DNA of 64,000 nt from Phycisphaerae bacterium (GTDB lineage Bacteria > Planctomycetota > Phycisphaerae > Sedimentisphaerales > Anaerobacaceae): NCBI GenBank assembly GCA_017993835.1, contig JAGOLX010000010.1, forward strand, positions 62,001 to 126,000, given 5' to 3'. This document shows, one piece after another, positions 1-64,000 of the stretch. The notes beneath the pieces are model-generated. The model was given only the letters and a program-made list of their open reading frames with translations. It made no database searches and had not been told where the DNA came from. How positions within the stretch are numbered: position 1 is the stretch's first letter; each line of letters opens with the position of its first letter. A program made the position numbers and the translations under genes.

Positions 1-192
1 ATATTGTCGGACCTTTGAGCGTCACGCTCACTTCTCGGGAGGAGTCGGCACAACTGCAGACACAATCACATGGTGAAGCGTCATTCTCCCCATTGCCGTC
101 GTAGCAGCAGGGCAACGGGTGTTCTTCGCATTCAGACGTAGCGTCGCAACGCAGTAGTGTGGATGTACGGCATGTTATGAAGGAGGACGATC

Positions 193-3100
193 ATGGGCAA
201 GAGACTGGTTGCATGGACACTGTGTGTTTTCGTGGCGAGCCTGATCGCCGGTCCCCTGGCGCACGCCGGGGATCCGGCACTGATCGGCTGGTGGAAACTG
301 AACGATGGCTCCGGCGACGTCGCTACCGACTTCTCCGAGAATGGCAATCACGGGACCATCGTGAGACCGACCGCCGGTCTGGGTCCGGGAGGATCGGTCT
401 GGCTGGACGATTCTGAGCGGGGCACCGTCATCAGTTTCAACGGCACGGCCAGCGGCGCCTACGTGCGGGCCGGGCAGATTCCACAGATGACCTTCACCAA
501 TGACTTCACCTGGGTTTTCTGGGCCAAACAACAGGCGGGAAATGCAGAGAACGACATCATCATCGGCAATCGAATGAACGCGAATGCGGTCGACTTCTCT
601 CCCCGGCAGTTCATCAAATTCACGCCGACCAAACTCGAGTGGCACCAGAACTCCCTGGGCACCGACAACCTGGACTATGACGACATTCCCAATGATGTCT
701 GGCTTCACCACGTTGTCGTGAAGACCGGCGCCCAACTCACGTATTTCCGCAACGGCGTTGAAGCTGCCGCTCGCGTGATCACGCAGGCTCTGGATTATCC
801 TATGCCCTTGTTCTTTGGCGGTGACAACGAGAACGCCGAGGGCGAGAATTGGGCAGGAATGCTGAGCGACGTGCGCGTCTACACACGAGCGTTGACCGTG
901 AGTGAGATCCTGCGTGCTATGGCCGGCAAGGGACCCGATGCGGAGTTGGCTGCCGAACCCGTTCCCGAGGACAGGGCAACCGACGTGTTGTTTGACGTCG
1001 AGTTGACTTGGGCCGCAGGCGAGTCTGCCGCTACGCACGATGTGTATCTGGGGACGAGCTTCGCAGACGTGAATAGCGCCAGTCGGGACAACCCGACGGG
1101 CGTCCTGGTTGGCCAGGACCTGACGACCGCCCAGTACCAGGTGGAAGCAGCGCTCGAATACGGGAAGGTCTACTACTGGAGAGTCGATGAGGTCAACGGT
1201 GCCCCCGAGTATACCGTGTTCAAGGGGGACGTGTGGAGCTTCACCGTCGAGCCCTATGCCTATCCGGTGAAGCCGACGATGGCTACCGCTTCGAGTGCCG
1301 TGGCGGGCGCGGGACCGATGAACACGATCAACGAATCCGGACTCGTGGATGACCAGCATTCTACCGATATGACGCAGATGTGGTTGACTCCCAAGGATTC
1401 CCTGCCGGCCTGGATCCTATACGAGTTCGACAGGGAATACGCGTTGTATGAGTTGTGGGTGTGGAACTCCAACTACATGATGGAATCCACCCTGGGGTAC
1501 GGGGCCAAGGACGTTGCCATCGAGTACTCCACGGATGGCCAGACCTGGACGCAATTGGAGGGGGTCCCGCAATTCAACCAAGCCACCAGCCAGGACAAGT
1601 ACGCGGCGAACACCATCGTCGATCTCGGCGGCGTGACCGCCAAGTACGTCAAGCTGACCATCAGCACCAACTGGGGCGGCTTCATGACCCAGACGGGCCT
1701 GAGCGAGGTCCGGTTCTTCCAAGTGCCGGTGCAGGCCCGCGACCCGGAACCGGCGGATGGCCAGACAGGCATCAGCGTGAATGCCTCTCTCGAATGGCGT
1801 CCCGGGCGCAAAGCCGCCTCGCACGCGATCTACTTCGGCACGGACAGCAACGCGGTGGCCGAGGGAAGCGTTTCCGCGGTGACACAGGCCGATCACGGCT
1901 ACACGCCGGGCTCCCCGCTGGCTCTGGCGACGACGTACTACTGGAGGGTGGACGAAGTCGGCGACGACGCGACCTATGCCGGCAACGTCTGGAGCTTCAC
2001 CACCGAGGAGTACGTCACCGTCGATGATTTCGAGAGCTACGACGACGACATGGACGCCGGCACCGCCATCTTCCAAACCTGGAAGGATGGATACGACATA
2101 GACGAGAACGGCTCGGTTGTCGGCTATGAGAAGACTCCGTTTGCTGAGCCGACGGTCGTCTTTGGCGGAGACCAGTCGATGCCGTTCAGCTACGACAACA
2201 ACAGCAAGGGCGCCACATATAGCGAGGCGGCGCGGACGTTCGACGACGCCCAGAACTGGACGGACTACGGTGTCCAGACGCTGGCGATCTACTTCATGGG
2301 CGATGCGGCCAACACCGGTTCCGGCCAGCTCTACGTGAAGATCAACGGCACCAAGGTTCTGTACGATGGTGCGGCGACCGACCTGACAATCGGCGTCTGG
2401 CAGGCCTGGACGATCGATCTGGCCTCCATCGGGGTCAACCTGAAGAAGATCACCTCCTTGGCGGTCGGCGTTACCGGCAGCGGGGCAGTGGGCCAGTTGT
2501 TCGTCGATGAGATTCGCCTGTACCCGACGGCCAGTGTGACAGTCACGCCGGTCGATCCGGGCACGACGGGCCTCGTAGCCTGGTACAAGTTCGACGGGGA
2601 CGCCAAGGATTCCGCGGGCAGCCATCACGGCGTTGCCACCGGTTCGCCGGGCTACACGACGGGCAAGGTCGGGCAGGCGCTCAACATGACTTCCGACGCA
2701 CAATATGTCCTCGTCCCGTACTCGGCCGACCTGGCGATGAGCACGTTCACGGTCGCGGCATGGGTCAATGTCGCGGATCTGGACGCCCTCCGGGCCATCC
2801 TGGGCACTCGTATCGGCGGCGACTACACCTTCGACTTCAAGGTGACGTCTGCGAGTGTGCACTCGGATGTCGGCAACGGCACGGCGTGGTTGAACAGCAA
2901 CATATTCGTCTACGAGGATCAAGGCGGCCTGTGTGACATTGGCGTATGGTACTATCTCGCCACTGTGGTCGATGATGTGACCGACACGGCCAAGACATAC
3001 ATCAACGGCGCCCTGGCGCAGACTGCGACCTTTAGCGGCACGCCCATGTTCATGCAGTCGGGCCAAAGCCTCGGCATCGGGTACTGCTCCTCCGGGGAGT

Positions 3101-3207
3101 ACATGCACGGCCAGCTCGACGAGGTTCGGATCTACAACCGCGCCCTGTCTGACGCGGAAATGGCCGGCTTGGCCGGGCGGACCGGAACGATCTACGTCGC
3201 TCCGTAG
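193..3207 (+). CDS. Secreted LamG / discoidin multidomain protein
   Basis: 1004 aa. An N-terminal signal peptide (MGKRLVAWTLCVFVASLIAG, cleavage near HA-GDP) is followed by a LamG/concanavalin-like domain (about 25-245, starting LIGWWKLNDGSG), an Ig/FnIII-like module ending YYWRVDEVNG (about 340), an F5/8 type C-like domain (about 360-510), a second YYWRVDE module, a carbohydrate-binding-like domain (about 610-780) and a C-terminal LamG domain (GLVAWYKFDGDA to DEVRIYNRALSD). Start chosen for AAGGAGG 6 nt upstream. It is a full-length paralogue of the protein at 44292-47225 with the same domain order. Likely an exported glycan-binding or surface protein; no catalytic domain is visible, so substrate and role are unknown. 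Confidence 0.85.
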   Translation: MGKRLVAWTLCVFVASLIAGPLAHAGDPALIGWWKLNDGSGDVATDFSENGNHGTIVRPTAGLGPGGSVWLDDSERGTVISFNGTASGAYVRAGQIPQMTFTNDFTWVFWAKQQAGNAENDIIIGNRMNANAVDFSPRQFIKFTPTKLEWHQNSLGTDNLDYDDIPNDVWLHHVVVKTGAQLTYFRNGVEAAARVITQALDYPMPLFFGGDNENAEGENWAGMLSDVRVYTRALTVSEILRAMAGKGPDAELAAEPVPEDRATDVLFDVELTWAAGESAATHDVYLGTSFADVNSASRDNPTGVLVGQDLTTAQYQVEAALEYGKVYYWRVDEVNGAPEYTVFKGDVWSFTVEPYAYPVKPTMATASSAVAGAGPMNTINESGLVDDQHSTDMTQMWLTPKDSLPAWILYEFDREYALYELWVWNSNYMMESTLGYGAKDVAIEYSTDGQTWTQLEGVPQFNQATSQDKYAANTIVDLGGVTAKYVKLTISTNWGGFMTQTGLSEVRFFQVPVQARDPEPADGQTGISVNASLEWRPGRKAASHAIYFGTDSNAVAEGSVSAVTQADHGYTPGSPLALATTYYWRVDEVGDDATYAGNVWSFTTEEYVTVDDFESYDDDMDAGTAIFQTWKDGYDIDENGSVVGYEKTPFAEPTVVFGGDQSMPFSYDNNSKGATYSEAARTFDDAQNWTDYGVQTLAIYFMGDAANTGSGQLYVKINGTKVLYDGAATDLTIGVWQAWTIDLASIGVNLKKITSLAVGVTGSGAVGQLFVDEIRLYPTASVTVTPVDPGTTGLVAWYKFDGDAKDSAGSHHGVATGSPGYTTGKVGQALNMTSDAQYVLVPYSADLAMSTFTVAAWVNVADLDALRAILGTRIGGDYTFDFKVTSASVHSDVGNGTAWLNSNIFVYEDQGGLCDIGVWYYLATVVDDVTDTAKTYINGALAQTATFSGTPMFMQSGQSLGIGYCSSGEYMHGQLDEVRIYNRALSDAEMAGLAGRTGTIYVAP

Positions 3208-3282
3208 GCGCAGCCAGGAACGACCCAGGCGGCCGATCCGACGGGTCGTCGGCTTGGGGCAACAGAGTAGCTGACAGATTCA

Positions 3283-3330
3283 GGGGATGCCCGGCATCGT
3301 CCAGATGCATGGGCATCCCCCGTTCTCTTT
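3283..3330 (+). terminator. Rho-independent-like terminator after LamG gene
   Basis: Inverted repeat GGGGATGCCC (3283-3292) / GGGCATCCCC (3311-3320), followed by a pyrimidine run CGTTCTCTTT. It lies 76 nt after the LamG stop. Confidence 0.6.
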
Positions 3331-3841
3331 CCTCCGGTTGCAAAGAACGCGCACGCTTCGACCGGCTTCCCGTGTCGACCAGATTGCCCGCGGAAGGAAC
3401 AAGATGCCGCATCTCTGCGATTCAGACTCTTCGTCGGGTAGATATGGCGTCCTATAATGTGGCACTTGTCAGGTCTTCTCTCCATGCTCACCATCATGCC
3501 CATTCTCTCGGTGCGACGGGGCAGGTACTTTTTCCAGTATCCGGGCGGGCGGAATTCTGTATAATCTCCGGGCCGCCGTGAGCGGGTTTTGTGCCGATAA
3601 GCCGGGTGGTTTTTCTACCTTGTAAGTCTTTTTATGGGGCCGTCCCATAAAAGGGTAAAGTTTTCCGGACGGGTGTGCCGAAGAAGCTCATGGTAGGTAT
3701 TTAGCGGACTGTCAGTGCTGAAAAGCAGGTTTTTCCAGTCCGGCGGGGGCTCCCTGACGCGATGGATCGCGTCGAGGACCCGTGACAAACAGATCCGGCC
3801 CAGGAACCGGCGCAATGGAAGGCTCGTTCGCGGAGAGTACT
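3331..3841. other. Intergenic region before parA-like gene
   Basis: No credible gene. A perfect 9-bp hairpin TTTTATGGG (3630-3638) / CCCATAAAA (3644-3652) and two isolated TATAAT hexamers (near 3453 and 3559) with weak -35 regions are present. A long leader for the ParA-like gene is possible; no known riboswitch consensus was recognised. Confidence 0.4.
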
Positions 3842-5158
3842 ATGAGAACAGTGGCAATCGTCAACCAAAAAGGGGGATGTGGGAAAACGACGGTATCGAT
3901 CAACCTGGCCAGCGCCCTGGCCGAGCTCGGCAAGAAAGTCCTGCTGGTGGACATGGACCCCCAGTCCCACTGCGCCGTCGGGCTGGCCGTGCCGGAAGAG
4001 CAGATCGAACAGAGCATCTACGACGTTCTCATCAGCCGCAGCCGCAATGAGCCGATTCGCCTGACCGAAATCCTCTGGCAGATCGGCGAGAACCTGGAAC
4101 TCGCGCCCGCCAGCATCGATCTGTCGGCGTTCGAGCAGCAGATGGCGGGAATCGCCGAACGAGAGACCTGCCTCAAGACCGTGCTGGACGAGGTCAAGAA
4201 CGAGTACGACTTCGCGGTGGTGGATTGCCCGCCGGCGGTGAGCCTGCTGACGTTCAATGCCCTGCGTGCGGCCACCGACGTGCTGGTGCCGGTCGAGACG
4301 GGCTACTTCGCGCTGCACGGCCTGAGCAAGCAGTTGGAGACGCTGGGCATTCTTTGCAAGCGATGCCAGCAGCACGTCTCCGTCCGCGTTCTCGCGAGCA
4401 TGTACGACATTCGCACGAAGATGGCGAGGGAGATCCTCGCAGAACTGCGGTCCCACTTCGGCGACCGCATGTTCAAGACGGTGGTGAACTTCAACACGCG
4501 AATCAAGGAGGCTTCCAGCTTCGGACAGCCGATCAACGAGTACGATCCGGCGAGCAAGGGGCAGCAGGATTTCCGGATGCTGGCCCAGGAGGTTGTCGGG
4601 AGCGAGGAGCGGCCGCAGGTCAAGAGCAAGCGGCTCGTGGATTCGCTGGCCGATCAGCTCGAAGCGATCGGCGCCAGCGCCAACGATCTGTTGAAATCCG
4701 CTAAGCCCTCGGTCATGGCGACGCCGGTCAAGCAGCCGGAGCCGGTGGCGGCTACGCAGGTCATCGTAGACCCCGAGCCGATTGCGGCTCGACAGCCGGC
4801 GCCCGCGACCGTCAGCGTTGTCGCAACGGCGCCCAAGGTCGAGCCTGCCGCGAAGATCGACACGAAGCTCGCCAACTACTACGGCGTCAGCCAGATCCAG
4901 GACGCGGTGGTCTTCGTGACGCTCTACCCCCGCGCCCAGAACGTGCAAATCGCGGGCGACTTCAACAACTGGCAGCCAGCCGGCACGCCCATGCAGCGAG
5001 TCGGCGACAGCGGCGTCTGGCAGGCCAAGGTGAGACTGCCCAACGGCATGTACCGCTATCGCCTGGTCGTGGACGGCCAGTGGCAGCAGGACCCCTACAA
5101 CGAGCGTTCCGAGATGAACCCCTACGGCGACTACAATTCCGTGCTTGAGGTGAAGTAG
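3842..5158 (+). CDS. ParA/MinD-type ATPase fused to AMPK-CBM-like domain
   Basis: 438 aa. Residues 1-260 are a ParA/Soj-type P-loop ATPase: deviant Walker A KGGCGKTT (10-17), Walker A' LLVDMDPQ, and switch motif VVDCPPAVS. A Pro/Ala/Val-rich linker follows (about 290-345). The last 85 residues form an E-set domain of the AMPK-beta/CBM48 type (VQIAGDFNNWQP, YRYRLVVDGQW, NPYGDYNSVLEVK). Start placed at MRTVAIVNQKG because GGAGAG lies 4 nt upstream and the Walker box then sits at the N-terminus. No parB or parS is visible. ParA proteins position cargo such as DNA or chemoreceptors; the glycogen-binding-like fusion suggests a different or storage-linked cargo, which is inference. Confidence 0.85.
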   Translation: MRTVAIVNQKGGCGKTTVSINLASALAELGKKVLLVDMDPQSHCAVGLAVPEEQIEQSIYDVLISRSRNEPIRLTEILWQIGENLELAPASIDLSAFEQQMAGIAERETCLKTVLDEVKNEYDFAVVDCPPAVSLLTFNALRAATDVLVPVETGYFALHGLSKQLETLGILCKRCQQHVSVRVLASMYDIRTKMAREILAELRSHFGDRMFKTVVNFNTRIKEASSFGQPINEYDPASKGQQDFRMLAQEVVGSEERPQVKSKRLVDSLADQLEAIGASANDLLKSAKPSVMATPVKQPEPVAATQVIVDPEPIAARQPAPATVSVVATAPKVEPAAKIDTKLANYYGVSQIQDAVVFVTLYPRAQNVQIAGDFNNWQPAGTPMQRVGDSGVWQAKVRLPNGMYRYRLVVDGQWQQDPYNERSEMNPYGDYNSVLEVK

Positions 5159-5168
5159 TCCCCGCCGT

Positions 5169-5199
5169 GCGCCGGGTAGTGATGGTTCAAACCCGGCGC
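5169..5199 (+). terminator. Hairpin after parA-like gene
   Basis: GCGCCGGGT (5169-5177) / ACCCGGCGC (5191-5199), 9-bp stem and 13-nt loop, 10 nt after the stop codon. There is no U-tract, so it may be a 3'-end-protecting hairpin rather than an intrinsic terminator. Confidence 0.45.
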
Positions 5200-5881
5200 G
5201 GGTCTCCTCCCAGCATCGCTGTGCAGCGCATCTGCGAAGAGCGGAACGGAGCCGGTGAATCCTTCGGCAACGAGGGAGGCCTTTCCGGTTGTTAATATGG
5301 TGAGTTTGGGAGGTTTGGGTTATTCTGTACCTGGAAAAATGTTGGGGTACACGGTGTTTTTGTTGTTAGAAAGGACTTTGAAAGGGGCACTATAGGGTTG
5401 ACACGGTCGTCCTATAACAGTAGGGTGACATAGGAATCTCGGCTTGCCATTGGTGGTTCATATGCGATGCGGGGTGGCAAGGTGACCGGGCAAGGATGCT
5501 ATGTGCGTGATAGTGACGCAGTCTGTTGCTTCCGCTTCGCAACAGGGGGCGGGTGTTCTGCCGACTGGAGGAGTCGGGGGAGTGGGGTGCATTCCGAAAT
5601 TGGCTCTCACTTGCGTCGAGCCGGCGCGATCGCGCGGGCCGGCTCCGGCACTTCGACACAGCGTCATCTCTTTGCGCCCTGGGCGCCGGGTCGCGGCGTC
5701 TGAAGGGGACCGCGTGTTCCCACACATGACGTTGCACCCACCGGGAGGAGGACTGCTTTCTCGGTCCGACCACGGGCATCCAGCACAGGAATGAACGGGG
5801 ACTCTGCTCTCGGCGCCCACGCCCGGATGGCGTGGCGGAGGAGGGGCCCGAAAGAAAACGGAGTTTCAGAAGGAGAAAGAG
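5200..5881. other. Long intergenic leader region
   Basis: About 680 bp with no convincing gene; open frames here lack a ribosome site and recognisable motifs. It holds a T/G-rich stretch (5290-5400) and a GC-rich palindrome around GAGCCGGC / GCCGGCTC (near 5618-5645). It probably includes the promoter and long 5' UTR of the secreted-protein gene at 5882. Confidence 0.35.
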
Positions 5882-7303
5882 ATGAAAAAGGTATGGATTG
5901 TGCTGGTTCCCATGTTGGCGCTGACCACGGCGCTGCAGGGGGAGGGCGGCAGTCCCTCGGGGACAACGGTGGATGTGGTCAATCAGATCGGCACCAGTCA
6001 GAGTCAGGACCTCTCGAACACGACGATCGCGGAAGGAGGATCGAGCTGGAATGACAACGCGTCCACGTCGAACTCGCAGGTCGATATCGACAGCACGTCG
6101 ATCTCGAACTACGAGAGTCGGACGTCGCCGCTGACTTCGTTCCCGCCGTATCTGCCGTACTGGAACCACGGCGGCTGGGGCACGGTCAAGGCCTATTTCC
6201 CCAACAGCCCGTCCGCCAACGACGCGGTCTACGAGACGACGTTCGATCCCGAGAGCGCCGAGGACATGCGCGAACTGCGCGGCGTTCTGAAGGCCCTTCC
6301 CTATAAGGGTCTGGTCGAGGTCGTCGGCGGCGTGCTCAACTGCGCCGCAGTCGCGCTCTTCGACGCGCCGAATCGGTATCACCACGGTCGCGGCCTGGAG
6401 ATCGCCAACTCGATCACGCGGGACCGACGGCCCGAAGGCAAGCCGCTGTTGGTCTTCATCGACTCCAACGTCGATGTCTTGCTCCTGCAGGAGGAAGGGT
6501 ACGCCTACGTGGGGAAGGTGAGCGTCGATGCGGACGTCGAGCGAAACTGGGATCATGCATACAAGGCCGCGGTCGCCGAGGCGCTGCTGTGGGACACCGA
6601 CATCCTGCTGATCTCCGGCGGCATGAAGGGCGTCACGATCGGCTCGAATTACACGTTCCCGTCGGCCGCTGCCGGCTACAGCCAGGCGAACTACTCCCTC
6701 TCGCTGCTGGGGGCCAGGGCCACGGGCATTACGGAAGGCAAGGGAAAGGCCGTCCTCAGCGGCGACGCCTACCGCTTCTGCCCCGGCAAGGCAGATCGTC
6801 GACGGATTCCCGAATCGTTCTACGAGCGCATCCGGGCCAGGCCGCAGGCGGCATCGCAGGAAGTCGGGATGGCGCCAACGGTTCGTCCGCCCGCGCCCGT
6901 CTCGCGTGCCGCGTCGTCGGCTGTGTCGGTTTCTGCGGTGCGTTCGACGCACGTGACCGAGTCCGTGCAAACGCCGCGGGCCGTCGAGACGCCGTTGACG
7001 CCTCAGCCCGAGTCGCAGCGGGTGACTCCGGAGGGGCAGGTGTTGCCGCCTCCCCAGTCGCAGGGAGCGGAGCGGTACGATCAGACGCCGCCGGCCATTA
7101 CGCCGCAGGTAGAGGCTCAGGCGGAGCCTGCGCCTGTGTGCTCCGTCGAGCAGCCGGCGCAGGTCGCGCAGGACCTGCCTGGGGTAGTGACACCGACCTC
7201 CCGCAGCGAGAGCCGAAGACCCGGAATCAAGGTCCGTCGCGAATTGCTCGCCAAGGCCGGACTCCAGGACGGACGAAACGTGATGTTCGTGACCCCGCGA
7301 TAG
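5882..7303 (+). CDS. Exported protein of unknown function, Pro-rich C-terminus
   Basis: 473 aa. A signal peptide (MKKVWIVLVPMLALTTAL) is followed by a Ser/Thr/Asn/Gln-rich stretch (about 25-85, with repeated STS/SNS and QSQ motifs), a compact domain (about 95-310, containing KGLVEVVGG, PLLVFIDSNVDVLLL and LLISGGMKGVTIGS), then a low-complexity Pro/Val/Gln tail (about 320-450). AAGGAGAAAGAG precedes the ATG. I do not recognise the family. The gene at 7479 encodes another short exported Gln/Gly/Ser-rich protein and is probably co-expressed. Role unknown; a cell-surface or matrix component is a guess from composition. Confidence 0.75.
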   Translation: MKKVWIVLVPMLALTTALQGEGGSPSGTTVDVVNQIGTSQSQDLSNTTIAEGGSSWNDNASTSNSQVDIDSTSISNYESRTSPLTSFPPYLPYWNHGGWGTVKAYFPNSPSANDAVYETTFDPESAEDMRELRGVLKALPYKGLVEVVGGVLNCAAVALFDAPNRYHHGRGLEIANSITRDRRPEGKPLLVFIDSNVDVLLLQEEGYAYVGKVSVDADVERNWDHAYKAAVAEALLWDTDILLISGGMKGVTIGSNYTFPSAAAGYSQANYSLSLLGARATGITEGKGKAVLSGDAYRFCPGKADRRRIPESFYERIRARPQAASQEVGMAPTVRPPAPVSRAASSAVSVSAVRSTHVTESVQTPRAVETPLTPQPESQRVTPEGQVLPPPQSQGAERYDQTPPAITPQVEAQAEPAPVCSVEQPAQVAQDLPGVVTPTSRSESRRPGIKVRRELLAKAGLQDGRNVMFVTPR

Positions 7304-7478
7304 CCGTCGCAGAGGGCGGTGACTGTCGCAGAGCAGGCGCAGGTCGTCTCCGTCGCGGGGAGAAAGGGGGTGTTGCGCCGCCAACCAGGAGGATTGTTGA
7401 GAGCGGATCGGCGTCCGGCGTGTCGGTCTCCGACGCTCTCCACTGCAACGAGGGACCATTCGAGACAAGGAGGTGCTC

Positions 7479-8102
7479 ATGCACAGACAAGGGATACCCG
7501 TGGTATCGATTGTGTTGGCGCTAGCCTGCTGCGCGGGGGCGTTTGTGGGCCAGGAACAGGGATTCAGTATCGGTGCGGCCAATTTCCTCACATGGCCCGG
7601 CGGCGTCGGCAGTGTCGAAGGCGGCCATCAGGCGTCGTTCGGCCACCAGCAGACCGTCCATAGCGGCTGGGGATGGAACACCGCCTGGGGCGTGCAAAGG
7701 GAAGGCGGCTTCTTCACTCAGAACGCCAGCATTAGCGGCAACGCGCCCACCTGCGTCGGGCAGGACGCCGATATCGCCGGCGGCCAGCAGCAGAACGCCG
7801 GCACGTGGGGACCCGTCGGCACGTCCCAGGGCCAGCAGATGGGCGTCGGTTTCTCGACGAGCATCGTCACGCCCTGGGGGTCCGGCGCGACCACCGCGTC
7901 GCAGACCTTCTCCGGCGGCCAAATGCAGACCCTGGCCTCGCCCACCGCGATGGGCACGCAGTCCCAGTTCGTCGACCTCAGCGAGTACGCGAGCATCGTG
8001 GGCGGAGTCGTCGAGGATCCGACGGTGACCAACTCGATCTCGGTCGGCCTCAGTCAGAATCAGCAGGCGGCCGCTCCGTGCGCCCCGCCGTGCTGGCGGT
8101 AA
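7479..8102 (+). CDS. Exported Gly/Gln/Ser-rich protein
   Basis: 207 aa. Signal peptide HRQGIPVVSIVLALACCAGA, then a low-complexity chain with recurring GxQ, GGQ and GWG elements (GGQQQNAGTWGP, FSGGQMQTLASP) and a Cys-containing end PCAPPCWR. The ATG at 7479 is chosen over an in-frame GTG at 7473 because AAGGAGG (7467-7473) would overlap the GTG. It follows the exported protein gene at 5882 by 175 nt. Composition resembles secreted amyloid or matrix proteins, but no curli repeat was identified; function unknown. Confidence 0.7.
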   Translation: MHRQGIPVVSIVLALACCAGAFVGQEQGFSIGAANFLTWPGGVGSVEGGHQASFGHQQTVHSGWGWNTAWGVQREGGFFTQNASISGNAPTCVGQDADIAGGQQQNAGTWGPVGTSQGQQMGVGFSTSIVTPWGSGATTASQTFSGGQMQTLASPTAMGTQSQFVDLSEYASIVGGVVEDPTVTNSISVGLSQNQQAAAPCAPPCWR

Positions 8103-8283
8103 AGAAAGTCCCGCTGCGGACCTGCCGGCCCGCACGGTACGTGCAGGAAATGACCCGCCCGCCCGTTCTCGGGCGGAACAAAGCCCCTCCCATCCCGAGG
8201 GGCCATGGCCCGAGCCCTGGCCCCTCGGGCCGGAGGGCGCCTCCCTTCCAGAACCCCGCTGACGAAGAATCCCCTTTTTTCTC

Positions 8284-8313
8284 TTGACATTCCAGATTGT
8301 CATCTATTACTAT
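8284..8313 (+). promoter_or_regulatory. Sigma70-like promoter
   Basis: TTGACA (8284-8289), 18-nt spacer, TACTAT (8308-8313), about 60 nt upstream of the start at 8376. A GC-rich hairpin cluster (about 8140-8240) and a T-run (8274-8280) just upstream probably terminate transcription from the previous gene. Confidence 0.5.
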
Positions 8314-8375
8314 TCTCGGATCGAGACAATGTCCGTGGGGGCCGTTGGACTGTGAGGATTGGAGGAGGAGTGAGG

Positions 8376-9044
8376 GTGAAAACGTACGTGGGTCTTCCTG
8401 TCGTCGTGGCGGCCGTTTTGTCGATCCTGTCTCGCGCTGCCCTGGGAGGCGGCACCAGCGTCGTGTACATCTACGGCGGGGGCTTCGATCAGAGGATTCC
8501 CGCCGACCCCGTCGCCACAAAGGGATGGATGCAGGACGCGGTAGTCATCGTCCCGGATCACATCATCATCTGCGACGTCGATGTCTTCGTGAGCATCCGT
8601 CACACGGCGGCCTTCGATTTGCAGTTGCTTGTCCGAGGGCCCGACGGGACCTGTCTGACGCTTGCGGTCAGCGACCCGTTTGCCGGCTACTACGAGGGCG
8701 AAGACTACATTGCCACCACGTTTGACGATGAAGCCGATGCCGCAATCGAGGAGGGGGAACCGCCTTTTGCCGGGAGCTACCGGCCCATCGAGACGCTGGC
8801 GGCCTTCGACGGCCTCGATGCCTACGGCCAATGGAGTTTCCGCGTGCACGACGCATACTACAACGACACCGGGTGTCTGGATTGCTTCAAGGTCATTATC
8901 ACCGCGACCTCGCCGGAGTCGCCCGTGGAGGTTCCCGCGCCGGCGGCGGGAGGACTGGTTCTCCTGGGCTTGGCTTTGCTGTTGCGCCCGATTGGGAATC
9001 GTGGACGGATGCCAGTACGAGCGTGGCCGCGGCCAAGGTCGTAG
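8376..9044 (+). CDS. Exported P-domain-like protein with PEP-CTERM-like anchor
   Basis: 222 aa from the GTG at 8376 (GGAGGAGGAG 6 nt upstream; GTG 8370 is an alternative). Signal peptide MKTYVGLPVVVAAVLSILSR. The middle (about 40-185) resembles the proprotein-convertase P-domain beta-sandwich: DVDVFVSIRHTAAFDLQLLV, RGPDGTCLTLA, and a closing GQWSFRVHDAYYNDTG. The C-terminus VPAPAAGGLVLLGLALLLR followed by basic residues is a PEP-CTERM-like sorting signal, implying export and surface processing. No protease domain is attached, so it may be a binding module. Confidence 0.75.
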   Translation: MKTYVGLPVVVAAVLSILSRAALGGGTSVVYIYGGGFDQRIPADPVATKGWMQDAVVIVPDHIIICDVDVFVSIRHTAAFDLQLLVRGPDGTCLTLAVSDPFAGYYEGEDYIATTFDDEADAAIEEGEPPFAGSYRPIETLAAFDGLDAYGQWSFRVHDAYYNDTGCLDCFKVIITATSPESPVEVPAPAAGGLVLLGLALLLRPIGNRGRMPVRAWPRPRS

Positions 9045-9055
9045 TCGCCGGGCGT

Positions 9056-9559
9056 TCAGAACAATGCGTCGTCCTTCTCGCGGACCTTCTGCTCCTGTTT
9101 CTTCTTGAATTGGTGGAGCTTCTCGCGAAGGGACGCGTCGGCCAGTGCCAGGATCTGCACCGCCAGGATGGCGGCGTTCTTCGCTCCGGCCTTGCCGATT
9201 GCCACGGTGGCGACGGGCACGCCGGGAGGCATCTGGACGGTGCTGAGCAGCGCGTCGAGACCCGCGGGTCCTCCCTCGGCGGCCAGGGGAACGCCGATGA
9301 CGGGCAAGACGGTCCAGGCGGCCATCGCGCCCGCGAGATGAGCGGCCATGCCCGCCGCTGCGATGATGACCTGGATCCCCCTGGCCTCGGCGTTCTGGGC
9401 GAATTCGGCGGCGGCCTGCGGCGTGCGATGGGCCGAGAGGATCCGCACGGTTGTCTCCACCCCGAATTCCCGGAGCTGGTCCACGCAGCTCTGCATGACG
9501 CCCAGATCGCTGTCCGAGCCCATGACCACTGCGACCGACGCACTCTTCTGCGATGCCAT
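9056..9559 (-). CDS. purE: N5-carboxyaminoimidazole ribonucleotide mutase
   Basis: 167 aa, normal for class I PurE. It converts N5-CAIR to CAIR in de novo purine synthesis in the cytoplasm. Diagnostic motifs are VVMGSDSDLG near the N-terminus, ILSAHRTP, AAAGMAAHLAG and VIGVPL. The start at 9559 is preferred over an in-frame ATG at 9571 because GGGAG lies 5 nt upstream. The purK partner is not in the window. The upstream 40 bp is a run of ATTTGC/GATTTCC-type short repeats belonging to a dispersed intergenic family. Confidence 0.93.
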   Translation of the reverse strand: MASQKSASVAVVMGSDSDLGVMQSCVDQLREFGVETTVRILSAHRTPQAAAEFAQNAEARGIQVIIAAAGMAAHLAGAMAAWTVLPVIGVPLAAEGGPAGLDALLSTVQMPPGVPVATVAIGKAGAKNAAILAVQILALADASLREKLHQFKKKQEQKVREKDDALF

Positions 9560-9703
9560 CGTGTCTCCCATTTCCTATTTGCTATTTGCGATTTCCGATT
9601 TACGATTGACGACCGGGTACGTTGAGTCGATCCTGCGATTCACAACTCGCACGCGCAATCATAGAAGATCAGTCGCGAATAGTAAATCCCGAAGGGGGCC
9701 GTC

Positions 9704-10576
9704 ATGGAGCTTCGAAAACCCGTTGTGGCCGGCCAGTTCTATCCGTCCGACCGGCAGGAGTGTCTGGAACAGATCGACGAGTGCCTGGCGTCGTGTGCGT
9801 GGAGCGATTCGTTGCCCGACCCGCTGGTGGCAGGGATCGTCCCCCATGCCGGCTGGACGTTCAGCGGGGCGCTGGCGGCCATGGTTCTGGCCGCGGTGAA
9901 GAGGCAGCGGGCAACGGTCCGCACGTTCGTGATCTTCGGCGCCGCCCACGGGTACTTCGGCGCCGGTCCCATCGTCGATGCGAGCGACGCGTGGGAAACC
10001 CCCCTGGGCCAGGCGAGGATCGACGAATCGCTCCGGCGTTCCCTGGTCCAGAGCGGAACGGCCGTTGCCGGTGCCTCCGCTCACCGTCGCGAGCACAGCA
10101 TCGAAGTGCAGGTTCCCTTCATCCAGCACCTGTTCCCGGAGTCCGCCATTCTCCCGATCATCGTTCCGGCGAACGAGTCGGCGCTTGCGCTGGGCGATGC
10201 GACCGCCGATCTGGTTGCGGACCCGACGGCCGGGATCGTCTGCATCGCGTCGACGGATCTGACGCACTACGGCCCACGGTACGGCTTCACCCCGATGGGG
10301 ATCGGCGCCGATGCCTTGGGCTGGGCCAGCGGCGTCAACGACCGGCAGTTCATCGAGCTGGCTACCGCTCTCGAACCCGAGCGGTTGCTCGCGGACGCCA
10401 TCGAGAACGGTAACGCCTGCGGCCCGGGCGCCGCCGCCGCGGTTGTCGTTGCCGCCAGGAAACTCGGCGCCGCCAAGGGCGTCCTGCTCGCCCACACGAA
10501 TAGCAACGAGGTTCTGCTCCGCCAGACGGGCACCGCCCACCACGACAGTGTGGGCTACGCGGCTATCGTGTTCTGA
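9704..10576 (+). CDS. amrB: MEMO1 / AmmeMemoRadiSam system protein B family
   Basis: 290 aa, typical MEMO length. Hallmarks: RKPVVAGQFYPSD at the start, GIVPHAGWTFSG, FGAAHGYFG, HRREHSIEVQVPFIQ and ASTDLTHYG, which supply the conserved His/Asp/Glu pocket of the family. In bacteria the gene usually sits with AMMECR1 and radical-SAM partners; neither is next to it here, so it is an isolated copy. Biochemical function is not established for the bacterial family. Confidence 0.9.
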   Translation: MELRKPVVAGQFYPSDRQECLEQIDECLASCAWSDSLPDPLVAGIVPHAGWTFSGALAAMVLAAVKRQRATVRTFVIFGAAHGYFGAGPIVDASDAWETPLGQARIDESLRRSLVQSGTAVAGASAHRREHSIEVQVPFIQHLFPESAILPIIVPANESALALGDATADLVADPTAGIVCIASTDLTHYGPRYGFTPMGIGADALGWASGVNDRQFIELATALEPERLLADAIENGNACGPGAAAAVVVAARKLGAAKGVLLAHTNSNEVLLRQTGTAHHDSVGYAAIVF

Positions 10577-10674
10577 ATGTAACGGATCACTTGTCTGCGC
10601 AATTCCACTCGTGGAACGGCCAGGCAACGTGACACGCCTGCTCGTTCCGGTTAGGGAGCTCCTAACGAGTTCTG

Positions 10675-10848
10675 ACGAGCAAGATCGGCAATCGAACCGT
10701 GTGGCCGTGTGGCACCCCCGCCCTCGGGGGTGATCCCAGTGATCCCAGCCGGGGGCGACTGGGCCACATTACTGTCGGCTGAAGGGACTCCGAACCAGGC
10801 GCGCGAAGTCTGCCAAAGCAGTGGTACACGCTACCGAACTTGTCCGTC
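10675..10848 (+). repeat. Long dispersed repeat unit with REP-like core, copy 1
   Basis: About 175 bp. Core (10709-10767) consists of two hairpins, CACCCCCGCCCTCGGGGGTG and CCCAGCCGGGGGCGACTGGG, bounded by GTGGC / GCCAC. Flanks ACGAGCAAGATCGGCAATCG (left) and CTCCGAACCAGGCGC to CTACCGAACTTGTC (right) are present as the reverse complement at 56996-57238. Core-only copies are at 18476-18530 and 47230-47284. Confidence 0.85.
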
Positions 10849-10927
10849 AAAACCCATCAGAGATTGTGCGGACAGAGTACATCTTGGGAATGGGTGCGGA
10901 TGCGTCTGCGCCCGGAAGGAGCATGCC

Positions 10928-12316
10928 ATGAGCGCAAACGGGGATCGGATGAGACTGGGTCGGCGGGAGTTTCTCAAATCGGCGGCGGGGGCGGGAGCGG
11001 CGATCGCGCTTCCCTCGGTCGGATTGGGTGCGGCCGGGGAAGGCGAACCGGTCGAGCCGATCAATGTGGCTCTGATCGGTGCAGGGGAGCAGGGCAGCGT
11101 CCTGTTGGCTGCCTGCCTGAAGATCCCCGGCGTGAAATTCCAGGCCGTCTGCGACCTCTGGGAAGCGTACAACCTGCCGCGTGCGTCCCGCCTGGTGAAG
11201 CGATACGGCCATCCAGGCACGCCGTACATCGACTGTGGGGACATGCTCGCCAAGGAGAAGGGCCTTCACGCGGCCATCGTCGCCACGCCGGACTTCTGGC
11301 ACGACAGGCACACGGTCGCCTGTCTCGACGCGGGTCTGCACGTCTACTGCGAGAAGTCCATGTCCAACACGCTGGCGGGAGCCCGCCGGATGGTCGAGGC
11401 CGCTCGCAGAACGGGAAAACTCCTCCAGATCGGCCACCAGCGCCGGAGCAATCCGCGATATCTCCTGTGTCGCGAGAGACTCCTGTGCGGAGCGGAGCTG
11501 TTCGGCCGGATCACCGCGGTCAACGGGCAGTGGAATCGGGCGGTCCAGGTGCCGTTCGGCTGCCCCAAGGGCAAGGAGATCGACATCGCGACTCTGAATC
11601 GCTACGGCTATGCGTCCATGCAAGAGTTCCGCAACTGGCGGTGGCGCAGAGGCCTGGGCGGCGGTCCCATCGTCGATCTCGGCGCCCACCAGATCGACGT
11701 TTTCAACTGGTATCTCGACGCCAAGCCGAAGTCCGTGCTCGCCAGCGGCCGGCTCAACTATTACGACAAGGGTACCCACGATTGGTACGACACGGTCATG
11801 GCGGTCTACGAGTACGACACGTCCCAGGGCCCTGTCACTGCCTTTTATCAGACGCTCAGCGCTAACGGCAATCAGGGGTACTTCGAGAAGTTCATGGGCG
11901 ACCGTGGCACGCTCGTCCTCTCCGAGCGGGTGGACCGCACGCGACTGTATCCGGAACCGTCGGACATGCCTGCGACCGCGTGGGCCCAATGCATCCGGAA
12001 CGGAGACTTGACCGCCCAGCCGGAATGGATGAAGCTCGTTGAGCGAATGAGCGTCGAAGAGCTGGCGAAGACCCTCACTGTGTCGGACAGTCTCAATGCG
12101 GCGGGCAATACGCCGACCCTTGAACTCGCGGTCGAACTGCACAAGCCGATTCACCAGCCCCACCTGGAGAACTTCTTCGACGCCATCCGGGGCAAGGCCA
12201 AGCTCAACTGCCCGGCCAACGTCGGCTACGCAGCCGCAGTGACCGTGCTCAAGGTCAACGAGGCCATCGAGGCGGGCCGTCGACTGGACTTCCAGCCGGA
12301 CGAGTTCGCCGCATAG
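10928..12316 (+). CDS. Tat-exported Gfo/Idh/MocA family oxidoreductase
   Basis: 462 aa. The N-terminus has a twin-arginine signal (LGRREFLKSAAGAGAAIALP), then a Rossmann NAD(P)-binding domain (INVALIGAGEQGS), the family EKSMSNT motif (catalytic Lys region EKxxxxT) and a C-terminal alpha/beta domain (GGGPIVDLGAHQID). Start chosen for GGAAGGAG upstream. Tat export indicates a periplasmic, cofactor-loaded enzyme acting on a sugar or cyclitol; the substrate cannot be told. Such Tat-exported family members are strongly expanded in planctomycetes. The leader holds the repeat at 10675-10848. Confidence 0.9.
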   Translation: MSANGDRMRLGRREFLKSAAGAGAAIALPSVGLGAAGEGEPVEPINVALIGAGEQGSVLLAACLKIPGVKFQAVCDLWEAYNLPRASRLVKRYGHPGTPYIDCGDMLAKEKGLHAAIVATPDFWHDRHTVACLDAGLHVYCEKSMSNTLAGARRMVEAARRTGKLLQIGHQRRSNPRYLLCRERLLCGAELFGRITAVNGQWNRAVQVPFGCPKGKEIDIATLNRYGYASMQEFRNWRWRRGLGGGPIVDLGAHQIDVFNWYLDAKPKSVLASGRLNYYDKGTHDWYDTVMAVYEYDTSQGPVTAFYQTLSANGNQGYFEKFMGDRGTLVLSERVDRTRLYPEPSDMPATAWAQCIRNGDLTAQPEWMKLVERMSVEELAKTLTVSDSLNAAGNTPTLELAVELHKPIHQPHLENFFDAIRGKAKLNCPANVGYAAAVTVLKVNEAIEAGRRLDFQPDEFAA

Positions 12317-12340
12317 CTCCCGTGCGGGTCCCGTGTCTTC

Positions 12341-12613
12341 TCATCCGAAGTTGTAGTGCTTGCGGACGGCCTTCTCGACGCTCCAGACGCAGTCCAGGTC
12401 CTGAGGGAAGATCACCAGGTCCCCCGGCCCGAAACTCACGGAATCCTTGCCGTCCGAGATGGTGACCGCTCCTTCCAGGATCAGGCAGGTTTCCTTCTCC
12501 GTGTACGACCAGTCGAACGTGCTCGGTTCACACGCCCAGATCGGCCAGTTCTTGCATCGCTTGAGTTCCTCCGGGGTAGGCTTGCGAACAACGATGTCCT
12601 TCGCCGTGGGCAT
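12341..12613 (-). CDS. Small cupin-domain protein
   Basis: 90 aa, single RmlC-type cupin barrel of the DUF861/EutQ-like kind: WSYTEKETCLILEGAVTI, then SFGPGDLVIFPQDLDCVW. His-poor motif 1 means metal binding is uncertain. AAGGAG lies 10 nt upstream of the ATG and a possible minus-strand promoter (TATAAT complement near 12669-12674) lies further upstream. Convergent with the oxidoreductase gene, 24 bp apart. Confidence 0.8.
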   Translation of the reverse strand: MPTAKDIVVRKPTPEELKRCKNWPIWACEPSTFDWSYTEKETCLILEGAVTISDGKDSVSFGPGDLVIFPQDLDCVWSVEKAVRKHYNFG

Positions 12614-12795
12614 ATCCTCATACTCCTTGCAACCAGACCACGAGACGCGACTCCCATACGAACACTGGATTATACCGGGCTTCTTCCAGGATGGAAGCGG
12701 CTGAGCGATTTTCCCGCGATTCGCTGGCGAGGCGGGTTCTGCCGGTGTATATTCGCGGCTTTGCGGCCGAGGGGCCGTGTGGAGATGCAGGACGT

Positions 12796-13611
12796 ATGGA
12801 GCCTTGCCGGCTGGCCGAGATCGAACGCTGGTTTGAGGAATACGCGGGCCGTTTCTTCGGTCCGGACGAATACGTGAACAGGCACCTGCGGCTTAAGCAG
12901 GAACACACCCGGCGGGTGCGCGAGGAGATTCTCCACCTGGCCGGGCGGCTTGCCCTCGACGAGGATCAGACGCGGATCGCCGAAACGGTCGCCTTGCTCC
13001 ATGACGTCGGTCGATTCCCCCAGTTCGTCAGGCATCGCACGTTCAGCGATCTGCGAAGCGTCAGTCACGCCTGCCTTGCGATCGAGGTCCTGCATCAGGA
13101 GGGTGTTCTGGATGCCCTGGCGTCCGAGGAGCGTCTCTGGATCGAGACGGCGGTCGCTCTTCACAGTTGCAGGATGATCCCCGCCGGCCTCGACGGTCCG
13201 GCGCTGTTGTTCCTGAAGCTGATCCGCGACGCCGACAAGCTCGACATCTACCGGATCATGACCGACATCTACCGGCGCTATAGGGAGAACGCCCCCGGAC
13301 TTTCGTTCGATGCCGAGTTGCCCGATGAGCCGCGGGTCACGCCGGAAGTGGTGGACGCGGTCCTCGCCGGCCGACTCGTTGAACATGCGAGCCTCCGCAC
13401 GCTCAACGACATGAGACTCTGCCAGATCGGCTGGGTCTACGACATAAACTTCACCGCCGGCCTGGAAAGGCTCCAGACCGGCGGTTGGCTTGAACAGCTT
13501 TTCGGCGATCTGCCGGACAGCGACGAGATGCAGCGCGTCCGACGGAAGATCCTCGACTACGTCGAGTCCCGTCTGGCGGCTGTCTCAGGCCCCGGCGGCC
13601 GGGACTCTTAG
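12796..13611 (+). CDS. HD-domain phosphohydrolase-like protein
   Basis: 271 aa. HD superfamily metal-binding signature: H in KQEHTRRV (about 35), HD in ALLHDVGRFPQF (about 70), a downstream His in ALHSCRM and D in RDADKLDIYRI. The start at MEPCRLAEIE is preferred because upstream codons have no ribosome site; an earlier in-frame ATG at 12691 is possible. The stop codon overlaps the stop of the convergent autotransporter gene by 4 bp. Substrate unknown; nucleotide or phosphoester hydrolysis is expected from the family. Confidence 0.8.
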   Translation: MEPCRLAEIERWFEEYAGRFFGPDEYVNRHLRLKQEHTRRVREEILHLAGRLALDEDQTRIAETVALLHDVGRFPQFVRHRTFSDLRSVSHACLAIEVLHQEGVLDALASEERLWIETAVALHSCRMIPAGLDGPALLFLKLIRDADKLDIYRIMTDIYRRYRENAPGLSFDAELPDEPRVTPEVVDAVLAGRLVEHASLRTLNDMRLCQIGWVYDINFTAGLERLQTGGWLEQLFGDLPDSDEMQRVRRKILDYVESRLAAVSGPGGRDS

Positions 13612-16157
13612 AACAGCCACTTGAATCGCATCCAAACGTCGTGTCGCTGCACGTCCGACGAGTACTCGCCGTCGTAAGCCAGCGTCAGCGTGCTTCGGGA
13701 TCTGCGAAGGACGAGGGAACCCGCCAAGGCCACCGCGGTCTCATCCTGATCGGACTCGATTCGGACGCGGTCGGCGCCCACGACGGATTGCCAGATCTCT
13801 GTTTCGCCGTCGGTGAGCAGTTGGCGGATGCCGATGGACGCGGACGGCGTGATGCGGATCTTGCGGTACATGAAACGGCTCTGCCAAAACAGCGACGCTT
13901 CGCCCACGAGGTCGTGATCGTTCAGGGCAGAGTACGTCGTGTCCCAGTCGGCGTCGTTCGCATCCGTGGTGTACCGTTGGCGATGGGCCCAGAGCCAGGT
14001 GGCGCCGATCTCCGGGTAGAACACGTGGGCGCCCCGTCGGAAGGTGCGTCCGAGGGCGACCGCGGCGTTGCCGCCGTAGCTGTTGTAGGAGGCGGTCTCT
14101 CGCTCGTCCAGGTTCAGTCCGGTCAGACCCTCGTAGTCGTGCCAGCCGTAGAAGGTGGTGAAGCCGTACCGCAGGGCCCACGGCCTCCAGCGGGTCAAGC
14201 CGCTGAACCCGGTGGTGACGATGCCCTGGTCTTCGCTGTTGGCGCTGTAGCCGGTCCCGGTGTAGTCGATGTCGGACGATCCGTAGCCGACGTGCAGTCC
14301 GAGCAGGCTTTCGCCCACGCACTGCGTGTAACCTGTGGAGGTTCCCCATTGCCCTGCGTTATAGCCCAGCGGACTGGCGTCCTTGCCGATATGGGAGTAG
14401 TACGGCTCGATGAACATGCCGGAGGCCCTCTGGCACGCCGACCCGGCGAGGGCCGCTTCGCCGGTCGAATCGTCGTCGTCGTCCTCCTCCCACACGTCCG
14501 GCTCGAGCATACTCTCCAGCAGGATCGAGGTCATGTGCCGGTTCATCGCATCGGCGGCATGGGAGACCAGTTGCTTCTCCACGGCCGAGGAGGCCAGAGC
14601 TTCCGATGCCTCGGGGGCGTAGTCGAGGGACACCGTGTCGTCCTCGGCGCCCTCGGTTCCCTGTGTGTAGTACGTGGCTGTGACGTCGGGATTGACCGCT
14701 TCCACCTGGCCGAAATTCCCGGACACCAGGCCGCTCGCCTCGAACAGGCGGTACTCGGTGTTCCACAGGGTCTCTTCGTCCACCGCGGTGACCGTGAGCG
14801 TCGCGTCGTTCAGGACCAGCATCGCCTCGCCGCCGACGTAGATCGACCCGGTGTTCGGGTCCCCGTCGAGAGTGACGTTGTAGGTGTCGAGGAGGGTCGT
14901 CATGCTGCCGTCGATGTACAGCTCATAGGCGCTGTCGCCGCTGGCGCGGATGATTCCTGTATTGGTCAGATAGCCCTCGTTGTACATGCGGATGCCGTAG
15001 GCCTGGGCCGGAGTGCTGCCGTCCGGGACATTCGACGTGACGGTGATGTTGCCGCTGTTGGTGACGTTGCCGTACGCTTCGATACCGTACGCGATCGAGC
15101 TGGTGTCGGCGCTGCCCCCGTTGGTTTCGGCCGTCCCGCTCTGCGAGATGACAGAGATATCGCCTTCGTTGTGGACGTCGCCGTAACTGTGGATGCCGTA
15201 GGCCCGTCCCGCGGCCTCCGCGGGACTTCCCAGGGTGGCGGCCTGGTTCGCGGTGGCGATCACAGTGAGATCGCCCGTATTGTTCACGTCGCCCTCGCTG
15301 TAGATGCCGTAGGCGGTGCTGCTGGCATAGGCGCTGGCGTAGGGGTTGGCGTCGCCGCCGCTTTCGGCGAACCCGCCGATCGCGCGGATCGTGAGATCGG
15401 CGGTATTGTCCGTGCTGCCATACGTGTAGATGCCGTAGACGTTGGTATTGGCATTGGAGGAGCTGTCGGTGCTGTCGGTTCCCGCGCCGCCGCCGTAGGC
15501 GGTGATGGAGATCTCGCCGCTGTTGGATGCGTCCGCCATGGCGAAGATGCCATAGACGTCCACGTAGGCGGCGGCCCCGCCGTAGTCGCTTCGGGCGTCG
15601 CCGCCCCTTTCTTCGATGGTGATCGCGCCGCTGTTGGTGACGCTTCCACCGGCATTGATGCCATAGACCTGGGTCGTGGCAAACGCATTTTCGTAGTTGG
15701 CAGTCGCCGTCCCTCCCGTCGCGTCCACACTGATCCCGGCGGTGTTGCTCACGTCGCTGACGCCGTAGAGACCGTAGACTCCGATGCCGGCGTAGGCGGA
15801 ACCCTCGATGCCGTAGGCGTTGCCTCCGGTGGCCGTGACGGCAATCGGGCCGGTGTTGGTTAGCGCCGTGTTCGAATCGATGCCGTAGGCATAGAAGCCG
15901 GCATTGTCATAATACAGATTCGGATCGGTTTCACCCCAGGCGAAGAGGGTGACGGACTGGCTGTTGGTCCAGGGGTCCGTATAGGCCGAGCCGTCGATGC
16001 CGTAGACCGAGTTGGCGTCGTGCAGGCCGGTCTCGTTGACGTCGACCTGCCCGAGGGCCGCGCCGGACAGACACGCTATTGCGAGTCCGATTGCCCAGAT
16101 GAACTGCCGGCTTCTGCCGATTCTCGTGGAACGCTTGGCCTTGGTGAAGATCTGCAT
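13608..16157 (-). CDS. Autotransporter-like outer-membrane protein
   Basis: 849 aa. Extended signal peptide (MQIFTKAKRSTRIGRSRQF then a hydrophobic WAIGLAIACLSGAALG). A passenger of about 500 residues is built from repeats with a YGI core and N(T/S)G(D/E)(I/L)(T/S)(V/I) strands, as in right-handed beta-helices. An acidic linker (EEDDDDDSTGE, about 590) precedes a C-terminal barrel of about 270 residues ending in the aromatic WMRFKWLF, the expected last-strand signature. It has its own promoter at 16250-16277. Likely surface-displayed; ligand or activity unknown. A truncated paralogue lies directly upstream. Confidence 0.85.
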   Translation of the reverse strand: MQIFTKAKRSTRIGRSRQFIWAIGLAIACLSGAALGQVDVNETGLHDANSVYGIDGSAYTDPWTNSQSVTLFAWGETDPNLYYDNAGFYAYGIDSNTALTNTGPIAVTATGGNAYGIEGSAYAGIGVYGLYGVSDVSNTAGISVDATGGTATANYENAFATTQVYGINAGGSVTNSGAITIEERGGDARSDYGGAAAYVDVYGIFAMADASNSGEISITAYGGGAGTDSTDSSSNANTNVYGIYTYGSTDNTADLTIRAIGGFAESGGDANPYASAYASSTAYGIYSEGDVNNTGDLTVIATANQAATLGSPAEAAGRAYGIHSYGDVHNEGDISVISQSGTAETNGGSADTSSIAYGIEAYGNVTNSGNITVTSNVPDGSTPAQAYGIRMYNEGYLTNTGIIRASGDSAYELYIDGSMTTLLDTYNVTLDGDPNTGSIYVGGEAMLVLNDATLTVTAVDEETLWNTEYRLFEASGLVSGNFGQVEAVNPDVTATYYTQGTEGAEDDTVSLDYAPEASEALASSAVEKQLVSHAADAMNRHMTSILLESMLEPDVWEEDDDDDSTGEAALAGSACQRASGMFIEPYYSHIGKDASPLGYNAGQWGTSTGYTQCVGESLLGLHVGYGSSDIDYTGTGYSANSEDQGIVTTGFSGLTRWRPWALRYGFTTFYGWHDYEGLTGLNLDERETASYNSYGGNAAVALGRTFRRGAHVFYPEIGATWLWAHRQRYTTDANDADWDTTYSALNDHDLVGEASLFWQSRFMYRKIRITPSASIGIRQLLTDGETEIWQSVVGADRVRIESDQDETAVALAGSLVLRRSRSTLTLAYDGEYSSDVQRHDVWMRFKWLF

Positions 16158-16249
16158 TGCATCGACCCTTTCTATGTGACACACGGTATGACGGGCTGCT
16201 TTGGTGGGGAAGTTCCGACTCCGCCATTTTCGCTGCCCAATGGAGCAAT

Positions 16250-16277
16250 ATCATAACTGTCGGTACAGGACTGTCAA
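16250..16277 (-). promoter_or_regulatory. Sigma70 promoter of autotransporter gene
   Basis: Minus strand: TTGACA (16277-16272), 16-nt spacer, TATGAT (16255-16250). Near-consensus, giving a leader of about 85 nt before the ATG at 16157. Confidence 0.75.
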
Positions 16278-16307
16278 GCCCCGGAAAGAGCATCCGCCAA
16301 CCCGTTC

Positions 16308-16500
16308 TCAGAATAGCCAACTGAACCGCAGCCAGATGTTGTGACGCTGAGCGTCGGGGGAGAACTCACCGTCGTAGGCCAGCGAGAGGGCATGCGGGGT
16401 TCTGGTCAGCGTTACGGACCCGGACAGCGTCATGGCGGTACGATCCCGTTCCGATTTGACCAGGACGGGACTGGCGCTGTCCACCGATTGCTAGGCATCT
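16308..16500 (-). pseudogene. C-terminal remnant of a second autotransporter
   Basis: Reading the minus strand, the last 60 codons before a TGA at 16310-16308 match the barrel end of the neighbouring autotransporter: QSVDSASPVL, then LSLAYDGEFSPDAQRHN and WLRFSWLF. In the intact gene the equivalent is LTLAYDGEYSSDVQRHD and WMRFKWLF. Upstream the frame meets a TAG where the intact gene has the Trp codon of the IWQSV motif, and homology stops. It is the leftover of a tandem duplication whose 5' part was deleted. Confidence 0.8.
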
Positions 16501-17262
16501 TGCGACTCGAAGGTCGCGAGGACTGATCCGGAGTCCGCCCCTCCTCTGGAAGATGGGCGGACGGACAACGGAATAAAACACGCCAAGTCGTGTACTGGAC
16601 AAGACTTGTGTACGACGTGGCGAAGCAGCACTATTTCCATCCCCTTCGGGTGGGCCAATGGCCCATGAACGGCTTCGTGGGAATGACCATCCCGGCGTCA
16701 CCATGTTTCCCGACGCACTTTTGGATCCTGAGCTCGCCCCCCTCCCGGGTCACGCGCCACGGGGCACGGGTCACGACGCCAGGCGAGGATTCGATGTGGT
16801 CGACGCGATAGTGCCGACGGACGGGGCCCTGTATCGAGTGTGGTACCGCCGACGAGATCGGGTTGCTCGACTGGGGCGACCTGCGTGCGGTTTGTGCGGC
16901 GCTGGCGTGCGATGTCACCCGCGTGGTGGGCAAGGCGATGGACTACCAGTTTGCCCGCGCCAGGCGGCTGCGCGGGCCGGCCGCACGGGCGCGGGCACCG
17001 GGTGCCGTCATGGCCTCCGGCGCGGGGCGCTGCTGCCTCTGCGGGTGGTGTTTCGCCGTGGCAGGCCCGTACCGTCTGTCCCGTCTCCTTGGCGTCGGCG
17101 CGCGTGCGATCGCTGGTCGCGCAACGCGGCATCGCCGACAAAGACGCTATGCTTTGTCTGGAAGGCCATGGGGATCTGGTCGATGCGGAAGGCTCGGAAG
17201 AAGCCGGATCGGGCCCGAAAGAACAGAAGGTCAGAGGGTTGGAAGGTGACTGGGGAAGGCTT
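16501..17262. other. Region without a recognisable gene
   Basis: Several frames are open because of high GC, but none has a ribosome site with conserved motifs. An imperfect palindrome (CGCCAAGTCGTGTAC / GTACGACGTGGCG, about 16578-16624) is present. It may be decayed coding sequence linked to the adjacent pseudogene. Confidence 0.4.
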
Positions 17263-17425
17263 GGAAAAAGCCGAATCGGGCCTGTATTCTTCAACGAAAT
17301 CTCCTGGTTCGATTTCGTTGAAGAATGGAAGTGACAAAGCGCGCGGCGCGCGACAAGGGTTTGAGGGGGAAGAATCGATCCAGGAGATTGTCCCCCCTCG
17401 AAGCAGGCCCGATCTGCCTGTTTCC
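17263..17425. repeat. Nested palindromic repeat, copy 1
   Basis: Outer arms GGAAAAAGCCGAATCGGGCC (from 17263) and the inverse ending at 17425. Inside sits a perfect 15-bp hairpin TTCTTCAACGAAATC (17287-17301) / GATTTCGTTGAAGAA (17311-17325). A related element follows the next gene at 18267-18401. Confidence 0.75.
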
Positions 17426-17513
17426 GACCCGGTTGCACAACGAACGCGGAATGGGTACAGTGCATCGCCGGTCGTGTGGCCGTGGGGTAGGGGTACAGGA
17501 TCAGGATGGAAAC

Positions 17514-18260
17514 ATGTTCGATTTGAGTTTAACAGGGTGGGTGCTGGTGGGCCTGTGTGCCGTGCTGACGGGGGTCAGCAAGACGGGCATCCCGGGCCTG
17601 GGCATCCTCATGGCGCCGCTGATGGCGATGGCATTCCCCGAGCACACCCGCCTTTCGACGGGGATTCTCCTGGGGATGCTCATCTTGGGGGATCTCTTCG
17701 CGGCGGGCTACTACCGCCAGCGAGCCGAGTGGAAACACGTGGTCCGCCTGCTTCCGCCGGCGTTCGTCGGGATCGTGGCCGGCTGGAAGGCCATGGACTA
17801 CGTCAGCGACAGCCAGCTTCAGCCGATCATGGGCGCGATCGTGCTGGCCATGCTCGGCCTGAACTACTGGCGGACCCGCGTGGGCGGCGAGAATCCCCCG
17901 ATTCCCCACCAGTGGTGGTTCGCGGCTCTGATGGGCTTCATCGCCGGCGTGACGACGATGATGGCCAACGCCGCGGGCCCGGTCATGATTATCTACTTGC
18001 TGGCGATGCGCCTGCCCAAGATCGAGTTCATCGGCACCAGCGCCTGGTTCTTCTTCGCGGTGAACTGGCTCAAGGTCCCGTTCAGCGTCAACCTGGACCT
18101 GATCACCAGAGAGTCGGTCAAGCTCGATCTGATGATGCTGCCATTGATCGCGCTGGGCGCCGTCGCGGGAATCCTGTTCCTCCGTCGTGTTCCGCAGAAG
18201 GTGTTCAACAGCCTGGTGCAGGTGCTGGCGGCCGCAGCCGCGGTCAAGCTGCTGTTCTGA
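17514..18260 (+). CDS. TauE/SafE-family membrane permease
   Basis: 248 aa. About eight hydrophobic segments, with the family's repeated half-domains: GVSKTGIPGLGILMAPLMA near the N-terminus and GVTTMMANAAGPVMIIYLLA in the second half. The family exports or imports sulfite, sulfoacetate or related anions; substrate is not predictable here. The start at MFDLSLTG is supported by AGGATGGA upstream and by the position of the first helix. The gene is bracketed by two copies of the same palindromic repeat. Confidence 0.88.
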   Translation: MFDLSLTGWVLVGLCAVLTGVSKTGIPGLGILMAPLMAMAFPEHTRLSTGILLGMLILGDLFAAGYYRQRAEWKHVVRLLPPAFVGIVAGWKAMDYVSDSQLQPIMGAIVLAMLGLNYWRTRVGGENPPIPHQWWFAALMGFIAGVTTMMANAAGPVMIIYLLAMRLPKIEFIGTSAWFFFAVNWLKVPFSVNLDLITRESVKLDLMMLPLIALGAVAGILFLRRVPQKVFNSLVQVLAAAAAVKLLF

Positions 18261-18266
18261 AGCGGT

Positions 18267-18401
18267 GGCTCGGAAAAAGCCATGGGCGTCGCTCGTCGCT
18301 CGGCTCTCGGTCCGAACCGTGTGTCTCCACGAGCGACGAGGGACGAGCGACGTGTTGGGCGTGCCCCCTCAGAGTAGGCCCGATCTGGCTATTTCCGAGC
18401 C
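18267..18401. repeat. Nested palindromic repeat, copy 2
   Basis: Outer arms GGCTCGGAAAAAGCC (18267-18281) and GGCTATTTCCGAGCC (18387-18401). Inner arms are GTCGCTCGTCGCTCGG and its near inverse ending GAGCGACG. It contains AGGCCCGATCTGGC, shared with copy 1 at 17263-17425. It starts 7 nt after the TauE stop and could act as a terminator-like 3' hairpin. Confidence 0.75.
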
Positions 18402-18475
18402 GTGGTCAGGTTGCTCTTCTGATGCGTGGCGGTTTTCCTTGTTCCTTTCGACTTGCCCCGAGATAATGTGCGTCT

Positions 18476-18530
18476 GTGGCACCCCCGCCCTCGGGGGTGT
18501 TCTTTCCCCAGCCGGGGGCGGCTGGGCCAC
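18476..18530 (+). repeat. REP-like double-hairpin core
   Basis: GTGGC, hairpin CACCCCCGCCCTCGGGGGTG, short spacer, hairpin CCCAGCCGGGGGCGGCTGGG, CCAC. Same core as at 10709-10767, 47230-47284 and (reverse) 57078-57127. Confidence 0.85.
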
Positions 18531-18584
18531 GAATCAAGAGATCTTGTGCCCGTCCGCGCGATGGGTGGTTCTGTCGAGAATGAC

Positions 18585-19253
18585 ATGGCGATGTGCGAAG
18601 ATGACGCCCACTTCGAATCGGACCGCCTTGGGATGATCGAACGCGATCTCCGAGGTCGGGACATTACGGACCCGGACGTGCTGCGGGTCATGGGGGAGAT
18701 CCCGCGCGAGGAGTTCGTGCCGTTGGAGCAGCGGGACCGGGCCTATTCCGATCAGCCGCTGCCCATTGCGGACGGACAGACGATCTCGCAGCCGTACATC
18801 GTCGCCTTGATGACCCAGCTTCTGCGGCTCACTCGCGAGTGCGAGGTCCTGGAGGTGGGGACGGGCAGCGGATATCAGACAGCGATTCTGGCTCGCCTGG
18901 CAGGGCGGGTCTGTACGATGGAAAGGCTGCCGGAGCTGTTGGCCGGTGCCCAGGGGGTCCTGAGGAAACTGGGTATTGACAACGTGTCATACGAATTGGG
19001 CGATGGCAGCTTGGGCTGGCCCGCGAGCCGGACCTTCGACCGGATCATGATCACGGCCGCGGTGCCGGACTTCCCGCCGCCGCTGGTGGGACAGCTCGCG
19101 GAGTCAGGCGTGATCGTCGCCCCTCTGGGGCAGGAGGCCGTGCAGCAGCTCGTCGTTGCGGAAAAACGCCTGGGGAAACTGATCGAGAGGGATGTCACCA
19201 ATTGCCGTTTCGTGAGACTCATCGGCGAGCATGGCTTCGTATGCAGGATGTGA
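18585..19253 (+). CDS. pcm: Protein-L-isoaspartate O-methyltransferase
   Basis: 222 aa, usual size. It uses SAM to methylate isoaspartyl residues in damaged proteins. Motifs: PREEFVP, the family-specific YSDQPLPIADGQTISQPYIV segment (the ISQP motif), SAM site VLEVGTGSGYQTAIL, and AAVPDFPPPLVGQL. Start uncertain: 18585 has GAGA upstream, 18561 is in frame; anything earlier would run through the repeat at 18476. The 3' end overlaps the recG start by 13 bp, implying coupled translation. Confidence 0.9.
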   Translation: MAMCEDDAHFESDRLGMIERDLRGRDITDPDVLRVMGEIPREEFVPLEQRDRAYSDQPLPIADGQTISQPYIVALMTQLLRLTRECEVLEVGTGSGYQTAILARLAGRVCTMERLPELLAGAQGVLRKLGIDNVSYELGDGSLGWPASRTFDRIMITAAVPDFPPPLVGQLAESGVIVAPLGQEAVQQLVVAEKRLGKLIERDVTNCRFVRLIGEHGFVCRM

Positions 19254-21349
19254 CAGACACACCGCTAGCCCGCGGCGAGGGCGTCACGCCTTCGATGCCG
19301 GTGCAGTACCTCAAGGGGGTGGGACCGTCGCGGGCGGCACTCTTCGAGAAGCTGGGGGTGCGCACCGTTGCCGACCTGCTGGAGTACTTTCCTCGCGACT
19401 GGATCTTCGCGCCGGACCGGATCAAGATCGCCCGGATGAAGCCGGAGGAAACTGCGACGATCCTGGCTCGGGTGGAGTCCATCGATTACCAGGCGTGCCG
19501 TCGGCCGGCGATCTTCGAGGTGCTGGCCGCCGACGAGACAGGCGTCTGTCGGATCGTCTGGTTCAGCGGCGGGTACCTCCGCGGTCAGATCTCGCTGGGC
19601 CAGCTCATTCTGGCCTCGGGCAAGGCGGGGGTCTACAAGCACCAGCTCCAGATGACCAATCCGAAGTTCCTGCTGCTCGACGAGGTGCCTGAAGAGCCCG
19701 AGAAACACTTCAGCGGCGGCGTCTATCCCGCCAGCGGCCGGCTCAGCAGCCGGCAGATCAAGCAGATCATTCTGCCCGTGCTGGAGCGTCTGGACGATCT
19801 CGTCGACGAGTTCCACGAGGCAGCGGTTCTCAAGGATCTCAGTCTGATCGGTCGAAGAGACGCCTTCGCGTGGATTCACATGCCGCCCGACGAGGAGAAG
19901 CTGGGCAAGGCCCAGCGAAGGCTCAAGTACGACGAGCTGTTTCTGATGCAACTCGGCCTGGCGCTGCGCCGCTATCACACGCAGCACTGTGCATCCGCCG
20001 TGCCTTGCTCGCGGAGCGACGAGATCGACAGCCGGATTCGCAGGCGGTTCCCTTTCCTGCTCACGGAGGATCAGAACGCGGCCATCGAGGAGATCGTCCA
20101 CGATATGAGCCGGACCACGCCGATGAATCGCCTGCTCCAGGGCGACGTCGGTTCCGGCAAGACCGTCGTCGCGCTGTACGCGGCGCTGCTGGCCATCGCC
20201 AACAAGACGCAGGCGGCCATCATGGCGCCGACGGAGATCCTGGCCTCGCAGCACTTTCTGAGCATGGAGCGGTATCTCAAGAACAGCCAGGTCCGCAGAG
20301 TGCTCCTCACCGGCGGCATCACGGGCAACAAGCGGGAAGAACTCCTCTCGCAAATCAAGCTTGGCGAGATCGACATTGTCGTCGGCACGGTGGCGCTGCT
20401 CCAAAAGGACATCGAGTTCCGACGGCTCGGCCTGGCGGTCATCGACGAGCAGCACAAGTTCGGGGTCCACCAGCGCGCCGAGCTCCGCAAAGACGGGGTC
20501 CCGCATTGCCTCGTGATGACGGCCACGCCCATCCCGCGCACGCTGGCGATGACCGCGTTCGGCGATCTGGACGTCTCCGTGATCCAGCACCGCCCGCCCG
20601 GCCGCGGGGCGATCGTCACTCGCTGGGTGGACCCGAAGGACCGCGAGAACGCCTATGCCTTCATTCGCGACCGGCTGCGGGCGAGAAAGCAGGCCTACGT
20701 CGTCTGCCCGCGCATCGCGGCGGTCGAGGAGACCGGCAAGGACATCAAGGCCGCGACCGACACCTGGAAGGAACTGTCGGAGCGGGTCTTTCCCGAGTTC
20801 CAGGTCGCGCTGCTGCATGGTCGGATGTCCTCGGCCGAGAAGCACGAGATCATGGCGGGATTTCGCAAGGGTCGAATCGACGTCCTGGTCTCCACCGTGG
20901 TCATCGAGGTCGGGGTGGACGTGCCCAACGCGACGATCATGGTGATCGAGGCGGCCGACCGTTTTGGCCTGGCGCAACTGCATCAACTGCGGGGCCGGAT
21001 CGGGCGAGGCGAGTCGAAGTCCCATTGCTTGCTGTTCGCCGAGACGGACAACGAGGTCGCCAAGAGCCGCCTGGAGGTCATGACGAGGACGACCGACGGA
21101 TTCGAGATCGCCGAGGAGGACCTGCGAATCCGCGGGCCCGGCGAACTGTTCAGCGCCCGCCAGCACGGCCTGCCCGATATGAAGATCGCGAATATCATCG
21201 AGGACTATGATCTGCTCGTGATCGCGAGGCGGCACGCCTTTCAGGTGATTTCCGCGGATCCGGCGCTGTCACAGCCTGAGCACCGGAACCTCCGCCGGGC
21301 GCTCGTCACGAAATTCGGCAGCTCCCTCAGCTTTGCGGACATCGCCTGA
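19241..21349 (+). CDS. recG: ATP-dependent DNA helicase RecG
   Basis: 702 aa, standard RecG length. The N-terminal wedge/OB domain (MPVQYLKGVGPSRAALFEKL, PRDWIF) is followed by helicase motifs: I GDVGSGKTVVAL, Ia APTEILA, II DEQHKFGV (DEQH box), III TATPIPRT, V VEVGVDVPNATIMVIE and VI QLRGRIGRG. RecG remodels stalled replication forks and Holliday junctions. ATG at 19241 lies inside the end of pcm; no other start places the KGVGP motif at the usual position. Confidence 0.95.
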   Translation: MQDVTDTPLARGEGVTPSMPVQYLKGVGPSRAALFEKLGVRTVADLLEYFPRDWIFAPDRIKIARMKPEETATILARVESIDYQACRRPAIFEVLAADETGVCRIVWFSGGYLRGQISLGQLILASGKAGVYKHQLQMTNPKFLLLDEVPEEPEKHFSGGVYPASGRLSSRQIKQIILPVLERLDDLVDEFHEAAVLKDLSLIGRRDAFAWIHMPPDEEKLGKAQRRLKYDELFLMQLGLALRRYHTQHCASAVPCSRSDEIDSRIRRRFPFLLTEDQNAAIEEIVHDMSRTTPMNRLLQGDVGSGKTVVALYAALLAIANKTQAAIMAPTEILASQHFLSMERYLKNSQVRRVLLTGGITGNKREELLSQIKLGEIDIVVGTVALLQKDIEFRRLGLAVIDEQHKFGVHQRAELRKDGVPHCLVMTATPIPRTLAMTAFGDLDVSVIQHRPPGRGAIVTRWVDPKDRENAYAFIRDRLRARKQAYVVCPRIAAVEETGKDIKAATDTWKELSERVFPEFQVALLHGRMSSAEKHEIMAGFRKGRIDVLVSTVVIEVGVDVPNATIMVIEAADRFGLAQLHQLRGRIGRGESKSHCLLFAETDNEVAKSRLEVMTRTTDGFEIAEEDLRIRGPGELFSARQHGLPDMKIANIIEDYDLLVIARRHAFQVISADPALSQPEHRNLRRALVTKFGSSLSFADIA

Positions 21350-21389
21350 CGCCGGCATTACCGTTGCTCCTTTCTGCGGCTATGCCCTG

Positions 21390-22259
21390 CTATTCGACTG
21401 CCGGTTCGCCCTCGGTCGATCCCGGTCCCTCCGGCGAACTTCCTGGGGAGACCCTGTTCTCCAGCAGGGGATGCCGCAGGAACGTGCCTTCAAAAGGGGG
21501 CTCCGCTTCACATGCTGCTCGGTAGAACTGCAAGCGGTCCTTCTCAAACGACCGCTTCTGCTGTTCGATGCTCGCATCCAGAGAAAGGGCTCTGACGGCG
21601 TCGATCATCTCCTTGACTGCCGCCAGCCGTTGTTGCTGGGCCAGTGGGGCGAACTCGACCATGCTGTCGATCATTGCATGGACCATCTCCCTTTCCCTCG
21701 CGGATTGTGGTCTCGCCTTATCGGAGTAGGTGACAGTGTTCTCCAGGACTCCCATGTCCTTGTTGACAGCGAGCAAAAGTTGCGTGCTCTGAAGAAACGA
21801 CAACTTCTCCTCGCTGGGCGTGGCCTGGCGCTGCCTGGCACGAATGGAGTCCACGGCGGCCTTCGTTCGTTCCGCCAGGACCAGCAGGCGCAATTCTGCG
21901 GGGACAAAATCCCACGACGCCCACCCTGTTCCGTTGCAGAACCCGCAAGGTCTGACCCCGAGCCCGAAACAGTCCTCACAGAGAAAGGCGTAATCGAGGT
22001 GTCCTTTGCCGGTGCATCTGTCACAAGAGACCAGTCCGTGCGAACAGAATACACACGGCTGATGCGCGAAGCCCAGGATCAACGTCCTGGTCCAAGCTGC
22101 ACCGAAAGTGCTGGCGATCCATCGGATCACCCGTCGGCCTCGTGGCAGGGCACCGTGCTGCTGCAACTCCATGAATCGTCGCGCTGCTTCTACGGATCGC
22201 CCCTGGGCGAGCAAGTCTCGGACGGATGATATCACAACATTATCGATCCGCTGTGCCAT
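21390..22259 (-). CDS. DnaJ-type zinc-finger-like cytoplasmic protein
   Basis: 289 aa. Centre (about 65-115) holds four CxxCxGxG-like repeats, CVFCSHG, CDRCTGKG, CEDCFGLG and CGFCNGTG, as in the DnaJ cysteine-rich zinc domain, but there is no J-domain (no HPD). The N-terminal 60 residues are basic and helical; the C-terminal half is helical, Glu/Arg-rich and probably coiled-coil. AAGGGG lies 10 nt upstream of the ATG. Could bind unfolded protein or act as a zinc scaffold. Convergent with recG. Confidence 0.8.
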   Translation of the reverse strand: MAQRIDNVVISSVRDLLAQGRSVEAARRFMELQQHGALPRGRRVIRWIASTFGAAWTRTLILGFAHQPCVFCSHGLVSCDRCTGKGHLDYAFLCEDCFGLGVRPCGFCNGTGWASWDFVPAELRLLVLAERTKAAVDSIRARQRQATPSEEKLSFLQSTQLLLAVNKDMGVLENTVTYSDKARPQSAREREMVHAMIDSMVEFAPLAQQQRLAAVKEMIDAVRALSLDASIEQQKRSFEKDRLQFYRAACEAEPPFEGTFLRHPLLENRVSPGSSPEGPGSTEGEPAVE

Positions 22260-22526
22260 GCACAAGCCCCTTCGGTTGTTGGGAACAGCACGGACTCGGT
22301 CGGGCGTGGAGGCCTTTCCGCAGAGACGTCGAACACAATGTTTGCCGCAGGGTCTCCTCGCGCCACGCCCTGACAACAGTCTATCATACCTCACACGGCA
22401 AGACCCGTCAAGGGACAAGCCGCCACCACTCTGCTGGGGACGCAGAACGACGGGGTGATTTTGCTGGAAGTCAGCGGCGAGAAGGTGTAAAAAAGCCGCG
22501 GTTGTGCCGACAGAAGCAACTACTCT

Positions 22527-24323
22527 ATGAAGATAGCCTATAAGAACAACCTGCTGGAGGACGTTCTGGCGGGCGTCCGGGCGGTCGCCTCGTTCATTGC
22601 GGTGGCGTCCTTCGCTCTGCTGTTTGGGTTCTACGACCCGCCGGTGCCGGAGCCCTTCGTGTTCGCCGTTCAGTCCGCGGTGTTCTTCGTCTTCCTGGGC
22701 TCCAGCGTCCTTCGCCTGCTCAACGCCCGGTTCAAACGCGAGTACCTCTACGCCAACTGGTATGACATTCCGGCGTTGCTGGCGTTGGCGGCGGTCATGG
22801 TCGGCGCCAGGCGATGGTTCGGCGACGTCGATGTGGTTCATGTCCGCCATCTGGCCGTCGCGATCTACCTCATGTTCGAGGTGACGATCAAGTTCTTTCT
22901 CCTGTCGGTCCGCCTGGCGGCCACCGGACGGAATCCGAGCCGGACCCTGGTGGCCAGCTTCGTCGTTCTGATCGTAACGGGCGCCGCATTGCTCATGCTG
23001 CCGAAGGCGACGACGGGACGGACGTCCCTGCGTCCCATCGACGCGCTGTTCACGTCCACCAGCGCCACCTGCGTCACCGGTCTGGTCGTCGCCGACACCG
23101 GCAGCGATTTCACCTTCATGGGCCAGGTGATCATCCTGGTCTTGATTCAGCTCGGCGCCCTGGGCATCGTGGTGTTCGGGGCCGTCTTCGCCTTGCTCCT
23201 CGGGCAGGCGCTGACTCTCCGCGAGACCGTGGCGATGCAGGACCTGCTCAGCACGGAGACCGCCAGTCGGATCGGCAGCACGATTCTCTTCATCTTCGTC
23301 GTGACGGTCATCGTCGAGGGCGGAGGCGCCTTGAGTCTGTACGGGATGTGGGACAACGTGCCGACCTGGGATGCCCAGATCCAGTCGCGATGGTTCTTCA
23401 GCATTTTCCATTCCATCAGCGCCTTCTGCAACGCGGGCTTCGACCTGCTGGGCGACAGCCTGATCCGCTACGACCGCCAGTGGCAGGTCTACGGGGTCAT
23501 CTGTCCGCTGATCGTGCTGGGGGGATTGGGTTTCGGGGTTCTCCACAATCTGGTGACCCTGTTCCTCGACCGGGTGCGCCAGACCTGGGTCCGGCGGGTC
23601 CGTCGGCAACTGCTGTTCTCCTCGGATGTGCCGAAGAGGATGCGTCTGCAATCGAAGATCGCGCTGAGCGTCAGCGCCCTGCTGATCCTGGCGGGGGCCG
23701 TGACCATTCTGCTGCTCGAACGGTTCTCGGGCTCGACGTCGTCTGCGGGAAGACCGGATATTCTGGCCGCGGTCTTTCAGTCCGTGACGGCCAGAACCGC
23801 CGGCTTCAATACGGTTCCCATCGGCGACCTGACGCCCGCGAGCCAGTTCCTCCTCATTCTGCTGATGTTGGTCGGCGGGTCGCCTGGATCGACCGCCGGC
23901 GGGATCAAGACCGTGACGCTGGCCGTCATTCTCATGACGGTCGTGGCCGCGCTGCGCAAGCGAGGCGAGCTGGAGATGTTCCATCGTTCCATCCGCGTTG
24001 CGGTGTTGCGTCGAGCCGTCACGATCGTTGTGATGTTCGTTGTCGCCATCGTCCTGGCCACGCTGGCTCTGACGATCACCGAGCGATCCCACTACCCGAG
24101 CGAGCACACGCTGCAGGACCTGGCTTTCGAGGTGGTGTCCGCAATTTGTACGGTGGGCCTGTCGACCGGGGTTACGCCGGCTTTGACAGACGCCGGGAAG
24201 CTGATTATCATAGCCGTCATGCTATTCGGGAGGCTTGGGCCGTTGACCGTGCTGGCGACGCTGACCTTCAATCTCCGGCCCGTCCGGTACAGCTATCCCG
24301 AAGAGGTGGTGATCGTCGGGTGA
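22527..24323 (+). CDS. TrkH/KtrB-type potassium transporter membrane subunit
   Basis: 598 aa. A hydrophobic N-terminal extension (about 150 residues) precedes the four M1-P-M2 repeats of the SKT superfamily. The four filter segments are visible: SATCVTGLVV, SAFCNAGFDL, RTAGFNTVPI and CTVGLSTGVTP, each with the key filter Gly. It works with the cytoplasmic RCK subunit encoded 17 bp downstream to import K+. Confidence 0.93.
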   Translation: MKIAYKNNLLEDVLAGVRAVASFIAVASFALLFGFYDPPVPEPFVFAVQSAVFFVFLGSSVLRLLNARFKREYLYANWYDIPALLALAAVMVGARRWFGDVDVVHVRHLAVAIYLMFEVTIKFFLLSVRLAATGRNPSRTLVASFVVLIVTGAALLMLPKATTGRTSLRPIDALFTSTSATCVTGLVVADTGSDFTFMGQVIILVLIQLGALGIVVFGAVFALLLGQALTLRETVAMQDLLSTETASRIGSTILFIFVVTVIVEGGGALSLYGMWDNVPTWDAQIQSRWFFSIFHSISAFCNAGFDLLGDSLIRYDRQWQVYGVICPLIVLGGLGFGVLHNLVTLFLDRVRQTWVRRVRRQLLFSSDVPKRMRLQSKIALSVSALLILAGAVTILLLERFSGSTSSAGRPDILAAVFQSVTARTAGFNTVPIGDLTPASQFLLILLMLVGGSPGSTAGGIKTVTLAVILMTVVAALRKRGELEMFHRSIRVAVLRRAVTIVVMFVVAIVLATLALTITERSHYPSEHTLQDLAFEVVSAICTVGLSTGVTPALTDAGKLIIIAVMLFGRLGPLTVLATLTFNLRPVRYSYPEEVVIVG

Positions 24324-24340
24324 TCCGATGAGGGTTTGAC

Positions 24341-25021
24341 ATGAGACGTTTTGCAGTCATAGGTCTGGGACGATTCGGGAGCAAGCTCGCCATTGCCCTG
24401 TCGATGAGCGGCGCGGAGGTTATTGCCATTGACAAGGACCGCGACGCCGTCGATCTGATCCGCGATCAGGTCAGCCATGCGGTCCGTCTGGACAGCACGG
24501 ACGAGGGGGCCCTTCGCGCCCAGGGCGTGCACAACGTGGATGTTGCGATCATCGGCATGGGCCAGGAGGGCTTCGAAGCCGCGATCCTGACGGTCGTGAC
24601 CCTGCGCCAGATGGGGGTCCAGCAGATCTACGCCCGCGCCGAGAGCCTCACGGCGGGCGAGGTCTTCGAGAAGGTCGGCGCCACGGAGGTGATCTACCCC
24701 GAGATCGAATCCGCCCAGCGATGGGCCTACAAGCTCATCGCCCCCCAGATCGGCGAGAAGATCGACTTCGCGCCGGGCTACAGCCTGGCGCGGATCGAGG
24801 CCCCCGAGAGCTTCGATGACAAGACGGTCATGGACTTGCAGCTTCGCCAGAAGTACAACGTCAACCTCGTGCTCATCAAACGCAGCGACGACAGTCGGGC
24901 CAAGAAGAGCGAGAAAGGACCGATCATCGCGGTCCCCATGCCCGGCACCGTCGTCTACAAAGGCGACATCCTCATGATTGCGGGCTCCGACAATGATCTC
25001 GCCAAGCTCCCGCAGGAATGA
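24341..25021 (+). CDS. KtrA/TrkA-type RCK regulatory subunit
   Basis: 226 aa. Rossmann RCK-N domain (FAVIGLGRFGSKLAIALSMSG with GxGxxG, then VIAIDKDRD) and a C-terminal RCK-C domain (ending MPGTVVYKGDILMIAGSDND). It gates the transporter encoded just upstream in response to nucleotides. The two genes form an operon. Confidence 0.93.
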   Translation: MRRFAVIGLGRFGSKLAIALSMSGAEVIAIDKDRDAVDLIRDQVSHAVRLDSTDEGALRAQGVHNVDVAIIGMGQEGFEAAILTVVTLRQMGVQQIYARAESLTAGEVFEKVGATEVIYPEIESAQRWAYKLIAPQIGEKIDFAPGYSLARIEAPESFDDKTVMDLQLRQKYNVNLVLIKRSDDSRAKKSEKGPIIAVPMPGTVVYKGDILMIAGSDNDLAKLPQE

Positions 25022-25266
25022 ACCCCAACGTATTGTCGACGCGGCGTCTGTCACCCTGATGGCGGCAGGGGCGGACTGACCCGGATTCCGCCGCTGTGCG
25101 GCTGGAGTTCACCGCCTTGGAGCCACCAGCAGTAGGGGTGCTGCGCACGCCCTCAAGCGAGCACTCCGCTCGCGTGCCACGCTGGAGGCCCCAAAGCGGC
25201 AAACTCCCGCCTCGCCAGAGGCGGTCTTTGGATTCCTCGGCAGCGATGATAGAAGGAGAGGCGACT

Positions 25267-26061
25267 GTGGCCAGAGTACCGGTTCACTTCATAGGCTTCC
25301 TCGCGAATGTGGATGATTCCATCACGAAGCTGGAACTCGGCGACGGGTTTGTGACAGAAAGGAGATCTTCGTCAGACGTTATGCCGTTTCTGAGATGCAT
25401 CGATTCCTTCTGGGGCACATGTGGTCGGGACGACATACCGTCTGGAGGGTTCTGCGTTGTCAAGCCCAACCTCGCAGCGTTCGAGGCCACTGGACGTGGT
25501 GGGGCGGCCATTCGTGGCGACATCTGTGAGCAGACGCACATGTTCGTCCGCGGCAAGTTACGTCTTCTGAGGTTGTTCAAGGAGGGCAATGTTGTTCTCC
25601 CCTATTCGTTTGTGTACCAGACCAGTCAAGGAGAAGAAGATCCCTTCAGCCCTGTACGCGAGCATCCCATTGTCGATAGAGAACAGTTCACATTGACACC
25701 AACAGGAATTCCGGAGGCGCAGTCGTTCATCGATTCCGTTTCGCTTCCTTTGAGGGAGCCATCCGTTCAACTGGCCTTCGAGAGCTTCGATCTGTCCTAT
25801 GAAATCCATGACGCGAGCTTGGCCTTTCCCTCGTTGATGATTGCCGCAGAGATTCTGCTCCATCCGGGTAACCGCGACGAACTGAAGTACCGGATTTGCA
25901 GGAAAGCAAGTGTGCTTCTGGGGCAGGATCCCAGCAGGGGCGAGACTGTCTTCGGAGAGATAAAGAGTCTATATGACAGGAGATCAGCATTGGTTCACTC
26001 GGGTGATCGGTCCTCTGTGACACGGCAAGATGTAGTCAAGCTGCGTCAATATGTGAGATAG
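25267..26061 (+). CDS. HEPN-like (ApeA/ApeaHEPN-type) protein
   Basis: 264 aa from a GTG with AAGGAG 8 nt upstream (an ATG at 25246 is possible but lacks a site). The C-terminal third looks like an ApeaHEPN domain: RICRKASVLLGQ, then SLYDRRSALVHSGD, carrying the R-x4-H motif typical of HEPN ribonucleases. The N-terminal two thirds are beta-rich and unassigned. Local base composition is less GC-rich than the neighbours, consistent with transfer. HEPN proteins are often RNases in phage-defence or toxin modules; this role is inferred. A 29-codon ORF with a strong ribosome site follows. Confidence 0.7.
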   Translation: MARVPVHFIGFLANVDDSITKLELGDGFVTERRSSSDVMPFLRCIDSFWGTCGRDDIPSGGFCVVKPNLAAFEATGRGGAAIRGDICEQTHMFVRGKLRLLRLFKEGNVVLPYSFVYQTSQGEEDPFSPVREHPIVDREQFTLTPTGIPEAQSFIDSVSLPLREPSVQLAFESFDLSYEIHDASLAFPSLMIAAEILLHPGNRDELKYRICRKASVLLGQDPSRGETVFGEIKSLYDRRSALVHSGDRSSVTRQDVVKLRQYVR

Positions 26062-26076
26062 ACGATCAAGGAGGCG

Positions 26077-26166
26077 ATGAGCAGCCGGATGTCGAAGGAC
26101 CAACTTCTGAAGACGCTCAACGCTTGCGGCTTCGGCCAACGTCGCTGGAAGGAGCACGTTGAATAG
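26077..26166 (+). CDS. Possible small ORF after HEPN-like gene
   Basis: 29 codons, MSSRMSKDQLLKTLNACGFG then a basic end. AAGGAGG lies 3 nt before the ATG and the ORF begins 15 nt after the HEPN-like stop. No homology recognised. It may be a small partner peptide or the start of a truncated gene; it ends 3 nt before the convergent pseudouridine synthase. Confidence 0.4.
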   Translation: MSSRMSKDQLLKTLNACGFGQRRWKEHVE

Positions 26167-26168
26167 CG

Positions 26169-27155
26169 TTATTGCGTGCGGTACTGGCGGAGCATGTCCA
26201 AGAGGTGCTGCATATCGGCGGGCAGGGGGGCTTCGAACCTGACCATTTCATTCGTCGTCGGGTGGCGGAACTCGATGCTGAAGGCGTGCAGGGCGCAGCG
26301 GGCGATCACCGGTTCCTCGACCGCCTGCTCGGCGTCGGCCAGTTGCCAGGGGTAGACGAGCTTGCCGCCGTACATGTCGTCCGCGACGATGGGATGTTTG
26401 ATGTGCGAGAGGTGGACGCGGATCTGATGGGTCCGGCCGGTCTTGGGCGAGAGCTTCAGGAGTGAGAAGCCGCGGAAGGCCTCCAGCACCTCGTAGTATG
26501 TCACCGCCTCCTTGCCGATCTCCGGGCGGACCGCGTACTTCTCGCGGATCTGCGGATGCACGGCCAGAGGCGCGTCGATCTTGTCGGCGTCCAGGTCGGG
26601 CGTCCCATGCACGATGGCCAGGTAGGTCTTCTGCGTCTGGCGGTCCTCGAACTGCTTAGCGATCTTCCACTGGGCGGCTTCGTGCTTGGTGACGATCATC
26701 ACGCCGGTGGTGTTGCGGTCGAGCCGGTGGACGATGCCCGGTCGGAACTCGCCGAGTCCGCTGGAGAGCTGGTCGGAGTAGTGGACCAGTGCGTTGACGA
26801 GCGTGCCGGACTTGTTGCCCCTGGCGGGGTGGACGATCAGGTCCGCCTGCTTGTTCAGGATGATCACGTCGTCATCCTCATAGAGGATGTCCAGGGGGAT
26901 GTCTTCCGGCGTGATCTCCTTGCTGGGCGGCTCGGGGATGACCATCTGGATGACGTCGCCATGCTGGAGTTTGAGGCTCGGCTTGGCGGGCTTGCTGTTG
27001 ACGGTGATGCCGCCGGCACGGATGGCGTCCTGGAGGAAGTGCCTGCTGAGGTTGCGGAATCGGCCGTGGAGGTACTTGTCGAGCCTTCGCTCGCTGATGC
27101 CGACCCCCACGTGCAGGGTCACCGGCCGGCCCCTGAGATCCTGCAACTCATCCAT
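26169..27155 (-). CDS. rluD: RluA-family 23S rRNA pseudouridine synthase (RluD-like)
   Basis: 328 aa. An N-terminal S4 RNA-binding domain (RLDKYLHGRF, GGITVNSKPAKPSLKLQHGD) precedes the catalytic domain with HRLDRNTTG carrying the active-site Asp, and the downstream LSPKTGRTHQIRVHL and HPIVADDMYGG motifs. The overall architecture fits RluD, which modifies helix 69 of 23S rRNA, but RluC-like specificity cannot be excluded. Its upstream region is the large palindrome at 27190-27337. Confidence 0.9.
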   Translation of the reverse strand: MDELQDLRGRPVTLHVGVGISERRLDKYLHGRFRNLSRHFLQDAIRAGGITVNSKPAKPSLKLQHGDVIQMVIPEPPSKEITPEDIPLDILYEDDDVIILNKQADLIVHPARGNKSGTLVNALVHYSDQLSSGLGEFRPGIVHRLDRNTTGVMIVTKHEAAQWKIAKQFEDRQTQKTYLAIVHGTPDLDADKIDAPLAVHPQIREKYAVRPEIGKEAVTYYEVLEAFRGFSLLKLSPKTGRTHQIRVHLSHIKHPIVADDMYGGKLVYPWQLADAEQAVEEPVIARCALHAFSIEFRHPTTNEMVRFEAPLPADMQHLLDMLRQYRTQ

Positions 27156-27189
27156 ACATCAACAGTCAAAAATCCCTGATACCCGTGAG

Positions 27190-27337
27190 CGGGAAATCCG
27201 AAACTCGAAACACGAAATTCGAAACAAGTACGAATGACCGAAACCCAAAATCCAAAACGGGGCATCCGACAGGCGACAGCGTTTCGGCCATTTGGATTGT
27301 GGTCATTTGAATTTGTTTCGGATTTCGGACTTCGTGC
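27190..27337 (+). repeat. Long dispersed palindrome, copy A
   Basis: About 150 bp imperfect inverted repeat built of CGAAA(N)TCCGAAA modules on the left and TTTCGGATTTCGGA modules on the right, with a centre GCGACAGCGTTTCGG. Related copies at 38662-38813, 42533-42673 and 47368-47508. Confidence 0.85.
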
Positions 27338-27346
27338 TTTCTCTTG

Positions 27347-28249
27347 TTATCCTGCTGTGGGCTGGTTCGCGTCGCCGGTCGCCGGGGGAGTCGTCGGCGC
27401 CGGTGTCTGCGGTGTTTCCGCCGCCGGGGCTGGCGTCTCAGGCGCGGTCGGAGCGGGAGTGGTCGGAGCCACCGGACCGATCATCGGCTCGCTCGGGACC
27501 GGAATCACCGTGGGATCGCTGGCGGCAGTGCCCGGGATCTGGATCGTCGGCGTCGTGGCCTGGGGCTCTGGCGGCGCCGGCTTGAACACCACCTGGGTTT
27601 TGAAGTCGTCCATGATCTTGAGCCGGTACTCAGCGGCCGCCTGGGCGACGGTGCCTGCGTACTCGGGCTTCTGGGCGGTCGTGCGATAGATATCGGCTGC
27701 CTGCCCGAAGTTGCCGAGTTCCTCTTCGCAAAGTCCGAGTCCGAACTGGGCGGCCGCCGCCAGGGCGGGATTCGAAGGCCTGCGGTCCAGGGCCGCCTGG
27801 TAGCTGGCCTTGGCCTTGCCGATCTGGGCGGCCAGATCGTCTTTCGCGGGGTCCGTCAGACGCAGGTGCAGCTCGGCGCGGAGCGCCTCGCCTCGCTTGA
27901 TGAGTGCCAGGGCGGCCATGTCGTTGTTCGAAAGGCCATCCGCGAAATCCTGCAGATCCTGCGCGATCGGCATCAGGGTGTACGACTGATCGGTGCCCTG
28001 CGCCGCGGAGCGCATGACCGTGTTGACCTGCTCGGGCACCTGCGAGACCAGACGCGTCAGCCGTTCCCGGTTGCGCGCCCCGGCGACCCCGACCCAATAG
28101 TGGCTCACGATGTACACGAGAATCGCCGCGACGACGACGGCGCCCGCGACAGTGAGGTTCTTGCGGTTCTGCTTCGCCCATTCCGGGAAATTCGCCAGCC
28201 AATCCGCCAGTTCGTTGGTCTTCAGTTCATGCCGATGATCCGATTTCAT
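27347..28249 (-). CDS. Inner-membrane TPR-type protein (YfgM-like)
   Basis: 300 aa. Short cytoplasmic N-terminus (ADWLANFPEWAKQNRKNLTV), one transmembrane helix (AGAVVVAAILVYIVSHYW, about 30-50), a helical periplasmic region with TPR-like pairs (about 130-215: AKASYQAALDRRPSNPALAA, LGNFGQAADIYRTTAQ), and a long Pro/Thr/Ala tail. The layout matches YfgM-like accessory proteins of the Sec translocon. Start at MKSDHRHE fits the helix position. The tail is low complexity and ends 10 bp before the palindrome. Confidence 0.75.
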   Translation of the reverse strand: MKSDHRHELKTNELADWLANFPEWAKQNRKNLTVAGAVVVAAILVYIVSHYWVGVAGARNRERLTRLVSQVPEQVNTVMRSAAQGTDQSYTLMPIAQDLQDFADGLSNNDMAALALIKRGEALRAELHLRLTDPAKDDLAAQIGKAKASYQAALDRRPSNPALAAAAQFGLGLCEEELGNFGQAADIYRTTAQKPEYAGTVAQAAAEYRLKIMDDFKTQVVFKPAPPEPQATTPTIQIPGTAASDPTVIPVPSEPMIGPVAPTTPAPTAPETPAPAAETPQTPAPTTPPATGDANQPTAG

Positions 28250-28341
28250 TATCGTTCTCCGTGTCCACGTCTCAAGGTCCGGTCCGACATTATCGGGCCA
28301 CTCGAAAGACAAACACATATGATAACACAACTCCTTTTGCC

Positions 28342-28370
28342 TTGCAACGCAACTATCGCGATGCTAAAAT
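28342..28370 (+). promoter_or_regulatory. Sigma70-like promoter for S55-type protein gene
   Basis: TTGCAA (28342-28347), 17-nt spacer, TAAAAT (28365-28370), in the divergent region between 28249 and 28505. Confidence 0.5.
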
Positions 28371-28504
28371 TTTACGTCTCGCATCGAGACCCGCCGATGA
28401 ATAGCCGGGCACGCGGAGCGTAGGACCCCGTTCTTCCGCGGGCGCTGTGGGATGGAATGCCAGTAGTGGGGATGGATAGAATGCCAAACGCGAAGGTCGT
28501 TCAC

Positions 28505-30343
28505 ATGAGGGTGCCCGTCGTCCTGCTTGCCATTGCCGTTTGCCTGACTGCCTGGACGCCCGTCGCCCGGGGGGCAGGCGAAGTGAAGGCCCGCATCGAC
28601 GCGATCTGGGATGCGCAGCGGTACATCGGGATCGACGAAGTCAAACCCGGCATGGACGCCTATTGTCTGACGGATTACGGCAACGGAATCGAGAAGTTTG
28701 CGTTGAAGGTCCTCGATGTCGTCCACGACATCGATCCGGGTCGCAACGCGATCCTCGTCATGGGCATGGACGAGCGATTCCTGCACACCGGCCCGGTGGC
28801 CGGCTGCAGCGGTTCGCCCGTCTATATCGACGGTCGCCTGGCGGGGGCGCTCGCCTTTGGCTGGCCCTTCGCGAAGGACCCCATGTACGGGGTGACACCC
28901 ATCGCGGAGATGCTGGAGGTCGGCCTGATGGATGGCTTGGGCGCCTCGTCATCCTCCTCCCGCTCGCAAGCCGCAGCCCTGAGTTTCGATTTCTCCCAGC
29001 CCATCGATGTGGCCCAGGCCGCCCAGGAACTTGCGGCCAAGAGCCCGATGGGAACGGCAACTGCCCGCGGGGCGACGATGCTGCCGTGTCCCGTGCTGGT
29101 TTCCGGCCTGTCCTCCGAGGCGTGTCGGCAGGTGGCCGGACAACTCGAAACGATGGGTTTCATGGCCACCCCCGGCCTGAGCGGCAGCGCCGAGGGAACG
29201 CCGCAGGGGCAAACCGCCCTCATTCCCGGCTGCACGCTCACCATGCCCGTCGTGACCGGCGACATCAAGGTCAACGTCCTCGGCACAGTCACCGAGGTCC
29301 GAGATGGACGCGTTTACGGGTTTGGACACAGCTTCATGGGCTACGGTCCGACGAACCTGCCCATGGCCGGCGGAAAGGTCTACACGGTGATTTCGAGCGT
29401 CCAGCGTTCGTTCAAGCTGGGCGCCAGCACGGACATCGTGGGTGCGATCACCATCGACGCGGAAGGCGCCGTCTTCGGACGGCTCGGCGCCAAGGCGGAC
29501 ATGATCCCCGTCAGCGTGCGGGTCGAGCGGTTCAACACCCTTGAGCCTCGCGAGTTCAAATGCCAGGTGGTCCGTAATGAGACGCTGACGCCGGGGCTGG
29601 TGCGGTCGGCCCTCCTGGGTGCGGCGTTGCAGGCGGGGGCGTTTCCGCCTGAGCACAGCATTGAATACCGTACGTCCATCGATCTCGATGATGGCCGGTC
29701 GATCCGGTTCGGCAATGCGTCCGCGAATATGGAGCTGGCCGAGGCCAGCAGCGAGATTACCGGCGCGTTGAGCCTGCTGATGAACAATCCCTTCGGCGGG
29801 GCGGCGGTCAAGGCCGTCCAGTTCGACGTCCGCATGGACGCCCGGAACATCGACTCCTACCTCTGGTCGGTCGATGTCGCGGACCCGAAGGTCAAGCCGG
29901 GACAGGAGATCCGGGCCGAGGTCGTCATCGAGTCTTACCTGAAGGAGAAACGCAAGCATCAGATCGGCATTCAGGTCCCCAAGGACCTGCCGGCAGGCAA
30001 GTACAACCTGATGTTCCTCGGCGCCACCGAGTACCAGGGCTTCCTGCGGAAATCCGTGCCGTACCGGTATGTTGCAGCGAGTTATCAGACCCTCGTGGAT
30101 GCCCTGAACGCAGCTCTGAGCGTCAATCGCACGAAGCTGTACTGCCTGTTGGTCCTGCCGCCGGATGGGATCATGCTGGAGAAGGCGGAGCTGCCGAAGC
30201 TGCCGCGCACCAAGGCGCTGGTCCTTCAGAGTGAGAAACGGGCGGTGGCCGCCATGCCGCACGCGCAGTGGATCGAGACTGTAGTGGAAACCGGCACCAT
30301 CGTCGCCAACAAGGAAATAGTAGCCATCACGGTAGAGGAGTGA
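28505..30343 (+). CDS. Exported SpoIVB-type (S55) peptidase-domain protein
   Basis: 612 aa. Signal peptide MRVPVVLLAIAVCLTAWTPV. Residues 35-180 match the SpoIVB/S55 domain: IDEVKPGMDAYCLTDY, HDIDPGRNAILVMGMDE, GCSGSPVYIDGRLAGALA (catalytic Ser region 100-105), FAKDPMYGVTPIAEML. The remaining 400 residues are unassigned, beta-rich, with a further GYGPTNLPMAGG segment. Start at 28505 (AAGG 8 nt upstream) or 28481. Planctomycetes carry long S55 proteins of unknown target; the sporulation role does not apply. Followed 26 bp later by a second exported protein gene. Confidence 0.8.
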   Translation: MRVPVVLLAIAVCLTAWTPVARGAGEVKARIDAIWDAQRYIGIDEVKPGMDAYCLTDYGNGIEKFALKVLDVVHDIDPGRNAILVMGMDERFLHTGPVAGCSGSPVYIDGRLAGALAFGWPFAKDPMYGVTPIAEMLEVGLMDGLGASSSSSRSQAAALSFDFSQPIDVAQAAQELAAKSPMGTATARGATMLPCPVLVSGLSSEACRQVAGQLETMGFMATPGLSGSAEGTPQGQTALIPGCTLTMPVVTGDIKVNVLGTVTEVRDGRVYGFGHSFMGYGPTNLPMAGGKVYTVISSVQRSFKLGASTDIVGAITIDAEGAVFGRLGAKADMIPVSVRVERFNTLEPREFKCQVVRNETLTPGLVRSALLGAALQAGAFPPEHSIEYRTSIDLDDGRSIRFGNASANMELAEASSEITGALSLLMNNPFGGAAVKAVQFDVRMDARNIDSYLWSVDVADPKVKPGQEIRAEVVIESYLKEKRKHQIGIQVPKDLPAGKYNLMFLGATEYQGFLRKSVPYRYVAASYQTLVDALNAALSVNRTKLYCLLVLPPDGIMLEKAELPKLPRTKALVLQSEKRAVAAMPHAQWIETVVETGTIVANKEIVAITVEE

Positions 30344-30369
30344 TCGGGCCGTGAAGCATAGGAGGAATC

Positions 30370-32676
30370 ATGAGAAACGGACTTCACCATAAGAATCGCA
30401 GATCGGCCGCAGCCGTGTTGCTGAGTGTGGCTCTCCTGACTTCGATCACCTCGGCGGTCACCAGCAAGATCACACGCCATGCCAGCAGCAAAGATCTGCT
30501 GGCGGGCGAGAGCACGGGCGTCATCGTCACCTCTCGCGGGACCATCCAGCTCGGGCGGGCGGCCAAGACCCTCGCCGGCGACTTCGACGGGGTCTGGTCC
30601 GTCAACAGCATCGTGGTCAGCGGGGGCACCATCTTCCTGGGCACCAGCCCGAACGGACATATCTACAAGTACAGCCTGGGCGCCCTGTCCAAAATCTACC
30701 CGCTCGACGGGGAGGGCTCGCCCGCCAAACCGCCTGCGAAGACCGAGGAGCCCCCGAAGTCCCAGACGCCCTCCGGCGCCGACGCCAACGAGACGGGCCA
30801 GGTGGTCCGGATCGAGTCTCGCCTGACGAACCAGCACATCTTCGCGATGGCGGTGGACGTGGCCGGGCGGCTCCTGGCGGGCATCAGCGGCGACCAGTGC
30901 CGGCTCTGCCGGTACGAGGGCGGCAAGATGGAGACGATCTTCGAGCCCAACGACGCCAAGTACATCTTCGACATCGAGATCGACAACGTTGGCAACATCT
31001 ATCTCGGCACCGGGCCGGAGGGCAAGATCTACGCACTCGATCCTTCGGGAAAGGTGGCCCAGCTCGTGTACGACAGCCCGGACAAGAACATCCTGACCGT
31101 GGCGGCGGGCAAGGACGGCGCCCTCTACGCCGGCGGGGACACCCGCGGGCTGATCTACAAGGTCAATCCCCGCAACAAGACCGCGACGGTGGTCTACGAC
31201 AGCGACGAACCCGAGATCAGCGCCCTGCTCGTGGTGGAAGGCGCTCCTGGCGAGGGCGACATCCTGTACGCGACCGCGACCGCAGCCAACGTCGTCGAGG
31301 CCGAGCAGCGATTCGCGGCCCAGCAGGCGGCCGCCGGGCGTCCCGAAGCGAAGGACGGAGACGGGAAATCCGCAGGCGGCGACGGGGTCGCGACGCTGAA
31401 GATCGCCAACACGAGCGCGCCCGCCGGAGGCAAGCCGCCGCAGCCCCAGCCGCGTCCCGCCACCAAGACGCCGCCCAAGCCTGGCACCGCCAGCTTCCTC
31501 TATCGGATCAACAAGCAGGGATATGTCAGCGAGGTCTTCAGCGAGCCGGCGGTCTTCCTGTGCCTGGCCGGCCAGGGGGGCAAGGTCTTCGTCGGCGCCG
31601 GCAACAGCGGGCAATTGTTCGTCGCGGACCCCGGCGCAGAGCGTCAGGCAGTCATCTATGAGGACGAGCAGGCCGCCCAAGTCACGGCGGTGGTCGTCTC
31701 CGATCAGGACGTCTATCTCGGCACCGCAAACCCCCCTCGTCTGGTGTTGCTGTCGTCGGGCTACGCGTCGCAGGGCACGTACGAATCCGATCTGATCGAC
31801 GCGGGCCAGCCCGCCCGGTGGGGCAAGCTGCAGATCGACGCGGACATTCCGCGCGGCTGCAAGGTCCTCGCCAGTTCACGCAGCGGCAACGTCAAGGACG
31901 TGAACGATCCGACGTTTTCCACCTGGACAGACCTGACGGAAGTGACCGAGCCGGTCCCGCTGCGATGCCCGGTCGGGCGGTTCTGCCAGTACAAGCTCGT
32001 TCTGGAGACGCAGGACGGCCAGAAGACGCCGCTGATTCGGGAGATCGCGGTCGCCAGCACGGTTCCGAACCTGGCGCCGCGGATCGAAGCGGTGGAAATG
32101 GCCCGCCTCTCCGGCGCGGGCAAGGAAGGCCTCTTTAAGATCGCGTACAAGGCCGCCGACGAGAACGATGACAAGCTCATCTACAAGCTGGACTTCCGGC
32201 GGATCGGGCGGACGACCTGGATCGAGATGAAGGACGAACTCGAGTCGGACAACTACGAATGGGACAGCAAGACCGTCGAGGACGGGCGGTATGAGATCCG
32301 CGTCATCGCGGACGATGTGCGAGGCAACACGGTCGCGACGAAGCTGACCGGCAGTCGGATTAGCGAGCCGGTCGTCGTGGACAACACCGGCCCGACGATC
32401 CGCAAGTACGCCATCGAGAAGAGCGGCAAGGCCGCGACCCTGAAACTCCAGATCACCGACGAGCTGAGCGTCATCGCCTCGTTGGAGTACACCGTCGACA
32501 GCGACGCCCAGTGGAAGGGCACGCTGCCGGACGATTTCGTGTTCGACACGACCGACGAGAGCTTCACCATCGTGACCGAGGAACTCCGACCCGGCGAGCA
32601 CATCGTCGCACTGAGGATCAAGGACGCGGTGGACAACGTGACGTACAAGACCTTCGAGCTCAGCGTGGCGAACTGA
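30370..32676 (+). CDS. Exported beta-propeller-like protein
   Basis: 768 aa. Signal sequence (basic MRNGLHHKNRR then AAAVLLSVALLTSITSAV), then blade-like repeats with (I/L)YLGTGPEGKIYAL, LYAGGDTRGLIYKVN and VFVGAGNSGQLFVAD motifs (about 50-480), interrupted by Pro/Lys/Thr linkers. The C-terminal part (about 500-768) has Ig/FnIII-like strands (DGRYEIRVIADDVRGN, LRPGEHIVALRIKDAVDN). AGGAGG sits 6 nt upstream of the ATG. Probably co-transcribed with the S55-domain gene; a scaffold or sensor role in the envelope is likely, but its ligand is unknown. Confidence 0.75.
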   Translation: MRNGLHHKNRRSAAAVLLSVALLTSITSAVTSKITRHASSKDLLAGESTGVIVTSRGTIQLGRAAKTLAGDFDGVWSVNSIVVSGGTIFLGTSPNGHIYKYSLGALSKIYPLDGEGSPAKPPAKTEEPPKSQTPSGADANETGQVVRIESRLTNQHIFAMAVDVAGRLLAGISGDQCRLCRYEGGKMETIFEPNDAKYIFDIEIDNVGNIYLGTGPEGKIYALDPSGKVAQLVYDSPDKNILTVAAGKDGALYAGGDTRGLIYKVNPRNKTATVVYDSDEPEISALLVVEGAPGEGDILYATATAANVVEAEQRFAAQQAAAGRPEAKDGDGKSAGGDGVATLKIANTSAPAGGKPPQPQPRPATKTPPKPGTASFLYRINKQGYVSEVFSEPAVFLCLAGQGGKVFVGAGNSGQLFVADPGAERQAVIYEDEQAAQVTAVVVSDQDVYLGTANPPRLVLLSSGYASQGTYESDLIDAGQPARWGKLQIDADIPRGCKVLASSRSGNVKDVNDPTFSTWTDLTEVTEPVPLRCPVGRFCQYKLVLETQDGQKTPLIREIAVASTVPNLAPRIEAVEMARLSGAGKEGLFKIAYKAADENDDKLIYKLDFRRIGRTTWIEMKDELESDNYEWDSKTVEDGRYEIRVIADDVRGNTVATKLTGSRISEPVVVDNTGPTIRKYAIEKSGKAATLKLQITDELSVIASLEYTVDSDAQWKGTLPDDFVFDTTDESFTIVTEELRPGEHIVALRIKDAVDNVTYKTFELSVAN

Positions 32677-32759
32677 CGCGTTCACCGTGACGCGGGTGGT
32701 CTGGCGTCATCCTGAACGGAGCGCAGCGCAGGATCTGGCCTGCGACCGAGGAGAGACTC

Positions 32760-33635
32760 TTGGGCGCGAGTTCCATACGAACGATTGAATTCGAACAGAT
32801 CAGCAGGACGGTTCAGTCGCTCTGCGTAGCGGCCTGTCATGAACTGCCGGCGGACGTGCTGGAGTCTCTGGAGCGTGCCACCCGGCGGGAGTCCCATCCT
32901 CGGGCCGCGAGGATCCTGGAACAGCTCGTCGAGAACGCCCGCATCGCGTCGCAGGAGATGATCCCTCTGTGCCAGGACACCGGCCTGGCGGTGGTCTTCG
33001 TCGAGCAGGGGTCCGAGGTCGAGATCTCGCCCGGGGGACCGGGACGCCGGACCCTGATCGAGGCTATCGACGAGGGCGTTCGCGCGGGCTACGAGTCCGG
33101 ATACCTCCGCAAGAGCGTCGTCGCCGATCCGCTGAACACCCGCAAGAACACAGGCACGAACACGCCCGCGATCACCCACCTTGCGATCGTGCCGGGCGAC
33201 AGGCTGAAGTTATCCCTCATGGTCAAAGGCGGCGGTTGTGAGAACAAGAGCCAGTTCCGCATGTTTCGACCGACCGCCGACAAAGGACAGGTCGTCGATT
33301 GGGTCACCGAAGTGGTTCGCCAGGCTGGCGCCGATGCGTGTCCGCCCTTCGTGGTGGGCGTCGGGATCGGGGGCAACTTCGAGCTCAGTTGCCTGCTGAG
33401 CAAGAAAGCTCTGCTGCGAGACCTGGGCTCCTGCCACGCGGAGGCCTTCTACGCCCAGATGGAGCGGGATATGCTGGCGAAGATCAACGCGCTGGGGATC
33501 GGCCCGCAAGGGTTGGGCGGCGACACGACCGCCTTGAGCGTGCTCATCGAGACGGCGCCGTGTCACATCGCGTCCCTGCCGGTCGCGGTGAACATCGAGT
33601 GCCACAGCCATCGGCACAGGACAGTGATTCTCTGA
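32760..33635 (+). CDS. Class I fumarase/tartrate dehydratase alpha subunit
   Basis: 291 aa, starting at TTG with GAGGAG 8 nt upstream. It is the N-terminal, Fe-S-binding half of class I fumarate hydratase: PLCQDTGLAVVFV, RKNTGTNTPAITH, MVKGGGCENKS and GIGGNFELS; Cys residues in these segments are the cluster ligands. The enzyme interconverts fumarate and malate (or tartrate and oxaloacetate). The beta subunit that normally follows is absent here; the downstream genes are pseudopilins on the other strand. Confidence 0.88.
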   Translation: MGASSIRTIEFEQISRTVQSLCVAACHELPADVLESLERATRRESHPRAARILEQLVENARIASQEMIPLCQDTGLAVVFVEQGSEVEISPGGPGRRTLIEAIDEGVRAGYESGYLRKSVVADPLNTRKNTGTNTPAITHLAIVPGDRLKLSLMVKGGGCENKSQFRMFRPTADKGQVVDWVTEVVRQAGADACPPFVVGVGIGGNFELSCLLSKKALLRDLGSCHAEAFYAQMERDMLAKINALGIGPQGLGGDTTALSVLIETAPCHIASLPVAVNIECHSHRHRTVIL

Positions 33636-33720
33636 ATTGATGAGGGATGATTGATTGTTGATGATTGGGGCGGTCGTTCGTCTCTTCAATCATCCATTAT
33701 CCATCAACAACTACCCATCC

Positions 33721-34512
33721 TCACTCGCTCTTGATGGAGGTCATCCAGTCTGGCCAGGCGGGTTCGGGGTAGCCGGGATCGAACCGCTTGCTCCACTTCT
33801 GTCGCCAGAGGGCTTTGAGCCAGACCTTGTCCACGTGGTAGTCGAGATAGACGCAGTTGACGGCGTACTGGTGGCGGTTGATGCAGAAGCGATTCATCGC
33901 GTTGTCGTCGCCGGTGTAGCGGGCGGCGCGGTCGTCCGCTTTGGGCGGGGTGTCCGTGTTGTCGGGCCAGGCGCACCAGAACCAGCAGTCCAGGAACAGC
34001 GGGATCAGGGCTGCGCCTTTGACGTTGGGCGTCTTCCAGAAGAACTGGGCAGGCTTGCCATAGAGGGTCCCGCCGGGCTCGATATTCTGATAGACCCAGC
34101 CGTTGATGCCGTAGCTGCCCCAGGTGCCTATGGGCCGGTTTCCGCTGGGGGCTACGATGCCCCACGACATGAACGCATCGCCGCCCAGAGTGGCGGTGTC
34201 GGTTGCGCCCTCGGGGGCCGCGATCTTCTCCGCCATCGGGCAGACGCGGAACTCATCGTCCTTGTGGTAGTAGTCGTACAGCAGGTCGATCCAGCGGCCC
34301 GAATCCCGGCCCCGCCTGGGGAACATGCCGTTGTTGTCGTCGCAGTACATGGCCCAGATTGTGCCCCATTGCTTGAGGTTGGACTGGCAGACGACCGCGC
34401 GGGCCTGCTTGCGGACTCGCTGCAGCGACGGCATCAGGATCGCCATCAGGATCGCGATAATCGCGATCACGACCAGCAGTTCGATCAGCGTGAACGCCCG
34501 CGGTTTCCTCAT
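33721..34512 (-). CDS. Pseudopilin-like secreted protein (paralogue 1)
   Basis: 263 aa. Prepilin peptidase leader [20 protein letters not shown], with the cleavage before F and Glu at +5, followed by the conserved LMAILMPSLQRVRKQAR helix. The globular part carries the planctomycete C-terminal RH...DYHVDKVWLKALW segment and ends in a Pro/Trp-rich tail. AAGGAAGGGGCC precedes the ATG. Member of the large DUF1559-like group processed as type II secretion or pilus pseudopilins. Last gene of a four-gene tandem family. Confidence 0.88.
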   Translation of the reverse strand: MRKPRAFTLIELLVVIAIIAILMAILMPSLQRVRKQARAVVCQSNLKQWGTIWAMYCDDNNGMFPRRGRDSGRWIDLLYDYYHKDDEFRVCPMAEKIAAPEGATDTATLGGDAFMSWGIVAPSGNRPIGTWGSYGINGWVYQNIEPGGTLYGKPAQFFWKTPNVKGAALIPLFLDCWFWCAWPDNTDTPPKADDRAARYTGDDNAMNRFCINRHQYAVNCVYLDYHVDKVWLKALWRQKWSKRFDPGYPEPAWPDWMTSIKSE

Positions 34513-34603
34513 GGCCCCTTCCTTTTCAGTGTCGTGCACTGTTTCTCGCATGTTCCATGCTCTCCGTTGACGCGATTCTCCGCCGTGAGCGACGATCCCC
34601 CGA

Positions 34604-35443
34604 CTACTGAGCGACGTTCGTCTTGCCGGGATAGTGCTCGTCAAGCCATTCCAGGTCGATGTTGGCTGGACTGAAGACCACGCCTTTTCCGAAGCCCTGG
34701 TTTGCGGCGTCCGTCCGACTGTTGAAGTAGACGATGGTCCGCTTGTCCTCCCACTTCTTGCGGTCGGAGTGGCCGTCCATGAAGCTGAACGTGCACGCGT
34801 CGCTGTGGAAGACGCCCAGCGGGTCCCACAGACTGCCGGCGTTGGGGTTGTAGGACCAGCCATCGTGATTGAAATTGCCCGCGGCGCCGTCGTAAATCTC
34901 CTCGACGAACAGCATCTTGTTGGCCGGGTCCTTGAAGGTGAACAGCTTCTTGGGGTCCTTGGCCTGGGTCGCTCGCAGGTAGTCCGGCAGCGAGTAGCTC
35001 CGGAAGATGCAGTACTCCAGGCCGCGTCCGAGGCTCGTGCCGAGGTTCTTGCGGAAGTCGCCTGGGCAGTGATAGGCCTTGACCTCCCTGACATAGGGGT
35101 ACAGGGCCCCCTGGCGCAGCCCGTTGTAGCGTTCGATGAGCGTGACGCTGCCGCTGGCCTTGGCGGTGTAGCTGGTGCCGTTGAAACTCATCGGCGGCAT
35201 CACCCAGGGCGGGACGCTGTTGGTGGTGATGGTCCCTGCCCAGCCGCCGACGATGGAGCCGCCGTTCTCGTCCGCGTACATGATGTAGGCCTGGGCGAGG
35301 GTCCGCTGGTTCGCCAGGCAGGTGATGCCCCGCGCCTGCTCTCGAGCGATCTTCAGAGAGGGCATCAGGATGGCCATGAGGATGGCGATGACCGCGATCA
35401 CGACCAGCAGCTCGATGAGGGTAAATGCCTTCCGTTTGCTCAT
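34604..35443 (-). CDS. Pseudopilin-like secreted protein (paralogue 2)
   Basis: 279 aa. Leader [20 protein letters not shown]; helix ILMPSLKIAREQARGI; C-terminal SFMDGHSDRKKW motif typical of the family. Start at 35443 (AGGAG 10 nt upstream) rather than 35452, which would abut the ribosome site. Part of the four-gene array; the globular middle differs from its neighbours, suggesting distinct cargo or assembly roles. Confidence 0.88.
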   Translation of the reverse strand: MSKRKAFTLIELLVVIAVIAILMAILMPSLKIAREQARGITCLANQRTLAQAYIMYADENGGSIVGGWAGTITTNSVPPWVMPPMSFNGTSYTAKASGSVTLIERYNGLRQGALYPYVREVKAYHCPGDFRKNLGTSLGRGLEYCIFRSYSLPDYLRATQAKDPKKLFTFKDPANKMLFVEEIYDGAAGNFNHDGWSYNPNAGSLWDPLGVFHSDACTFSFMDGHSDRKKWEDKRTIVYFNSRTDAANQGFGKGVVFSPANIDLEWLDEHYPGKTNVAQ

Positions 35444-35560
35444 AACCCACATGCTCCTCAGATGTACAGGTCGATGTCAACACAACACATCGAGCCGCCG
35501 TGGGCGGTTCGACGCGACAGCAGTCATCTCTGTTGCGCCTGGGTCACTGCCTCTCGGGCA

Positions 35561-36376
35561 TCACGGCATCGCGATCTTGGTCGCGTTCTGGCCCCAGACC
35601 ATGATCGACGCCCACACCAGGTCCGGGTTCTCCCCCTGGACTTCCGAGTTGGCGGTGGCAGGGATCTTCTTGCCGAATTGGATGGTCCGCGGGTCTTCCC
35701 ACTTGTGGTAATCGCTGCGTCCATCCGCGTAGGAGAACATGGTCCCGTCGCCATGACGGACCGGCGGCGGGTCCCACCATTTCCATTGATTCGTATACAC
35801 GGTCCAGCCGCCCAGAGCCGAGGGGCACGTGCCGCCGTCGTCGAGAAAGACCATGCGGTTCGAAGGGTCCTTGATGAGCGCCCGGCGCTTGATGATCGGG
35901 GCGCCCATGCTGTCCCAGTTCTTGCAGTTCATCGAGTCCGCGATCGAGTACGTGCGCAAGATCTTGCTCGCCTGTCCGTAGGTGGTCGAGGCCTTCCTTT
36001 CGACGGTGGGGCACTTGTAGATCTTGATGGTTTGCGTGTAGGGATAGAGGGCGCCGTCCAGGATGGCCTGTTTCTTCGCGTACTCCGTCATGGTGCTGCC
36101 CCAGTCGCTCTTGACCCAGTAGGGGCCGTTGGCGGTGATGCCGTACTCGCCGGAGTCGCCGTTGACGAGCTTGTCGTCGTTGTCGTCGGCATACATGATC
36201 CAGGCGATGGTGAGGTTCTTGAGGTTGCTCAGACAGATGCCGCGCTTGCCCTGCTCGCGCGCCCGGCTCAAGGCCGGCATGAGAATGGACATGAGGATGG
36301 CGATCACCGCGATCACCACCAGCAGCTCGATCAGGGTGAATCCGTTGCGGAGTCCCTTCTTGTGCCTTGTCGCCAT
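35561..36376 (-). CDS. Pseudopilin-like secreted protein (paralogue 3)
   Basis: 271 aa. Leader [20 protein letters not shown], helix [16 protein letters not shown], and the C-terminal [20 protein letters not shown] block (the H...DG signature of the family). GGGAGG sits 5-6 nt upstream of the ATG. Third of the tandem paralogues. Confidence 0.88.
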
Positions 36377-36476
36377 GCATTGCCTCCCGCAAATGTCAGG
36401 CAGAAACGTCTCCTATGTGTATGTGTAAAGAACCGGCCGGCTCTTGCAGGCCGGCCGATCGGGAATCATGCCAGGA

Positions 36477-37322
36477 TCAGTAGTCGGGGAGCGAGCTGAT
36501 CCAGTCCGGCCAGGCGGATCCGTCCACGCCGCCGGCCTTGGTGAAGGGCCCCATCGTATTGAACGCCTTGCTCCACTGCAGCGTGTAGAGTTCCTTGAGA
36601 CCCACCTTGCGGACCGACCAGTCCGCGAACGACACGTTCGTGAATCCTCTGTGTCGGTTGATGCAGACGCGACCCATGTTGTTGCTGTCCCAGGCCGCGT
36701 CCTCTTTTTCTGCCGGTCTCTGCGTATGCAGAGGCCACGTGTCGAAACGCAGCCCATCCATCATCACAGGGACGTTGTTGGCGTACTGCACGCTGTTGAG
36801 GTCGCGATAGCCGAACTTGGCAGCGATGCCCCCTTCGTAGTTAACGGTTGCGGGGACGCTGAGCAAGAAGCCGTTCAAAGAGTAACTGCCGTTGAAACCA
36901 TTTGAATTCATTACGTAGGTTTTGCCCTTATAGGGTCTCGACACCGGCGTCTTGAAGATACCCCACGAGTTGTAGATGTTCCGCGTTACGACTGCAACCC
37001 CTCTCTCGTCAGTGATCGGCTTGGTCGCTGTCGGGCAGAACCACGTCTTGTTCTGCTTCCAGTCCTGCTGTTTCTCCTCCAACTGGTGGACCCACCAGTA
37101 GCCAGAGTCGTCAGTCCCCGAGTAGAACTTACCGCCGTTCTCTCCAACGTACATATTGAACACGATATTCCACTGGCGAAGATTCGCGCCGCAGTTGATC
37201 TGCCTGGCCTGGTCCCGCACCCTGGACAAAGACGGCATGAGGATAGCCATCAGGATCGCGATGATGGCGATCACGACCAGCAGTTCGATCAGTGTAAATC
37301 CACGTCGCCCACTCTTGAACAT
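36477..37322 (-). CDS. Pseudopilin-like secreted protein (paralogue 4)
   Basis: 281 aa. Leader [20 protein letters not shown], helix LMPSLSRVRDQARQI, C-terminal FADWSVRKVGLKELYTLQW close to that of paralogue 1 (both with INRHxxxxN before it and a PDW near the end). AGGAG lies upstream of the ATG at 37322. First gene of the four in transcription order. Paralogues 1 and 4 are the closest pair, suggesting internal duplication. Confidence 0.88.
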   Translation of the reverse strand: MFKSGRRGFTLIELLVVIAIIAILMAILMPSLSRVRDQARQINCGANLRQWNIVFNMYVGENGGKFYSGTDDSGYWWVHQLEEKQQDWKQNKTWFCPTATKPITDERGVAVVTRNIYNSWGIFKTPVSRPYKGKTYVMNSNGFNGSYSLNGFLLSVPATVNYEGGIAAKFGYRDLNSVQYANNVPVMMDGLRFDTWPLHTQRPAEKEDAAWDSNNMGRVCINRHRGFTNVSFADWSVRKVGLKELYTLQWSKAFNTMGPFTKAGGVDGSAWPDWISSLPDY

Positions 37323-37595
37323 GACGATGCTCCTTCTACGCACCAGGATAACTTGAGGTACTTGCCTACCCGTGCAAGATGCTCCTATACGGCATCCTGT
37401 TCCACCGAACTTGGTTTTGTGCTGAGACCAGACCTTGATCCACGCTGATTATTATAGCTCCAGGATTTGGGCGATGCAAATCCAAAGCCCGCAAATTTCC
37501 CAAATCTCCGCGATTCCAGGCGGTAGCCGCGGTTCGGGATCGCCGACAGGACCAGGCAGGACCCGATCATTCCCGCGGACGCGGGAATCCAGGAA

Positions 37596-38648
37596 TCATG
37601 GGGTGCGCAGTGTGCCGCGAAGGGTCGCCATGTCCACGTACTGGTCCGGCGAGACTTCTTCCGGGCGACGGGTGGGGTCGATGGCCAATCGCTCGAAGAT
37701 CTCCGGCCAGACCTCCCGTCCACCCAGTTCCGGCGGGGCCTGCTTGACGCACGCGCGGAGCATCTTCCGGCGGTGGCCGATAAACAAACCCACGACGGCG
37801 CCGAAGAGATCCATATTGGCGATTCTCTCGCTCTTTTGCGAATCGCGTCTGTAGCGGACGATGGCGGAATCGACCTGCGGCGGCGGCCAAAACGCCCCCG
37901 GCGGCAGGGTCCTCAGCATCTCGACCTCGCCGGTTGCCTGAAGGAAGATGCTGAGCGTTCCGTAATCCCGACCGCCCGGCCGGGCGATCATCCGCTGGGC
38001 GACCTCCTTCTGCACGGTCACGCACATGCCATCGACGACCAAAGGACCCTTGACGAGATTGATCATGACGGGCGATGCGACATCGTAAGGCAGATTTGCG
38101 ACGAGCAGGACCCGTGGCCCACCAGTAGCACGGCCGTCCCGGCCGTGAGTAACACGGGCATCTTGCCCGTGGCAACTCGGAGGCAGAGCCTGCCCTCGAC
38201 CTGATTGGGGGATGCCCATGGGACTCATGGGCGGGACGCCCATGCTACTCACGGGCAAGATGCCCGTGCTACTTCCTTTTCCTTCGACCTTTGCCCTCGC
38301 GGTCTCCACCGCGTACACGACATCGGGCGCGATCGATCCCTTGTTCGAGAGTGCGTCGGTATTCAGGATCTGCACATTCCCGGCGTGGGTCAGTCGCGAA
38401 ATGGCGATTTGTGCAAGGGTTGTGTCTAGTTCGGCCGAGACCACTTGGCCCGCTCGCTCGGCCAGCGCCTCCGTGAGCGAGCCGGTCCCGGGCCCGACCT
38501 CCAGGACGACGTCGTGCGGATCGATCTGCGCGGAATCGACCAGCAGGCGCATCAGGTTCAGGTCCACGAGGAAATGCTGTCCGAGCCGGCGATTGGGCGC
38601 CACGCCGGCGGACTCGAGCAGTTCCTGGATCTGTCGCTTCGTTTGCAT
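37596..38648 (-). CDS. rsmA: 16S rRNA dimethyladenosine transferase with repeat-derived insertion
   Basis: 350 aa against roughly 270-290 for the family. It dimethylates two adjacent adenines in 16S rRNA helix 45 using SAM. Motifs: RRLGQHFLVD (20-29), SAM site EVGPGTGSL (50-58), NTDAL and VANLPYDVASP (motif IV, 183-193). Between the acidic motif and NLPY, residues about 124-178 are an in-frame insertion (GILPVSSMGVPPMSPMG, HGQDARVTHGRDGRATGG) that is translated dispersed repeat, not family sequence. Start at MQTKRQIQ, no clear ribosome site; palindrome copy B overlies its promoter region. Downstream of pdxA, a common pairing. Confidence 0.9.
   Translation of the reverse strand: MQTKRQIQELLESAGVAPNRRLGQHFLVDLNLMRLLVDSAQIDPHDVVLEVGPGTGSLTEALAERAGQVVSAELDTTLAQIAISRLTHAGNVQILNTDALSNKGSIAPDVVYAVETARAKVEGKGSSTGILPVSSMGVPPMSPMGIPQSGRGQALPPSCHGQDARVTHGRDGRATGGPRVLLVANLPYDVASPVMINLVKGPLVVDGMCVTVQKEVAQRMIARPGGRDYGTLSIFLQATGEVEMLRTLPPGAFWPPPQVDSAIVRYRRDSQKSERIANMDLFGAVVGLFIGHRRKMLRACVKQAPPELGGREVWPEIFERLAIDPTRRPEEVSPDQYVDMATLRGTLRTP
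38113..38276. repeat. Multi-hairpin dispersed repeat inserted in rsmA
   Basis: About 164 bp made of short hairpins: ACGGCCGTCCCGGCCGT, ACGGGCATCTTGCCCGT, ATGGGCGGGACGCCCAT and ACGGGCAAGATGCCCGT. It keeps the rsmA reading frame open. A two-hairpin relative lies at 40790-40845. Confidence 0.8.
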
Positions 38649-38661
38649 CAGAGAAGAAAGC

Positions 38662-38813
38662 ACGAATATCGAAATTCGAAATCCGAAACAAATCCGAATT
38701 CGCAAAACGCCAAATTCAAAACAACCTCCATCGGTTCGGCGATAGCGTTTCGGTCATTTGGGTTTCTCTGGTTTGGGCTTGTTTCGGATTTCGAGATTCG
38801 AATTTCGGATTTC
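38662..38813 (+). repeat. Long dispersed palindrome, copy B
   Basis: Same family as 27190-27337: left arm GAAATTCGAAATCCGAAAC, centre GGCGATAGCGTTTCGGTCAT, right arm TTGTTTCGGATTTCGAGATT. Sits between pdxA and rsmA. Confidence 0.85.
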
Positions 38814-38825
38814 CCCGCCGGCGGG

Positions 38826-39926
38826 TTACGCTGCATTGCCCGGCTCGTCGCGCGGTGCGCCGTTGGGCGATCGGCTGTTGGCTGCCGTCTCCGCGAGGGC
38901 CAGCGACCGACGGGTCTTGGCCATCTGGATCGCGGTCATGATCGCAGCCTTCATGCTCGATGGATTCGCCAGATTGCGACCGGCGATGTCGAACGCAGTC
39001 CCGTGGGCAGGCGAGGTCCGCACGAGCGGCAGGCCGATGGTGATGTTCACCGCGTGCTCGAAGTCCATCATCTTGACCGGGATCATGCCCTGGTCGTGGT
39101 ACATCGCGACGACCGCGTCGAACTCGCCGCGGATGGCCTTGACGAACAGGGCGTCCGCCGGGATCGGGCCGACGCAGTCGATCCCCTGTTCCTGGGCCAG
39201 CAGGATCGCGGGCGAGATGATCCGCTGTTCCTCGTCGCCGAACTGGCCCTGCTCGCCTGCGTGCGGGTTCAGGGCCGCTACCCCGATGTGCGGGGTCTCG
39301 ATCCCGAAGTAGTCCTTCAAGGTTTCGTTGAGCAGGTCGATCGGCTCGAAGACGCAGCCGATCGTGAACTTGTTGCGAACGTCGAACAGGCCCAGGTGAA
39401 TCGTCGCCAGCGCCACCTTCAGCGGTCCGGCTACGAACATCATTGCCTTGCGGGGCGACTTGCACTTCTGGGCGAACAGCTCCGTGTGACCCGGCCACGG
39501 CGCGTCGATCATCTTCCAACTGGTCTTGCTGATCGGCGCGGTCACGATGGCGTCGATGATCCCGTCCCTGGCCGCCGCGATGGCGTCCGTGCAGAACTTG
39601 ATCGACGCTTCGCCTGCCACCCGGCTGGGCTCCTTCAGCCAGGGGGGCACGCTGTACTCGTCGTAATCGGCGACGACGGCTTTATAAGGATACTCCCGGC
39701 TGATCTTCTCGTGCTGGTGGCGACCCCAGAAAGGCTCGATCTCGGCCCGGTCCGCGGCGTAGCAGAGCTGCTCGTTCATGCCGAAGACGATGAACTTGGC
39801 CGCTCGACGGACCTCCGGATCGGCCAGGGCTTTGACCACCACCTCCGGCCCGATGCCTGCGGCGTCGCCCATGGTCACCCCGATGACCATCTGCTCGGAA
39901 ATCGAATTGTGATTGACGTCTTCCAT
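38826..39926 (-). CDS. pdxA: 4-hydroxythreonine-4-phosphate dehydrogenase
   Basis: 366 aa, slightly longer than usual because of a Ser/Asn/Pro tail. It oxidises 4-phosphohydroxy-L-threonine in vitamin B6 synthesis. Motifs: IGVTMGDAAGIGPEV at the N-terminus, APISKTSW, PGHTELFAQ, the metal-site His in ALNPHAGEQG and YHDQGMIPVK, and VRTSPAHGTAFDIAG. Order on the minus strand is ribE, pdxA, rsmA; pdxA-rsmA adjacency is classical. Confidence 0.94.
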   Translation of the reverse strand: MEDVNHNSISEQMVIGVTMGDAAGIGPEVVVKALADPEVRRAAKFIVFGMNEQLCYAADRAEIEPFWGRHQHEKISREYPYKAVVADYDEYSVPPWLKEPSRVAGEASIKFCTDAIAAARDGIIDAIVTAPISKTSWKMIDAPWPGHTELFAQKCKSPRKAMMFVAGPLKVALATIHLGLFDVRNKFTIGCVFEPIDLLNETLKDYFGIETPHIGVAALNPHAGEQGQFGDEEQRIISPAILLAQEQGIDCVGPIPADALFVKAIRGEFDAVVAMYHDQGMIPVKMMDFEHAVNITIGLPLVRTSPAHGTAFDIAGRNLANPSSMKAAIMTAIQMAKTRRSLALAETAANSRSPNGAPRDEPGNAA

Positions 39927-39929
39927 TTA

Positions 39930-40018
39930 CGAATCACGATTTACGTATTACGAATCACGATTTGCGACCCGGACCCCGCGTCGGCGAGAGCCAAATCATA
40001 AATCGTAAATCACAAATC
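39930..40018. repeat. Short-module palindrome between ribE and pdxA
   Basis: Left arm ACGATTTACGTATTACGAAT and right arm AAATCATAAATCGTAAATCA form an imperfect hairpin of about 25 bp around a GC-rich loop. Related GATTT modules occur at 9572-9612 and near 54220-54250. Confidence 0.7.
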
Positions 40019-40019
40019 C

Positions 40020-40667
40020 CTAAAACCCCATCTGTCGCAATCGCTCGACCGTCAACGGCTCCTGCTTGGGCAGCAGGACCTCCAGTTGCCGACGGACGAT
40101 CTTGACGAGGATATCGACCTCGATATTGACCCGCCTGCCTGTTTGTGCGTTGCCCAGCGTGGTCCGGCTCAAGGTCTCGGGAATCGCCGCAACGCGGAAG
40201 CCGCCCGGGTCCATCCCTGCGATGGTCAGGCTCACGCCATCCACCGCGACCGAGCCTTTTACGACCATCTGGTCCAGGAGTTCCGTCCCGGCGGCAAAGT
40301 CTATATCGGCAAATTCGCCCAGCTTCCTGACCGAGCGGATGGTGGCGACGCCGTCGACGTGGCCCTGCACGATATGGCCGCCGAGACGGTCGGAGGCCTT
40401 CATCGCCCGCTCGATGTTCACCTTGACGCCGGGCCGCAGGGTCGCCAGCGAGGACCTTTCCAGCGTTTCCAGGCTCAGTCCGAAGGTGGCGGTCGTGCCG
40501 TGCAGTTGTGTGATGGTCAGGCAGACCCCGCTGACCGCGACGCTGTCGCCGAGCCGGCAATCGGCAGCCAGCTCGCCCAGCTCCACGACGAGGGAACCAC
40601 CGCCGGACGCGCCGGGCGGCGCCACCGACCTCACGTCGCACATACCTTCTATAAGTCCTGTAAACAT
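40020..40667 (-). CDS. ribE: Riboflavin synthase alpha chain
   Basis: 215 aa, standard size. It dismutates two 6,7-dimethyl-8-ribityllumazine molecules to riboflavin. Two lumazine-binding repeats are seen: MFTGLIEGM start, SVAVSGVCLTIT in the first barrel, GGHIVQGHVDGVATI at the junction and VAVDGVSLTIAG in the second. A promoter lies at 40719-40748. Other rib genes are not in the window. Confidence 0.94.
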   Translation of the reverse strand: MFTGLIEGMCDVRSVAPPGASGGGSLVVELGELAADCRLGDSVAVSGVCLTITQLHGTTATFGLSLETLERSSLATLRPGVKVNIERAMKASDRLGGHIVQGHVDGVATIRSVRKLGEFADIDFAAGTELLDQMVVKGSVAVDGVSLTIAGMDPGGFRVAAIPETLSRTTLGNAQTGRRVNIEVDILVKIVRRQLEVLLPKQEPLTVERLRQMGF

Positions 40668-40718
40668 ATCTACTTATCTCTCACGGCTGTTTCCCGCTCC
40701 TCCATGAGCCGTCAGACT

Positions 40719-40748
40719 ATGCTATTGTTTCGCCCCCCGGCCTGTCAA
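40719..40748 (-). promoter_or_regulatory. Sigma70-like promoter for ribE
   Basis: Minus strand TTGACA (40748-40743), 18-nt spacer, TAGCAT (40724-40719), about 50 nt upstream of the ribE ATG. No FMN riboswitch consensus was seen in the leader. Confidence 0.5.
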
Positions 40749-40789
40749 ACAATTGTTCCGGCCTGCAGTGTGCCTGTGAGGGCATTCCG

Positions 40790-40845
40790 TGGCACGGGCA
40801 TCCTGCCCGTGTTCAAGGTCATGGGCGAGACGCCCATGCTACTGC
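40790..40845. repeat. Two-hairpin relative of the rsmA insertion
   Basis: ACGGGCATCCTGCCCGT (40794-40810) and ATGGGCGAGACGCCCAT (40821-40837), the same modules as in 38113-38276. The rest of the gap 40846-40997 shows nothing else notable. Confidence 0.8.
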
Positions 40846-40997
40846 AACGCCTTACGGCATCCCTACGAATGCCTCCGGCGTGAAATCTCTTTTGTGAGGT
40901 GCGCGGACGTGCTAAGATGGCCGGCCGGCGTTGATGCTCTCGGGACTGCCCTTGGGGCGACCGAAGAGCTGTCCCGGCGGGGAAAGGAGCAGAAGTC

Positions 40998-41639
40998 ATG
41001 GGGTCGATTTGGGTGAAGATAGCAGGGGCGGTCGTCGTCCTCGTGCTGGTGATCGTCATTCTCGGCCGGCTGGGCGGGGATGAGCCCGCTTCCGGGCTGG
41101 CCCAGAAGGACAAGACCTTCTACGACATGGCCGAGCGGGACAAGCAGTTCGGCGAGGAGCCCAAGGCGGTCCAGCAACCCCCGGCCGAAGCGGCGCAGCA
41201 GCCTGTCGCCCAGGAGCCCGCGCCGACCGAGTCGCCCGCCCAGCCGCCTGCCCAGCAGCCGGCTCAGGCGGAACAGCAGCCTGTGGCACAGGTCCCCGGC
41301 GTCGTCCTGCCCAGCAGCATCACGAAGCCGACCACGCTGCACTTCAAGCCGCTGGACGAGACAGAGCAAGTCTCAGCCGAGCAGACTCTCCCCTGGGCGG
41401 TCGCCAGTCGCAGCATCGGCCGGCTCCCGATGATGCAGTATGGCCCGATGGTCAAGGCCTGCCGGGACATCCTACAGCGATGGCCGGAGAGCTGGTACGC
41501 CTTTCGGGCCAAACAGATGCTCGAGGAGGTCGCGGAACGCCACGCCCAGTACAACATCACGCAACAGGAGCTGGATATCAGTCGATTCTTGAAGCCGAGG
41601 CAGGGGACGGAGCCTCGGGAGGTGCAACCGGTACAATGA
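40998..41639 (+). CDS. Membrane-anchored protein with Pro/Gln linker
   Basis: 213 aa. N-terminal anchor helix (IWVKIAGAVVVLVLVIVILG), a Gln/Pro/Ala-rich stalk (about 55-105), then a globular end (about 120-200: GRLPMMQYGPMVKACRDILQ, WYAFRAKQMLEEVAER). AAAGGAG 9 nt upstream of the ATG. Its stop overlaps the next start (ATGA), so it is translationally coupled to the thymidylate-synthase-family gene. Function unknown. Confidence 0.75.
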   Translation: MGSIWVKIAGAVVVLVLVIVILGRLGGDEPASGLAQKDKTFYDMAERDKQFGEEPKAVQQPPAEAAQQPVAQEPAPTESPAQPPAQQPAQAEQQPVAQVPGVVLPSSITKPTTLHFKPLDETEQVSAEQTLPWAVASRSIGRLPMMQYGPMVKACRDILQRWPESWYAFRAKQMLEEVAERHAQYNITQQELDISRFLKPRQGTEPREVQPVQ

Positions 41640-42523
41640 CGATGACTGCCCGTGAAACGATGCCCGTGATCTCTATTGCCGCCGAGTGCCTGCCCGAAGC
41701 CTGGGAGAAGGCCGTACTGGCGGTCTGGGACCAGGGCTACGAGGTCAAGACCCAGTACGACAAGCCCGACGATCCGCCCAGCAAGGACGCGACGGTGATG
41801 ATCGCGGTGACGAACCCATTCAACGAGCCGCGGATTCACAAGAACTTCCCCGGCGGGCCCGAGGAGCTTGAAGCCTATCGCCAGGAGGTGGTCAGCGGCA
41901 TTCACGACCACTGGATTGATCCCGCGGCCGGCAAGTGGACCTACACCTATCACGAGCGGCTCTTCGCCTATCGCCCGGTTGAGGACCTGCGGAATGCGAA
42001 GAGTCCCAAGCCGTTCCGCGCGGTCAACCAGATCCAGTACATCATCGACGCGCTGTCCGATGCAGGTCACACCCGACGGGCCCAGGCGGTTACCTGGATG
42101 CCCACTGCCGATCCGCAGACGGACGATCCGCCGTGCTTGCAGCGGATCTGGTGCAGGCTCGTGCCCGATGAAACGGGCTGCTGGACGCTGAACATGAACA
42201 CCCACTGGCGGAGCCGGGACCTCTACAAAGCGTGGTTCATGAACGTCTACGCGCTGACCGACCTGCAGCGGACGATTGCCGAAGCGATTGCCGCCAAGCG
42301 TGGCGAACCGGTTCGCGTCGGTCGGTATGTGGACATCAGCGACTCGCTGCACATCTACGGCAGCTACCTCCGCGACGCCGCGGTGGAGGTCGAGAAGATG
42401 CGAAAGACCCCGTTCTCCCAGCGGGCCTGGACGAGCGATCACCCGGCGTTCGAGATGATGACGCAGGAGGCCCGCCAGAAGCTGGCCCGAGATCCCGACT
42501 GGTTCGCGAAGGCACGGGGCTAA
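41636..42523 (+). CDS. Thymidylate-synthase-family protein (archaeal-like)
   Basis: 295 aa. Catalytic features of the ThyA fold are present: active-site Cys in DDPPCLQRIW, phosphate-binding RSRDLYKAW, the Asn-containing WFMNVYALTDL, and the DSLHIYGSY (DxHxY) end motif. The N-terminal part differs from bacterial ThyA, resembling archaeal thymidylate synthases or dUMP/dCMP hydroxymethylases. It would make dTMP (or a hydroxymethyl nucleotide) from dUMP and methylene-THF. Overlaps the upstream membrane-protein gene by 4 bp; a second ATG at 41642 is possible. Confidence 0.8.
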   Translation: MTMTARETMPVISIAAECLPEAWEKAVLAVWDQGYEVKTQYDKPDDPPSKDATVMIAVTNPFNEPRIHKNFPGGPEELEAYRQEVVSGIHDHWIDPAAGKWTYTYHERLFAYRPVEDLRNAKSPKPFRAVNQIQYIIDALSDAGHTRRAQAVTWMPTADPQTDDPPCLQRIWCRLVPDETGCWTLNMNTHWRSRDLYKAWFMNVYALTDLQRTIAEAIAAKRGEPVRVGRYVDISDSLHIYGSYLRDAAVEVEKMRKTPFSQRAWTSDHPAFEMMTQEARQKLARDPDWFAKARG

Positions 42524-42532
42524 GAAGCACGA

Positions 42533-42673
42533 ATGTCGAAATCCGAAATCCGAAACAAGTTCAAAGGACCGAAGCCCAAATGACCGAAACGCTGTCGCCC
42601 ATCGGGATGTCCGTTTTGGATTTCGAGTTTTGAGCCTTCGTGCTTGTTTCGAATTTCGAAATTCGGATTTCGA
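42533..42673 (-). repeat. Long dispersed palindrome, copy C
   Basis: Opposite orientation to copies A and B: centre CCAAATGACCGAAACGCTG, right arm GAATTTCGAAATTCGGATTT. Lies between the thymidylate-synthase-like gene and the parvulin gene. Confidence 0.85.
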
Positions 42674-42697
42674 GTTTAAGACAGGTAGGAGTATTGA

Positions 42698-43555
42698 ATG
42701 GCGATTATCGTGAACGGCCAGAGAATCGAAGATGAGGAGATCCGGGCGGAGGCCGAGCGTCTGCGTCCCAGCTACGAGCGGGCCTTTGCCGACCTCGATG
42801 CGGCGACTCGCGAGGCCCAACTCCAGGACTGGTCCAAGGAGAACGTCGTCGAGCGGGTGCTCCTTCGCCAGGAAGCGAAGGCCGGCGGCCCACAGATCCC
42901 GGCGGCCGACGTGGATGCAGCCTTTGCCAGGCTCAAGGAGCGGTTCGAGAAACCCGAGGATCTCCACCGCGAGTTTAGCGTCGACAGCGACGAGAAGGTC
43001 AAGGAGATGATCGAGCTCCAGATCAAGGTCGAGCACAAGATCAACGAGGTCTGTGCGAAGGCGGGCGAGCCTTCAGAGTCCGAGATCCAGGAGTATTTCA
43101 GCCAGCACCAGGATCGATTCGCGTCGGGCGAGCAGATCCGCGTCGCCCATGTGGTCAAATATGTCAACTGGCAAACGGACGAGGCCACCGCGCACGAGAC
43201 CGTGACACAGGCGCAGCGGGAGATCGCGGCGGGCGCGCCGTTCGAGGCGGTCGTGAACAAGTACACCGACTGCGCCGACAGCGGCGGCGACCTCGGCTAC
43301 GTCTCCCGCGGACAACTGGTCGAGGAGTTCGAAGATGTAGTCTTCAACCTGAATCCCGGCCAGGTCAGCGACGTGTTCCGCACGCGGTTCGGCTTCCACA
43401 TCGCCAAGCTGTACGACCGCCGGCCGCCGGCGATCCCGCCGTTGAAAGAGGTCAGAGAGCAGATCGTCGAGCAGGTTAGGGAGCAAAAGAGGGAGCAAGT
43501 CCTCGGCGAGTATCTCGACACGTTGCGAAGCAAGGCGACGGTCGAAGAAGTGTGA
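42698..43555 (+). CDS. Parvulin-type peptidyl-prolyl isomerase
   Basis: 285 aa. A helical SurA/PrsA-like N-terminal region (about 1-140) is followed by a PpiC rotamase domain (about 145-235) with IRVAHVVKYV, DCADSGGDLGYVSRGQLV and FRTRFGFHIAKLYDRR. There is no signal peptide, so it would act in the cytoplasm unless exported otherwise, which is unusual for a SurA-like protein. TAGGAG 7 nt before the ATG. Catalyses prolyl isomerisation and chaperones clients. Confidence 0.85.
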   Translation: MAIIVNGQRIEDEEIRAEAERLRPSYERAFADLDAATREAQLQDWSKENVVERVLLRQEAKAGGPQIPAADVDAAFARLKERFEKPEDLHREFSVDSDEKVKEMIELQIKVEHKINEVCAKAGEPSESEIQEYFSQHQDRFASGEQIRVAHVVKYVNWQTDEATAHETVTQAQREIAAGAPFEAVVNKYTDCADSGGDLGYVSRGQLVEEFEDVVFNLNPGQVSDVFRTRFGFHIAKLYDRRPPAIPPLKEVREQIVEQVREQKREQVLGEYLDTLRSKATVEEV

Positions 43556-43863
43556 CGTCAGAGCGAGTGTCGAGACTCGGTTTGGGGCTTCGAGCTTAGA
43601 ACCTGACACTTCACGCCCCGATTTGCTTCTCGTGATTTCTAACGTAGACTTTGGGTAGCATGGAGGAGGGAAGGCAGAAAGCAGTAAGCGTGAATCAGTC
43701 TTTCAAGCAGAAGCCTGCCACACGGACAGGAAGGGGCGCCCGGATGCAAAGGGCCGCGTCCCGGGCTCCCGAAAGACCCCAGGCTGACCTGCGACTGCAC
43801 GCTCGGAAAGGGAACTGGGCCATGACGATCTTTGGGGGGGCTACGTGAGTTTCTTTCCGAGCC

Positions 43864-43896
43864 GGCCCCTGCGTCCCCAGACGCAGGGGCCTTTTT
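43864..43896 (+). terminator. Strong intrinsic terminator, possibly of a small RNA
   Basis: GGCCCCTGCGTC (43864-43875) / GACGCAGGGGCC (43880-43891) with a 4-nt loop and TTTTT. It is 300 nt past the parvulin stop, and just upstream is another stem GCTCGGAAAG / CTTTCCGAGC (about 43801-43862) enclosing GGGCCATGACGATCTTTGGG. The stretch 43556-43863 has no convincing CDS, so the terminator may end a small RNA or the parvulin mRNA. 43897-44291 holds only the leader of the next gene. Confidence 0.75.
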
Positions 43897-44291
43897 CATG
43901 TCTGCGCATCTGCGTCCGAGAAAAGCATTGCATGTCGGCCCGGCTTGTGGCATAATGTCTCCAGTATCGCGGCGTTTTGGTCCGCCGCGTTGGATGGTGT
44001 GATCGTGTGGGAGGATGGGTCGCTGCTGAACGCCCCTCGCGGGTCGGGATGCGCGTTGAGTCCGTGCCGGAAGGCCTCGCGCCGGACGCCTTGAGACGGA
44101 CAAGTCTGTCGCGGTGCATTTCCTCTGGGACTGCGTCCCAGGGAAACGCTGTCGCCTCTGTCCCCCCGCCCCGTTGCCAGCTACAGGAAGGAGATCGCTC
44201 AAACCGATCGTATATCCTAAATGTACCGCCTGGAGTATCCGAAGAGATGGGGGAAGGCCGTTCGAATAGTCTTGTGTGAAGGAGAAGTCTT

Positions 44292-47225
44292 ATGTTGAAG
44301 AGATGCAGTGGTCTTGTCTCGCTTGTCCTGTTGCTCGCCCTGATTTCAGGCGCCGCCGCCTGGGGCGCGTTCAATCCGCTCACGGACCCCGCCATCGTCG
44401 GATGGTGGACGTGCGACGAGGGCGAGGGCAGCGCGGTCGCCGACTCGTCCCCCAACGGGAACGACGGGATTTTCGTCAACGGCAGCCCGGTCTGGACCAC
44501 GGGAATCCACGGCGGTGCGGTGGAGTTGAAGATCCCCACCCTGGTCGAGATCCCCGCGGTGAATATCACCATGACGGCCGCCACCATGGCCGGCTGGATC
44601 AAGCCCTACGGCGTTCAGCCCGAGTGGGCCTCCATCATGATGACCCGCGGCAGCGCCACGGGCCTCAACGTCCTGGCCAGCTACCAACTGGCCTACCACT
44701 GGGGCGACGCCCCGGACTCCTGGAACTTTCGCCCGCCGGGCGCCTACGTGGTCAATAACGAATGGACCTTCGCTGCGGTGACCGTAGCGTCCGACAAGGC
44801 GGTGTTCTACGTCAACGGTGTTGCGACGGCCACCAACACGGCCGCTCACGCCGCGGTCAACTGGAACGCGAATATCTACCTGGGTGGCGACGGGACCTCC
44901 GGCCAAGCCGCCCGCCGGATGACCGGCGCCCTGGACGACGTCTCGCTCTTCAGCCGGGCGCTGAACGCAGAGGAAGTCCAGGCCATCATGATGGGTCTTC
45001 AGGATCCTGCTATCGCGTCAGCTCCGTCGCCTGCCGACGGCGCGGCCGATCTGCCGCGCGACGTGTCTCTCGCCTGGGTTGCCGGCCAGGGGGCGGTCTC
45101 GCACAAGCTCTTCTTCGGCGCCTCGTACGACGAGGTCAGCGCCGCCGCGCAGCCGACCGCCAGTCCCACGGACACCCGTTTCGATCCCGAGGGGCTTCTC
45201 GAATTCGGCAAGACCTACTACTGGCGCGTCGATGAGACCACCGCGGACGGCACGACTTTCACCGGGAACGTCTGGTCCTTCACGGCCGAGCCGTATTCGT
45301 ACCCCGTCGCGGGCACTCGAATCGTCGCCACCGCGTCCAGCCAGTATTCTGGGGTCGCGGGACCGGAGAAGACCATTAACGGTTCCGGCATGGACGGCGA
45401 CGAGCACTCGGTGGTGTTCAACGACATGTGGGTTACCGCCAAAGCCGTCGCGGCGCCTCACTGGATCCAGTACGCGTTCGACAGGCCCTGCGCCCTGGAT
45501 CGGCTGCGCGTCTGGAATTCCAACCAGGCGAGCGAGTCCTTCGTCGGCATCGGAGCCAAGAACGTCACGGTCGAGTACTCCATGGACGCCAACGACTGGA
45601 CGGTCCTGGGCGACTTCGAGTTCGCTCAGGCCCCCGGCGAGGACGGCTACGTCTCCGACATATCGATCGCGTTCGGCGAGGCCGCGGCCAAGTACGTCAA
45701 GCTGACGATCCACGACAACTGGGGCGGCTTCTCGCCTCAAGGCAGCTTGAGCGAAGTGCGGTTCTACGAGGTGCCGCTGGCCGCCCGCGAGCCTTCGCCG
45801 ACCGTGGGAGCGACGGGCATTGCCCCGACGGCGAACCTGAGCTGGCGGGCTGGGCGCCACGCCGTGTCGCACCAGGTGTACGTGAGCCAGGACCAGCAGG
45901 CGGTTCTCGACGGGACGACGCCCGCGGTCGAGGCTTCCGAGCCGACCTGCGAGGTGACGGTCGATCTGGCCGCGACCTACTACTGGAAGGTCGTCGAGGT
46001 CAACGAGGCCGACAGCCCGGCCGTCTGGGAAAGCGTAGTCTGGAGCTTCACGACAGGCGACTCCATCGTGGTGGACGATTTCGAGAGCTACACCGACGAC
46101 GAGGGCAGCCGGATCTTTGAGTCCTGGGCCGATGGCTACGAGGATACCACCAACGGCTCGATCGTCGGCCACGACAGCTCGCCCTTTGCCGAGCAGACGA
46201 TCATCCACGGCGGCGCCCAGTCCATGCCGTTGGCCTACACGAACACCGCGTCGGAGCCGACCTCCAAGGCCACGTTGACTTTCGAGGACGAGCAGGACTG
46301 GACTGAGGCCGGCGTCCAGACGCTGAGCTTGTGCTTCTACGGCGTCGCAGGCAATGCGACGAACGTGTCCATGTGGGTCGAGCTGGCCGACAAGAACAAG
46401 AAGACCGCCAAGGTCGTGTTCGGCGCCGCGGGCGAGGACAAGACCGCCCTGGCCGATCCCGCCTGGACCGAGTGGAGCATCCCGCTGAGCAGCTTCGCGG
46501 GCGTGACGCTGACCCGCATCCAGTCAATCACGATCGGCCTGAGCGACGGAACCGGATCGGGCACGCTGTACTTCGACGACATCCGCCTGTATCCCGCCCG
46601 CGAGACGACGGTCGTGACCCCGACGCTGGTCGGGCACTGGACGCTGGACAACAACGTCCTGGACAGCTCGGGCAACGGCAACAACGGCACGCTCGCCGGG
46701 GGCCCGACGTACGCGGCCGCCGGTCGCATCGGGGCCGCCCTGACCCTGGACGGCATCGACGACTACGTCAACTGCGGCACCGGCGCCACGCTCGACATCA
46801 CGGACGCCGTCACCCTCTCGGCGTGGATCAAGCCCGAGGACGCGGCCTACAGCGAGCACAACCCGTTCGTCGCCAAGGGCGACACCAGCTACTCGCTCAA
46901 GCACAACACCGGGAACACCATCGAGTTCTTCATCTACGACGGCGCCTGGTATGCGGCCAACAGCGAGGTCCTGACGGTGGACTTCAACGGCACGTGGCAC
47001 CATGTCGCAGGCACCTATGACGGCGTCCAGTTGAAGCTCTACGTCGACGGCGCCCTGGTCGCCAGCAATCTGCACACAGGCGACATCGACTCGGTGACGT
47101 ACGCGGTCAACATCGGTCGCGACTCGCAGAACACGGACCGACTCTACGACGGGCAGATCGACGACGTGCGGATCTACCGCGGCGCCCTGCCCAAATCGGA
47201 GGTCCTCAAGCTGGCCAACCCGTAA
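44292..47225 (+). CDS. Secreted LamG / discoidin multidomain protein (paralogue)
   Basis: 977 aa. Signal peptide MLKRCSGLVSLVLLLALIS, first LamG domain (about 30-240, IVGWWTCDEGEG), an Ig-like module with YYWRVDETTADG (about 310), an F5/8C-like domain (about 345-495), a second Ig-like module with YYWKVVEVNE, a carbohydrate-binding-like region (about 600-765) and a C-terminal LamG (LVGHWTLDNNVLDSSGNG to DDVRIYRGALPKSE). Same order as the protein at 193-3207. AAGGAGAAG lies 6 nt upstream. Exported, probably glycan-binding. Confidence 0.85.
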   Translation: MLKRCSGLVSLVLLLALISGAAAWGAFNPLTDPAIVGWWTCDEGEGSAVADSSPNGNDGIFVNGSPVWTTGIHGGAVELKIPTLVEIPAVNITMTAATMAGWIKPYGVQPEWASIMMTRGSATGLNVLASYQLAYHWGDAPDSWNFRPPGAYVVNNEWTFAAVTVASDKAVFYVNGVATATNTAAHAAVNWNANIYLGGDGTSGQAARRMTGALDDVSLFSRALNAEEVQAIMMGLQDPAIASAPSPADGAADLPRDVSLAWVAGQGAVSHKLFFGASYDEVSAAAQPTASPTDTRFDPEGLLEFGKTYYWRVDETTADGTTFTGNVWSFTAEPYSYPVAGTRIVATASSQYSGVAGPEKTINGSGMDGDEHSVVFNDMWVTAKAVAAPHWIQYAFDRPCALDRLRVWNSNQASESFVGIGAKNVTVEYSMDANDWTVLGDFEFAQAPGEDGYVSDISIAFGEAAAKYVKLTIHDNWGGFSPQGSLSEVRFYEVPLAAREPSPTVGATGIAPTANLSWRAGRHAVSHQVYVSQDQQAVLDGTTPAVEASEPTCEVTVDLAATYYWKVVEVNEADSPAVWESVVWSFTTGDSIVVDDFESYTDDEGSRIFESWADGYEDTTNGSIVGHDSSPFAEQTIIHGGAQSMPLAYTNTASEPTSKATLTFEDEQDWTEAGVQTLSLCFYGVAGNATNVSMWVELADKNKKTAKVVFGAAGEDKTALADPAWTEWSIPLSSFAGVTLTRIQSITIGLSDGTGSGTLYFDDIRLYPARETTVVTPTLVGHWTLDNNVLDSSGNGNNGTLAGGPTYAAAGRIGAALTLDGIDDYVNCGTGATLDITDAVTLSAWIKPEDAAYSEHNPFVAKGDTSYSLKHNTGNTIEFFIYDGAWYAANSEVLTVDFNGTWHHVAGTYDGVQLKLYVDGALVASNLHTGDIDSVTYAVNIGRDSQNTDRLYDGQIDDVRIYRGALPKSEVLKLANP

Positions 47226-47229
47226 TCCG

Positions 47230-47284
47230 GTGGCACCCCCGCCCTCGGGGGTGATCGATTCCCAGCCGGGGGCGGCTGGGCCAC
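47230..47284 (+). repeat. REP-like double-hairpin core
   Basis: Core with CACCCCCGCCCTCGGGGGTG and CCCAGCCGGGGGCGGCTGGG, starting 5 nt after the LamG stop. Compare 10709-10767 and 18476-18530. Confidence 0.85.
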
Positions 47285-47304
47285 AGTCATCTCTGAGACC
47301 CCAA

Positions 47305-47339
47305 GGGCCGGGAGACATGCCTCCCGGCCCTTTCTTGTT
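47305..47339 (+). terminator. Intrinsic terminator after LamG gene
   Basis: GGGCCGGGAG (47305-47314) / CTCCCGGCCC (47321-47330) followed by TTTCTTGTT. Confidence 0.8.
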
Positions 47340-47367
47340 CGCTCCAGTGCGAAGCCCCGAGGCGGCG

Positions 47368-47508
47368 GAAACTCGAAATGCGAAGCACGAAACCCGAGAC
47401 AAATCCAAAGGACCAAAATCCAGAGGACCGAAACGCTGCCGCGCGTCGAAGCGTCCGTTTTGGATTTCGGATTTCGGTCATTTGTGCTCGTCTCGCATTT
47501 CGTGCTTC
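47368..47508 (-). repeat. Long dispersed palindrome, copy D
   Basis: Same orientation as copy C: GACCGAAACGCTGCCGCG centre, right arm GGATTTCGGATTTCGGTCAT, outer arms GCGAAGCACGAAA / TTTCGTGCTTCGC. Confidence 0.85.
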
Positions 47509-47562
47509 GCTGTCATTCCTGCACTGCAAAGGCGCAAGATCTTGTTTTCTTGGCAAGCATTT

Positions 47563-47936
47563 TCAGGCTACCAGCTTCGCGACATCCGCGTCACGCAGCC
47601 TCAGGGCCGCCGTCATGATCTGCTGTCCTTTGGGTGTAACGCGATAATAGCGGCAATCCGCAGAGCCTCGGCCTTTTTGTCCTCGTGGCTGCTGGCGATA
47701 AACTGGAACGGGCGACCCGCCTCCCGGGCCACCTGCCGACCTCGCTCGACCAATTGCTCCGACCACCCCAGGGCAACCTGCTTGAAATCCTCGTACCGAA
47801 CGCCCACACGGGCCAGAAACAGATCCATGCCCCCGGCGTAACAGATCGACCGCAGCGTGCCGCGAAAGCGAAGCCGGTCAAAACCCTCTCGAACCCCGAT
47901 GACATCCTGCTGGTGTCGCTGCATAAAGCCATCCAT
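47563..47936 (-). pseudogene. Internally deleted mobile-element-associated gene
   Basis: Starts MDGFMQRHQQDVIGVREGFD with AAGGAGC 7 nt upstream, then LRFRGTLRSICYAGGMDLFL, as in a widespread multicopy protein of about 450-500 aa. After about 105 codons the frame breaks near SHEDKKAEALRI. The characteristic family C-terminus (CRYYRVTPKGQQIMTAALRL then RDADVAKLVA and TGA at 47565-47563) follows in another frame. About 350 central residues are missing. Family recognition is from memory of the conserved ends; its biochemical role is not established. Confidence 0.7.
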
Positions 47937-48039
47937 GACGTTGCTCCTTGGAAACGGTACTGGACGATCGAATCTATACCGTACCCCAGAGAGCAACGTC
48001 TTTCATCTATATTGGGTTGCGGCCGTAGGCCGCTCCAAG

Positions 48040-48145
48040 AAAGCAGGAATCCAGGAACCCTGGGAGGCGGTGCAACCCAAAGAATGGATTCCCGCCCCCG
48101 AGCAGGTCGAGGGCAGGCTTTGCGCGGGAATGACAATCGAGGGGC
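48040..48145 (+). repeat. Dispersed repeat with GGGAATCCAG-type ends, copy 1
   Basis: About 100 bp from GGAATCCAGGAACCCTGGGA to GCAGGCTTTGCGCGGGAATG. A close copy in the same orientation lies at 51977-52086 and a short one at 37569-37600. The rest of 47937-48303 holds no gene that I can support. Confidence 0.75.
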
Positions 48146-48303
48146 TCCGTGAACCCCTACTGTACCCGCGCAGATACGGACGTGCATCCGGAGCGGGCGC
48201 CGTCCGGAGGTTCGTAGTGACGCCGTAGGGCGTTATCCTGCGACTCGCGACTCGTGGCCCGTGACCCGACGAGGCGCCCCTTCCGCGGGCGCTTGCAGGC
48301 ACA

Positions 48304-49350
48304 CTACGAGCTGCCCGGCCGGTCGTCGTCGGGTGTGCTCTCGGCCTGGATCTGGGTCAGTTGCAGGCCGAGACGGTCCAGGCGTTTCTGGCCGTCGTCG
48401 TATTTTCCGTAGGCGTTTCGCAGGTGCGTGCCGAGCGTGTCCCACGTGCTGAGGAACTCGGCGAACGAGCTGTTGAGCTTGCCCAGGTTGCGCCGGATCT
48501 CCGCCGCCTGCCGCTCGATCTGCAAGCCGTGCAGGCCCATCGCGACTGTCATCAGGTACGCGTACAGCAGGTTGGGCGAGACCGGGATCACCTTCTTGTC
48601 CATGCAGTGGTGCAGAAGGTCCACGGAGTCGCCTTCGCACTGGATCACCGTCTCGTAGTAGACGTTCTCGGCCGGCACGTACATCAGCGCGAAGTCGAGC
48701 GTGCCCTCCGCCGGGCGGATGTAGTCGGAGGCGATCTTGTCCACGTGGGCCGAGACATCCCGCAGGAACTGCCGCCGGAGCTTGGGCCTGTCGGCCTCGT
48801 CCGGGCACGCGACGATCCGCTCGAAGCTGGGCAAGGGGAACTTCGCGTCGATCCCGACCGCGAAGCCGGTCATCCGGACCAGGGCATCGACGATCCGACC
48901 GTCCTGGAACGCGTGCTGAAGCTCGAAGCTGTCTTGAGGCAGGACCTGAGCCAGCAGGTTTTCCAGTGACCACTCGCCGATCTGCCCGCGGAGCTTGGGA
49001 CTGGCGAGGATGTCCTGGAGTCGCTTGACGTCGATGCCGAGTCGGAGCATCTGTTTGTTCGTGCCCTGGAGCTCGCCGATCTGCGTGTTGAGCTGCTGGA
49101 GGACCTGCTGATTGGATTGCAGGCTCTGGGTCAGCGTGCTCTGCCCGGCCAGCAGGGAGCTGTGGAGCGTCTGCGAGGTCTTGTCCTGGGCTGCCTTGAG
49201 AGCTTCGAGCTGCTGCTGGAGCAGGGCGATCCCTCCGGCCTGACCGGCGACCTCCTGCCGGGCCGCGAGGCTCGATGAAATCAGCCACACCAGCAGCGCC
49301 AGCACAGCCAGCGTCAAAACCACAACCACCGCGATCAAACCCTGCAACAT
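48304..49350 (-). CDS. rmuC: RmuC-family DNA recombination protein
   Basis: 348 aa. N-terminal membrane helix (GLIAVVVVLTLAVLALLVWL), a Gln-rich coiled coil (about 35-115), then the RmuC nuclease-like domain: SPKLRGQIGEWSLENLLAQV, DALVRMTGFAVGIDAKFPL, DFALMYVPAENVYYETV and SPNLLYAYLMTVAMGLHGLQ. In E. coli RmuC limits inversions at short inverted repeats, notable here because the window is full of palindromes. GGGGA lies upstream of the ATG. Confidence 0.92.
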   Translation of the reverse strand: MLQGLIAVVVVLTLAVLALLVWLISSSLAARQEVAGQAGGIALLQQQLEALKAAQDKTSQTLHSSLLAGQSTLTQSLQSNQQVLQQLNTQIGELQGTNKQMLRLGIDVKRLQDILASPKLRGQIGEWSLENLLAQVLPQDSFELQHAFQDGRIVDALVRMTGFAVGIDAKFPLPSFERIVACPDEADRPKLRRQFLRDVSAHVDKIASDYIRPAEGTLDFALMYVPAENVYYETVIQCEGDSVDLLHHCMDKKVIPVSPNLLYAYLMTVAMGLHGLQIERQAAEIRRNLGKLNSSFAEFLSTWDTLGTHLRNAYGKYDDGQKRLDRLGLQLTQIQAESTPDDDRPGSS

Positions 49351-49631
49351 CGGAGAATCCCCACAGTCATGAAGACAACCAATAGAAGGATTGTAGGGTC
49401 TGTTGCGGCGTTCGTCAAAGGCGTCCGGCGGGACTACCCATCGCAAGGCGAGGGGCGTGACCCACAGTGGCCCGACGGCAGACTGCGAACACGGCCTCGA
49501 CGCGGCGTCTCGCGGATTGGCGATCGAACCATTGAGGCCAACGGATCGTATTGATATAAACAGGCCGCTCAAGGTGCATCCACACCGTAATGGCGGTCTA
49601 GCGATGTGAGAGGATTCTGCCACAATTAGGG

Positions 49632-49659
49632 TTGACAGATCCAAATCGGTCGGTATAGT
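49632..49659 (+). promoter_or_regulatory. Near-consensus sigma70 promoter
   Basis: TTGACA (49632-49637), 16-nt spacer, TATAGT (49654-49659). It is directed at the three-gene Cys/His family starting at 50427, with no recognised gene in between. Confidence 0.7.
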
Positions 49660-50426
49660 AGAGGAGTGTGGGTTGAGACGTGAACAAATGAGAGCCCACG
49701 CCAGCGAACCACAAGGCTTTTGTCGGGTGTGCCGGCAGGCCATTCACAATCACTTGTCTGAAATCGTTTGGTCTATTGTTGTCTGTCTGGATACTGTCAT
49801 TGGAGCACGGACATGGCCACCGCCAAGATCCATCTCATCTTGTCGACGCTGGGATCGCCGCACGGCGAGAATCCCTGCCGGAGCTTTCCGTGCGCGCTCC
49901 CCGGCCTGGCCCACGAGAGCAAGCATCCCCATCTCGCCAGGAGCGATGATCCACCGATAAGCGTTTCCCCGCCGACGGGTTCCGTGTCGGTCCCGCGTTC
50001 GTCTCCCACGTGCTGCTGATGCGACGGCTGTAGCGTCATTCCACGCGTATGGGGGACCATCCCTCCCCCACATCCCGGCAGTCTCGTCGTCGGAAGGATG
50101 CAGTGCGGGCTGTGAACGGGACTCCGACCTCGTCACACAATCACACAGTAGGAGTGCGCGAACATGACACAATCGAGAAGCGATCTATGCGCGACGGACC
50201 CTGACCGAATCGCAAACACTGTCAGAGTCAACGCCGGACGAAGAGGAGAGACCCGAATCGCAGGGCCGACATCGTGCCGGATGGGCGCGATTCCAGGTCC
50301 GCGGATACGAGAACCCGAATCAGGAACCAGACGCGGAGCGGTAGGCCCGTCCTGGAGTGGATCACGGCGAGGCGCGGCCGCTGCTTCGCGTCTGTGCCCG
50401 GACGCAAAGAGAAAGGAGATGAGTCA
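49660..50426 (+). other. Long leader or unannotated region
   Basis: About 765 nt downstream of the promoter without a supported gene. A frame from about 49673 begins with a Cys-x2-Cys segment (QGFCRVCRQAIHNH) but degenerates into low-quality sequence after about 50 codons. It may be a decayed gene, a small protein, or an untranslated regulatory leader. Confidence 0.35.
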
Positions 50427-51125
50427 ATGACCCACAAGAGAATACAGCAGATCATCACCGGAGCCATCACCGAAACGCCGATGGAGTCTTGGAAGTGCTA
50501 CCACGTGTGCTGGTGGGAAGGGGCGATCCAGTGCTGCCACGTCCACCACACAAAAGAGCATCACCCGTCGTTCTTCGCCGCCAATGGATCGGTATTCGCG
50601 GACGGACTGAACGAGTACCAGTGGAGACTCTTGACGAGCCGGGTGGAGGACTTCTGCCGCAGCCGCAGGATCTCGTTGACTCGCGGATGGCCGCGGCGCT
50701 GGCGGCAGACGACGCACTCGGGCAGGGAAGAACGTCAGATCACGGAGTTCGATTCTCTGCGTCTGAACACCCTGATTGCGGACATCAAGGCGCCCGGAGC
50801 GCCGGTGAGTCCCTTCCTGGACAGGCTTCAGCGGGTGCTGGAATCGGCCCGCACCGTGGCTCCCAGAGAGGTTGCGGCCAACGTCGTCACGATGAACTCG
50901 CAGGTGCGACTGAAGGATCCTAAGAGAAAAGACGAGATGACCTGTTCTCTCGTTTTCCCACTGGACGCCGTGAAAGGGGAGGACCTCGACAAGAGGAACG
51001 TCTCCGTCCTTTCTCCGATGGGTTTGTCGATGCTCGGGCGACGAGTCGGCGACACCATCGAAGGGCGCATCCAAGTCGACCAGATGCTGTATCAGCCGGA
51101 AGCCGCAGGGGATTTTCACCTGTGA
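50427..51125 (+). CDS. Cys/His-motif domain fused to Rnk/GreA-type module
   Basis: 232 aa, ATG with AGGAG 8-9 nt upstream. Residues 1-90 belong to a family shared with the next two genes: CYHVCWWEGAIQCCHVHHTK, EHHPSFFAANG, then LNEYQWRLLTSRV. Residues 102-232 match nucleoside-diphosphate-kinase regulator Rnk: ITEFDSLRLNTLI, VVTMNSQVRLKD, VSVLSPMGLSMLGRRVGDTI and LYQPEAAGDFHL, with the short N-terminal helices and the GreA/GreB C-terminal fold. Rnk-type proteins bind the RNA-polymerase secondary channel, so this may deliver the Cys/His domain to transcription complexes (inference). The N-terminal family is not recognised. Confidence 0.8.
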   Translation: MTHKRIQQIITGAITETPMESWKCYHVCWWEGAIQCCHVHHTKEHHPSFFAANGSVFADGLNEYQWRLLTSRVEDFCRSRRISLTRGWPRRWRQTTHSGREERQITEFDSLRLNTLIADIKAPGAPVSPFLDRLQRVLESARTVAPREVAANVVTMNSQVRLKDPKRKDEMTCSLVFPLDAVKGEDLDKRNVSVLSPMGLSMLGRRVGDTIEGRIQVDQMLYQPEAAGDFHL

Positions 51126-51208
51126 GCAGGTAGAACGTGCGATGGATCAACCTTGGCAAACCCTCGAACGGGCACGCGCATTGTGCGTGAGAGTCCAAAG
51201 GAGATGAC

Positions 51209-51532
51209 ATGATGGTGGAAAGACAGGTTCGAGACATGCTGATGAGCGCCATCGATGCCGCACAACCCGATCCACTCCGACACTACCATGTGTGTTACTG
51301 GCACGGTGAGATCCGGTGTCTTCCGTCTCGCCACACGACGAAGTCCCATCCGGTCTTCTTCACGATCGCGGGCCGGCTCCTGTCGCGTGGCCTCTCGCCG
51401 CGCCAGGTGTGGGTGCTGACGCATCGGGTCTTCCACATTTGCAAGATGACGGGCCTGTCGCTCGACGGCCTGTCCGGGAACAACGAGATGGTCGTCTCGA
51501 ACAGGCGTGAGCTTCAGGAGGAACTCGTATGA
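51209..51532 (+). CDS. Stand-alone Cys/His-motif protein (paralogue 2)
   Basis: 107 aa, ATGATG with AAAGGAG upstream. YHVCYWHGEIRCLPSRHTTK (26-45), SHPVFFTIAG and GLSPRQVWVLTHRVF align with the N-terminal domain of the gene before and the whole core of the gene after. The conserved pattern C-x7-C-x4-H-x4-H could bind a metal. No signal peptide. The stop overlaps the next start (ATGA), so translation is coupled. Confidence 0.75.
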   Translation: MMVERQVRDMLMSAIDAAQPDPLRHYHVCYWHGEIRCLPSRHTTKSHPVFFTIAGRLLSRGLSPRQVWVLTHRVFHICKMTGLSLDGLSGNNEMVVSNRRELQEELV

Positions 51533-51936
51533 GGATCGAAGGACAAATACGAAGCATCATAACAGGCGCCATCCGTGATGCGCAGGCCCATCCGGTCCGC
51601 GATTACCATGTGTGCTACTGGCAGGGCAGGATCCGATGTCTTGCCTCGCACCATACGACGAAGGCTCATCCGGTCTTCTTCACCGCACTGGGCCAGATCC
51701 TCGCGGCGGGCCTGTCGCCTCAGCAGTGGGAGGCGCTGACGCGTCGGATCCTCCATTTTCACAGGATGACGGGTCTGACGCTCAGCGGGCTGCCGTTCCC
51801 CCGTGTCGACGCGCGGGGGAACGAAGCCGACCGGCTGACCCATCAGTCCGGAGAATACGCCAGGAAGACGCGGACGCCCGGTGATTCGCCATGGTTCAGG
51901 GTCTGGGCCGTGTCAGGCTCGTGCCGGTCCTGGTAG
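51529..51936 (+). CDS. Stand-alone Cys/His-motif protein (paralogue 3)
   Basis: 135 aa. MRIEGQIRSIITGAIRDAQA at the start matches the IQQIITGAI of the fusion protein. The core YHVCYWQGRIRCLASHHTTK, AHPVFFTALG, GLSPQQWEALTRRILHFHRM is followed by TGLTLSGLP, as in paralogue 2 (TGLSLDGL). The last 45 residues are variable and may be non-conserved extension. Begins inside the stop of paralogue 2 (4-bp overlap). Function unknown. Confidence 0.75.
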   Translation: MRIEGQIRSIITGAIRDAQAHPVRDYHVCYWQGRIRCLASHHTTKAHPVFFTALGQILAAGLSPQQWEALTRRILHFHRMTGLTLSGLPFPRVDARGNEADRLTHQSGEYARKTRTPGDSPWFRVWAVSGSCRSW

Positions 51937-51976
51937 AACCCGCACCATAAATGGGGCCCCACTCCACCCCCGGGTT

Positions 51977-52086
51977 GTCATTCCCGCGAACGCGGGAATC
52001 CAGTTCCTGGGACGCGTTGCATACCACGGCTCGTGGATTCCTGCCCCCGATCGGGTCGAGGGCAGGCCTTAGCGCAGGAATGACAG
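51977..52086 (+). repeat. Dispersed repeat with GGGAATCCAG-type ends, copy 2
   Basis: Starts TCATTCCCGCGAACGCGGGA, continues ATCCAGTTCCTGGG and ends GGCCTTAGCGCAGGAATGAC. Same orientation as the copy at 48040-48145. Confidence 0.75.
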
Positions 52087-52112
52087 TGCCCAGCCCATGC
52101 CTCGTCGCCCCA

Positions 52113-52169
52113 CGCGATGCCTACGCGAAGCAGTTCAACTACGGCCTGGATGCCATCTGCGAAGACCAT
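52113..52169 (+). pseudogene. Fragment of the PIN partner gene
   Basis: Codons RDAYAKQFNYGLDAICED match RDAHAKQFNYDLDAICED of the small gene at 52781-52951, also at DNA level. No start, no following homologous tail. It lies upstream of the PIN gene, so it looks like a remnant of a second toxin-partner unit. Confidence 0.7.
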
Positions 52170-52238
52170 CGAAGAAGCCCAAATGAGGGCTGGCTCCGCT
52201 GTTCCGGGGTGCTGTTTCTCCGGACCCTGTCTACGGTA

Positions 52239-52266
52239 TTGGCACGCCCATCAGAATTGGTATAAT
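52239..52266 (+). promoter_or_regulatory. Sigma70 promoter of PIN operon
   Basis: TTGGCA (52239-52244), 16-nt spacer, TATAAT (52261-52266), about 38 nt before the PIN start codon. Confidence 0.75.
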
Positions 52267-52304
52267 CACAGGAGACCAAGGATCAGAGGCACAGTCGGAC
52301 AGTC

Positions 52305-52784
52305 ATGAAGCAGAAAGTATACATCGAAACCAGCGTCGTGAGCTACCTGTCGGGAAGGCTGTCTCGCGATGTCGTTGTCGTGGGCCGCCAGGAGATCACC
52401 CGCGAGATCTGGCCTCTCTTGACAGAGCGGTTTGATTGCTATGTCTCTGCCTTGGTGCGTGAAGAGGTCGAGCGTGGCGATCCCGAGGCGGCAGGCGGCC
52501 GACTCGCCGTTCTGGCAGACATGACGGCACTGACAATCTCGGACGAGGCTCGAGATTTGGCCAAGGCCATGATCCAGAACGGCCTGATGCCGTCGCAATT
52601 CGCCGAGGATGCGTTGCACATCGCCATCGCGGCCACGAACGGCATGGACTACGTCCTGACGTGGAACTTCCGCCACATAAATAACGTACAGACCAAAGTG
52701 AAAATAGAGACTCTCATCGAGGGCTGTGGGTACGAGCCACCCTTGGTGTGCTCGCCTGAGGAATTGTTCGGAGAATCGCCATGA
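52305..52784 (+). CDS. PIN-domain ribonuclease-type toxin (VapC-like)
   Basis: 159 aa. PIN fold acidic residues: Asp/Glu-type start VYIETSVVSYLSGR (here E in IETS in place of the usual D), EEVERGDPEAA, FAEDALHIAIAA (the conserved D) and WNFRHINN. The YIETSVVSYL variant is common in a PIN subgroup encoded before, not after, its partner. Such proteins cleave RNA when released from antitoxin. Strong promoter 38 nt upstream, ATGA overlap with the next gene. Confidence 0.85.
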   Translation: MKQKVYIETSVVSYLSGRLSRDVVVVGRQEITREIWPLLTERFDCYVSALVREEVERGDPEAAGGRLAVLADMTALTISDEARDLAKAMIQNGLMPSQFAEDALHIAIAATNGMDYVLTWNFRHINNVQTKVKIETLIEGCGYEPPLVCSPEELFGESP

Positions 52785-52951
52785 AGGATCCGATTGTCGA
52801 TGAAGTCCGCCGGGCGCGGGACGCCCACGCGAAGCAATTCAACTACGACCTGGACGCCATCTGCGAAGACCTCCAAAAACGCGAGAAGGCCTCCAGCCAA
52901 CCAACCGTCTCCCTGCCCCCCAAACGGATCACGAAGAAGAAGGCCGTGTAA
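52781..52951 (+). CDS. Small antitoxin-like partner of PIN protein
   Basis: 56 aa: MKDPIVDEVRRARDAHAKQF then NYDLDAICEDLQKR and a basic end PPKRITKKKAV. Amphipathic helical N-terminus. It starts in the PIN stop (ATGA), indicating coupled translation. Small proteins of this kind recur after PIN genes with the IETSVVSYL start, so it is likely the antitoxin, in the reverse of the usual antitoxin-toxin order; not proven. A partial copy lies at 52113-52169. Confidence 0.75.
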   Translation: MKDPIVDEVRRARDAHAKQFNYDLDAICEDLQKREKASSQPTVSLPPKRITKKKAV

Positions 52952-53208
52952 GACCGGCAAGGGACGACACCTCAGATCTGTGCGGAGTGGCCGTCCCCAC
53001 GCTTCAACGCAGTGTTTCTTGTCTTCCAGAAACAGGCTACAAATCCTCCAGAATCCTCTGCCCGCAGGAATACGCCACAGCTCATTCTGAAGAGGATAAT
53101 AGCGGGTGCGGACTCTTTGTATGCTTGCCCTGTTTTTCCCCAAGCCTGACCAGTTTTCTGACGATATTGTTAGCGGAGACTGTCTCTGAGCTTAGAAAGG
53201 AGAGCGAA

Positions 53209-53934
53209 ATGGAAATCACAGCCTTGCGCCGACTGACATGCGACCTTGTGGAAGAAGCGTGGAGTCAAGTCTCCGCGCTCCCTGATACCGAGCCCGCACA
53301 GGAAGTTCGGCGCTCAGTCGCCAGCTATTATCTCTTTGCATCAAGAGAGTATGTAGTGGGGGCTTGGCAAATGCTCAGCGAGAACAGACGATTGGCAGCT
53401 CTCGCCCTCTCCCGCTGGCCCCTTGAAGCCGCTCTGAATCTGCTGTGGGTGCTGGCGGGTAATGGAGAAGTCGATCAGCGTATAACTGACTTGCGAGCGA
53501 AGGCTCTCCGGCAGGAGGAGGCATTGCAGAGAGGGATTGCCGAGGCATTCCCCACTCTCGTCGTACCCCATGGAGAGACTGCGAAAAAGGTCGCAAACGC
53601 CGCTCGAAATCTCGGAGCCAGGAGGCTGGACTCTCTCGAAAGGCGAATGGAAGAGCTTGAGGCTACCGACATCGCGACTGGGAAGCTCGGCGAACTGGGG
53701 CCCAGACTCTATGTCTATTACAGAATCTGTTCGGTGGCGGTTCATGCGCACCCGAGGGTATGGGAGAACCCCGACAAGAGAGTAGCCAAGCCGTGGGTAA
53801 TATACCGTATTACCGCTTCTTCTCCTCTGTATCTGGTTGCAGCAGCATACTGCCTGACGGATAGCGGTGATATCGACAAGCTATACAAGTGGTGGGCCGA
53901 GGTCGAGTCGCTGTTAGACAAACAGGGAACGTGA
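53209..53934 (+). CDS. DUF5677-like helical protein
   Basis: 241 aa from the ATG with AAAGGAG upstream. All-helical, with LALSRWPLEAALNLLWVLAG and the late YRICSVAVHAHPRVWENP containing conserved Arg/His residues, as in DUF5677-type proteins, which are found near defence and toxin genes. Base composition is lower in GC than the core genes nearby. No signal peptide. Biochemical role unknown; family assignment is tentative. Confidence 0.65.
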   Translation: MEITALRRLTCDLVEEAWSQVSALPDTEPAQEVRRSVASYYLFASREYVVGAWQMLSENRRLAALALSRWPLEAALNLLWVLAGNGEVDQRITDLRAKALRQEEALQRGIAEAFPTLVVPHGETAKKVANAARNLGARRLDSLERRMEELEATDIATGKLGELGPRLYVYYRICSVAVHAHPRVWENPDKRVAKPWVIYRITASSPLYLVAAAYCLTDSGDIDKLYKWWAEVESLLDKQGT

Positions 53935-54292
53935 CAGTGCAAGGTACGTTCTCCGGCGGAGCTCCATGTTCATCCTGTGCTGCTGATTCCCAAGAACTAG
54001 AACGGATTTCCAGATCATCCTCTGGCCGAACCATGGGTTGTTTGCGGACAGAGCCTTGGGATCGGACGAAGGAGTGCGTTTAACGCGTTGTTGGGTACCG
54101 GCGGGACTGGCGGAAGTTCGCCCCGAGTCGTTCCCCTCTCCGCCGGCACCTGGCAAAGCGATAAACGCTCTTGGTTACGGCCGAAGGCCGGGCTGGGTGA
54201 ATCCATCCAGACCGCGGCATCGATGATTTATGATTGCCGATTGATGACTGTCGGTAGGGCGTAGTCGGCGGCCGGTGAGGAGGCTGTGGCCT
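53935..54292. other. Intergenic, no gene
   Basis: Convergent gap with no supported CDS. Contains GATTTATGATTGCCGATTGA (about 54220), a relative of the short-module repeats at 39930-40018. Confidence 0.4.
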
Positions 54293-55363
54293 TCAGCCGA
54301 GACCTTCCAAGAGCCTGCCGATCTGCTGCGGCGAGGGAAGCTGGCCCTGGAGTTCTCTTGGGAGGCGTCGGACGATGCGATACGTCGCCACCCCGATGGG
54401 CCGGTGGGCGTCACGAAGGGCATATTCAACGATGGTCCGCCGCTTCTCCTTGCACAGGATGATCCCGATGGAGGGATTCTCCCCTTCCTCGCGAGCGCGA
54501 TCGTCGAGTGCCGCCAGATAGAACTGCATCTTGCCCACGAACTCGGGCTCGAACTCCCCGACCTTCAATTCGACGGCCACCAGACATTTGAGCCGGCGGT
54601 GAAAGAGCAAGAGATCGATGAAGTACTCCCTATCGTCCACCTCCAGGTGGTATTGGCTGCCGACAAAAGCGAACAGGCCGCCCATGGCCCGCAGGAACGC
54701 CTCGATCCGCACGACCAGGGCCCGTTCCAACTCCCGTTCCGCGTGTTCCTCGCCCAGCTCCAGGAAGTCGAACGTGTATTCATCCCGGACCGCCAGCTTG
54801 GCCTGCGCACGCTGCGCCGGCGTAAGCGCTGTGTCGAAATTGGTCTGGCCCAAGAGGGTCTTTTCGTACGACTGGTTCTCGATCTGGTGGATCAGAACGT
54901 TTTTGGACCAGCCGAACTTGCGGGTCATGCGGATGTAGAACTCTCGTTCGAGGGGGTCCTTGCAGCGCTCCAAGATGACCAGATTGTGACTCCAGCCAAT
55001 TTCTCGCACCAGTGGTGCGAGTTTTTCGGAGGACGCATAGTCCTCATAGAAGCCCTTGATACGCCAGAGGTTGGAAGCGGAGAATCCCGCCACCCCCGGG
55101 AACTCCGCCTGAAGGTCGGTCGCCAGCCTCTGGACCACGGACCGACCCCATGACTGCCCCGCCTGCCGTTCCACAATCATCCGTCCAATGTCCCAATAGA
55201 GGGCCACGAGCTCTCTGTTGACGGCGCGGAGCGCCTCATACTGGGCGGCACGGACGCGGTCTTTGATTTCCGTCAGCAGGCGGCCGTACTCCGAGCCGGC
55301 GATTCTCGCAGCCGGCGGCTGCAATCTTCCGAGAGCCACCTTCTTGTCAGAGCGTTTCTTCAT
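54293..55363 (-). CDS. YhcG-family PDDEXK nuclease (DUF1016)
   Basis: 356 aa. N-terminal winged-helix region (YWDIGRMIVERQAGQSWGRS, FSASNLWRIKGFYEDYA, REIGWSHNLVI) and a C-terminal PD-(D/E)XK nuclease core: REYFIDLLLFHRRLKCLVAVELKVGEF with Asp and the E-x-K pair, then MQFYLAALDDR and GIILCKEKRR. Start at MKKRSDKK; AAGGA 10 nt upstream. Family members occur as accessory genes in restriction and defence regions, which fits the surrounding PIN and DUF5677-like genes. Confidence 0.88.
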   Translation of the reverse strand: MKKRSDKKVALGRLQPPAARIAGSEYGRLLTEIKDRVRAAQYEALRAVNRELVALYWDIGRMIVERQAGQSWGRSVVQRLATDLQAEFPGVAGFSASNLWRIKGFYEDYASSEKLAPLVREIGWSHNLVILERCKDPLEREFYIRMTRKFGWSKNVLIHQIENQSYEKTLLGQTNFDTALTPAQRAQAKLAVRDEYTFDFLELGEEHAERELERALVVRIEAFLRAMGGLFAFVGSQYHLEVDDREYFIDLLLFHRRLKCLVAVELKVGEFEPEFVGKMQFYLAALDDRAREEGENPSIGIILCKEKRRTIVEYALRDAHRPIGVATYRIVRRLPRELQGQLPSPQQIGRLLEGLG

Positions 55364-55427
55364 ACGGCTGACATCCTTGTTTTTGAGCCCCAACAAGCGT
55401 CATGATAGGATCGCAGGAGGCTCGCCT

Positions 55428-56441
55428 TCAGTATTGGACTTTGTCGCCTCCCTGGAGTCGGATCCAGGTGGTGAAGGTTTCGCCGTTCTCTTCGAGCAGG
55501 ATCACGCGGCCGCCCCGTGGAAAACCGTCTCGGCCGTAGGTGTCACAGCCCGTGGCCCGGCCGTAGATCAGACGGATGCCGCGGTATTGGGCCTCGAAAT
55601 CGCTGACGTGGTCGTGCCCGACAAACGTCCCTTTCACGTCGCCGCGTTCGAGCATGGCCGCGAACAGTCCGGAATTGATCCGAGGACAGGCGACACCCTC
55701 GTGTCGATGCCCGACGACGTCGGCCTGTGCATCGGTCAACGCGTATTCGTATTCCAGCAGCGGGATGTGGAAGAACGCCAGGGCCGGGTGAGGTTTGCCG
55801 TCTCGCTCCTGGGCCAGGGTTTTGGAGGTCTGGCTGTACCAGGCGATCTGATCGGTGTGGATCCAATCGTAGTTGCCGAGTTCCTTCTTGCCTGTGTAGG
55901 AGTTGGAGTCGAGCATGTAGAGGACCCATTTCTTCCGGGTCCCGTCGGCGCTGTAGATGGGCAGGTAGTAGTTGCTGGCGCCGAAGATCTCCTGCGGTCC
56001 CATCCGTGAAACGGAATACGGCTGGCGGACGAACATCTCCATCAAGCCCCGGCGGTCCTTGGGTTTGTCGACGTCCTTGGGCCACTCATCGTCGTGGTTG
56101 CCCAGGACCACGCCCCAGGGGATCTTCCGCTCGGCCATCGGGCCGGCGGCCAGCGCGACGGTCTCCTGTCGCTTGGCGGCCCCGGCGAGAGTGTCCCCCG
56201 TCAGGACGACCAGTTGGGGTTTTTCGATGTCGAGGATCGCTCCGACCAGGGCCAGGGTCTGCTGGTCCTTGTCGCCGCCTGCGTGGAGGTGCATGTCGGT
56301 GAACTGGACGATCTTGAATCGGCCGGCAGGATCGAATTTCAATTGAGTCTCCTCGGAGAATGCGGTGTCCGCGGCGGACAAAACTGCGGCAAGGGACATC
56401 AAGGCTCCAAGCAGGATGGATCGCCGGCGTATTCCGATCAT
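55428..56441 (-). CDS. Exported calcineurin-like metallophosphoesterase
   Basis: 337 aa. A signal sequence (MIGIRRRSILLGALMSLAAV, possibly Tat-like because of the RRRS) precedes all metallophosphoesterase motifs: FTDMHLH (D-x-H), LTGDTLAG (GD), VLGNHDDEW (GNHD), an intermediate His in FFHIPLLEYE, and GHDHVSDF (GHxH). Resembles purple-acid-phosphatase-like periplasmic phosphodiesterases of the YkuE/Dcr2 type. Substrate unknown. Confidence 0.88.
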   Translation of the reverse strand: MIGIRRRSILLGALMSLAAVLSAADTAFSEETQLKFDPAGRFKIVQFTDMHLHAGGDKDQQTLALVGAILDIEKPQLVVLTGDTLAGAAKRQETVALAAGPMAERKIPWGVVLGNHDDEWPKDVDKPKDRRGLMEMFVRQPYSVSRMGPQEIFGASNYYLPIYSADGTRKKWVLYMLDSNSYTGKKELGNYDWIHTDQIAWYSQTSKTLAQERDGKPHPALAFFHIPLLEYEYALTDAQADVVGHRHEGVACPRINSGLFAAMLERGDVKGTFVGHDHVSDFEAQYRGIRLIYGRATGCDTYGRDGFPRGGRVILLEENGETFTTWIRLQGGDKVQY

Positions 56442-56745
56442 TGCGTTCTTCCTTTCTCTGATTGTCGTGTCATCCACATGCCCACAACTGGGCGAGAATT
56501 CACGACAGTAACCAGTAGATCCAGGCGCAGTCAAGGCTTCATCCAGACCATCCAACAGCCATCCGAATCCCATCTCACGCGGCTTTCAATCCGCCTGATG
56601 GTGAATGGTGTTGATTTATATGAAACATACAGGCGTCACGGAGCGTCTATCTGTTTGGGAAAGGAGTCTCACGCTCGGAGTGTCAAGTTTGAGGACGGGC
56701 AGGACTGCCGTCAAGACTTCACACTTCACCCTGGGCCGAAGGCCG

Positions 56746-56922
56746 TTTCTGCGAAACGAACCCAGTTTCTGGTCGGGCCAAGACAATTCACCACGGAGGC
56801 ACAGAGATCACGGAGAAGAACAGATATTTCGCGGCTGGATCCCAGACCCATGGGGGACTCCTCCACATCCTTCTCCGTGCCCTCTGTGTCTCGGTGGTGG
56901 AGATTTCTGCGAAACGAACCCA
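56746..56922. repeat. Hairpin flanked by 19-bp direct repeats
   Basis: TTTCTGCGAAACGAACCCA occurs at 56746-56764 and 56904-56922. Between them is a long inverted repeat of 28 bp with few mismatches (56791-56818 against 56870-56897, CTTCTCCGTG...CGGTGG type). An inverted partial copy TGGGTTCGTTTCGCA lies near 57317. The whole gap 56442-57432 contains no supported gene. Confidence 0.75.
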
Positions 56923-56995
56923 ATTCGCCGGCGGCGAAGCGAAGGGCAAAGGTATGTTGGAAAAGGAGTTACGGCGGATTCGGCCTGATGAATTC

Positions 56996-57238
56996 CGACA
57001 GACAAGTTCGGTAGCAGGCACGACCGCTTTGGCGGACTTCGTGCGCCTGGTTCGGAGTTCCTTCAGGCGACAGCAATGTAGCCCAGCCGCCCCCGGCTGG
57101 GATCACCCCGGAGGGCGGGGGTGCCACGGTCGTGCGTCGGGAGTCTCGTCCTGTCCATTCGGATCACCCCCGAGGGCGGGGGTGCCACATTGCCACACTG
57201 CCACACGGCCACACGGTTCGATTGCCGATCTTGCTCGT
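56996..57238 (-). repeat. Long dispersed repeat unit with REP-like core, copy 2
   Basis: Reverse complement of 10675-10848, with the same outer flanks (GACAAGTTCGGTAGC at left, CGATTGCCGATCTTGCTCGT at right). The core (57078-57127) is followed by a 33-bp spacer and a second half core (57161-57188), so it is longer than copy 1. Confidence 0.85.
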
Positions 57239-57432
57239 GAAAACGCATTGGGGAGCGGCGGAGGAACGAAGCCAATTTCCCGCTGACCGCCGTCTCGTCG
57301 CGTGCCGGGTCGGATTGGGTTCGTTTCGCACAATTGCGGTTGCGTCGGTCGGCCTGCGGGGTCATAATCCCGCCGGAACAGATGCTCCGAAGGCCGCGGA
57401 AACGCGGAATCTCAGACCATGGAAGTAGAACG

Positions 57433-58044
57433 ATGGAAACGAGAATCGAAGCAGTGCTCTTCGACTGGGGCGGCGTGCTGATCGACAACCCCGGGCCGGG
57501 ACTGATGAGCTACTGCGCAAAGGCGCTGGGCGTGTCCGTCGAGGACTACACGCGAGTCCACAGCCACCGCGGCCAGCCCTTCCAGAGAGGGGCGATCCCC
57601 GAGGAGGTCTTCTGGCGCCGGGTCTGCGAGGACCTGGGCTGTCCCACGCCCACGCGACCTTCCCTGTGGGGTGAGGCCTTCCGCGCGGTCTATTCGCCGC
57701 GAGCGGAGGTCTTCGGCCTGGCCCGACGGCTTCGCGAGAATGGCTGCAAGACGAGCCTGCTGTCGAACACGGAGGTCCCTGCGATGGAGTTCTTCCATGA
57801 CCTGCGGTACGATGCGTTCGACGCGGCGACGTTTTCCTGCGCCGAAGGGGTCGTCAAGCCGCAACGGGAGATCTATGAGATCGCCGCCCGCAAGCTCGGG
57901 GTGACGCCGGCCCGGTGTGCGTTCATCGACGACAAGCCCGAGTTCGTCGAGGGCGCTCGCAGGACGGGCATGAAAGGCATAGTCTACGAGGACTCCTCAC
58001 AGGTAGTTGAGGGACTGGTCCAGTTCGGGATTCGGGCGCGGTGA
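57433..58044 (+). CDS. HAD-superfamily hydrolase
   Basis: 203 aa. Motif I is VLFDWGGVLID (nucleophile Asp is followed by WGG, so the +2 acid is replaced by G-G as in the epoxide-hydrolase/YihX-like subgroup), motif II SLLSNTE, motif III Lys in GVVKPQREIY, and motif IV FIDDKPEFVEGA. GGAAG is 8 nt upstream of the ATG. Likely a small-molecule phosphatase; substrate unknown. Confidence 0.88.
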   Translation: METRIEAVLFDWGGVLIDNPGPGLMSYCAKALGVSVEDYTRVHSHRGQPFQRGAIPEEVFWRRVCEDLGCPTPTRPSLWGEAFRAVYSPRAEVFGLARRLRENGCKTSLLSNTEVPAMEFFHDLRYDAFDAATFSCAEGVVKPQREIYEIAARKLGVTPARCAFIDDKPEFVEGARRTGMKGIVYEDSSQVVEGLVQFGIRAR

Positions 58045-58057
58045 TTTGGATCGCGAG

Positions 58058-58172
58058 TTTGTCATCCTGAGCAACGCGAAGGATCTGGCCCGGGAGTGGA
58101 AGTTGCGTATCGACTTCGGACGTCAAGTCTCCCACGGGTCCCGGATGCTTCACTGCGTTCAGCATGACAAGA
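58058..58172. repeat. Palindromic intergenic repeat
   Basis: Starts TTTGTCATCCTGAGCAACGC and ends inversely with CTGCGTTCAGCATGACAAGA. A partial relative (GTCATCCTGAACGGAGCG) sits at 32706-32740. Confidence 0.65.
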
Positions 58173-58179
58173 GAAGAGT

Positions 58180-59052
58180 ATGTCGAACTTCCGGCGATTG
58201 TTGAACGGTGAAGACATCGTCCTGCTGGACGGTGCGATGGGGACCCAGTTGGAGGCCAAGGGTCTGATGGGGCGCGGACGGACCAATCTCGATGCGTCGC
58301 AGGCGGTGGTGGAGGTGCATCGAGCGTATCTCCTCGCCGGGTGCGACGCCGTGATCGCCAACACGTTGACGATGAACCGGATCTACATCGATACGCACAA
58401 CGTGGGCGTGTCGGTGCGCGAGGTCAACGAGGCCGGCGTGCGGCTGGCCCGACAGGCCGCAGGCGACGACCGGTGCGTCCTCGGCGACATGAGCTCAACC
58501 GGGCAACTCCTGGAGCCATACGGCACGTACACGGAATCGCAGTTCCACGAGGCCTTCCGGGAACAGGCCCAGGTGCTGGCCGAGGCTGGGGTCGATGGGT
58601 TGATTGTTGAGACGGTGTTCGATCTCCGCGAGGCGCTGTGCGCACTCCGCGCCTGCAAGACGGCCTGCGGGTTGCCCGTGATTGTGTCGATCGCTTTCAA
58701 AACGGACGCCAACGGCGGGCGGACCATGATGGGCGACACGGCCGAGCAATGCGCCGGGCAGCTTGCGGATGCGGGGGCCGATGCGATCGGCGCCAATTGC
58801 GGCGATCTCGACCCGCTCCAGATGTCACGCGTGGTCGCCTTGCTCAGGGCCGCCACCGATCTGCCCATCGCAGCCCAGCCCAACGCGGGCAGACCCCAAT
58901 TGATCGGAGACAAGACCGTCTTCGACATGGTGCCGGAGCCATTCGCCGAGGGCGTCGCGGAGTGCGTTCGTGCCGGGGCAACCATCGTCGGCGGCTGTTG
59001 CGGCACGACACCGGCGCATATCGAAGCCGTCCGTCGACGGCTCCGTTCGTAG
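58180..59052 (+). CDS. Homocysteine S-methyltransferase domain protein
   Basis: 290 aa, equal to the N-terminal Hcy-binding barrel of MetH or a stand-alone MmuM/BHMT-like enzyme. LLDGAMGTQLEAKG at the start, zinc-ligand Cys in IGANCGDLDP and the terminal GGCCGTTPAHI pair. Transfers a methyl group to homocysteine, forming methionine; the methyl donor is not predictable. No cobalamin or folate domain follows, and the next gene is a permease. No SAM or cobalamin riboswitch was seen in the 135-nt leader, which is filled by a repeat. Confidence 0.9.
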   Translation: MSNFRRLLNGEDIVLLDGAMGTQLEAKGLMGRGRTNLDASQAVVEVHRAYLLAGCDAVIANTLTMNRIYIDTHNVGVSVREVNEAGVRLARQAAGDDRCVLGDMSSTGQLLEPYGTYTESQFHEAFREQAQVLAEAGVDGLIVETVFDLREALCALRACKTACGLPVIVSIAFKTDANGGRTMMGDTAEQCAGQLADAGADAIGANCGDLDPLQMSRVVALLRAATDLPIAAQPNAGRPQLIGDKTVFDMVPEPFAEGVAECVRAGATIVGGCCGTTPAHIEAVRRRLRS

Positions 59053-59119
59053 TGACGCCGTCAGGCGTTATCTTAATGCGTGAGGATTCGCAGGTACGGA
59101 TGTCGTGAGGGCAAGACGA

Positions 59120-60457
59120 ATGCCAACAGAAGAATTGAAGCGGAAGTTCGGACTGTCCACTTCGACCTACGTGGTGATCGCCAGCATGGTGGGGACGGGA
59201 ATCCTCATCTCACCCGGATACATGATGCTCTCGCTCGGGAACTACCCGCTGATCCTCGGGCTGTGGGCGCTGGGTGGCCTGCTGGCCTTGTGCGGGGCGC
59301 TGTGTATCGCGGAACTGGCGGCCGCGTTGCCCCGCGCGGGCGGCGAATACGTCTACCTCCGCGAGGCCTACGGCCCGATGCCAGCCTTTCTCTCCGGCTG
59401 GACGTCGTTCTTCCTCGGCTTTTCCGCGCCGCTGGCGGTGGCGAGCTACATCGCCGCGATGTACCTCCTGACGCCCTTCGGACTGGCCGGCAGGGAGAGG
59501 GAGCTTCTCGTCCGGATCGTCGCCGCAATCATCATTGTCGCGATCACGCTGCCCAACCTGTTCGGCCATCGTCAATCCGCCTGGACGCAGAATCTCACCA
59601 CGATGCTCAAGCTGGGGTTGTTCGTGGCCCTGGCGGTCGCGGCATTCCTGTTCGGCAAGGGGCAGATTTCGCACATCGTGGAGGGAAAACCGATAGGAGA
59701 CATCGGCCTGGGGACCGCAATGACGCAACTGTTCTACGTCATGTTCGCCTACAGCGGGTGGAACGCCGCCAGCTACGTCGCGGGCGAGGTCAAAGACCCC
59801 GCCAGGACTCTCCCGCGTTCGTTGCTGCTGGGAGCCGGGTCGGTGGTCGTCCTGTATCTGGCGCTCAATCTCGTCTTCGCCTACGCGGTGCCTCTGGCCG
59901 ACGTGGGATTCGAGAACGCCGAGCGGGTTCCCCAACTGGCGGTCGAGAACCTGTTCGGGCAGGGGGCCTCCAGCGTCTTCTCCATCCTGTTGGGTCTGGC
60001 ATTTCTGGCGACGGTCAGTGCGTTTGTCATCACGGGCCCGCGGGTGTACTATGCGATGGCAAAGGACGGCCTATTCCCAGCCCTCGCCGGCCATCTCAGC
60101 GCCAAGGGCCAGGTCCCCACGTACGCGATGTCCCTTCAGAGCCTCTGTGCGGTGCTGATCCTGTTCGCGACGGACTTCCAGAACCTCTACAAGTACGCCT
60201 CCGTGGGATTGTCGCTCTTCGCACTACTGTTCATCGGAGCGGTCTACGTGCTTCGCCTGCGTCGGCCGACGATGGAGCGCCCGTTCCGCGTGCCTGGATA
60301 CCCCGTCGTGCCCGCGGTCTTCATGATCGTCACCGCCTTCATGGCCGGGTTCGCGTTCAGACAGTGGCCAAAACCCTCGTTCTACAGTCTCGCCAGCATC
60401 CTGCTGGGCATCCCGGCCTATTACCTCTGGTCGTGGGCCGCCGCAGAAAAAACCTGA
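59120..60457 (+). CDS. APC-family amino-acid permease
   Basis: 445 aa, about 12 hydrophobic helices. Helix 1 carries VIASMVGTGILISPGYM (GxG unwound substrate site), helix 3 region ALPRAGGEYVYLREAYG, helix 6 YVMFAYSGWNAASYVAGEVK, followed by RTLPRSLLLG. Typical of LAT/GadC-like APC transporters. Start at MPTEELKRK (GAGGGC upstream); a GTG at 59105 is in frame. Adjacent to the homocysteine methyltransferase gene, so methionine or a precursor is a possible substrate (inference). Confidence 0.9.
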   Translation: MPTEELKRKFGLSTSTYVVIASMVGTGILISPGYMMLSLGNYPLILGLWALGGLLALCGALCIAELAAALPRAGGEYVYLREAYGPMPAFLSGWTSFFLGFSAPLAVASYIAAMYLLTPFGLAGRERELLVRIVAAIIIVAITLPNLFGHRQSAWTQNLTTMLKLGLFVALAVAAFLFGKGQISHIVEGKPIGDIGLGTAMTQLFYVMFAYSGWNAASYVAGEVKDPARTLPRSLLLGAGSVVVLYLALNLVFAYAVPLADVGFENAERVPQLAVENLFGQGASSVFSILLGLAFLATVSAFVITGPRVYYAMAKDGLFPALAGHLSAKGQVPTYAMSLQSLCAVLILFATDFQNLYKYASVGLSLFALLFIGAVYVLRLRRPTMERPFRVPGYPVVPAVFMIVTAFMAGFAFRQWPKPSFYSLASILLGIPAYYLWSWAAAEKT

Positions 60458-60634
60458 AATATTCTTCTCCGTCTGCAATAAGGCCTCCGCGACGGTCGTC
60501 TATACTCGTGAATAACGCGGCGGCCGAAGCTTGGGCCAACTGAAGAGCACAAGTATCACTTGAGGGATGTGTTCTGCCTGCTGAGGCCCGGGACGATGCC
60601 GCCGCGGCTGAGGATGAACAAGGGCCGAGACCCA

Positions 60635-60670
60635 GTTACGGCGACTTGCGAACGTGATACGGACATAACG
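60635..60670 (-). ncRNA. Degenerate repeat, candidate tracrRNA anti-repeat
   Basis: GTTACGGCGACTTGCGAACG (60635-60654) continuing GATACGGACATAAC keeps GTT, the 7-mer GACTTGC and a GANRCGGA block in the order of the CRISPR repeat, with a bulge. Transcribed on the minus strand it could pair imperfectly with the repeat, as tracrRNA anti-repeats do. It is followed on that strand by GGGTCTCGGCCC. No promoter or terminator was established. Confidence 0.3.
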
Positions 60671-60705
60671 TCAGCCTTGCAACCAGACGCCCATGCGTCG
60701 TCATA

Positions 60706-60731
60706 GATGAGTGGCCCCTTGGCCACTCATC
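60706..60731 (+). terminator. Hairpin before the CRISPR array
   Basis: GATGAGTGGCC / GGCCACTCATC (11-bp stem, 4-nt loop) followed by GCTTTT, 17 nt before the first repeat. May shield the array from read-through of the permease gene. Confidence 0.6.
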
Positions 60732-60748
60732 GCTTTTGGTGACCCCGC

Positions 60749-63684
60749 TCAGTGACTTGCCCTCAGACGCGGATCAGTTACAATCGGACGGTATCACGGC
60801 ATCGAGCGGAGCCTGTTGTGACTTGCCCTCAGACGCGGATCAGTTACAATCTGCGTGGTTTTGGGGATATAGAATATCCAGTTGTGACTTGCCCTCAGAC
60901 GCGGATCAGTTACAATCGGGACATCCGAGACGGTGGACGCGGTCGGGTTGTGACTTGCCCTCAGACGCGGATCAGTTACAATAGTGGCGAAGGACCGTCG
61001 AGTGAGGAAGAGGTTGTGACTTGCCCTCAGACGCGGATCAGTTACAATAGAGTGAAGAATCCATAGCGTGTAATGAGTGTTGTGACTTGCCCTCAGACGC
61101 GGATCAGTTACAATCGAGGACCGGCGGTCTATGACCAAGTCGCGGTTGTGACTTGCCCTCAGACGCGGATCAGTTACAATCTCTGCCGTGCAGCCCACAT
61201 GCTCGTACCGGTTGTGACTTGCCCTCAGACGCGGATCAGTTACAATACGAGGGCGCAAAGACCGCCAGTCGATTGAGTTGTGACTTGCCCTCAGACGCGG
61301 ATCAGTTACAATTCGGGATCGGAGGAGAGCTTCCAGTAGCCCGTTGTGACTTGCCCTCAGACGCGGATCAGTTACAATTAGGTCACGACCAGGTTCCCGC
61401 GTTTCTTGGTTGTGACTTGCCCTCAGACGCGGATCAGTTACAATCAGCCAGCCTGGACAACTCAACCATCTCGGTTGTGACTTGCCCTCAGACGCGGATC
61501 AGTTACAATAACCCGCCGAGGTGCTCGTCGCCGCGGCCCGTTGTGACTTGCCCTCAGACGCGGATCAGTTACAATCTGTGTGATAACCAGGCCATCACCG
61601 GGACCGTTGTGACTTGCCCTCAGACGCGGATCAGTTACAATCGTGACAACCTCGGAAATCCGTTCTTCTCAGTTGTGACTTGCCCTCAGACGCGGATCAG
61701 TTACAATCTGGGCTACGCCTGAATGCGGGGTCCCGTGGTTGTGACTTGCCCTCAGACGCGGATCAGTTACAATGATCCGGTATGCACTGGCCGATCTGAC
61801 GCTGTTGTGACTTGCCCTCAGACGCGGATCAGTTACAATCGACAGGAACAGCCCATCACTCGTGCCCGTGTTGTGACTTGCCCTCAGACGCGGATCAGTT
61901 ACAATCGCCTCCCTGGACAACTCCACCATCTCCATGTTGTGACTTGCCCTCAGACGCGGATCAGTTACAATCCGATGGGCCGAAAGCTCTACGATCCCAC
62001 CGTTGTGACTTGCCCTCAGACGCGGATCAGTTACAATCCATCACCGGAACGAATCCAGGCAGAGCGGGTTGTGACTTGCCCTCAGACGCGGATCAGTTAC
62101 AATCACAGCATGGCCTCCCGCACGACAAGGGAGTTGTGACTTGCCCTCAGACGCGGATCAGTTACAATGACGTGGGCAAGCAGGTATACGCCTCGGCGTT
62201 GTGACTTGCCCTCAGACGCGGATCAGTTACAATCAACCGGACGAAGACCCTGAAGTCCATTTCGTTGTGACTTGCCCTCAGACGCGGATCAGTTACAATA
62301 GCGGCCTGCGTGTCCTAAGCGGTTCATTAGTTGTGACTTGCCCTCAGACGCGGATCAGTTACAATCCCGGCCCTCTACGAGGCGGGTCTGCTGGTGTTGT
62401 GACTTGCCCTCAGACGCGGATCAGTTACAATCGCCTTGAGCTTGAGCGTCGCCGAGCCATCGTTGTGACTTGCCCTCAGACGCGGATCAGTTACAATGCG
62501 TCCCCGTAGCGGGTGACCTCCGTCGCCGTTGTGACTTGCCCTCAGACGCGGATCAGTTACAATGTAGGCCTCACCATGGCGACGTACCTGGCGGTTGTGA
62601 CTTGCCCTCAGACGCGGATCAGTTACAATGGCGACTCCGGCTGCGTCTGGCGTCTCGCAGTTGTGACTTGCCCTCAGACGCGGATCAGTTACAATAGACT
62701 CTATCACGACGGCAATCCCGTGATGGTTGTGACTTGCCCTCAGACGCGGATCAGTTACAATATCGCCGCATACCAGGTCAGCGTCTTCGTCGTTGTGACT
62801 TGCCCTCAGACGCGGATCAGTTACAATCTGTGACACTGCCCCTGCGGCGCACGCCGTGTTGTGACTTGCCCTCAGACGCGGATCAGTTACAATCGGCCTG
62901 GTGCGGCACAGCGAGGTCCCTTGGTTGTGACTTGCCCTCAGACGCGGATCAGTTACAATCGCGAACCCCAGGGCGACGACCTATCTGGTGTTGTGACTTG
63001 CCCTCAGACGCGGATCAGTTACAATTCCGTGCCCTGCCGCAGTTCACGATCGACGGTTGTGACTTGCCCTCAGACGCGGATCAGTTACAATTTGCATGTC
63101 GTCGATCATCCATCGCAGTTGGTTGTGACTTGCCCTCAGACGCGGATCAGTTACAATCCGTCGAGTGTTCGTCCAACGTCATCGACAGTTGTGACTTGCC
63201 CTCAGACGCGGATCAGTTACAATAGAGCAGCCGATAGGCAATGCGGAGCCGCTGTTGTGACTTGCCCTCAGACGCGGATCAGTTACAATCCGTCCTCTCG
63301 AAAGGAATCGACCTCGTGGGTTGTGACTTGCCCTCAGACGCGGATCAGTTACAATATGAGGCAGCCCGACAGAGCGTCATCGACGGTTGTGACTTGCCCT
63401 CAGACGCGGATCAGTTACAATGAATGTCTATACGGCCAAGGCAGGGGGCAGTTGTGACTTGCCCTCAGACGCGGATCAGTTACAATGCTCTCCTGGCCGG
63501 GCTTCGGCTCGCCTCGGTTGTGACTTGCCCTCAGACGCGGATCAGTTACAATCCGCGGCCACGCGACCCTCGGTGAGTTGCCGTTGTGACTTGCCCTCAG
63601 ACGCGGATCAGTTACAATTCGCACCGGCCGGCGTGCGACGGTACGGATGTTGTGACTTGCCCTCAGACGCGGATCAGTTACAAT
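60749..63684 (+). CRISPR. CRISPR array, 45 repeats and 44 spacers
   Basis: Repeat is 36 nt, beginning GTTGTGACTTGCCCTCAG and ending ACGCGGATCAGTTACAAT. Spacers are 30 nt, except 29 nt after repeats 11, 21, 22 and 41. Only the first repeat (60749-60784) is degenerate, in its first three bases; the others I checked are identical. The partly inverted ends (GTTGTGAC / GTTACAAT) and length resemble type II-C repeats such as that of Neisseria. TTGCCC at repeat positions 9-14 and TACAAT at 31-36, spaced by 16 nt, form an embedded promoter-like pair. cas2 follows convergently. Any protein-like frame across the array is an artefact. Confidence 0.98.
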
Positions 63685-63729
63685 GGTCGGATCGCAAACC
63701 CTTGGCCTCCAAGGGTTTGCGATCCGACC
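63685..63729. terminator. Perfect 21-bp hairpin between array and cas2
   Basis: GGTCGGATCGCAAACCCTTGG (63685-63705), loop CCT, and its exact inverse (63709-63729). It abuts the last repeat and ends 2 nt before the cas2 stop. It has no U-tract; it probably separates convergent array and cas transcripts. Confidence 0.65.
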
Positions 63730-63731
63730 CG

Positions 63732-64000
63732 TCAGAATAATTCGAGTTGTCTGGGCGCAGGCGGAGCGGGTTTTCGCATTTTTCCCCAGTGTGTTTCCAT
63801 GCGCCCGAATTGCTTGTCGGTGATGGTGATGAGCCGAACCTCGCCATCATCCGGCAAGAAGCTTTTGATGCGGCTGTAGTGGACATCGGCGTTTTCCTCG
63901 CTGGAACAATGCCGAACATACACGGAGTATTGTAGCATGGTGAAGCCGTCTTTCAAGAGGTGTTTGCGGAAATCCGTGTAGTCTTTTCGGGCTTTTTTCG
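63732..64000 (-). CDS. cas2: Cas2 (partial, type II-like)
   Basis: Only the last 89 residues are visible; the 5' end lies beyond the window. KKARKDYTDFRKHLLKDGFT continues MLQYSVYVRHC, then EVRLITITDKQFGRM and a Pro-rich end APPAPRQLELF, as in Cas2 of type II-C loci. Cas2 forms the adaptation complex with Cas1 that integrates spacers. The gene runs toward the array; cas1 and cas9 are expected upstream at higher coordinates. Confidence 0.93.
   Translation of the reverse strand, partial: KKARKDYTDFRKHLLKDGFTMLQYSVYVRHCSSEENADVHYSRIKSFLPDDGEVRLITITDKQFGRMETHWGKMRKPAPPAPRQLELF

What the first reader, a model, noticed from the sequence alone, without database searches (positions are those of the whole stretch)
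38113..38276. Dispersed repeat translated inside the rRNA methyltransferase RsmA
About 55 codons of hairpin-rich intergenic repeat (a related copy is at 40790-40845) sit in frame just before the NLPY motif of rsmA, all other motifs being intact. The element keeps an open frame in this orientation, so a usually non-coding repeat has become part of a conserved enzyme.
Basis: partly seen in the sequence, partly recalled or inferred. Interest (0 to 1): 0.65.

Follow-up and report, generated by a model that had tools for sequence, protein, structure and literature searches.

The report
Mobile palindromic repeat translated inside RsmA
In an uncultured planctomycete, a mobile palindromic DNA repeat has landed in frame in a loop of a ribosome-methylating enzyme, and in relatives the transposase that belongs to such repeats sits, also in frame, inside essential enzymes such as valyl-tRNA synthetase.

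Summary
Window 38124-38273 is a 150-bp chain of GTAG-tagged palindromes (REP type), read in frame as 50 residues of the only rsmA found in a genome estimated 99% complete. A second species of the genus carries the same element at the same place; 28 other relatives aligned lack it. AlphaFold gives a confident KsgA core with the insert as a disordered loop just before NLPY. This speaks against an assembly artefact, family sequence or a dead gene. In-frame palindromes are already known (Rickettsia RPEs; intragenic GTAG REPs), so the rsmA insert alone is a new member of a known kind.

Following it up gave more. The same repeats interrupt alaS, pdxB, gltB, glycerate kinase and other genes of this genus in frame. 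The REP-associated transposase (RAYT) also sits in frame, between translated REP arms, in one loop of valyl-tRNA synthetase in 16 of 89 genomes of the family, in nadE once, and elsewhere in the phylum in fabZ, alaS and purH. The RAYT and ValRS trees conflict, so the site was invaded repeatedly or the element exchanged. I found no description of this in nine literature searches. Translation and mobility are inferred, not shown.

The parts
37596..38648 (-). rsmA (ksgA), 16S rRNA dimethyladenosine methyltransferase, one open frame through the insert
   Evidence: TIGR00755 223.5 bits over cut-off 171; RrnaAD 1.4e-46
38124..38273 (-). composite GTAG-tagged REP element, 150 bp, translated as SSTGILPVSSMGVPPMSPMGIPQSGRGQALPPSCHGQDARVTHGRDGRAT
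   Evidence: absent from 28 of 30 aligned relatives
38250..38268 (.). palindrome CACGGGCAWSNTGCCCGTG, first in coding order, preceded by AGTAG
   Evidence: 0 mismatches
38226..38244 (.). palindrome CATGGGCGNNNCGCCCATG, second in coding order; the same hairpin flanks the RAYT in nadE and valS of relatives
38153..38171 (.). palindrome CACGGGCAWSNTGCCCGTG, third in coding order
38129..38147 (.). palindrome CACGGCCGNNNCGGCCGTG, fourth in coding order, followed by CTACT
40793..40838 (.). shorter copy of the same REP family (two hairpins plus CTAC tag), outside any recognised gene, between a riboflavin-synthase-like ORF (name recalled) and the next gene

Best explanation
The insert is a non-autonomous composite of GTAG-tagged REP palindromes (REPIN/BIME-like). 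It landed in rsmA in the one frame its sequence leaves open, in a loop before strand beta-4 that varies in length between relatives, and RsmA now carries it as an unstructured 50-residue loop. It belongs to a mobile system whose full form is a RAYT (HUH/Y1 transposase) between inverted REP arms. In this planctomycete family that full form also lies in frame inside host genes, most often valyl-tRNA synthetase. The REP arms read as Gly/Pro/Ser/Ala-rich linkers (GILPV, MGVPPMS, HGQDARAT), so an insertion in the right phase and loop does not end translation, and selection leaves those that the host enzyme tolerates. Shown: sequence, frame, shared and absent sites, intact host enzyme motifs, RAYT between REP arms in genes. 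Inferred: translation, movement by RAYT, tolerance without splicing.
For: Element anatomy and genome copy number. Same element, frame and site in G005; 28 of 30 aligned relatives lack it. Host gene under purifying selection outside the insert (dN/dS 0.17 over 297 codons) while the insert shows none at protein level (dN/dS 0.9). The model has its core at high confidence and residues 128-171 below pLDDT 50; the best structural match is KsgA. Of 40 REP-bearing frames scanned with Pfam, 16 have family matches on both sides of the repeat. RAYT between REP arms in valS, 16 of 89 family genomes, and in nadE; HUH and Tyr motifs intact in all 17. NCBIfam REP_Tyr_transpos 80.9 bits over cut-off 80. No intein domain listed in the scans of the valS fusion and no Rfam family in five such loci.
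Against: No RNA or protein data, so removal by an unknown splicing step is not excluded. The window's genome shows no close RAYT of this clade (best 33% identity), so the mobiliser of its REPs was not found there. Composite elements are not open in some frame more often than shuffled sequence (18 of 19 against 97.6%): the open frame is a by-product, not an evident adaptation.
Confidence: 0.85

Rival explanations
1. The element is removed after transcription or translation (intron or intein), so mature RsmA lacks it.
For: Patchy presence at one precise site of conserved enzymes resembles inteins and introns.
Against: The frame is kept through the elements examined, which splicing at RNA level would not need; no Rfam family in L173, L195, L021, L117, L217 or window 34000-44000; no intein family in the Pfam and NCBIfam scans. 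The rsmA and valS sites are loops, not active sites.
Confidence: 0.06
2. Assembly or binning artefact joining a repeat to rsmA.
For: The window's genome and its congeners are fragmented assemblies; REPs are multi-copy.
Against: G005 shows the same element, orientation, frame and site with diverged flanks (dS about 0.75); no other copy found in either genome is as close as these two are to each other.
Confidence: 0.02
3. The insert was selected and gives RsmA a new function, for example binding RNA or partners.
For: 76 hairpin columns unchanged between G000 and G005 while flanking synonymous sites are near dS 0.75.
Against: Protein-level dN/dS in the insert is about 0.9 and the model is disordered. 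Two other shared REP loci, one intergenic, are also only 9-11% diverged, so slow change is a property of REP DNA in this pair, not of this protein.
Confidence: 0.08
4. The two rsmA inserts are independent recent insertions at one preferred site, not one inherited event (this differs from the best explanation only in history).
For: Insert nucleotides 92.7% identical against 77-80% in flanks; valS shows repeated use of one site; alaS of G000 and G003 carry different REPs at the same loop.
Against: Outside the hairpins the insert differs at 11 of 74 columns, near the flanks; the two copies are each other's closest relatives.
Confidence: 0.35

Closest known systems
Rickettsia palindromic elements (RPE)
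   Same: About 150 bp, palindromic, in frame inside unrelated conserved genes, giving a conserved peptide (as reviewed in PMC10969869, passages read)
   Different: RPE sequences were not compared; no RAYT was named for them in the passages read; here GTAG-tagged and linked to a RAYT
Intragenic GTAG REPs (PMC3733652, 2013; section 15 and passages read)
   Same: GTAG-tagged palindromes inside ORFs, inserts of 20-30 and up to 82 residues, many in DNA- and RNA-processing genes; Planctomycetes and Verrucomicrobia named as hosts
   Different: No RAYT inside a host gene in the passages and section read; ksgA and methyltransferase do not occur in the main text
REPtrons (RAYT genes flanked by REPs) and REPINs
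   Same: RAYT with HUH and Tyr motifs between inverted GTAG REPs; small derivatives without the transposase
   Different: Normally separate genes (recalled); here read in frame with a host enzyme on both sides
Inteins and homing endonucleases (recalled)
   Same: In-frame occupancy of one site in essential genes, patchy distribution, conflicting trees
   Different: No intein domain found; apparently stays in the protein

Membership tests
GTAG REP | Short palindrome with GTAG tetranucleotide at one end | tested here: met
   GTAG-hairpin and hairpin-CTAC units in the element and across the genome
GTAG REP | High copy number in the genome | tested here: met
   66/63 against 8/3 for the reversed pattern; 76 matches
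GTAG REP | Linked to a RAYT | tested here: met
   same hairpin class on both sides of the RAYT in G003 nadE, and REP arms on both sides in G005 valS; no close RAYT found in the window's own genome
REPIN | Two REPs in inverted orientation that move as a unit | tested here: inconclusive
   Inverted arms present (48-nt arms, 77% complementary); movement not tested
Rickettsia palindromic element | In-frame palindromic insert in many unrelated genes | tested here: met
   16 of 40 scanned frames have family matches on both sides
Rickettsia palindromic element | RPE sequence families | not tested
   RPE sequences were not compared
RsmA/KsgA | Family score over cut-off and NLPY motif | tested here: met
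   223.5 bits over 171; N186-Y189 in alignment A2
RAYT (in relatives) | HUH and Tyr motifs, NCBIfam cut-off | tested here: met
   80.9 over 80 (G005 copy), match to 4er8 TnpArep 2.1e-08, PNHVH and YxxxNP in 17 of 17 embedded copies
Intein | Hint splicing domain | tested here: not met
   None listed among Pfam and NCBIfam matches of L172; no special intein search was run

The most novel reading that the evidence does not exclude
Planctomycete RAYT-REP elements form a class of unspliced, in-frame, protein-inserting transposons. Their REP arms double as linkers, they home repeatedly to fixed loops of essential genes (valS, fabZ, alaS), and the solo REPs in rsmA, pdxB and others are their transposase-less derivatives. 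Residence inside an essential gene would shield the transposase from loss.
Probability: 0.45. Interest if true: 0.86.

Novelty: new variant of a known kind. Interest (0 to 1): 0.72.

Why it matters
It shows how conserved enzymes can gain ready-made loops from mobile DNA, and gives a natural series (empty, solo REP, whole RAYT) where insertion, tolerance and loss can be compared. It also offers a possible answer to how RAYTs persist: by living inside genes that cannot be lost. Transposase surveys that discard overlong RAYT proteins as fusions or annotation errors (PMC6006769, passages read) would miss it.

Tried and rejected
Considered and set aside: chance palindrome; known RNA family; assembly artefact; conserved family residues; gene conversion with other genomic copies (no closer copy found in either genome); an element evolved to be open in some frame (not more open than shuffled). 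The open-frame test counts any frame; one frame per strand is the open one in 17 and 15 of 19 elements.

Bias to note. Of the 55 candidate frames, 40 were scanned with Pfam. Loci L123-L142 were picked because one search showed translated matches there, mostly in long open frames, so 16 of 40 is not a genome-wide rate; 20 of the 40 had no family over its cut-off and may be spurious frames of GC-rich DNA. The clade tests were named after the trees were seen. In one search the valS copy of G026 is cut by a contig end, so only 15 of 16 show both valS halves.

Literature: nine searches gave no report of a RAYT in frame inside a host gene; the library lacks most subscription journals.

Full report
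WHAT IS THERE. The window lies in a 6.37-Mb genome in 115 contigs (99% complete by the tool's estimate). Its relatives are Phycisphaerae/Planctomycetota bins (record titles). rsmA is on the minus strand, 37596-38648. Positions 38124-38273 form a 150-bp chain of palindromes: in coding order AGTAG-hairpin-AGTAG-hairpin, a spacer with further self-complementarity, then hairpin and hairpin-CTACT. Of its six frames only the one used by rsmA has no stop. The element belongs to a family with 76 BLAST matches in this genome, and the core palindrome is found 66/63 times against 8/3 for the reversed pattern.

IT IS AN INSERT. RsmA was found in 57 of 61 genomes searched. In the 30 loci retrieved and aligned, two carry the insert: the window's genome and G005 of the same genus. 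The other 28, including the seven remaining genomes of the genus, do not. The further matching genomes were not inspected one by one. The site is a loop of variable length: several congeners hold a different Gly-Pro-rich repeat there, and G005 keeps a piece of it beside the REP. Full-length rsmA was found once in the genome. Motifs are intact, and the AlphaFold model has a confident KsgA fold with residues 128-171 under pLDDT 50, between helix 109-124 and strand 181-186 (best match 6ift, KsgA).

EVOLUTION OF THE INSERT. Between the window's genome and G005 the flanks have dS 0.75 and dN/dS 0.17, the insert dS 0.08 and dN/dS 0.9. All 76 hairpin columns are identical; 11 of the 74 other columns differ. 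The two copies are closer to each other than to any copy found in their own genomes. Two other REP loci shared by the pair, one in pdxB and one intergenic, differ at 9 of 80 and 10 of 108 columns. REP DNA at shared sites therefore seems to change slowly in this pair in general. I cannot tell constraint from renewed insertion.

THE SAME REPEATS IN OTHER GENES. A screen for the translated peptides gave 55 candidate frames. Of 40 scanned with Pfam, 20 had a family over its cut-off, and in 16 the family or families lie on both sides of the repeat: rsmA (two genomes), alaS (G000 and G003, same loop, different repeats), pdxB, an FGE-histone-deacetylase fusion (G000 and G002, different places), gltB, glycerate kinase, a solute-binding protein, a DUF790 protein, a UvrD/PD-(D/E)XK protein, a squalene-cyclase-like protein, a glycosidase, the rnhA-purN junction, and valS of G005. 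Several gene names come from NCBIfam. Loci of the relatives were chosen from translated matches, mostly in long frames, so this is not a rate.

THE TRANSPOSASE IN FRAME. In G005 the only close valS match found is a 1334-residue open frame holding a whole RAYT between translated REP arms. Congeners without it have a short loop at that place. With the RAYT core as query, 28 of 89 genomes of the family match; 18 places score at least 150 bits. Of these 16 lie inside valS at the same loop (in 16 genomes of 13 genera; in G026 the right half is beyond a contig end), one in nadE of G003 and one stands alone. The HUH and YxxxNP motifs are intact in all 17 embedded copies and align with TnpArep 4er8. 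In nadE the RAYT is flanked on both sides by GTAG-tagged CATGGGCGNNNCGCCCATG-class hairpins, the class of the second hairpin in rsmA. In an even draw of the phylum 46 of 294 genomes match. Among 28 loci read, 6 have the RAYT between both halves of a FabZ-like protein by motif (a seventh by eye; the gene name is recalled, Pfam gives FabA-like for the two scanned). By Pfam, others lie in alaS (L319), purH (L333), three Eco57I-type methylases and an oxidoreductase frame.

REPEATED INVASION. The RAYT tree joins G005 with G109 (99/96), the ValRS tree G005 with G003 (96/94). Holding G005+G003 together is rejected by the RAYT data (p 0.0017), and G005+G109 by the ValRS data (p 0.00009) (groups named after seeing the trees). 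Between G005 and G003 synonymous differences are 0.83 in the RAYT against 0.47-0.48 in the flanks. The site was filled more than once, or the element was exchanged.

KNOWN OR NEW. Palindromes translated in frame are established for Rickettsia (PMC10969869, passages) and for GTAG REPs in several species (PMC3733652, section 15 and passages), and REPs in frame inside RAYT genes themselves are described (PMC6006769, passages). That survey discarded unexpectedly long transposases as fusions or annotation errors. I found no description of RAYTs in frame inside host enzymes. The rsmA insert is a new member of a known kind; the gene-embedded RAYTs are what make the case a new variant.

LIMITS. No expression data. 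Mobility is inferred from distribution and trees. The REPs of the window's genome lack a close RAYT in the assembly. The protein-level consequence for RsmA rests on a model.

Noticed in passing
L173 (G005), L176/L217 (G032), L177/L232 (G003), L206-L220: RAYT transposase in frame inside valS at one loop in 16 of 89 family genomes; G085 and G018 carry a further REP in another ValRS loop.
   Followed up: yes
L195/L208 (G003:C566): nadE-like frame (name recalled) of 871 residues with a whole RAYT between its two domains and a small REP in the amidase half.
   Followed up: partly
L317, L320-L323, L325, L326: RAYT in frame inside a FabZ-like dehydratase in a different planctomycete family.
   Followed up: partly
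L315, L331, L334: RAYT in frame inside Eco57I-type restriction-modification methylases.
   Followed up: no
L005 911-2212 +: RNase H and PurN read as one frame with a REP between them, as if the repeat replaced the stop codon.
   Followed up: no
L021, L023, L025, L027, L029: A different Gly-Pro-rich repeat occupies the same rsmA loop in congeners.
   Followed up: no
L054, L053, L104 and others: At least two more GTAG-tagged hairpin families in the same genome (GTAGCCCAGCCG...CGGCTGGG beside a RAYT in L054; GTAGGGTGTGC...GCACACC).
   Followed up: no
window 38665-38830 and 39925-40020: AT-rich inverted repeat-like stretches (GAAATTCGAAATCCGAAA..., TTACGAATCACGATTTACG...) between genes, unlike the GC-rich surroundings.
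   Followed up: no
window 33721-37343 -: Row of related ORFs with the [24 protein letters not shown] pseudopilin-like N-terminus (name recalled).
   Followed up: no
G000 and G005 shared REP loci (L001/L021, L069/L171, L016/L163): REP DNA at shared sites is only 7-11% diverged although rsmA synonymous sites are near dS 0.75; cause unknown.
   Followed up: partly

Follow-up and report, generated by a model that had tools for sequence, protein, structure and literature searches.

Three tandem genes in the 64,000-nucleotide stretch of DNA analysed here (the window) encode proteins that share a domain of ~86 residues, referred to below as DOM, which gene 1 joins to a complete Rnk-type module and which genes 2 and 3 carry on its own. 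We conclude that DOM represents a real, restricted and apparently undescribed family, which in gene 1 appears to extend a factor of the RNA-polymerase-binding kind, with a function that we infer. Our tentative reading, to which we give somewhat less than an even chance, is that DOM is an interaction module stabilized by zinc, that Rnk tethers it to RNA polymerase, and that the free paralogues act as its partners or competitors in trans. The locus is organized as follows.

50427..51125, + strand: gene 1, DOM-Rnk fusion of 232 aa (ORF, Pfam, NCBIfam, fold and structure evidence)
50427..50684, + strand: DOM domain of gene 1, residues 1-86, with H26, C28, H41 and H46
50685..50735, + strand: linker of gene 1, residues 87-103, with pLDDT <50 at residues 87-99 (AlphaFold)
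50736..51122, + strand: Rnk-type module of gene 1, residues 104-232, comprising two short helices and an FKBP-like GreA/GreB C-terminal domain
51209..51532, + strand: gene 2, free DOM protein of 107 aa with H27, C29, H42 and H47 (ORF and alignment)
51529..51936, + strand: gene 3, free DOM protein of 135 aa, whose start overlaps the stop of gene 2 (ATGA)
51859..51933, + strand: C-terminal tail of gene 3 (..SPWFRVWAVSGSCRSW), which the free DOM proteins in G005 and G006 also retain

A first-pass annotation had described three tandem genes with one common domain, and the open reading frames at these coordinates bear this out. When gene 2 was used as the query in a whole-genome search of its own assembly, the matches were gene 3 (E=7e-31), gene 1 (E=1e-12) and, on contig C104, a fourth copy (E=5e-18). 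Gene 2 aligns without gaps over ~85 residues with both gene 3 (56%) and gene 1 (33%), and these gap-free alignments, together with their E-values, place the similarity of the three genes far above chance; the kinship proposed by the annotation thus withstands direct alignment. The C104 copy is likewise fused to Rnk, and a free Rnk gene comes after it. Overall, the genome contains four matches to PF01272: a GreA-like gene located elsewhere, the two DOM-Rnk fusions and the free Rnk that follows the C104 fusion. Genes 2 and 3 had been called stand-alone and coupled, which agrees with the lack of an Rnk part in either and with the ATGA overlap at 51529-51532. Plausible ribosome-binding sites precede gene 1 (AAAGGAGA) and gene 2 (AAAGGAG).

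Comparison with orthologues in G005 gave dN/dS values of 0.17/0.43 for gene 2 and 0.26/0.58 for gene 3, while the DOM part of gene 1 gave 0.20/2.46 against G006. On these substitution patterns, genes 2 and 3 and the DOM part of gene 1 are under purifying selection. In a tree whose root and many forks lack resolution, genes 2 and 3 and the corresponding pair of G005 are united in a supported clade (97/98) that lies among the fused DOMs. Within it, gene 2 pairs with the gene 2 of G005 (100/95), which dates the duplication behind genes 2 and 3 to before the G000-G005 split. At the same locus in G005, beside an RmuC-like gene, the gene 2-3 pair is present and gene 1 is absent, with a DOM-Rnk fusion elsewhere in that genome. 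Since the pair persists there without gene 1, it does not depend on having that gene in cis. The arrangement of a DOM-Rnk fusion with this same pair behind it was seen in no genome besides that of the window. The placement of free copies among fused ones would fit loss of Rnk from a duplicate, and the dN/dS ratios of genes 2 and 3 (about 0.40 and 0.45) exceed that of the fused DOM; both would be expected if the two genes were functionless, decaying remnants of DOM-Rnk duplicates and the fusion alone mattered. However, genes 2 and 3 retain intact frames, a ribosome-binding site, the ATGA coupling and all metal residues, the pair and the tail of gene 3 are conserved in G005, and both copies have persisted since before G000 and G005 diverged. 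We consider decay very unlikely.

In gene 1, the last 129 residues form a complete module of the GreA/GreB fold and Rnk type, as the annotation had recognized. The module matches Pfam PF01272 with E=2e-11 and 44 bits, above the gathering score of 26.9, which places it in the GreA/GreB C-terminal superfamily. Against the NCBIfam Rnk model NF004396 it scores 73.1 bits (E=2e-20), under the curated equivalog cut-off of 109, and we therefore refer to it as Rnk-type and not as an Rnk equivalog. E. coli Rnk (PDB 3bmb) was the top match both by sequence (E=1.5e-12) and by fold (E=1.9e-12, TMt 0.76). Gene 1 has the Rnk-type arrangement of a short coiled coil, here helices 107-120 and 129-140, and an FKBP-like domain. 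Its C-terminal part thus resembles E. coli Rnk in combining a short two-helix N-terminal stretch with a GreA/GreB C-terminal domain, but gene 1 differs in the added N-terminal DOM and linker and in its sub-equivalog score. E. coli Rnk, an RNA polymerase binder without a known function, binds at the secondary channel and competes with GreA (PMC4598747).

DOM itself is predicted by AlphaFold to adopt an alpha-beta-beta-beta-alpha-alpha fold, with pLDDT of about 87-96 per ten-residue block both alone and in the fusion, while linker residues 87-99 are disordered in the model. No match to DOM was found in Pfam, NCBIfam or PHROGs, and no clear one in the PDB, and the domain, which the annotation did not recognize, appears to be undescribed in the libraries searched. 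Foldseek against PDB and BFVD returned nothing at E<=0.001, an absence that is no proof of a new fold, and the best match in VIA reached Z 3.8. Fe/Mn superoxide dismutase recurred as a weak match through its C-terminal domain, with Z up to 3.6 and an rmsd of 3.2-3.5 for ~80 aligned residues. Although these matches span nearly the whole of DOM, identity is below 10% and Z lies far under the values at which homology can be told apart from a merely similar arrangement. PL25 ulvan lyase was rejected as a homologue: the match covers 30 residues at E 0.04, consists of the metal motif alone and does not extend to the catalytic propeller.

With a domain profile, DOM-Rnk fusions were found in 14 genomes of five genera, all within one planctomycete family: seven of the nine genomes of the window's genus, and four more genera. 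This repeated co-occurrence answers a neighbourhood survey that the annotation had suggested. The count of five genera refers to DOM-Rnk, as plain Rnk matches extend to 13 genera. The named contigs come from Planctomycetota, Phycisphaerae or Sedimentisphaerales MAGs, and in a phylum-wide sample of 392 genomes the domain profile matched in the window's genome only. Related genomes (G016:C2, G097:C212, G065 and G090) also contain free Rnk-like genes in tandem, two to five per array.

A profile that included the element-borne form of DOM (described below) reached a second architecture. In 12 of the 161 genomes of the order, a DOM without metal residues precedes a PilZ (c-di-GMP) domain that scores over the cut-off of Pfam PF07238. 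These genomes do not overlap with those carrying DOM-Rnk, and both sets are phylogenetically clustered. The PilZ-type profile gave no match in a phylum-wide scan, whose sample contained no positive control. That all of these belong to one family is supported by hhalign: the PilZ-fused and element-borne sets gave scores of 45.5, 37.6 and 72.3 against null maxima of 23.8, 18.6 and 18.3, exceeding all 200 column shuffles, with an unrelated control at 8.5. Gene 1 thus has relatives in the same order in which a divergent DOM stands before PilZ; unlike these, it retains the metal residues and bears Rnk instead. A free Rnk follows DOM-Rnk at locus L003 and a free PilZ-like protein precedes DOM-PilZ at L103; with either output domain, then, a free copy is found in tandem with a fused one.

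The element-borne form was found on seven small contigs of G038 (L050, L051, L107, L108, L123, L124 and L125), in each of which a DOM-like gene overlaps a downstream tyrosine recombinase gene. Three of the seven carry 141-base terminal direct repeats and therefore look circular, at about 7.5-8.3 kb. On L050, the one contig tested, the recombinase matches the phage-integrase profile but lacks its first ~75 positions. L051 and L123 each encode a ParB-like protein, and a possible capsid-like protein is common to both. The contigs may represent one family of virus-like elements that are small and circular. Since DOM is fused to PilZ as well as Rnk and is paired with tyrosine recombinases, we regard it as a portable module that is not specific to RNA polymerase. 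The overlap with recombinase genes, the truncated recombinase and the apparent circularity would also suit a nucleic-acid-binding or recombination-accessory fold, derived from or common to small mobile elements, that brings nucleic-acid contacts to the polymerase via DOM-Rnk. Yet no known nucleic-acid-binding fold was among the Foldseek and VIA matches of DOM, PilZ has no obvious need for DNA binding, and the element-borne form was seen in one host genome only, with no relatives in phage and plasmid records or in the viral contigs scanned. We regard this explanation as unlikely. A broader version, to which we assign a low probability, is that DOM is a new family common to small circular elements, where its partner is a truncated tyrosine recombinase, and to host signalling proteins, Rnk placing it on the polymerase and the free copies acting as trans regulators.

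Alignment of 44 DOM members showed that H26, C28, H41 and H46 are retained or lost almost as a unit, giving the co-conserved pattern H26-x-C28-x12-H41-x4-H46 (HCHH). All four residues are present in 29 of 29 Rnk-fused or free chromosomal DOMs, which are related and not independent observations, and in two element-borne ones; at most one is kept in eight PilZ-fused and five element-borne members. Free copies with the site occur in G000, G005, G006 and G489. C36 behaves differently: the 13 HCHH-poor members keep it, and the two element-borne members with a full HCHH set have lost it. The annotation had proposed ligands in the pattern C-x7-C...H-x4/5-H. C28, H41 and H46 of that pattern hold and are joined by H26, but C36 varies on its own, and the C-x7-C pair is consequently not the best ligand set. 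DOM thus probably carries an HCHH metal site, as its conservation suggests. A similar motif (YHVCW...HTTERHDVYF) occurs in PL25 ulvan lyase (PLSV_3936, PDB 5uam), where H264, C266 and H278 together with H208 bind a structural zinc. By analogy, the metal in DOM would be zinc. PL25 is, in contrast, a beta-propeller enzyme with the fourth ligand placed elsewhere and a whole-sequence E of only 0.04, and we read the motif likeness as convergence. The PilZ-fused DOMs do without the metal residues, so metal is not required for the fold.

One Cys and three His ligands with near all-or-none conservation, in a domain fused to regulatory output domains, could indicate a zinc- or redox-responsive switch, in which metal loading or cysteine oxidation alters docking and hence Rnk activity, the PilZ-fused form of other lineages lacking the site. 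On the other hand, sites of this type are often structural, as described for that of PL25, and no metal-homeostasis or redox genes were recognized beside the fusions, whose neighbours were annotated unsystematically. A switch of this kind seems quite unlikely to us.

Two further features lie upstream of gene 1.

49632..49659, + strand: promoter-like TTGACA-16-TATAGT (identified by consensus alone; the region has 2 such matches against 0.7 expected)
49813..50019, + strand: conserved small ORF of 68 aa (MATAKIHL...KHPHLARSDDPP...), located in the DOM-Rnk leader (DNA and frame conserved)

Similar hexamer pairs were seen by eye 5' of the small ORF in L039, L040, L041 and L058. The ORF is putatively coding, with same-frame relatives containing KHPHLPRSDDPP in five other loci. 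Rfam gave no match over 47500-53500. A number of DOM-Rnk genes, as well as free Rnk genes in DOM-less genomes, are immediately preceded by a gene for a different protein of ~75 aa (MTKWTIEMKN...VYLEARGHYTYSIVLDMDEVG; L046 5679-5900, with equivalents in L012, L013, L044, L006, L014 and L016), which has no Pfam match and was not found in the window. Downstream of gene 3, window positions 52305-52784 encode a PIN-like protein (weak Pfam match) that overlaps a 56-aa partner (..AHAKQFNYDLDAICEDLQKRE) at 52781-52951 in a toxin-antitoxin-like arrangement, and a fragment resembling this partner lies at about 52100-52180. A short palindromic repeat, TCATTCCCGCGAACGCGGGAATCCA, and related stretches occur at 51976-52054 and 48043-48210 of the window, and in L053.

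The sequences compared here support a domain family and its architecture, a site of four residues that co-vary, purifying selection and the gene order. DOM stands before either of two output domains and also recurs as a free, coupled gene, as would be expected of an interaction or input module. In our preferred reading, that of a zinc-stabilized module tethered to polymerase, the common form of DOM would hold a metal in its H-x-C-x12-H-x4-H site, most likely a structural or sensory zinc. The Rnk module of gene 1 would dock at the rim of the RNA-polymerase secondary channel in competition with GreA. Its short coiled coil would be too short to reach the active centre, and the flexible linker would keep DOM on the outer face of the polymerase. 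The free DOM proteins, which come from the same presumed operon and share the fold and site, would most likely act in trans by binding either the fused DOM or the target of the fused DOM, and the level of the gene 2 and gene 3 proteins would set the share of polymerase-bound DOM that is engaged. We infer the identity of the metal, polymerase binding, DOM-DOM binding and an effect on transcription; that DOM meets a partner or target is suggested by the architecture.

A lineage that places an input-like domain on Rnk and keeps free copies of that domain would offer a handle on the role of Rnk. The three contexts of DOM, with Rnk, PilZ and recombinase, would join transcription, c-di-GMP signalling and mobile elements within one planctomycete order.
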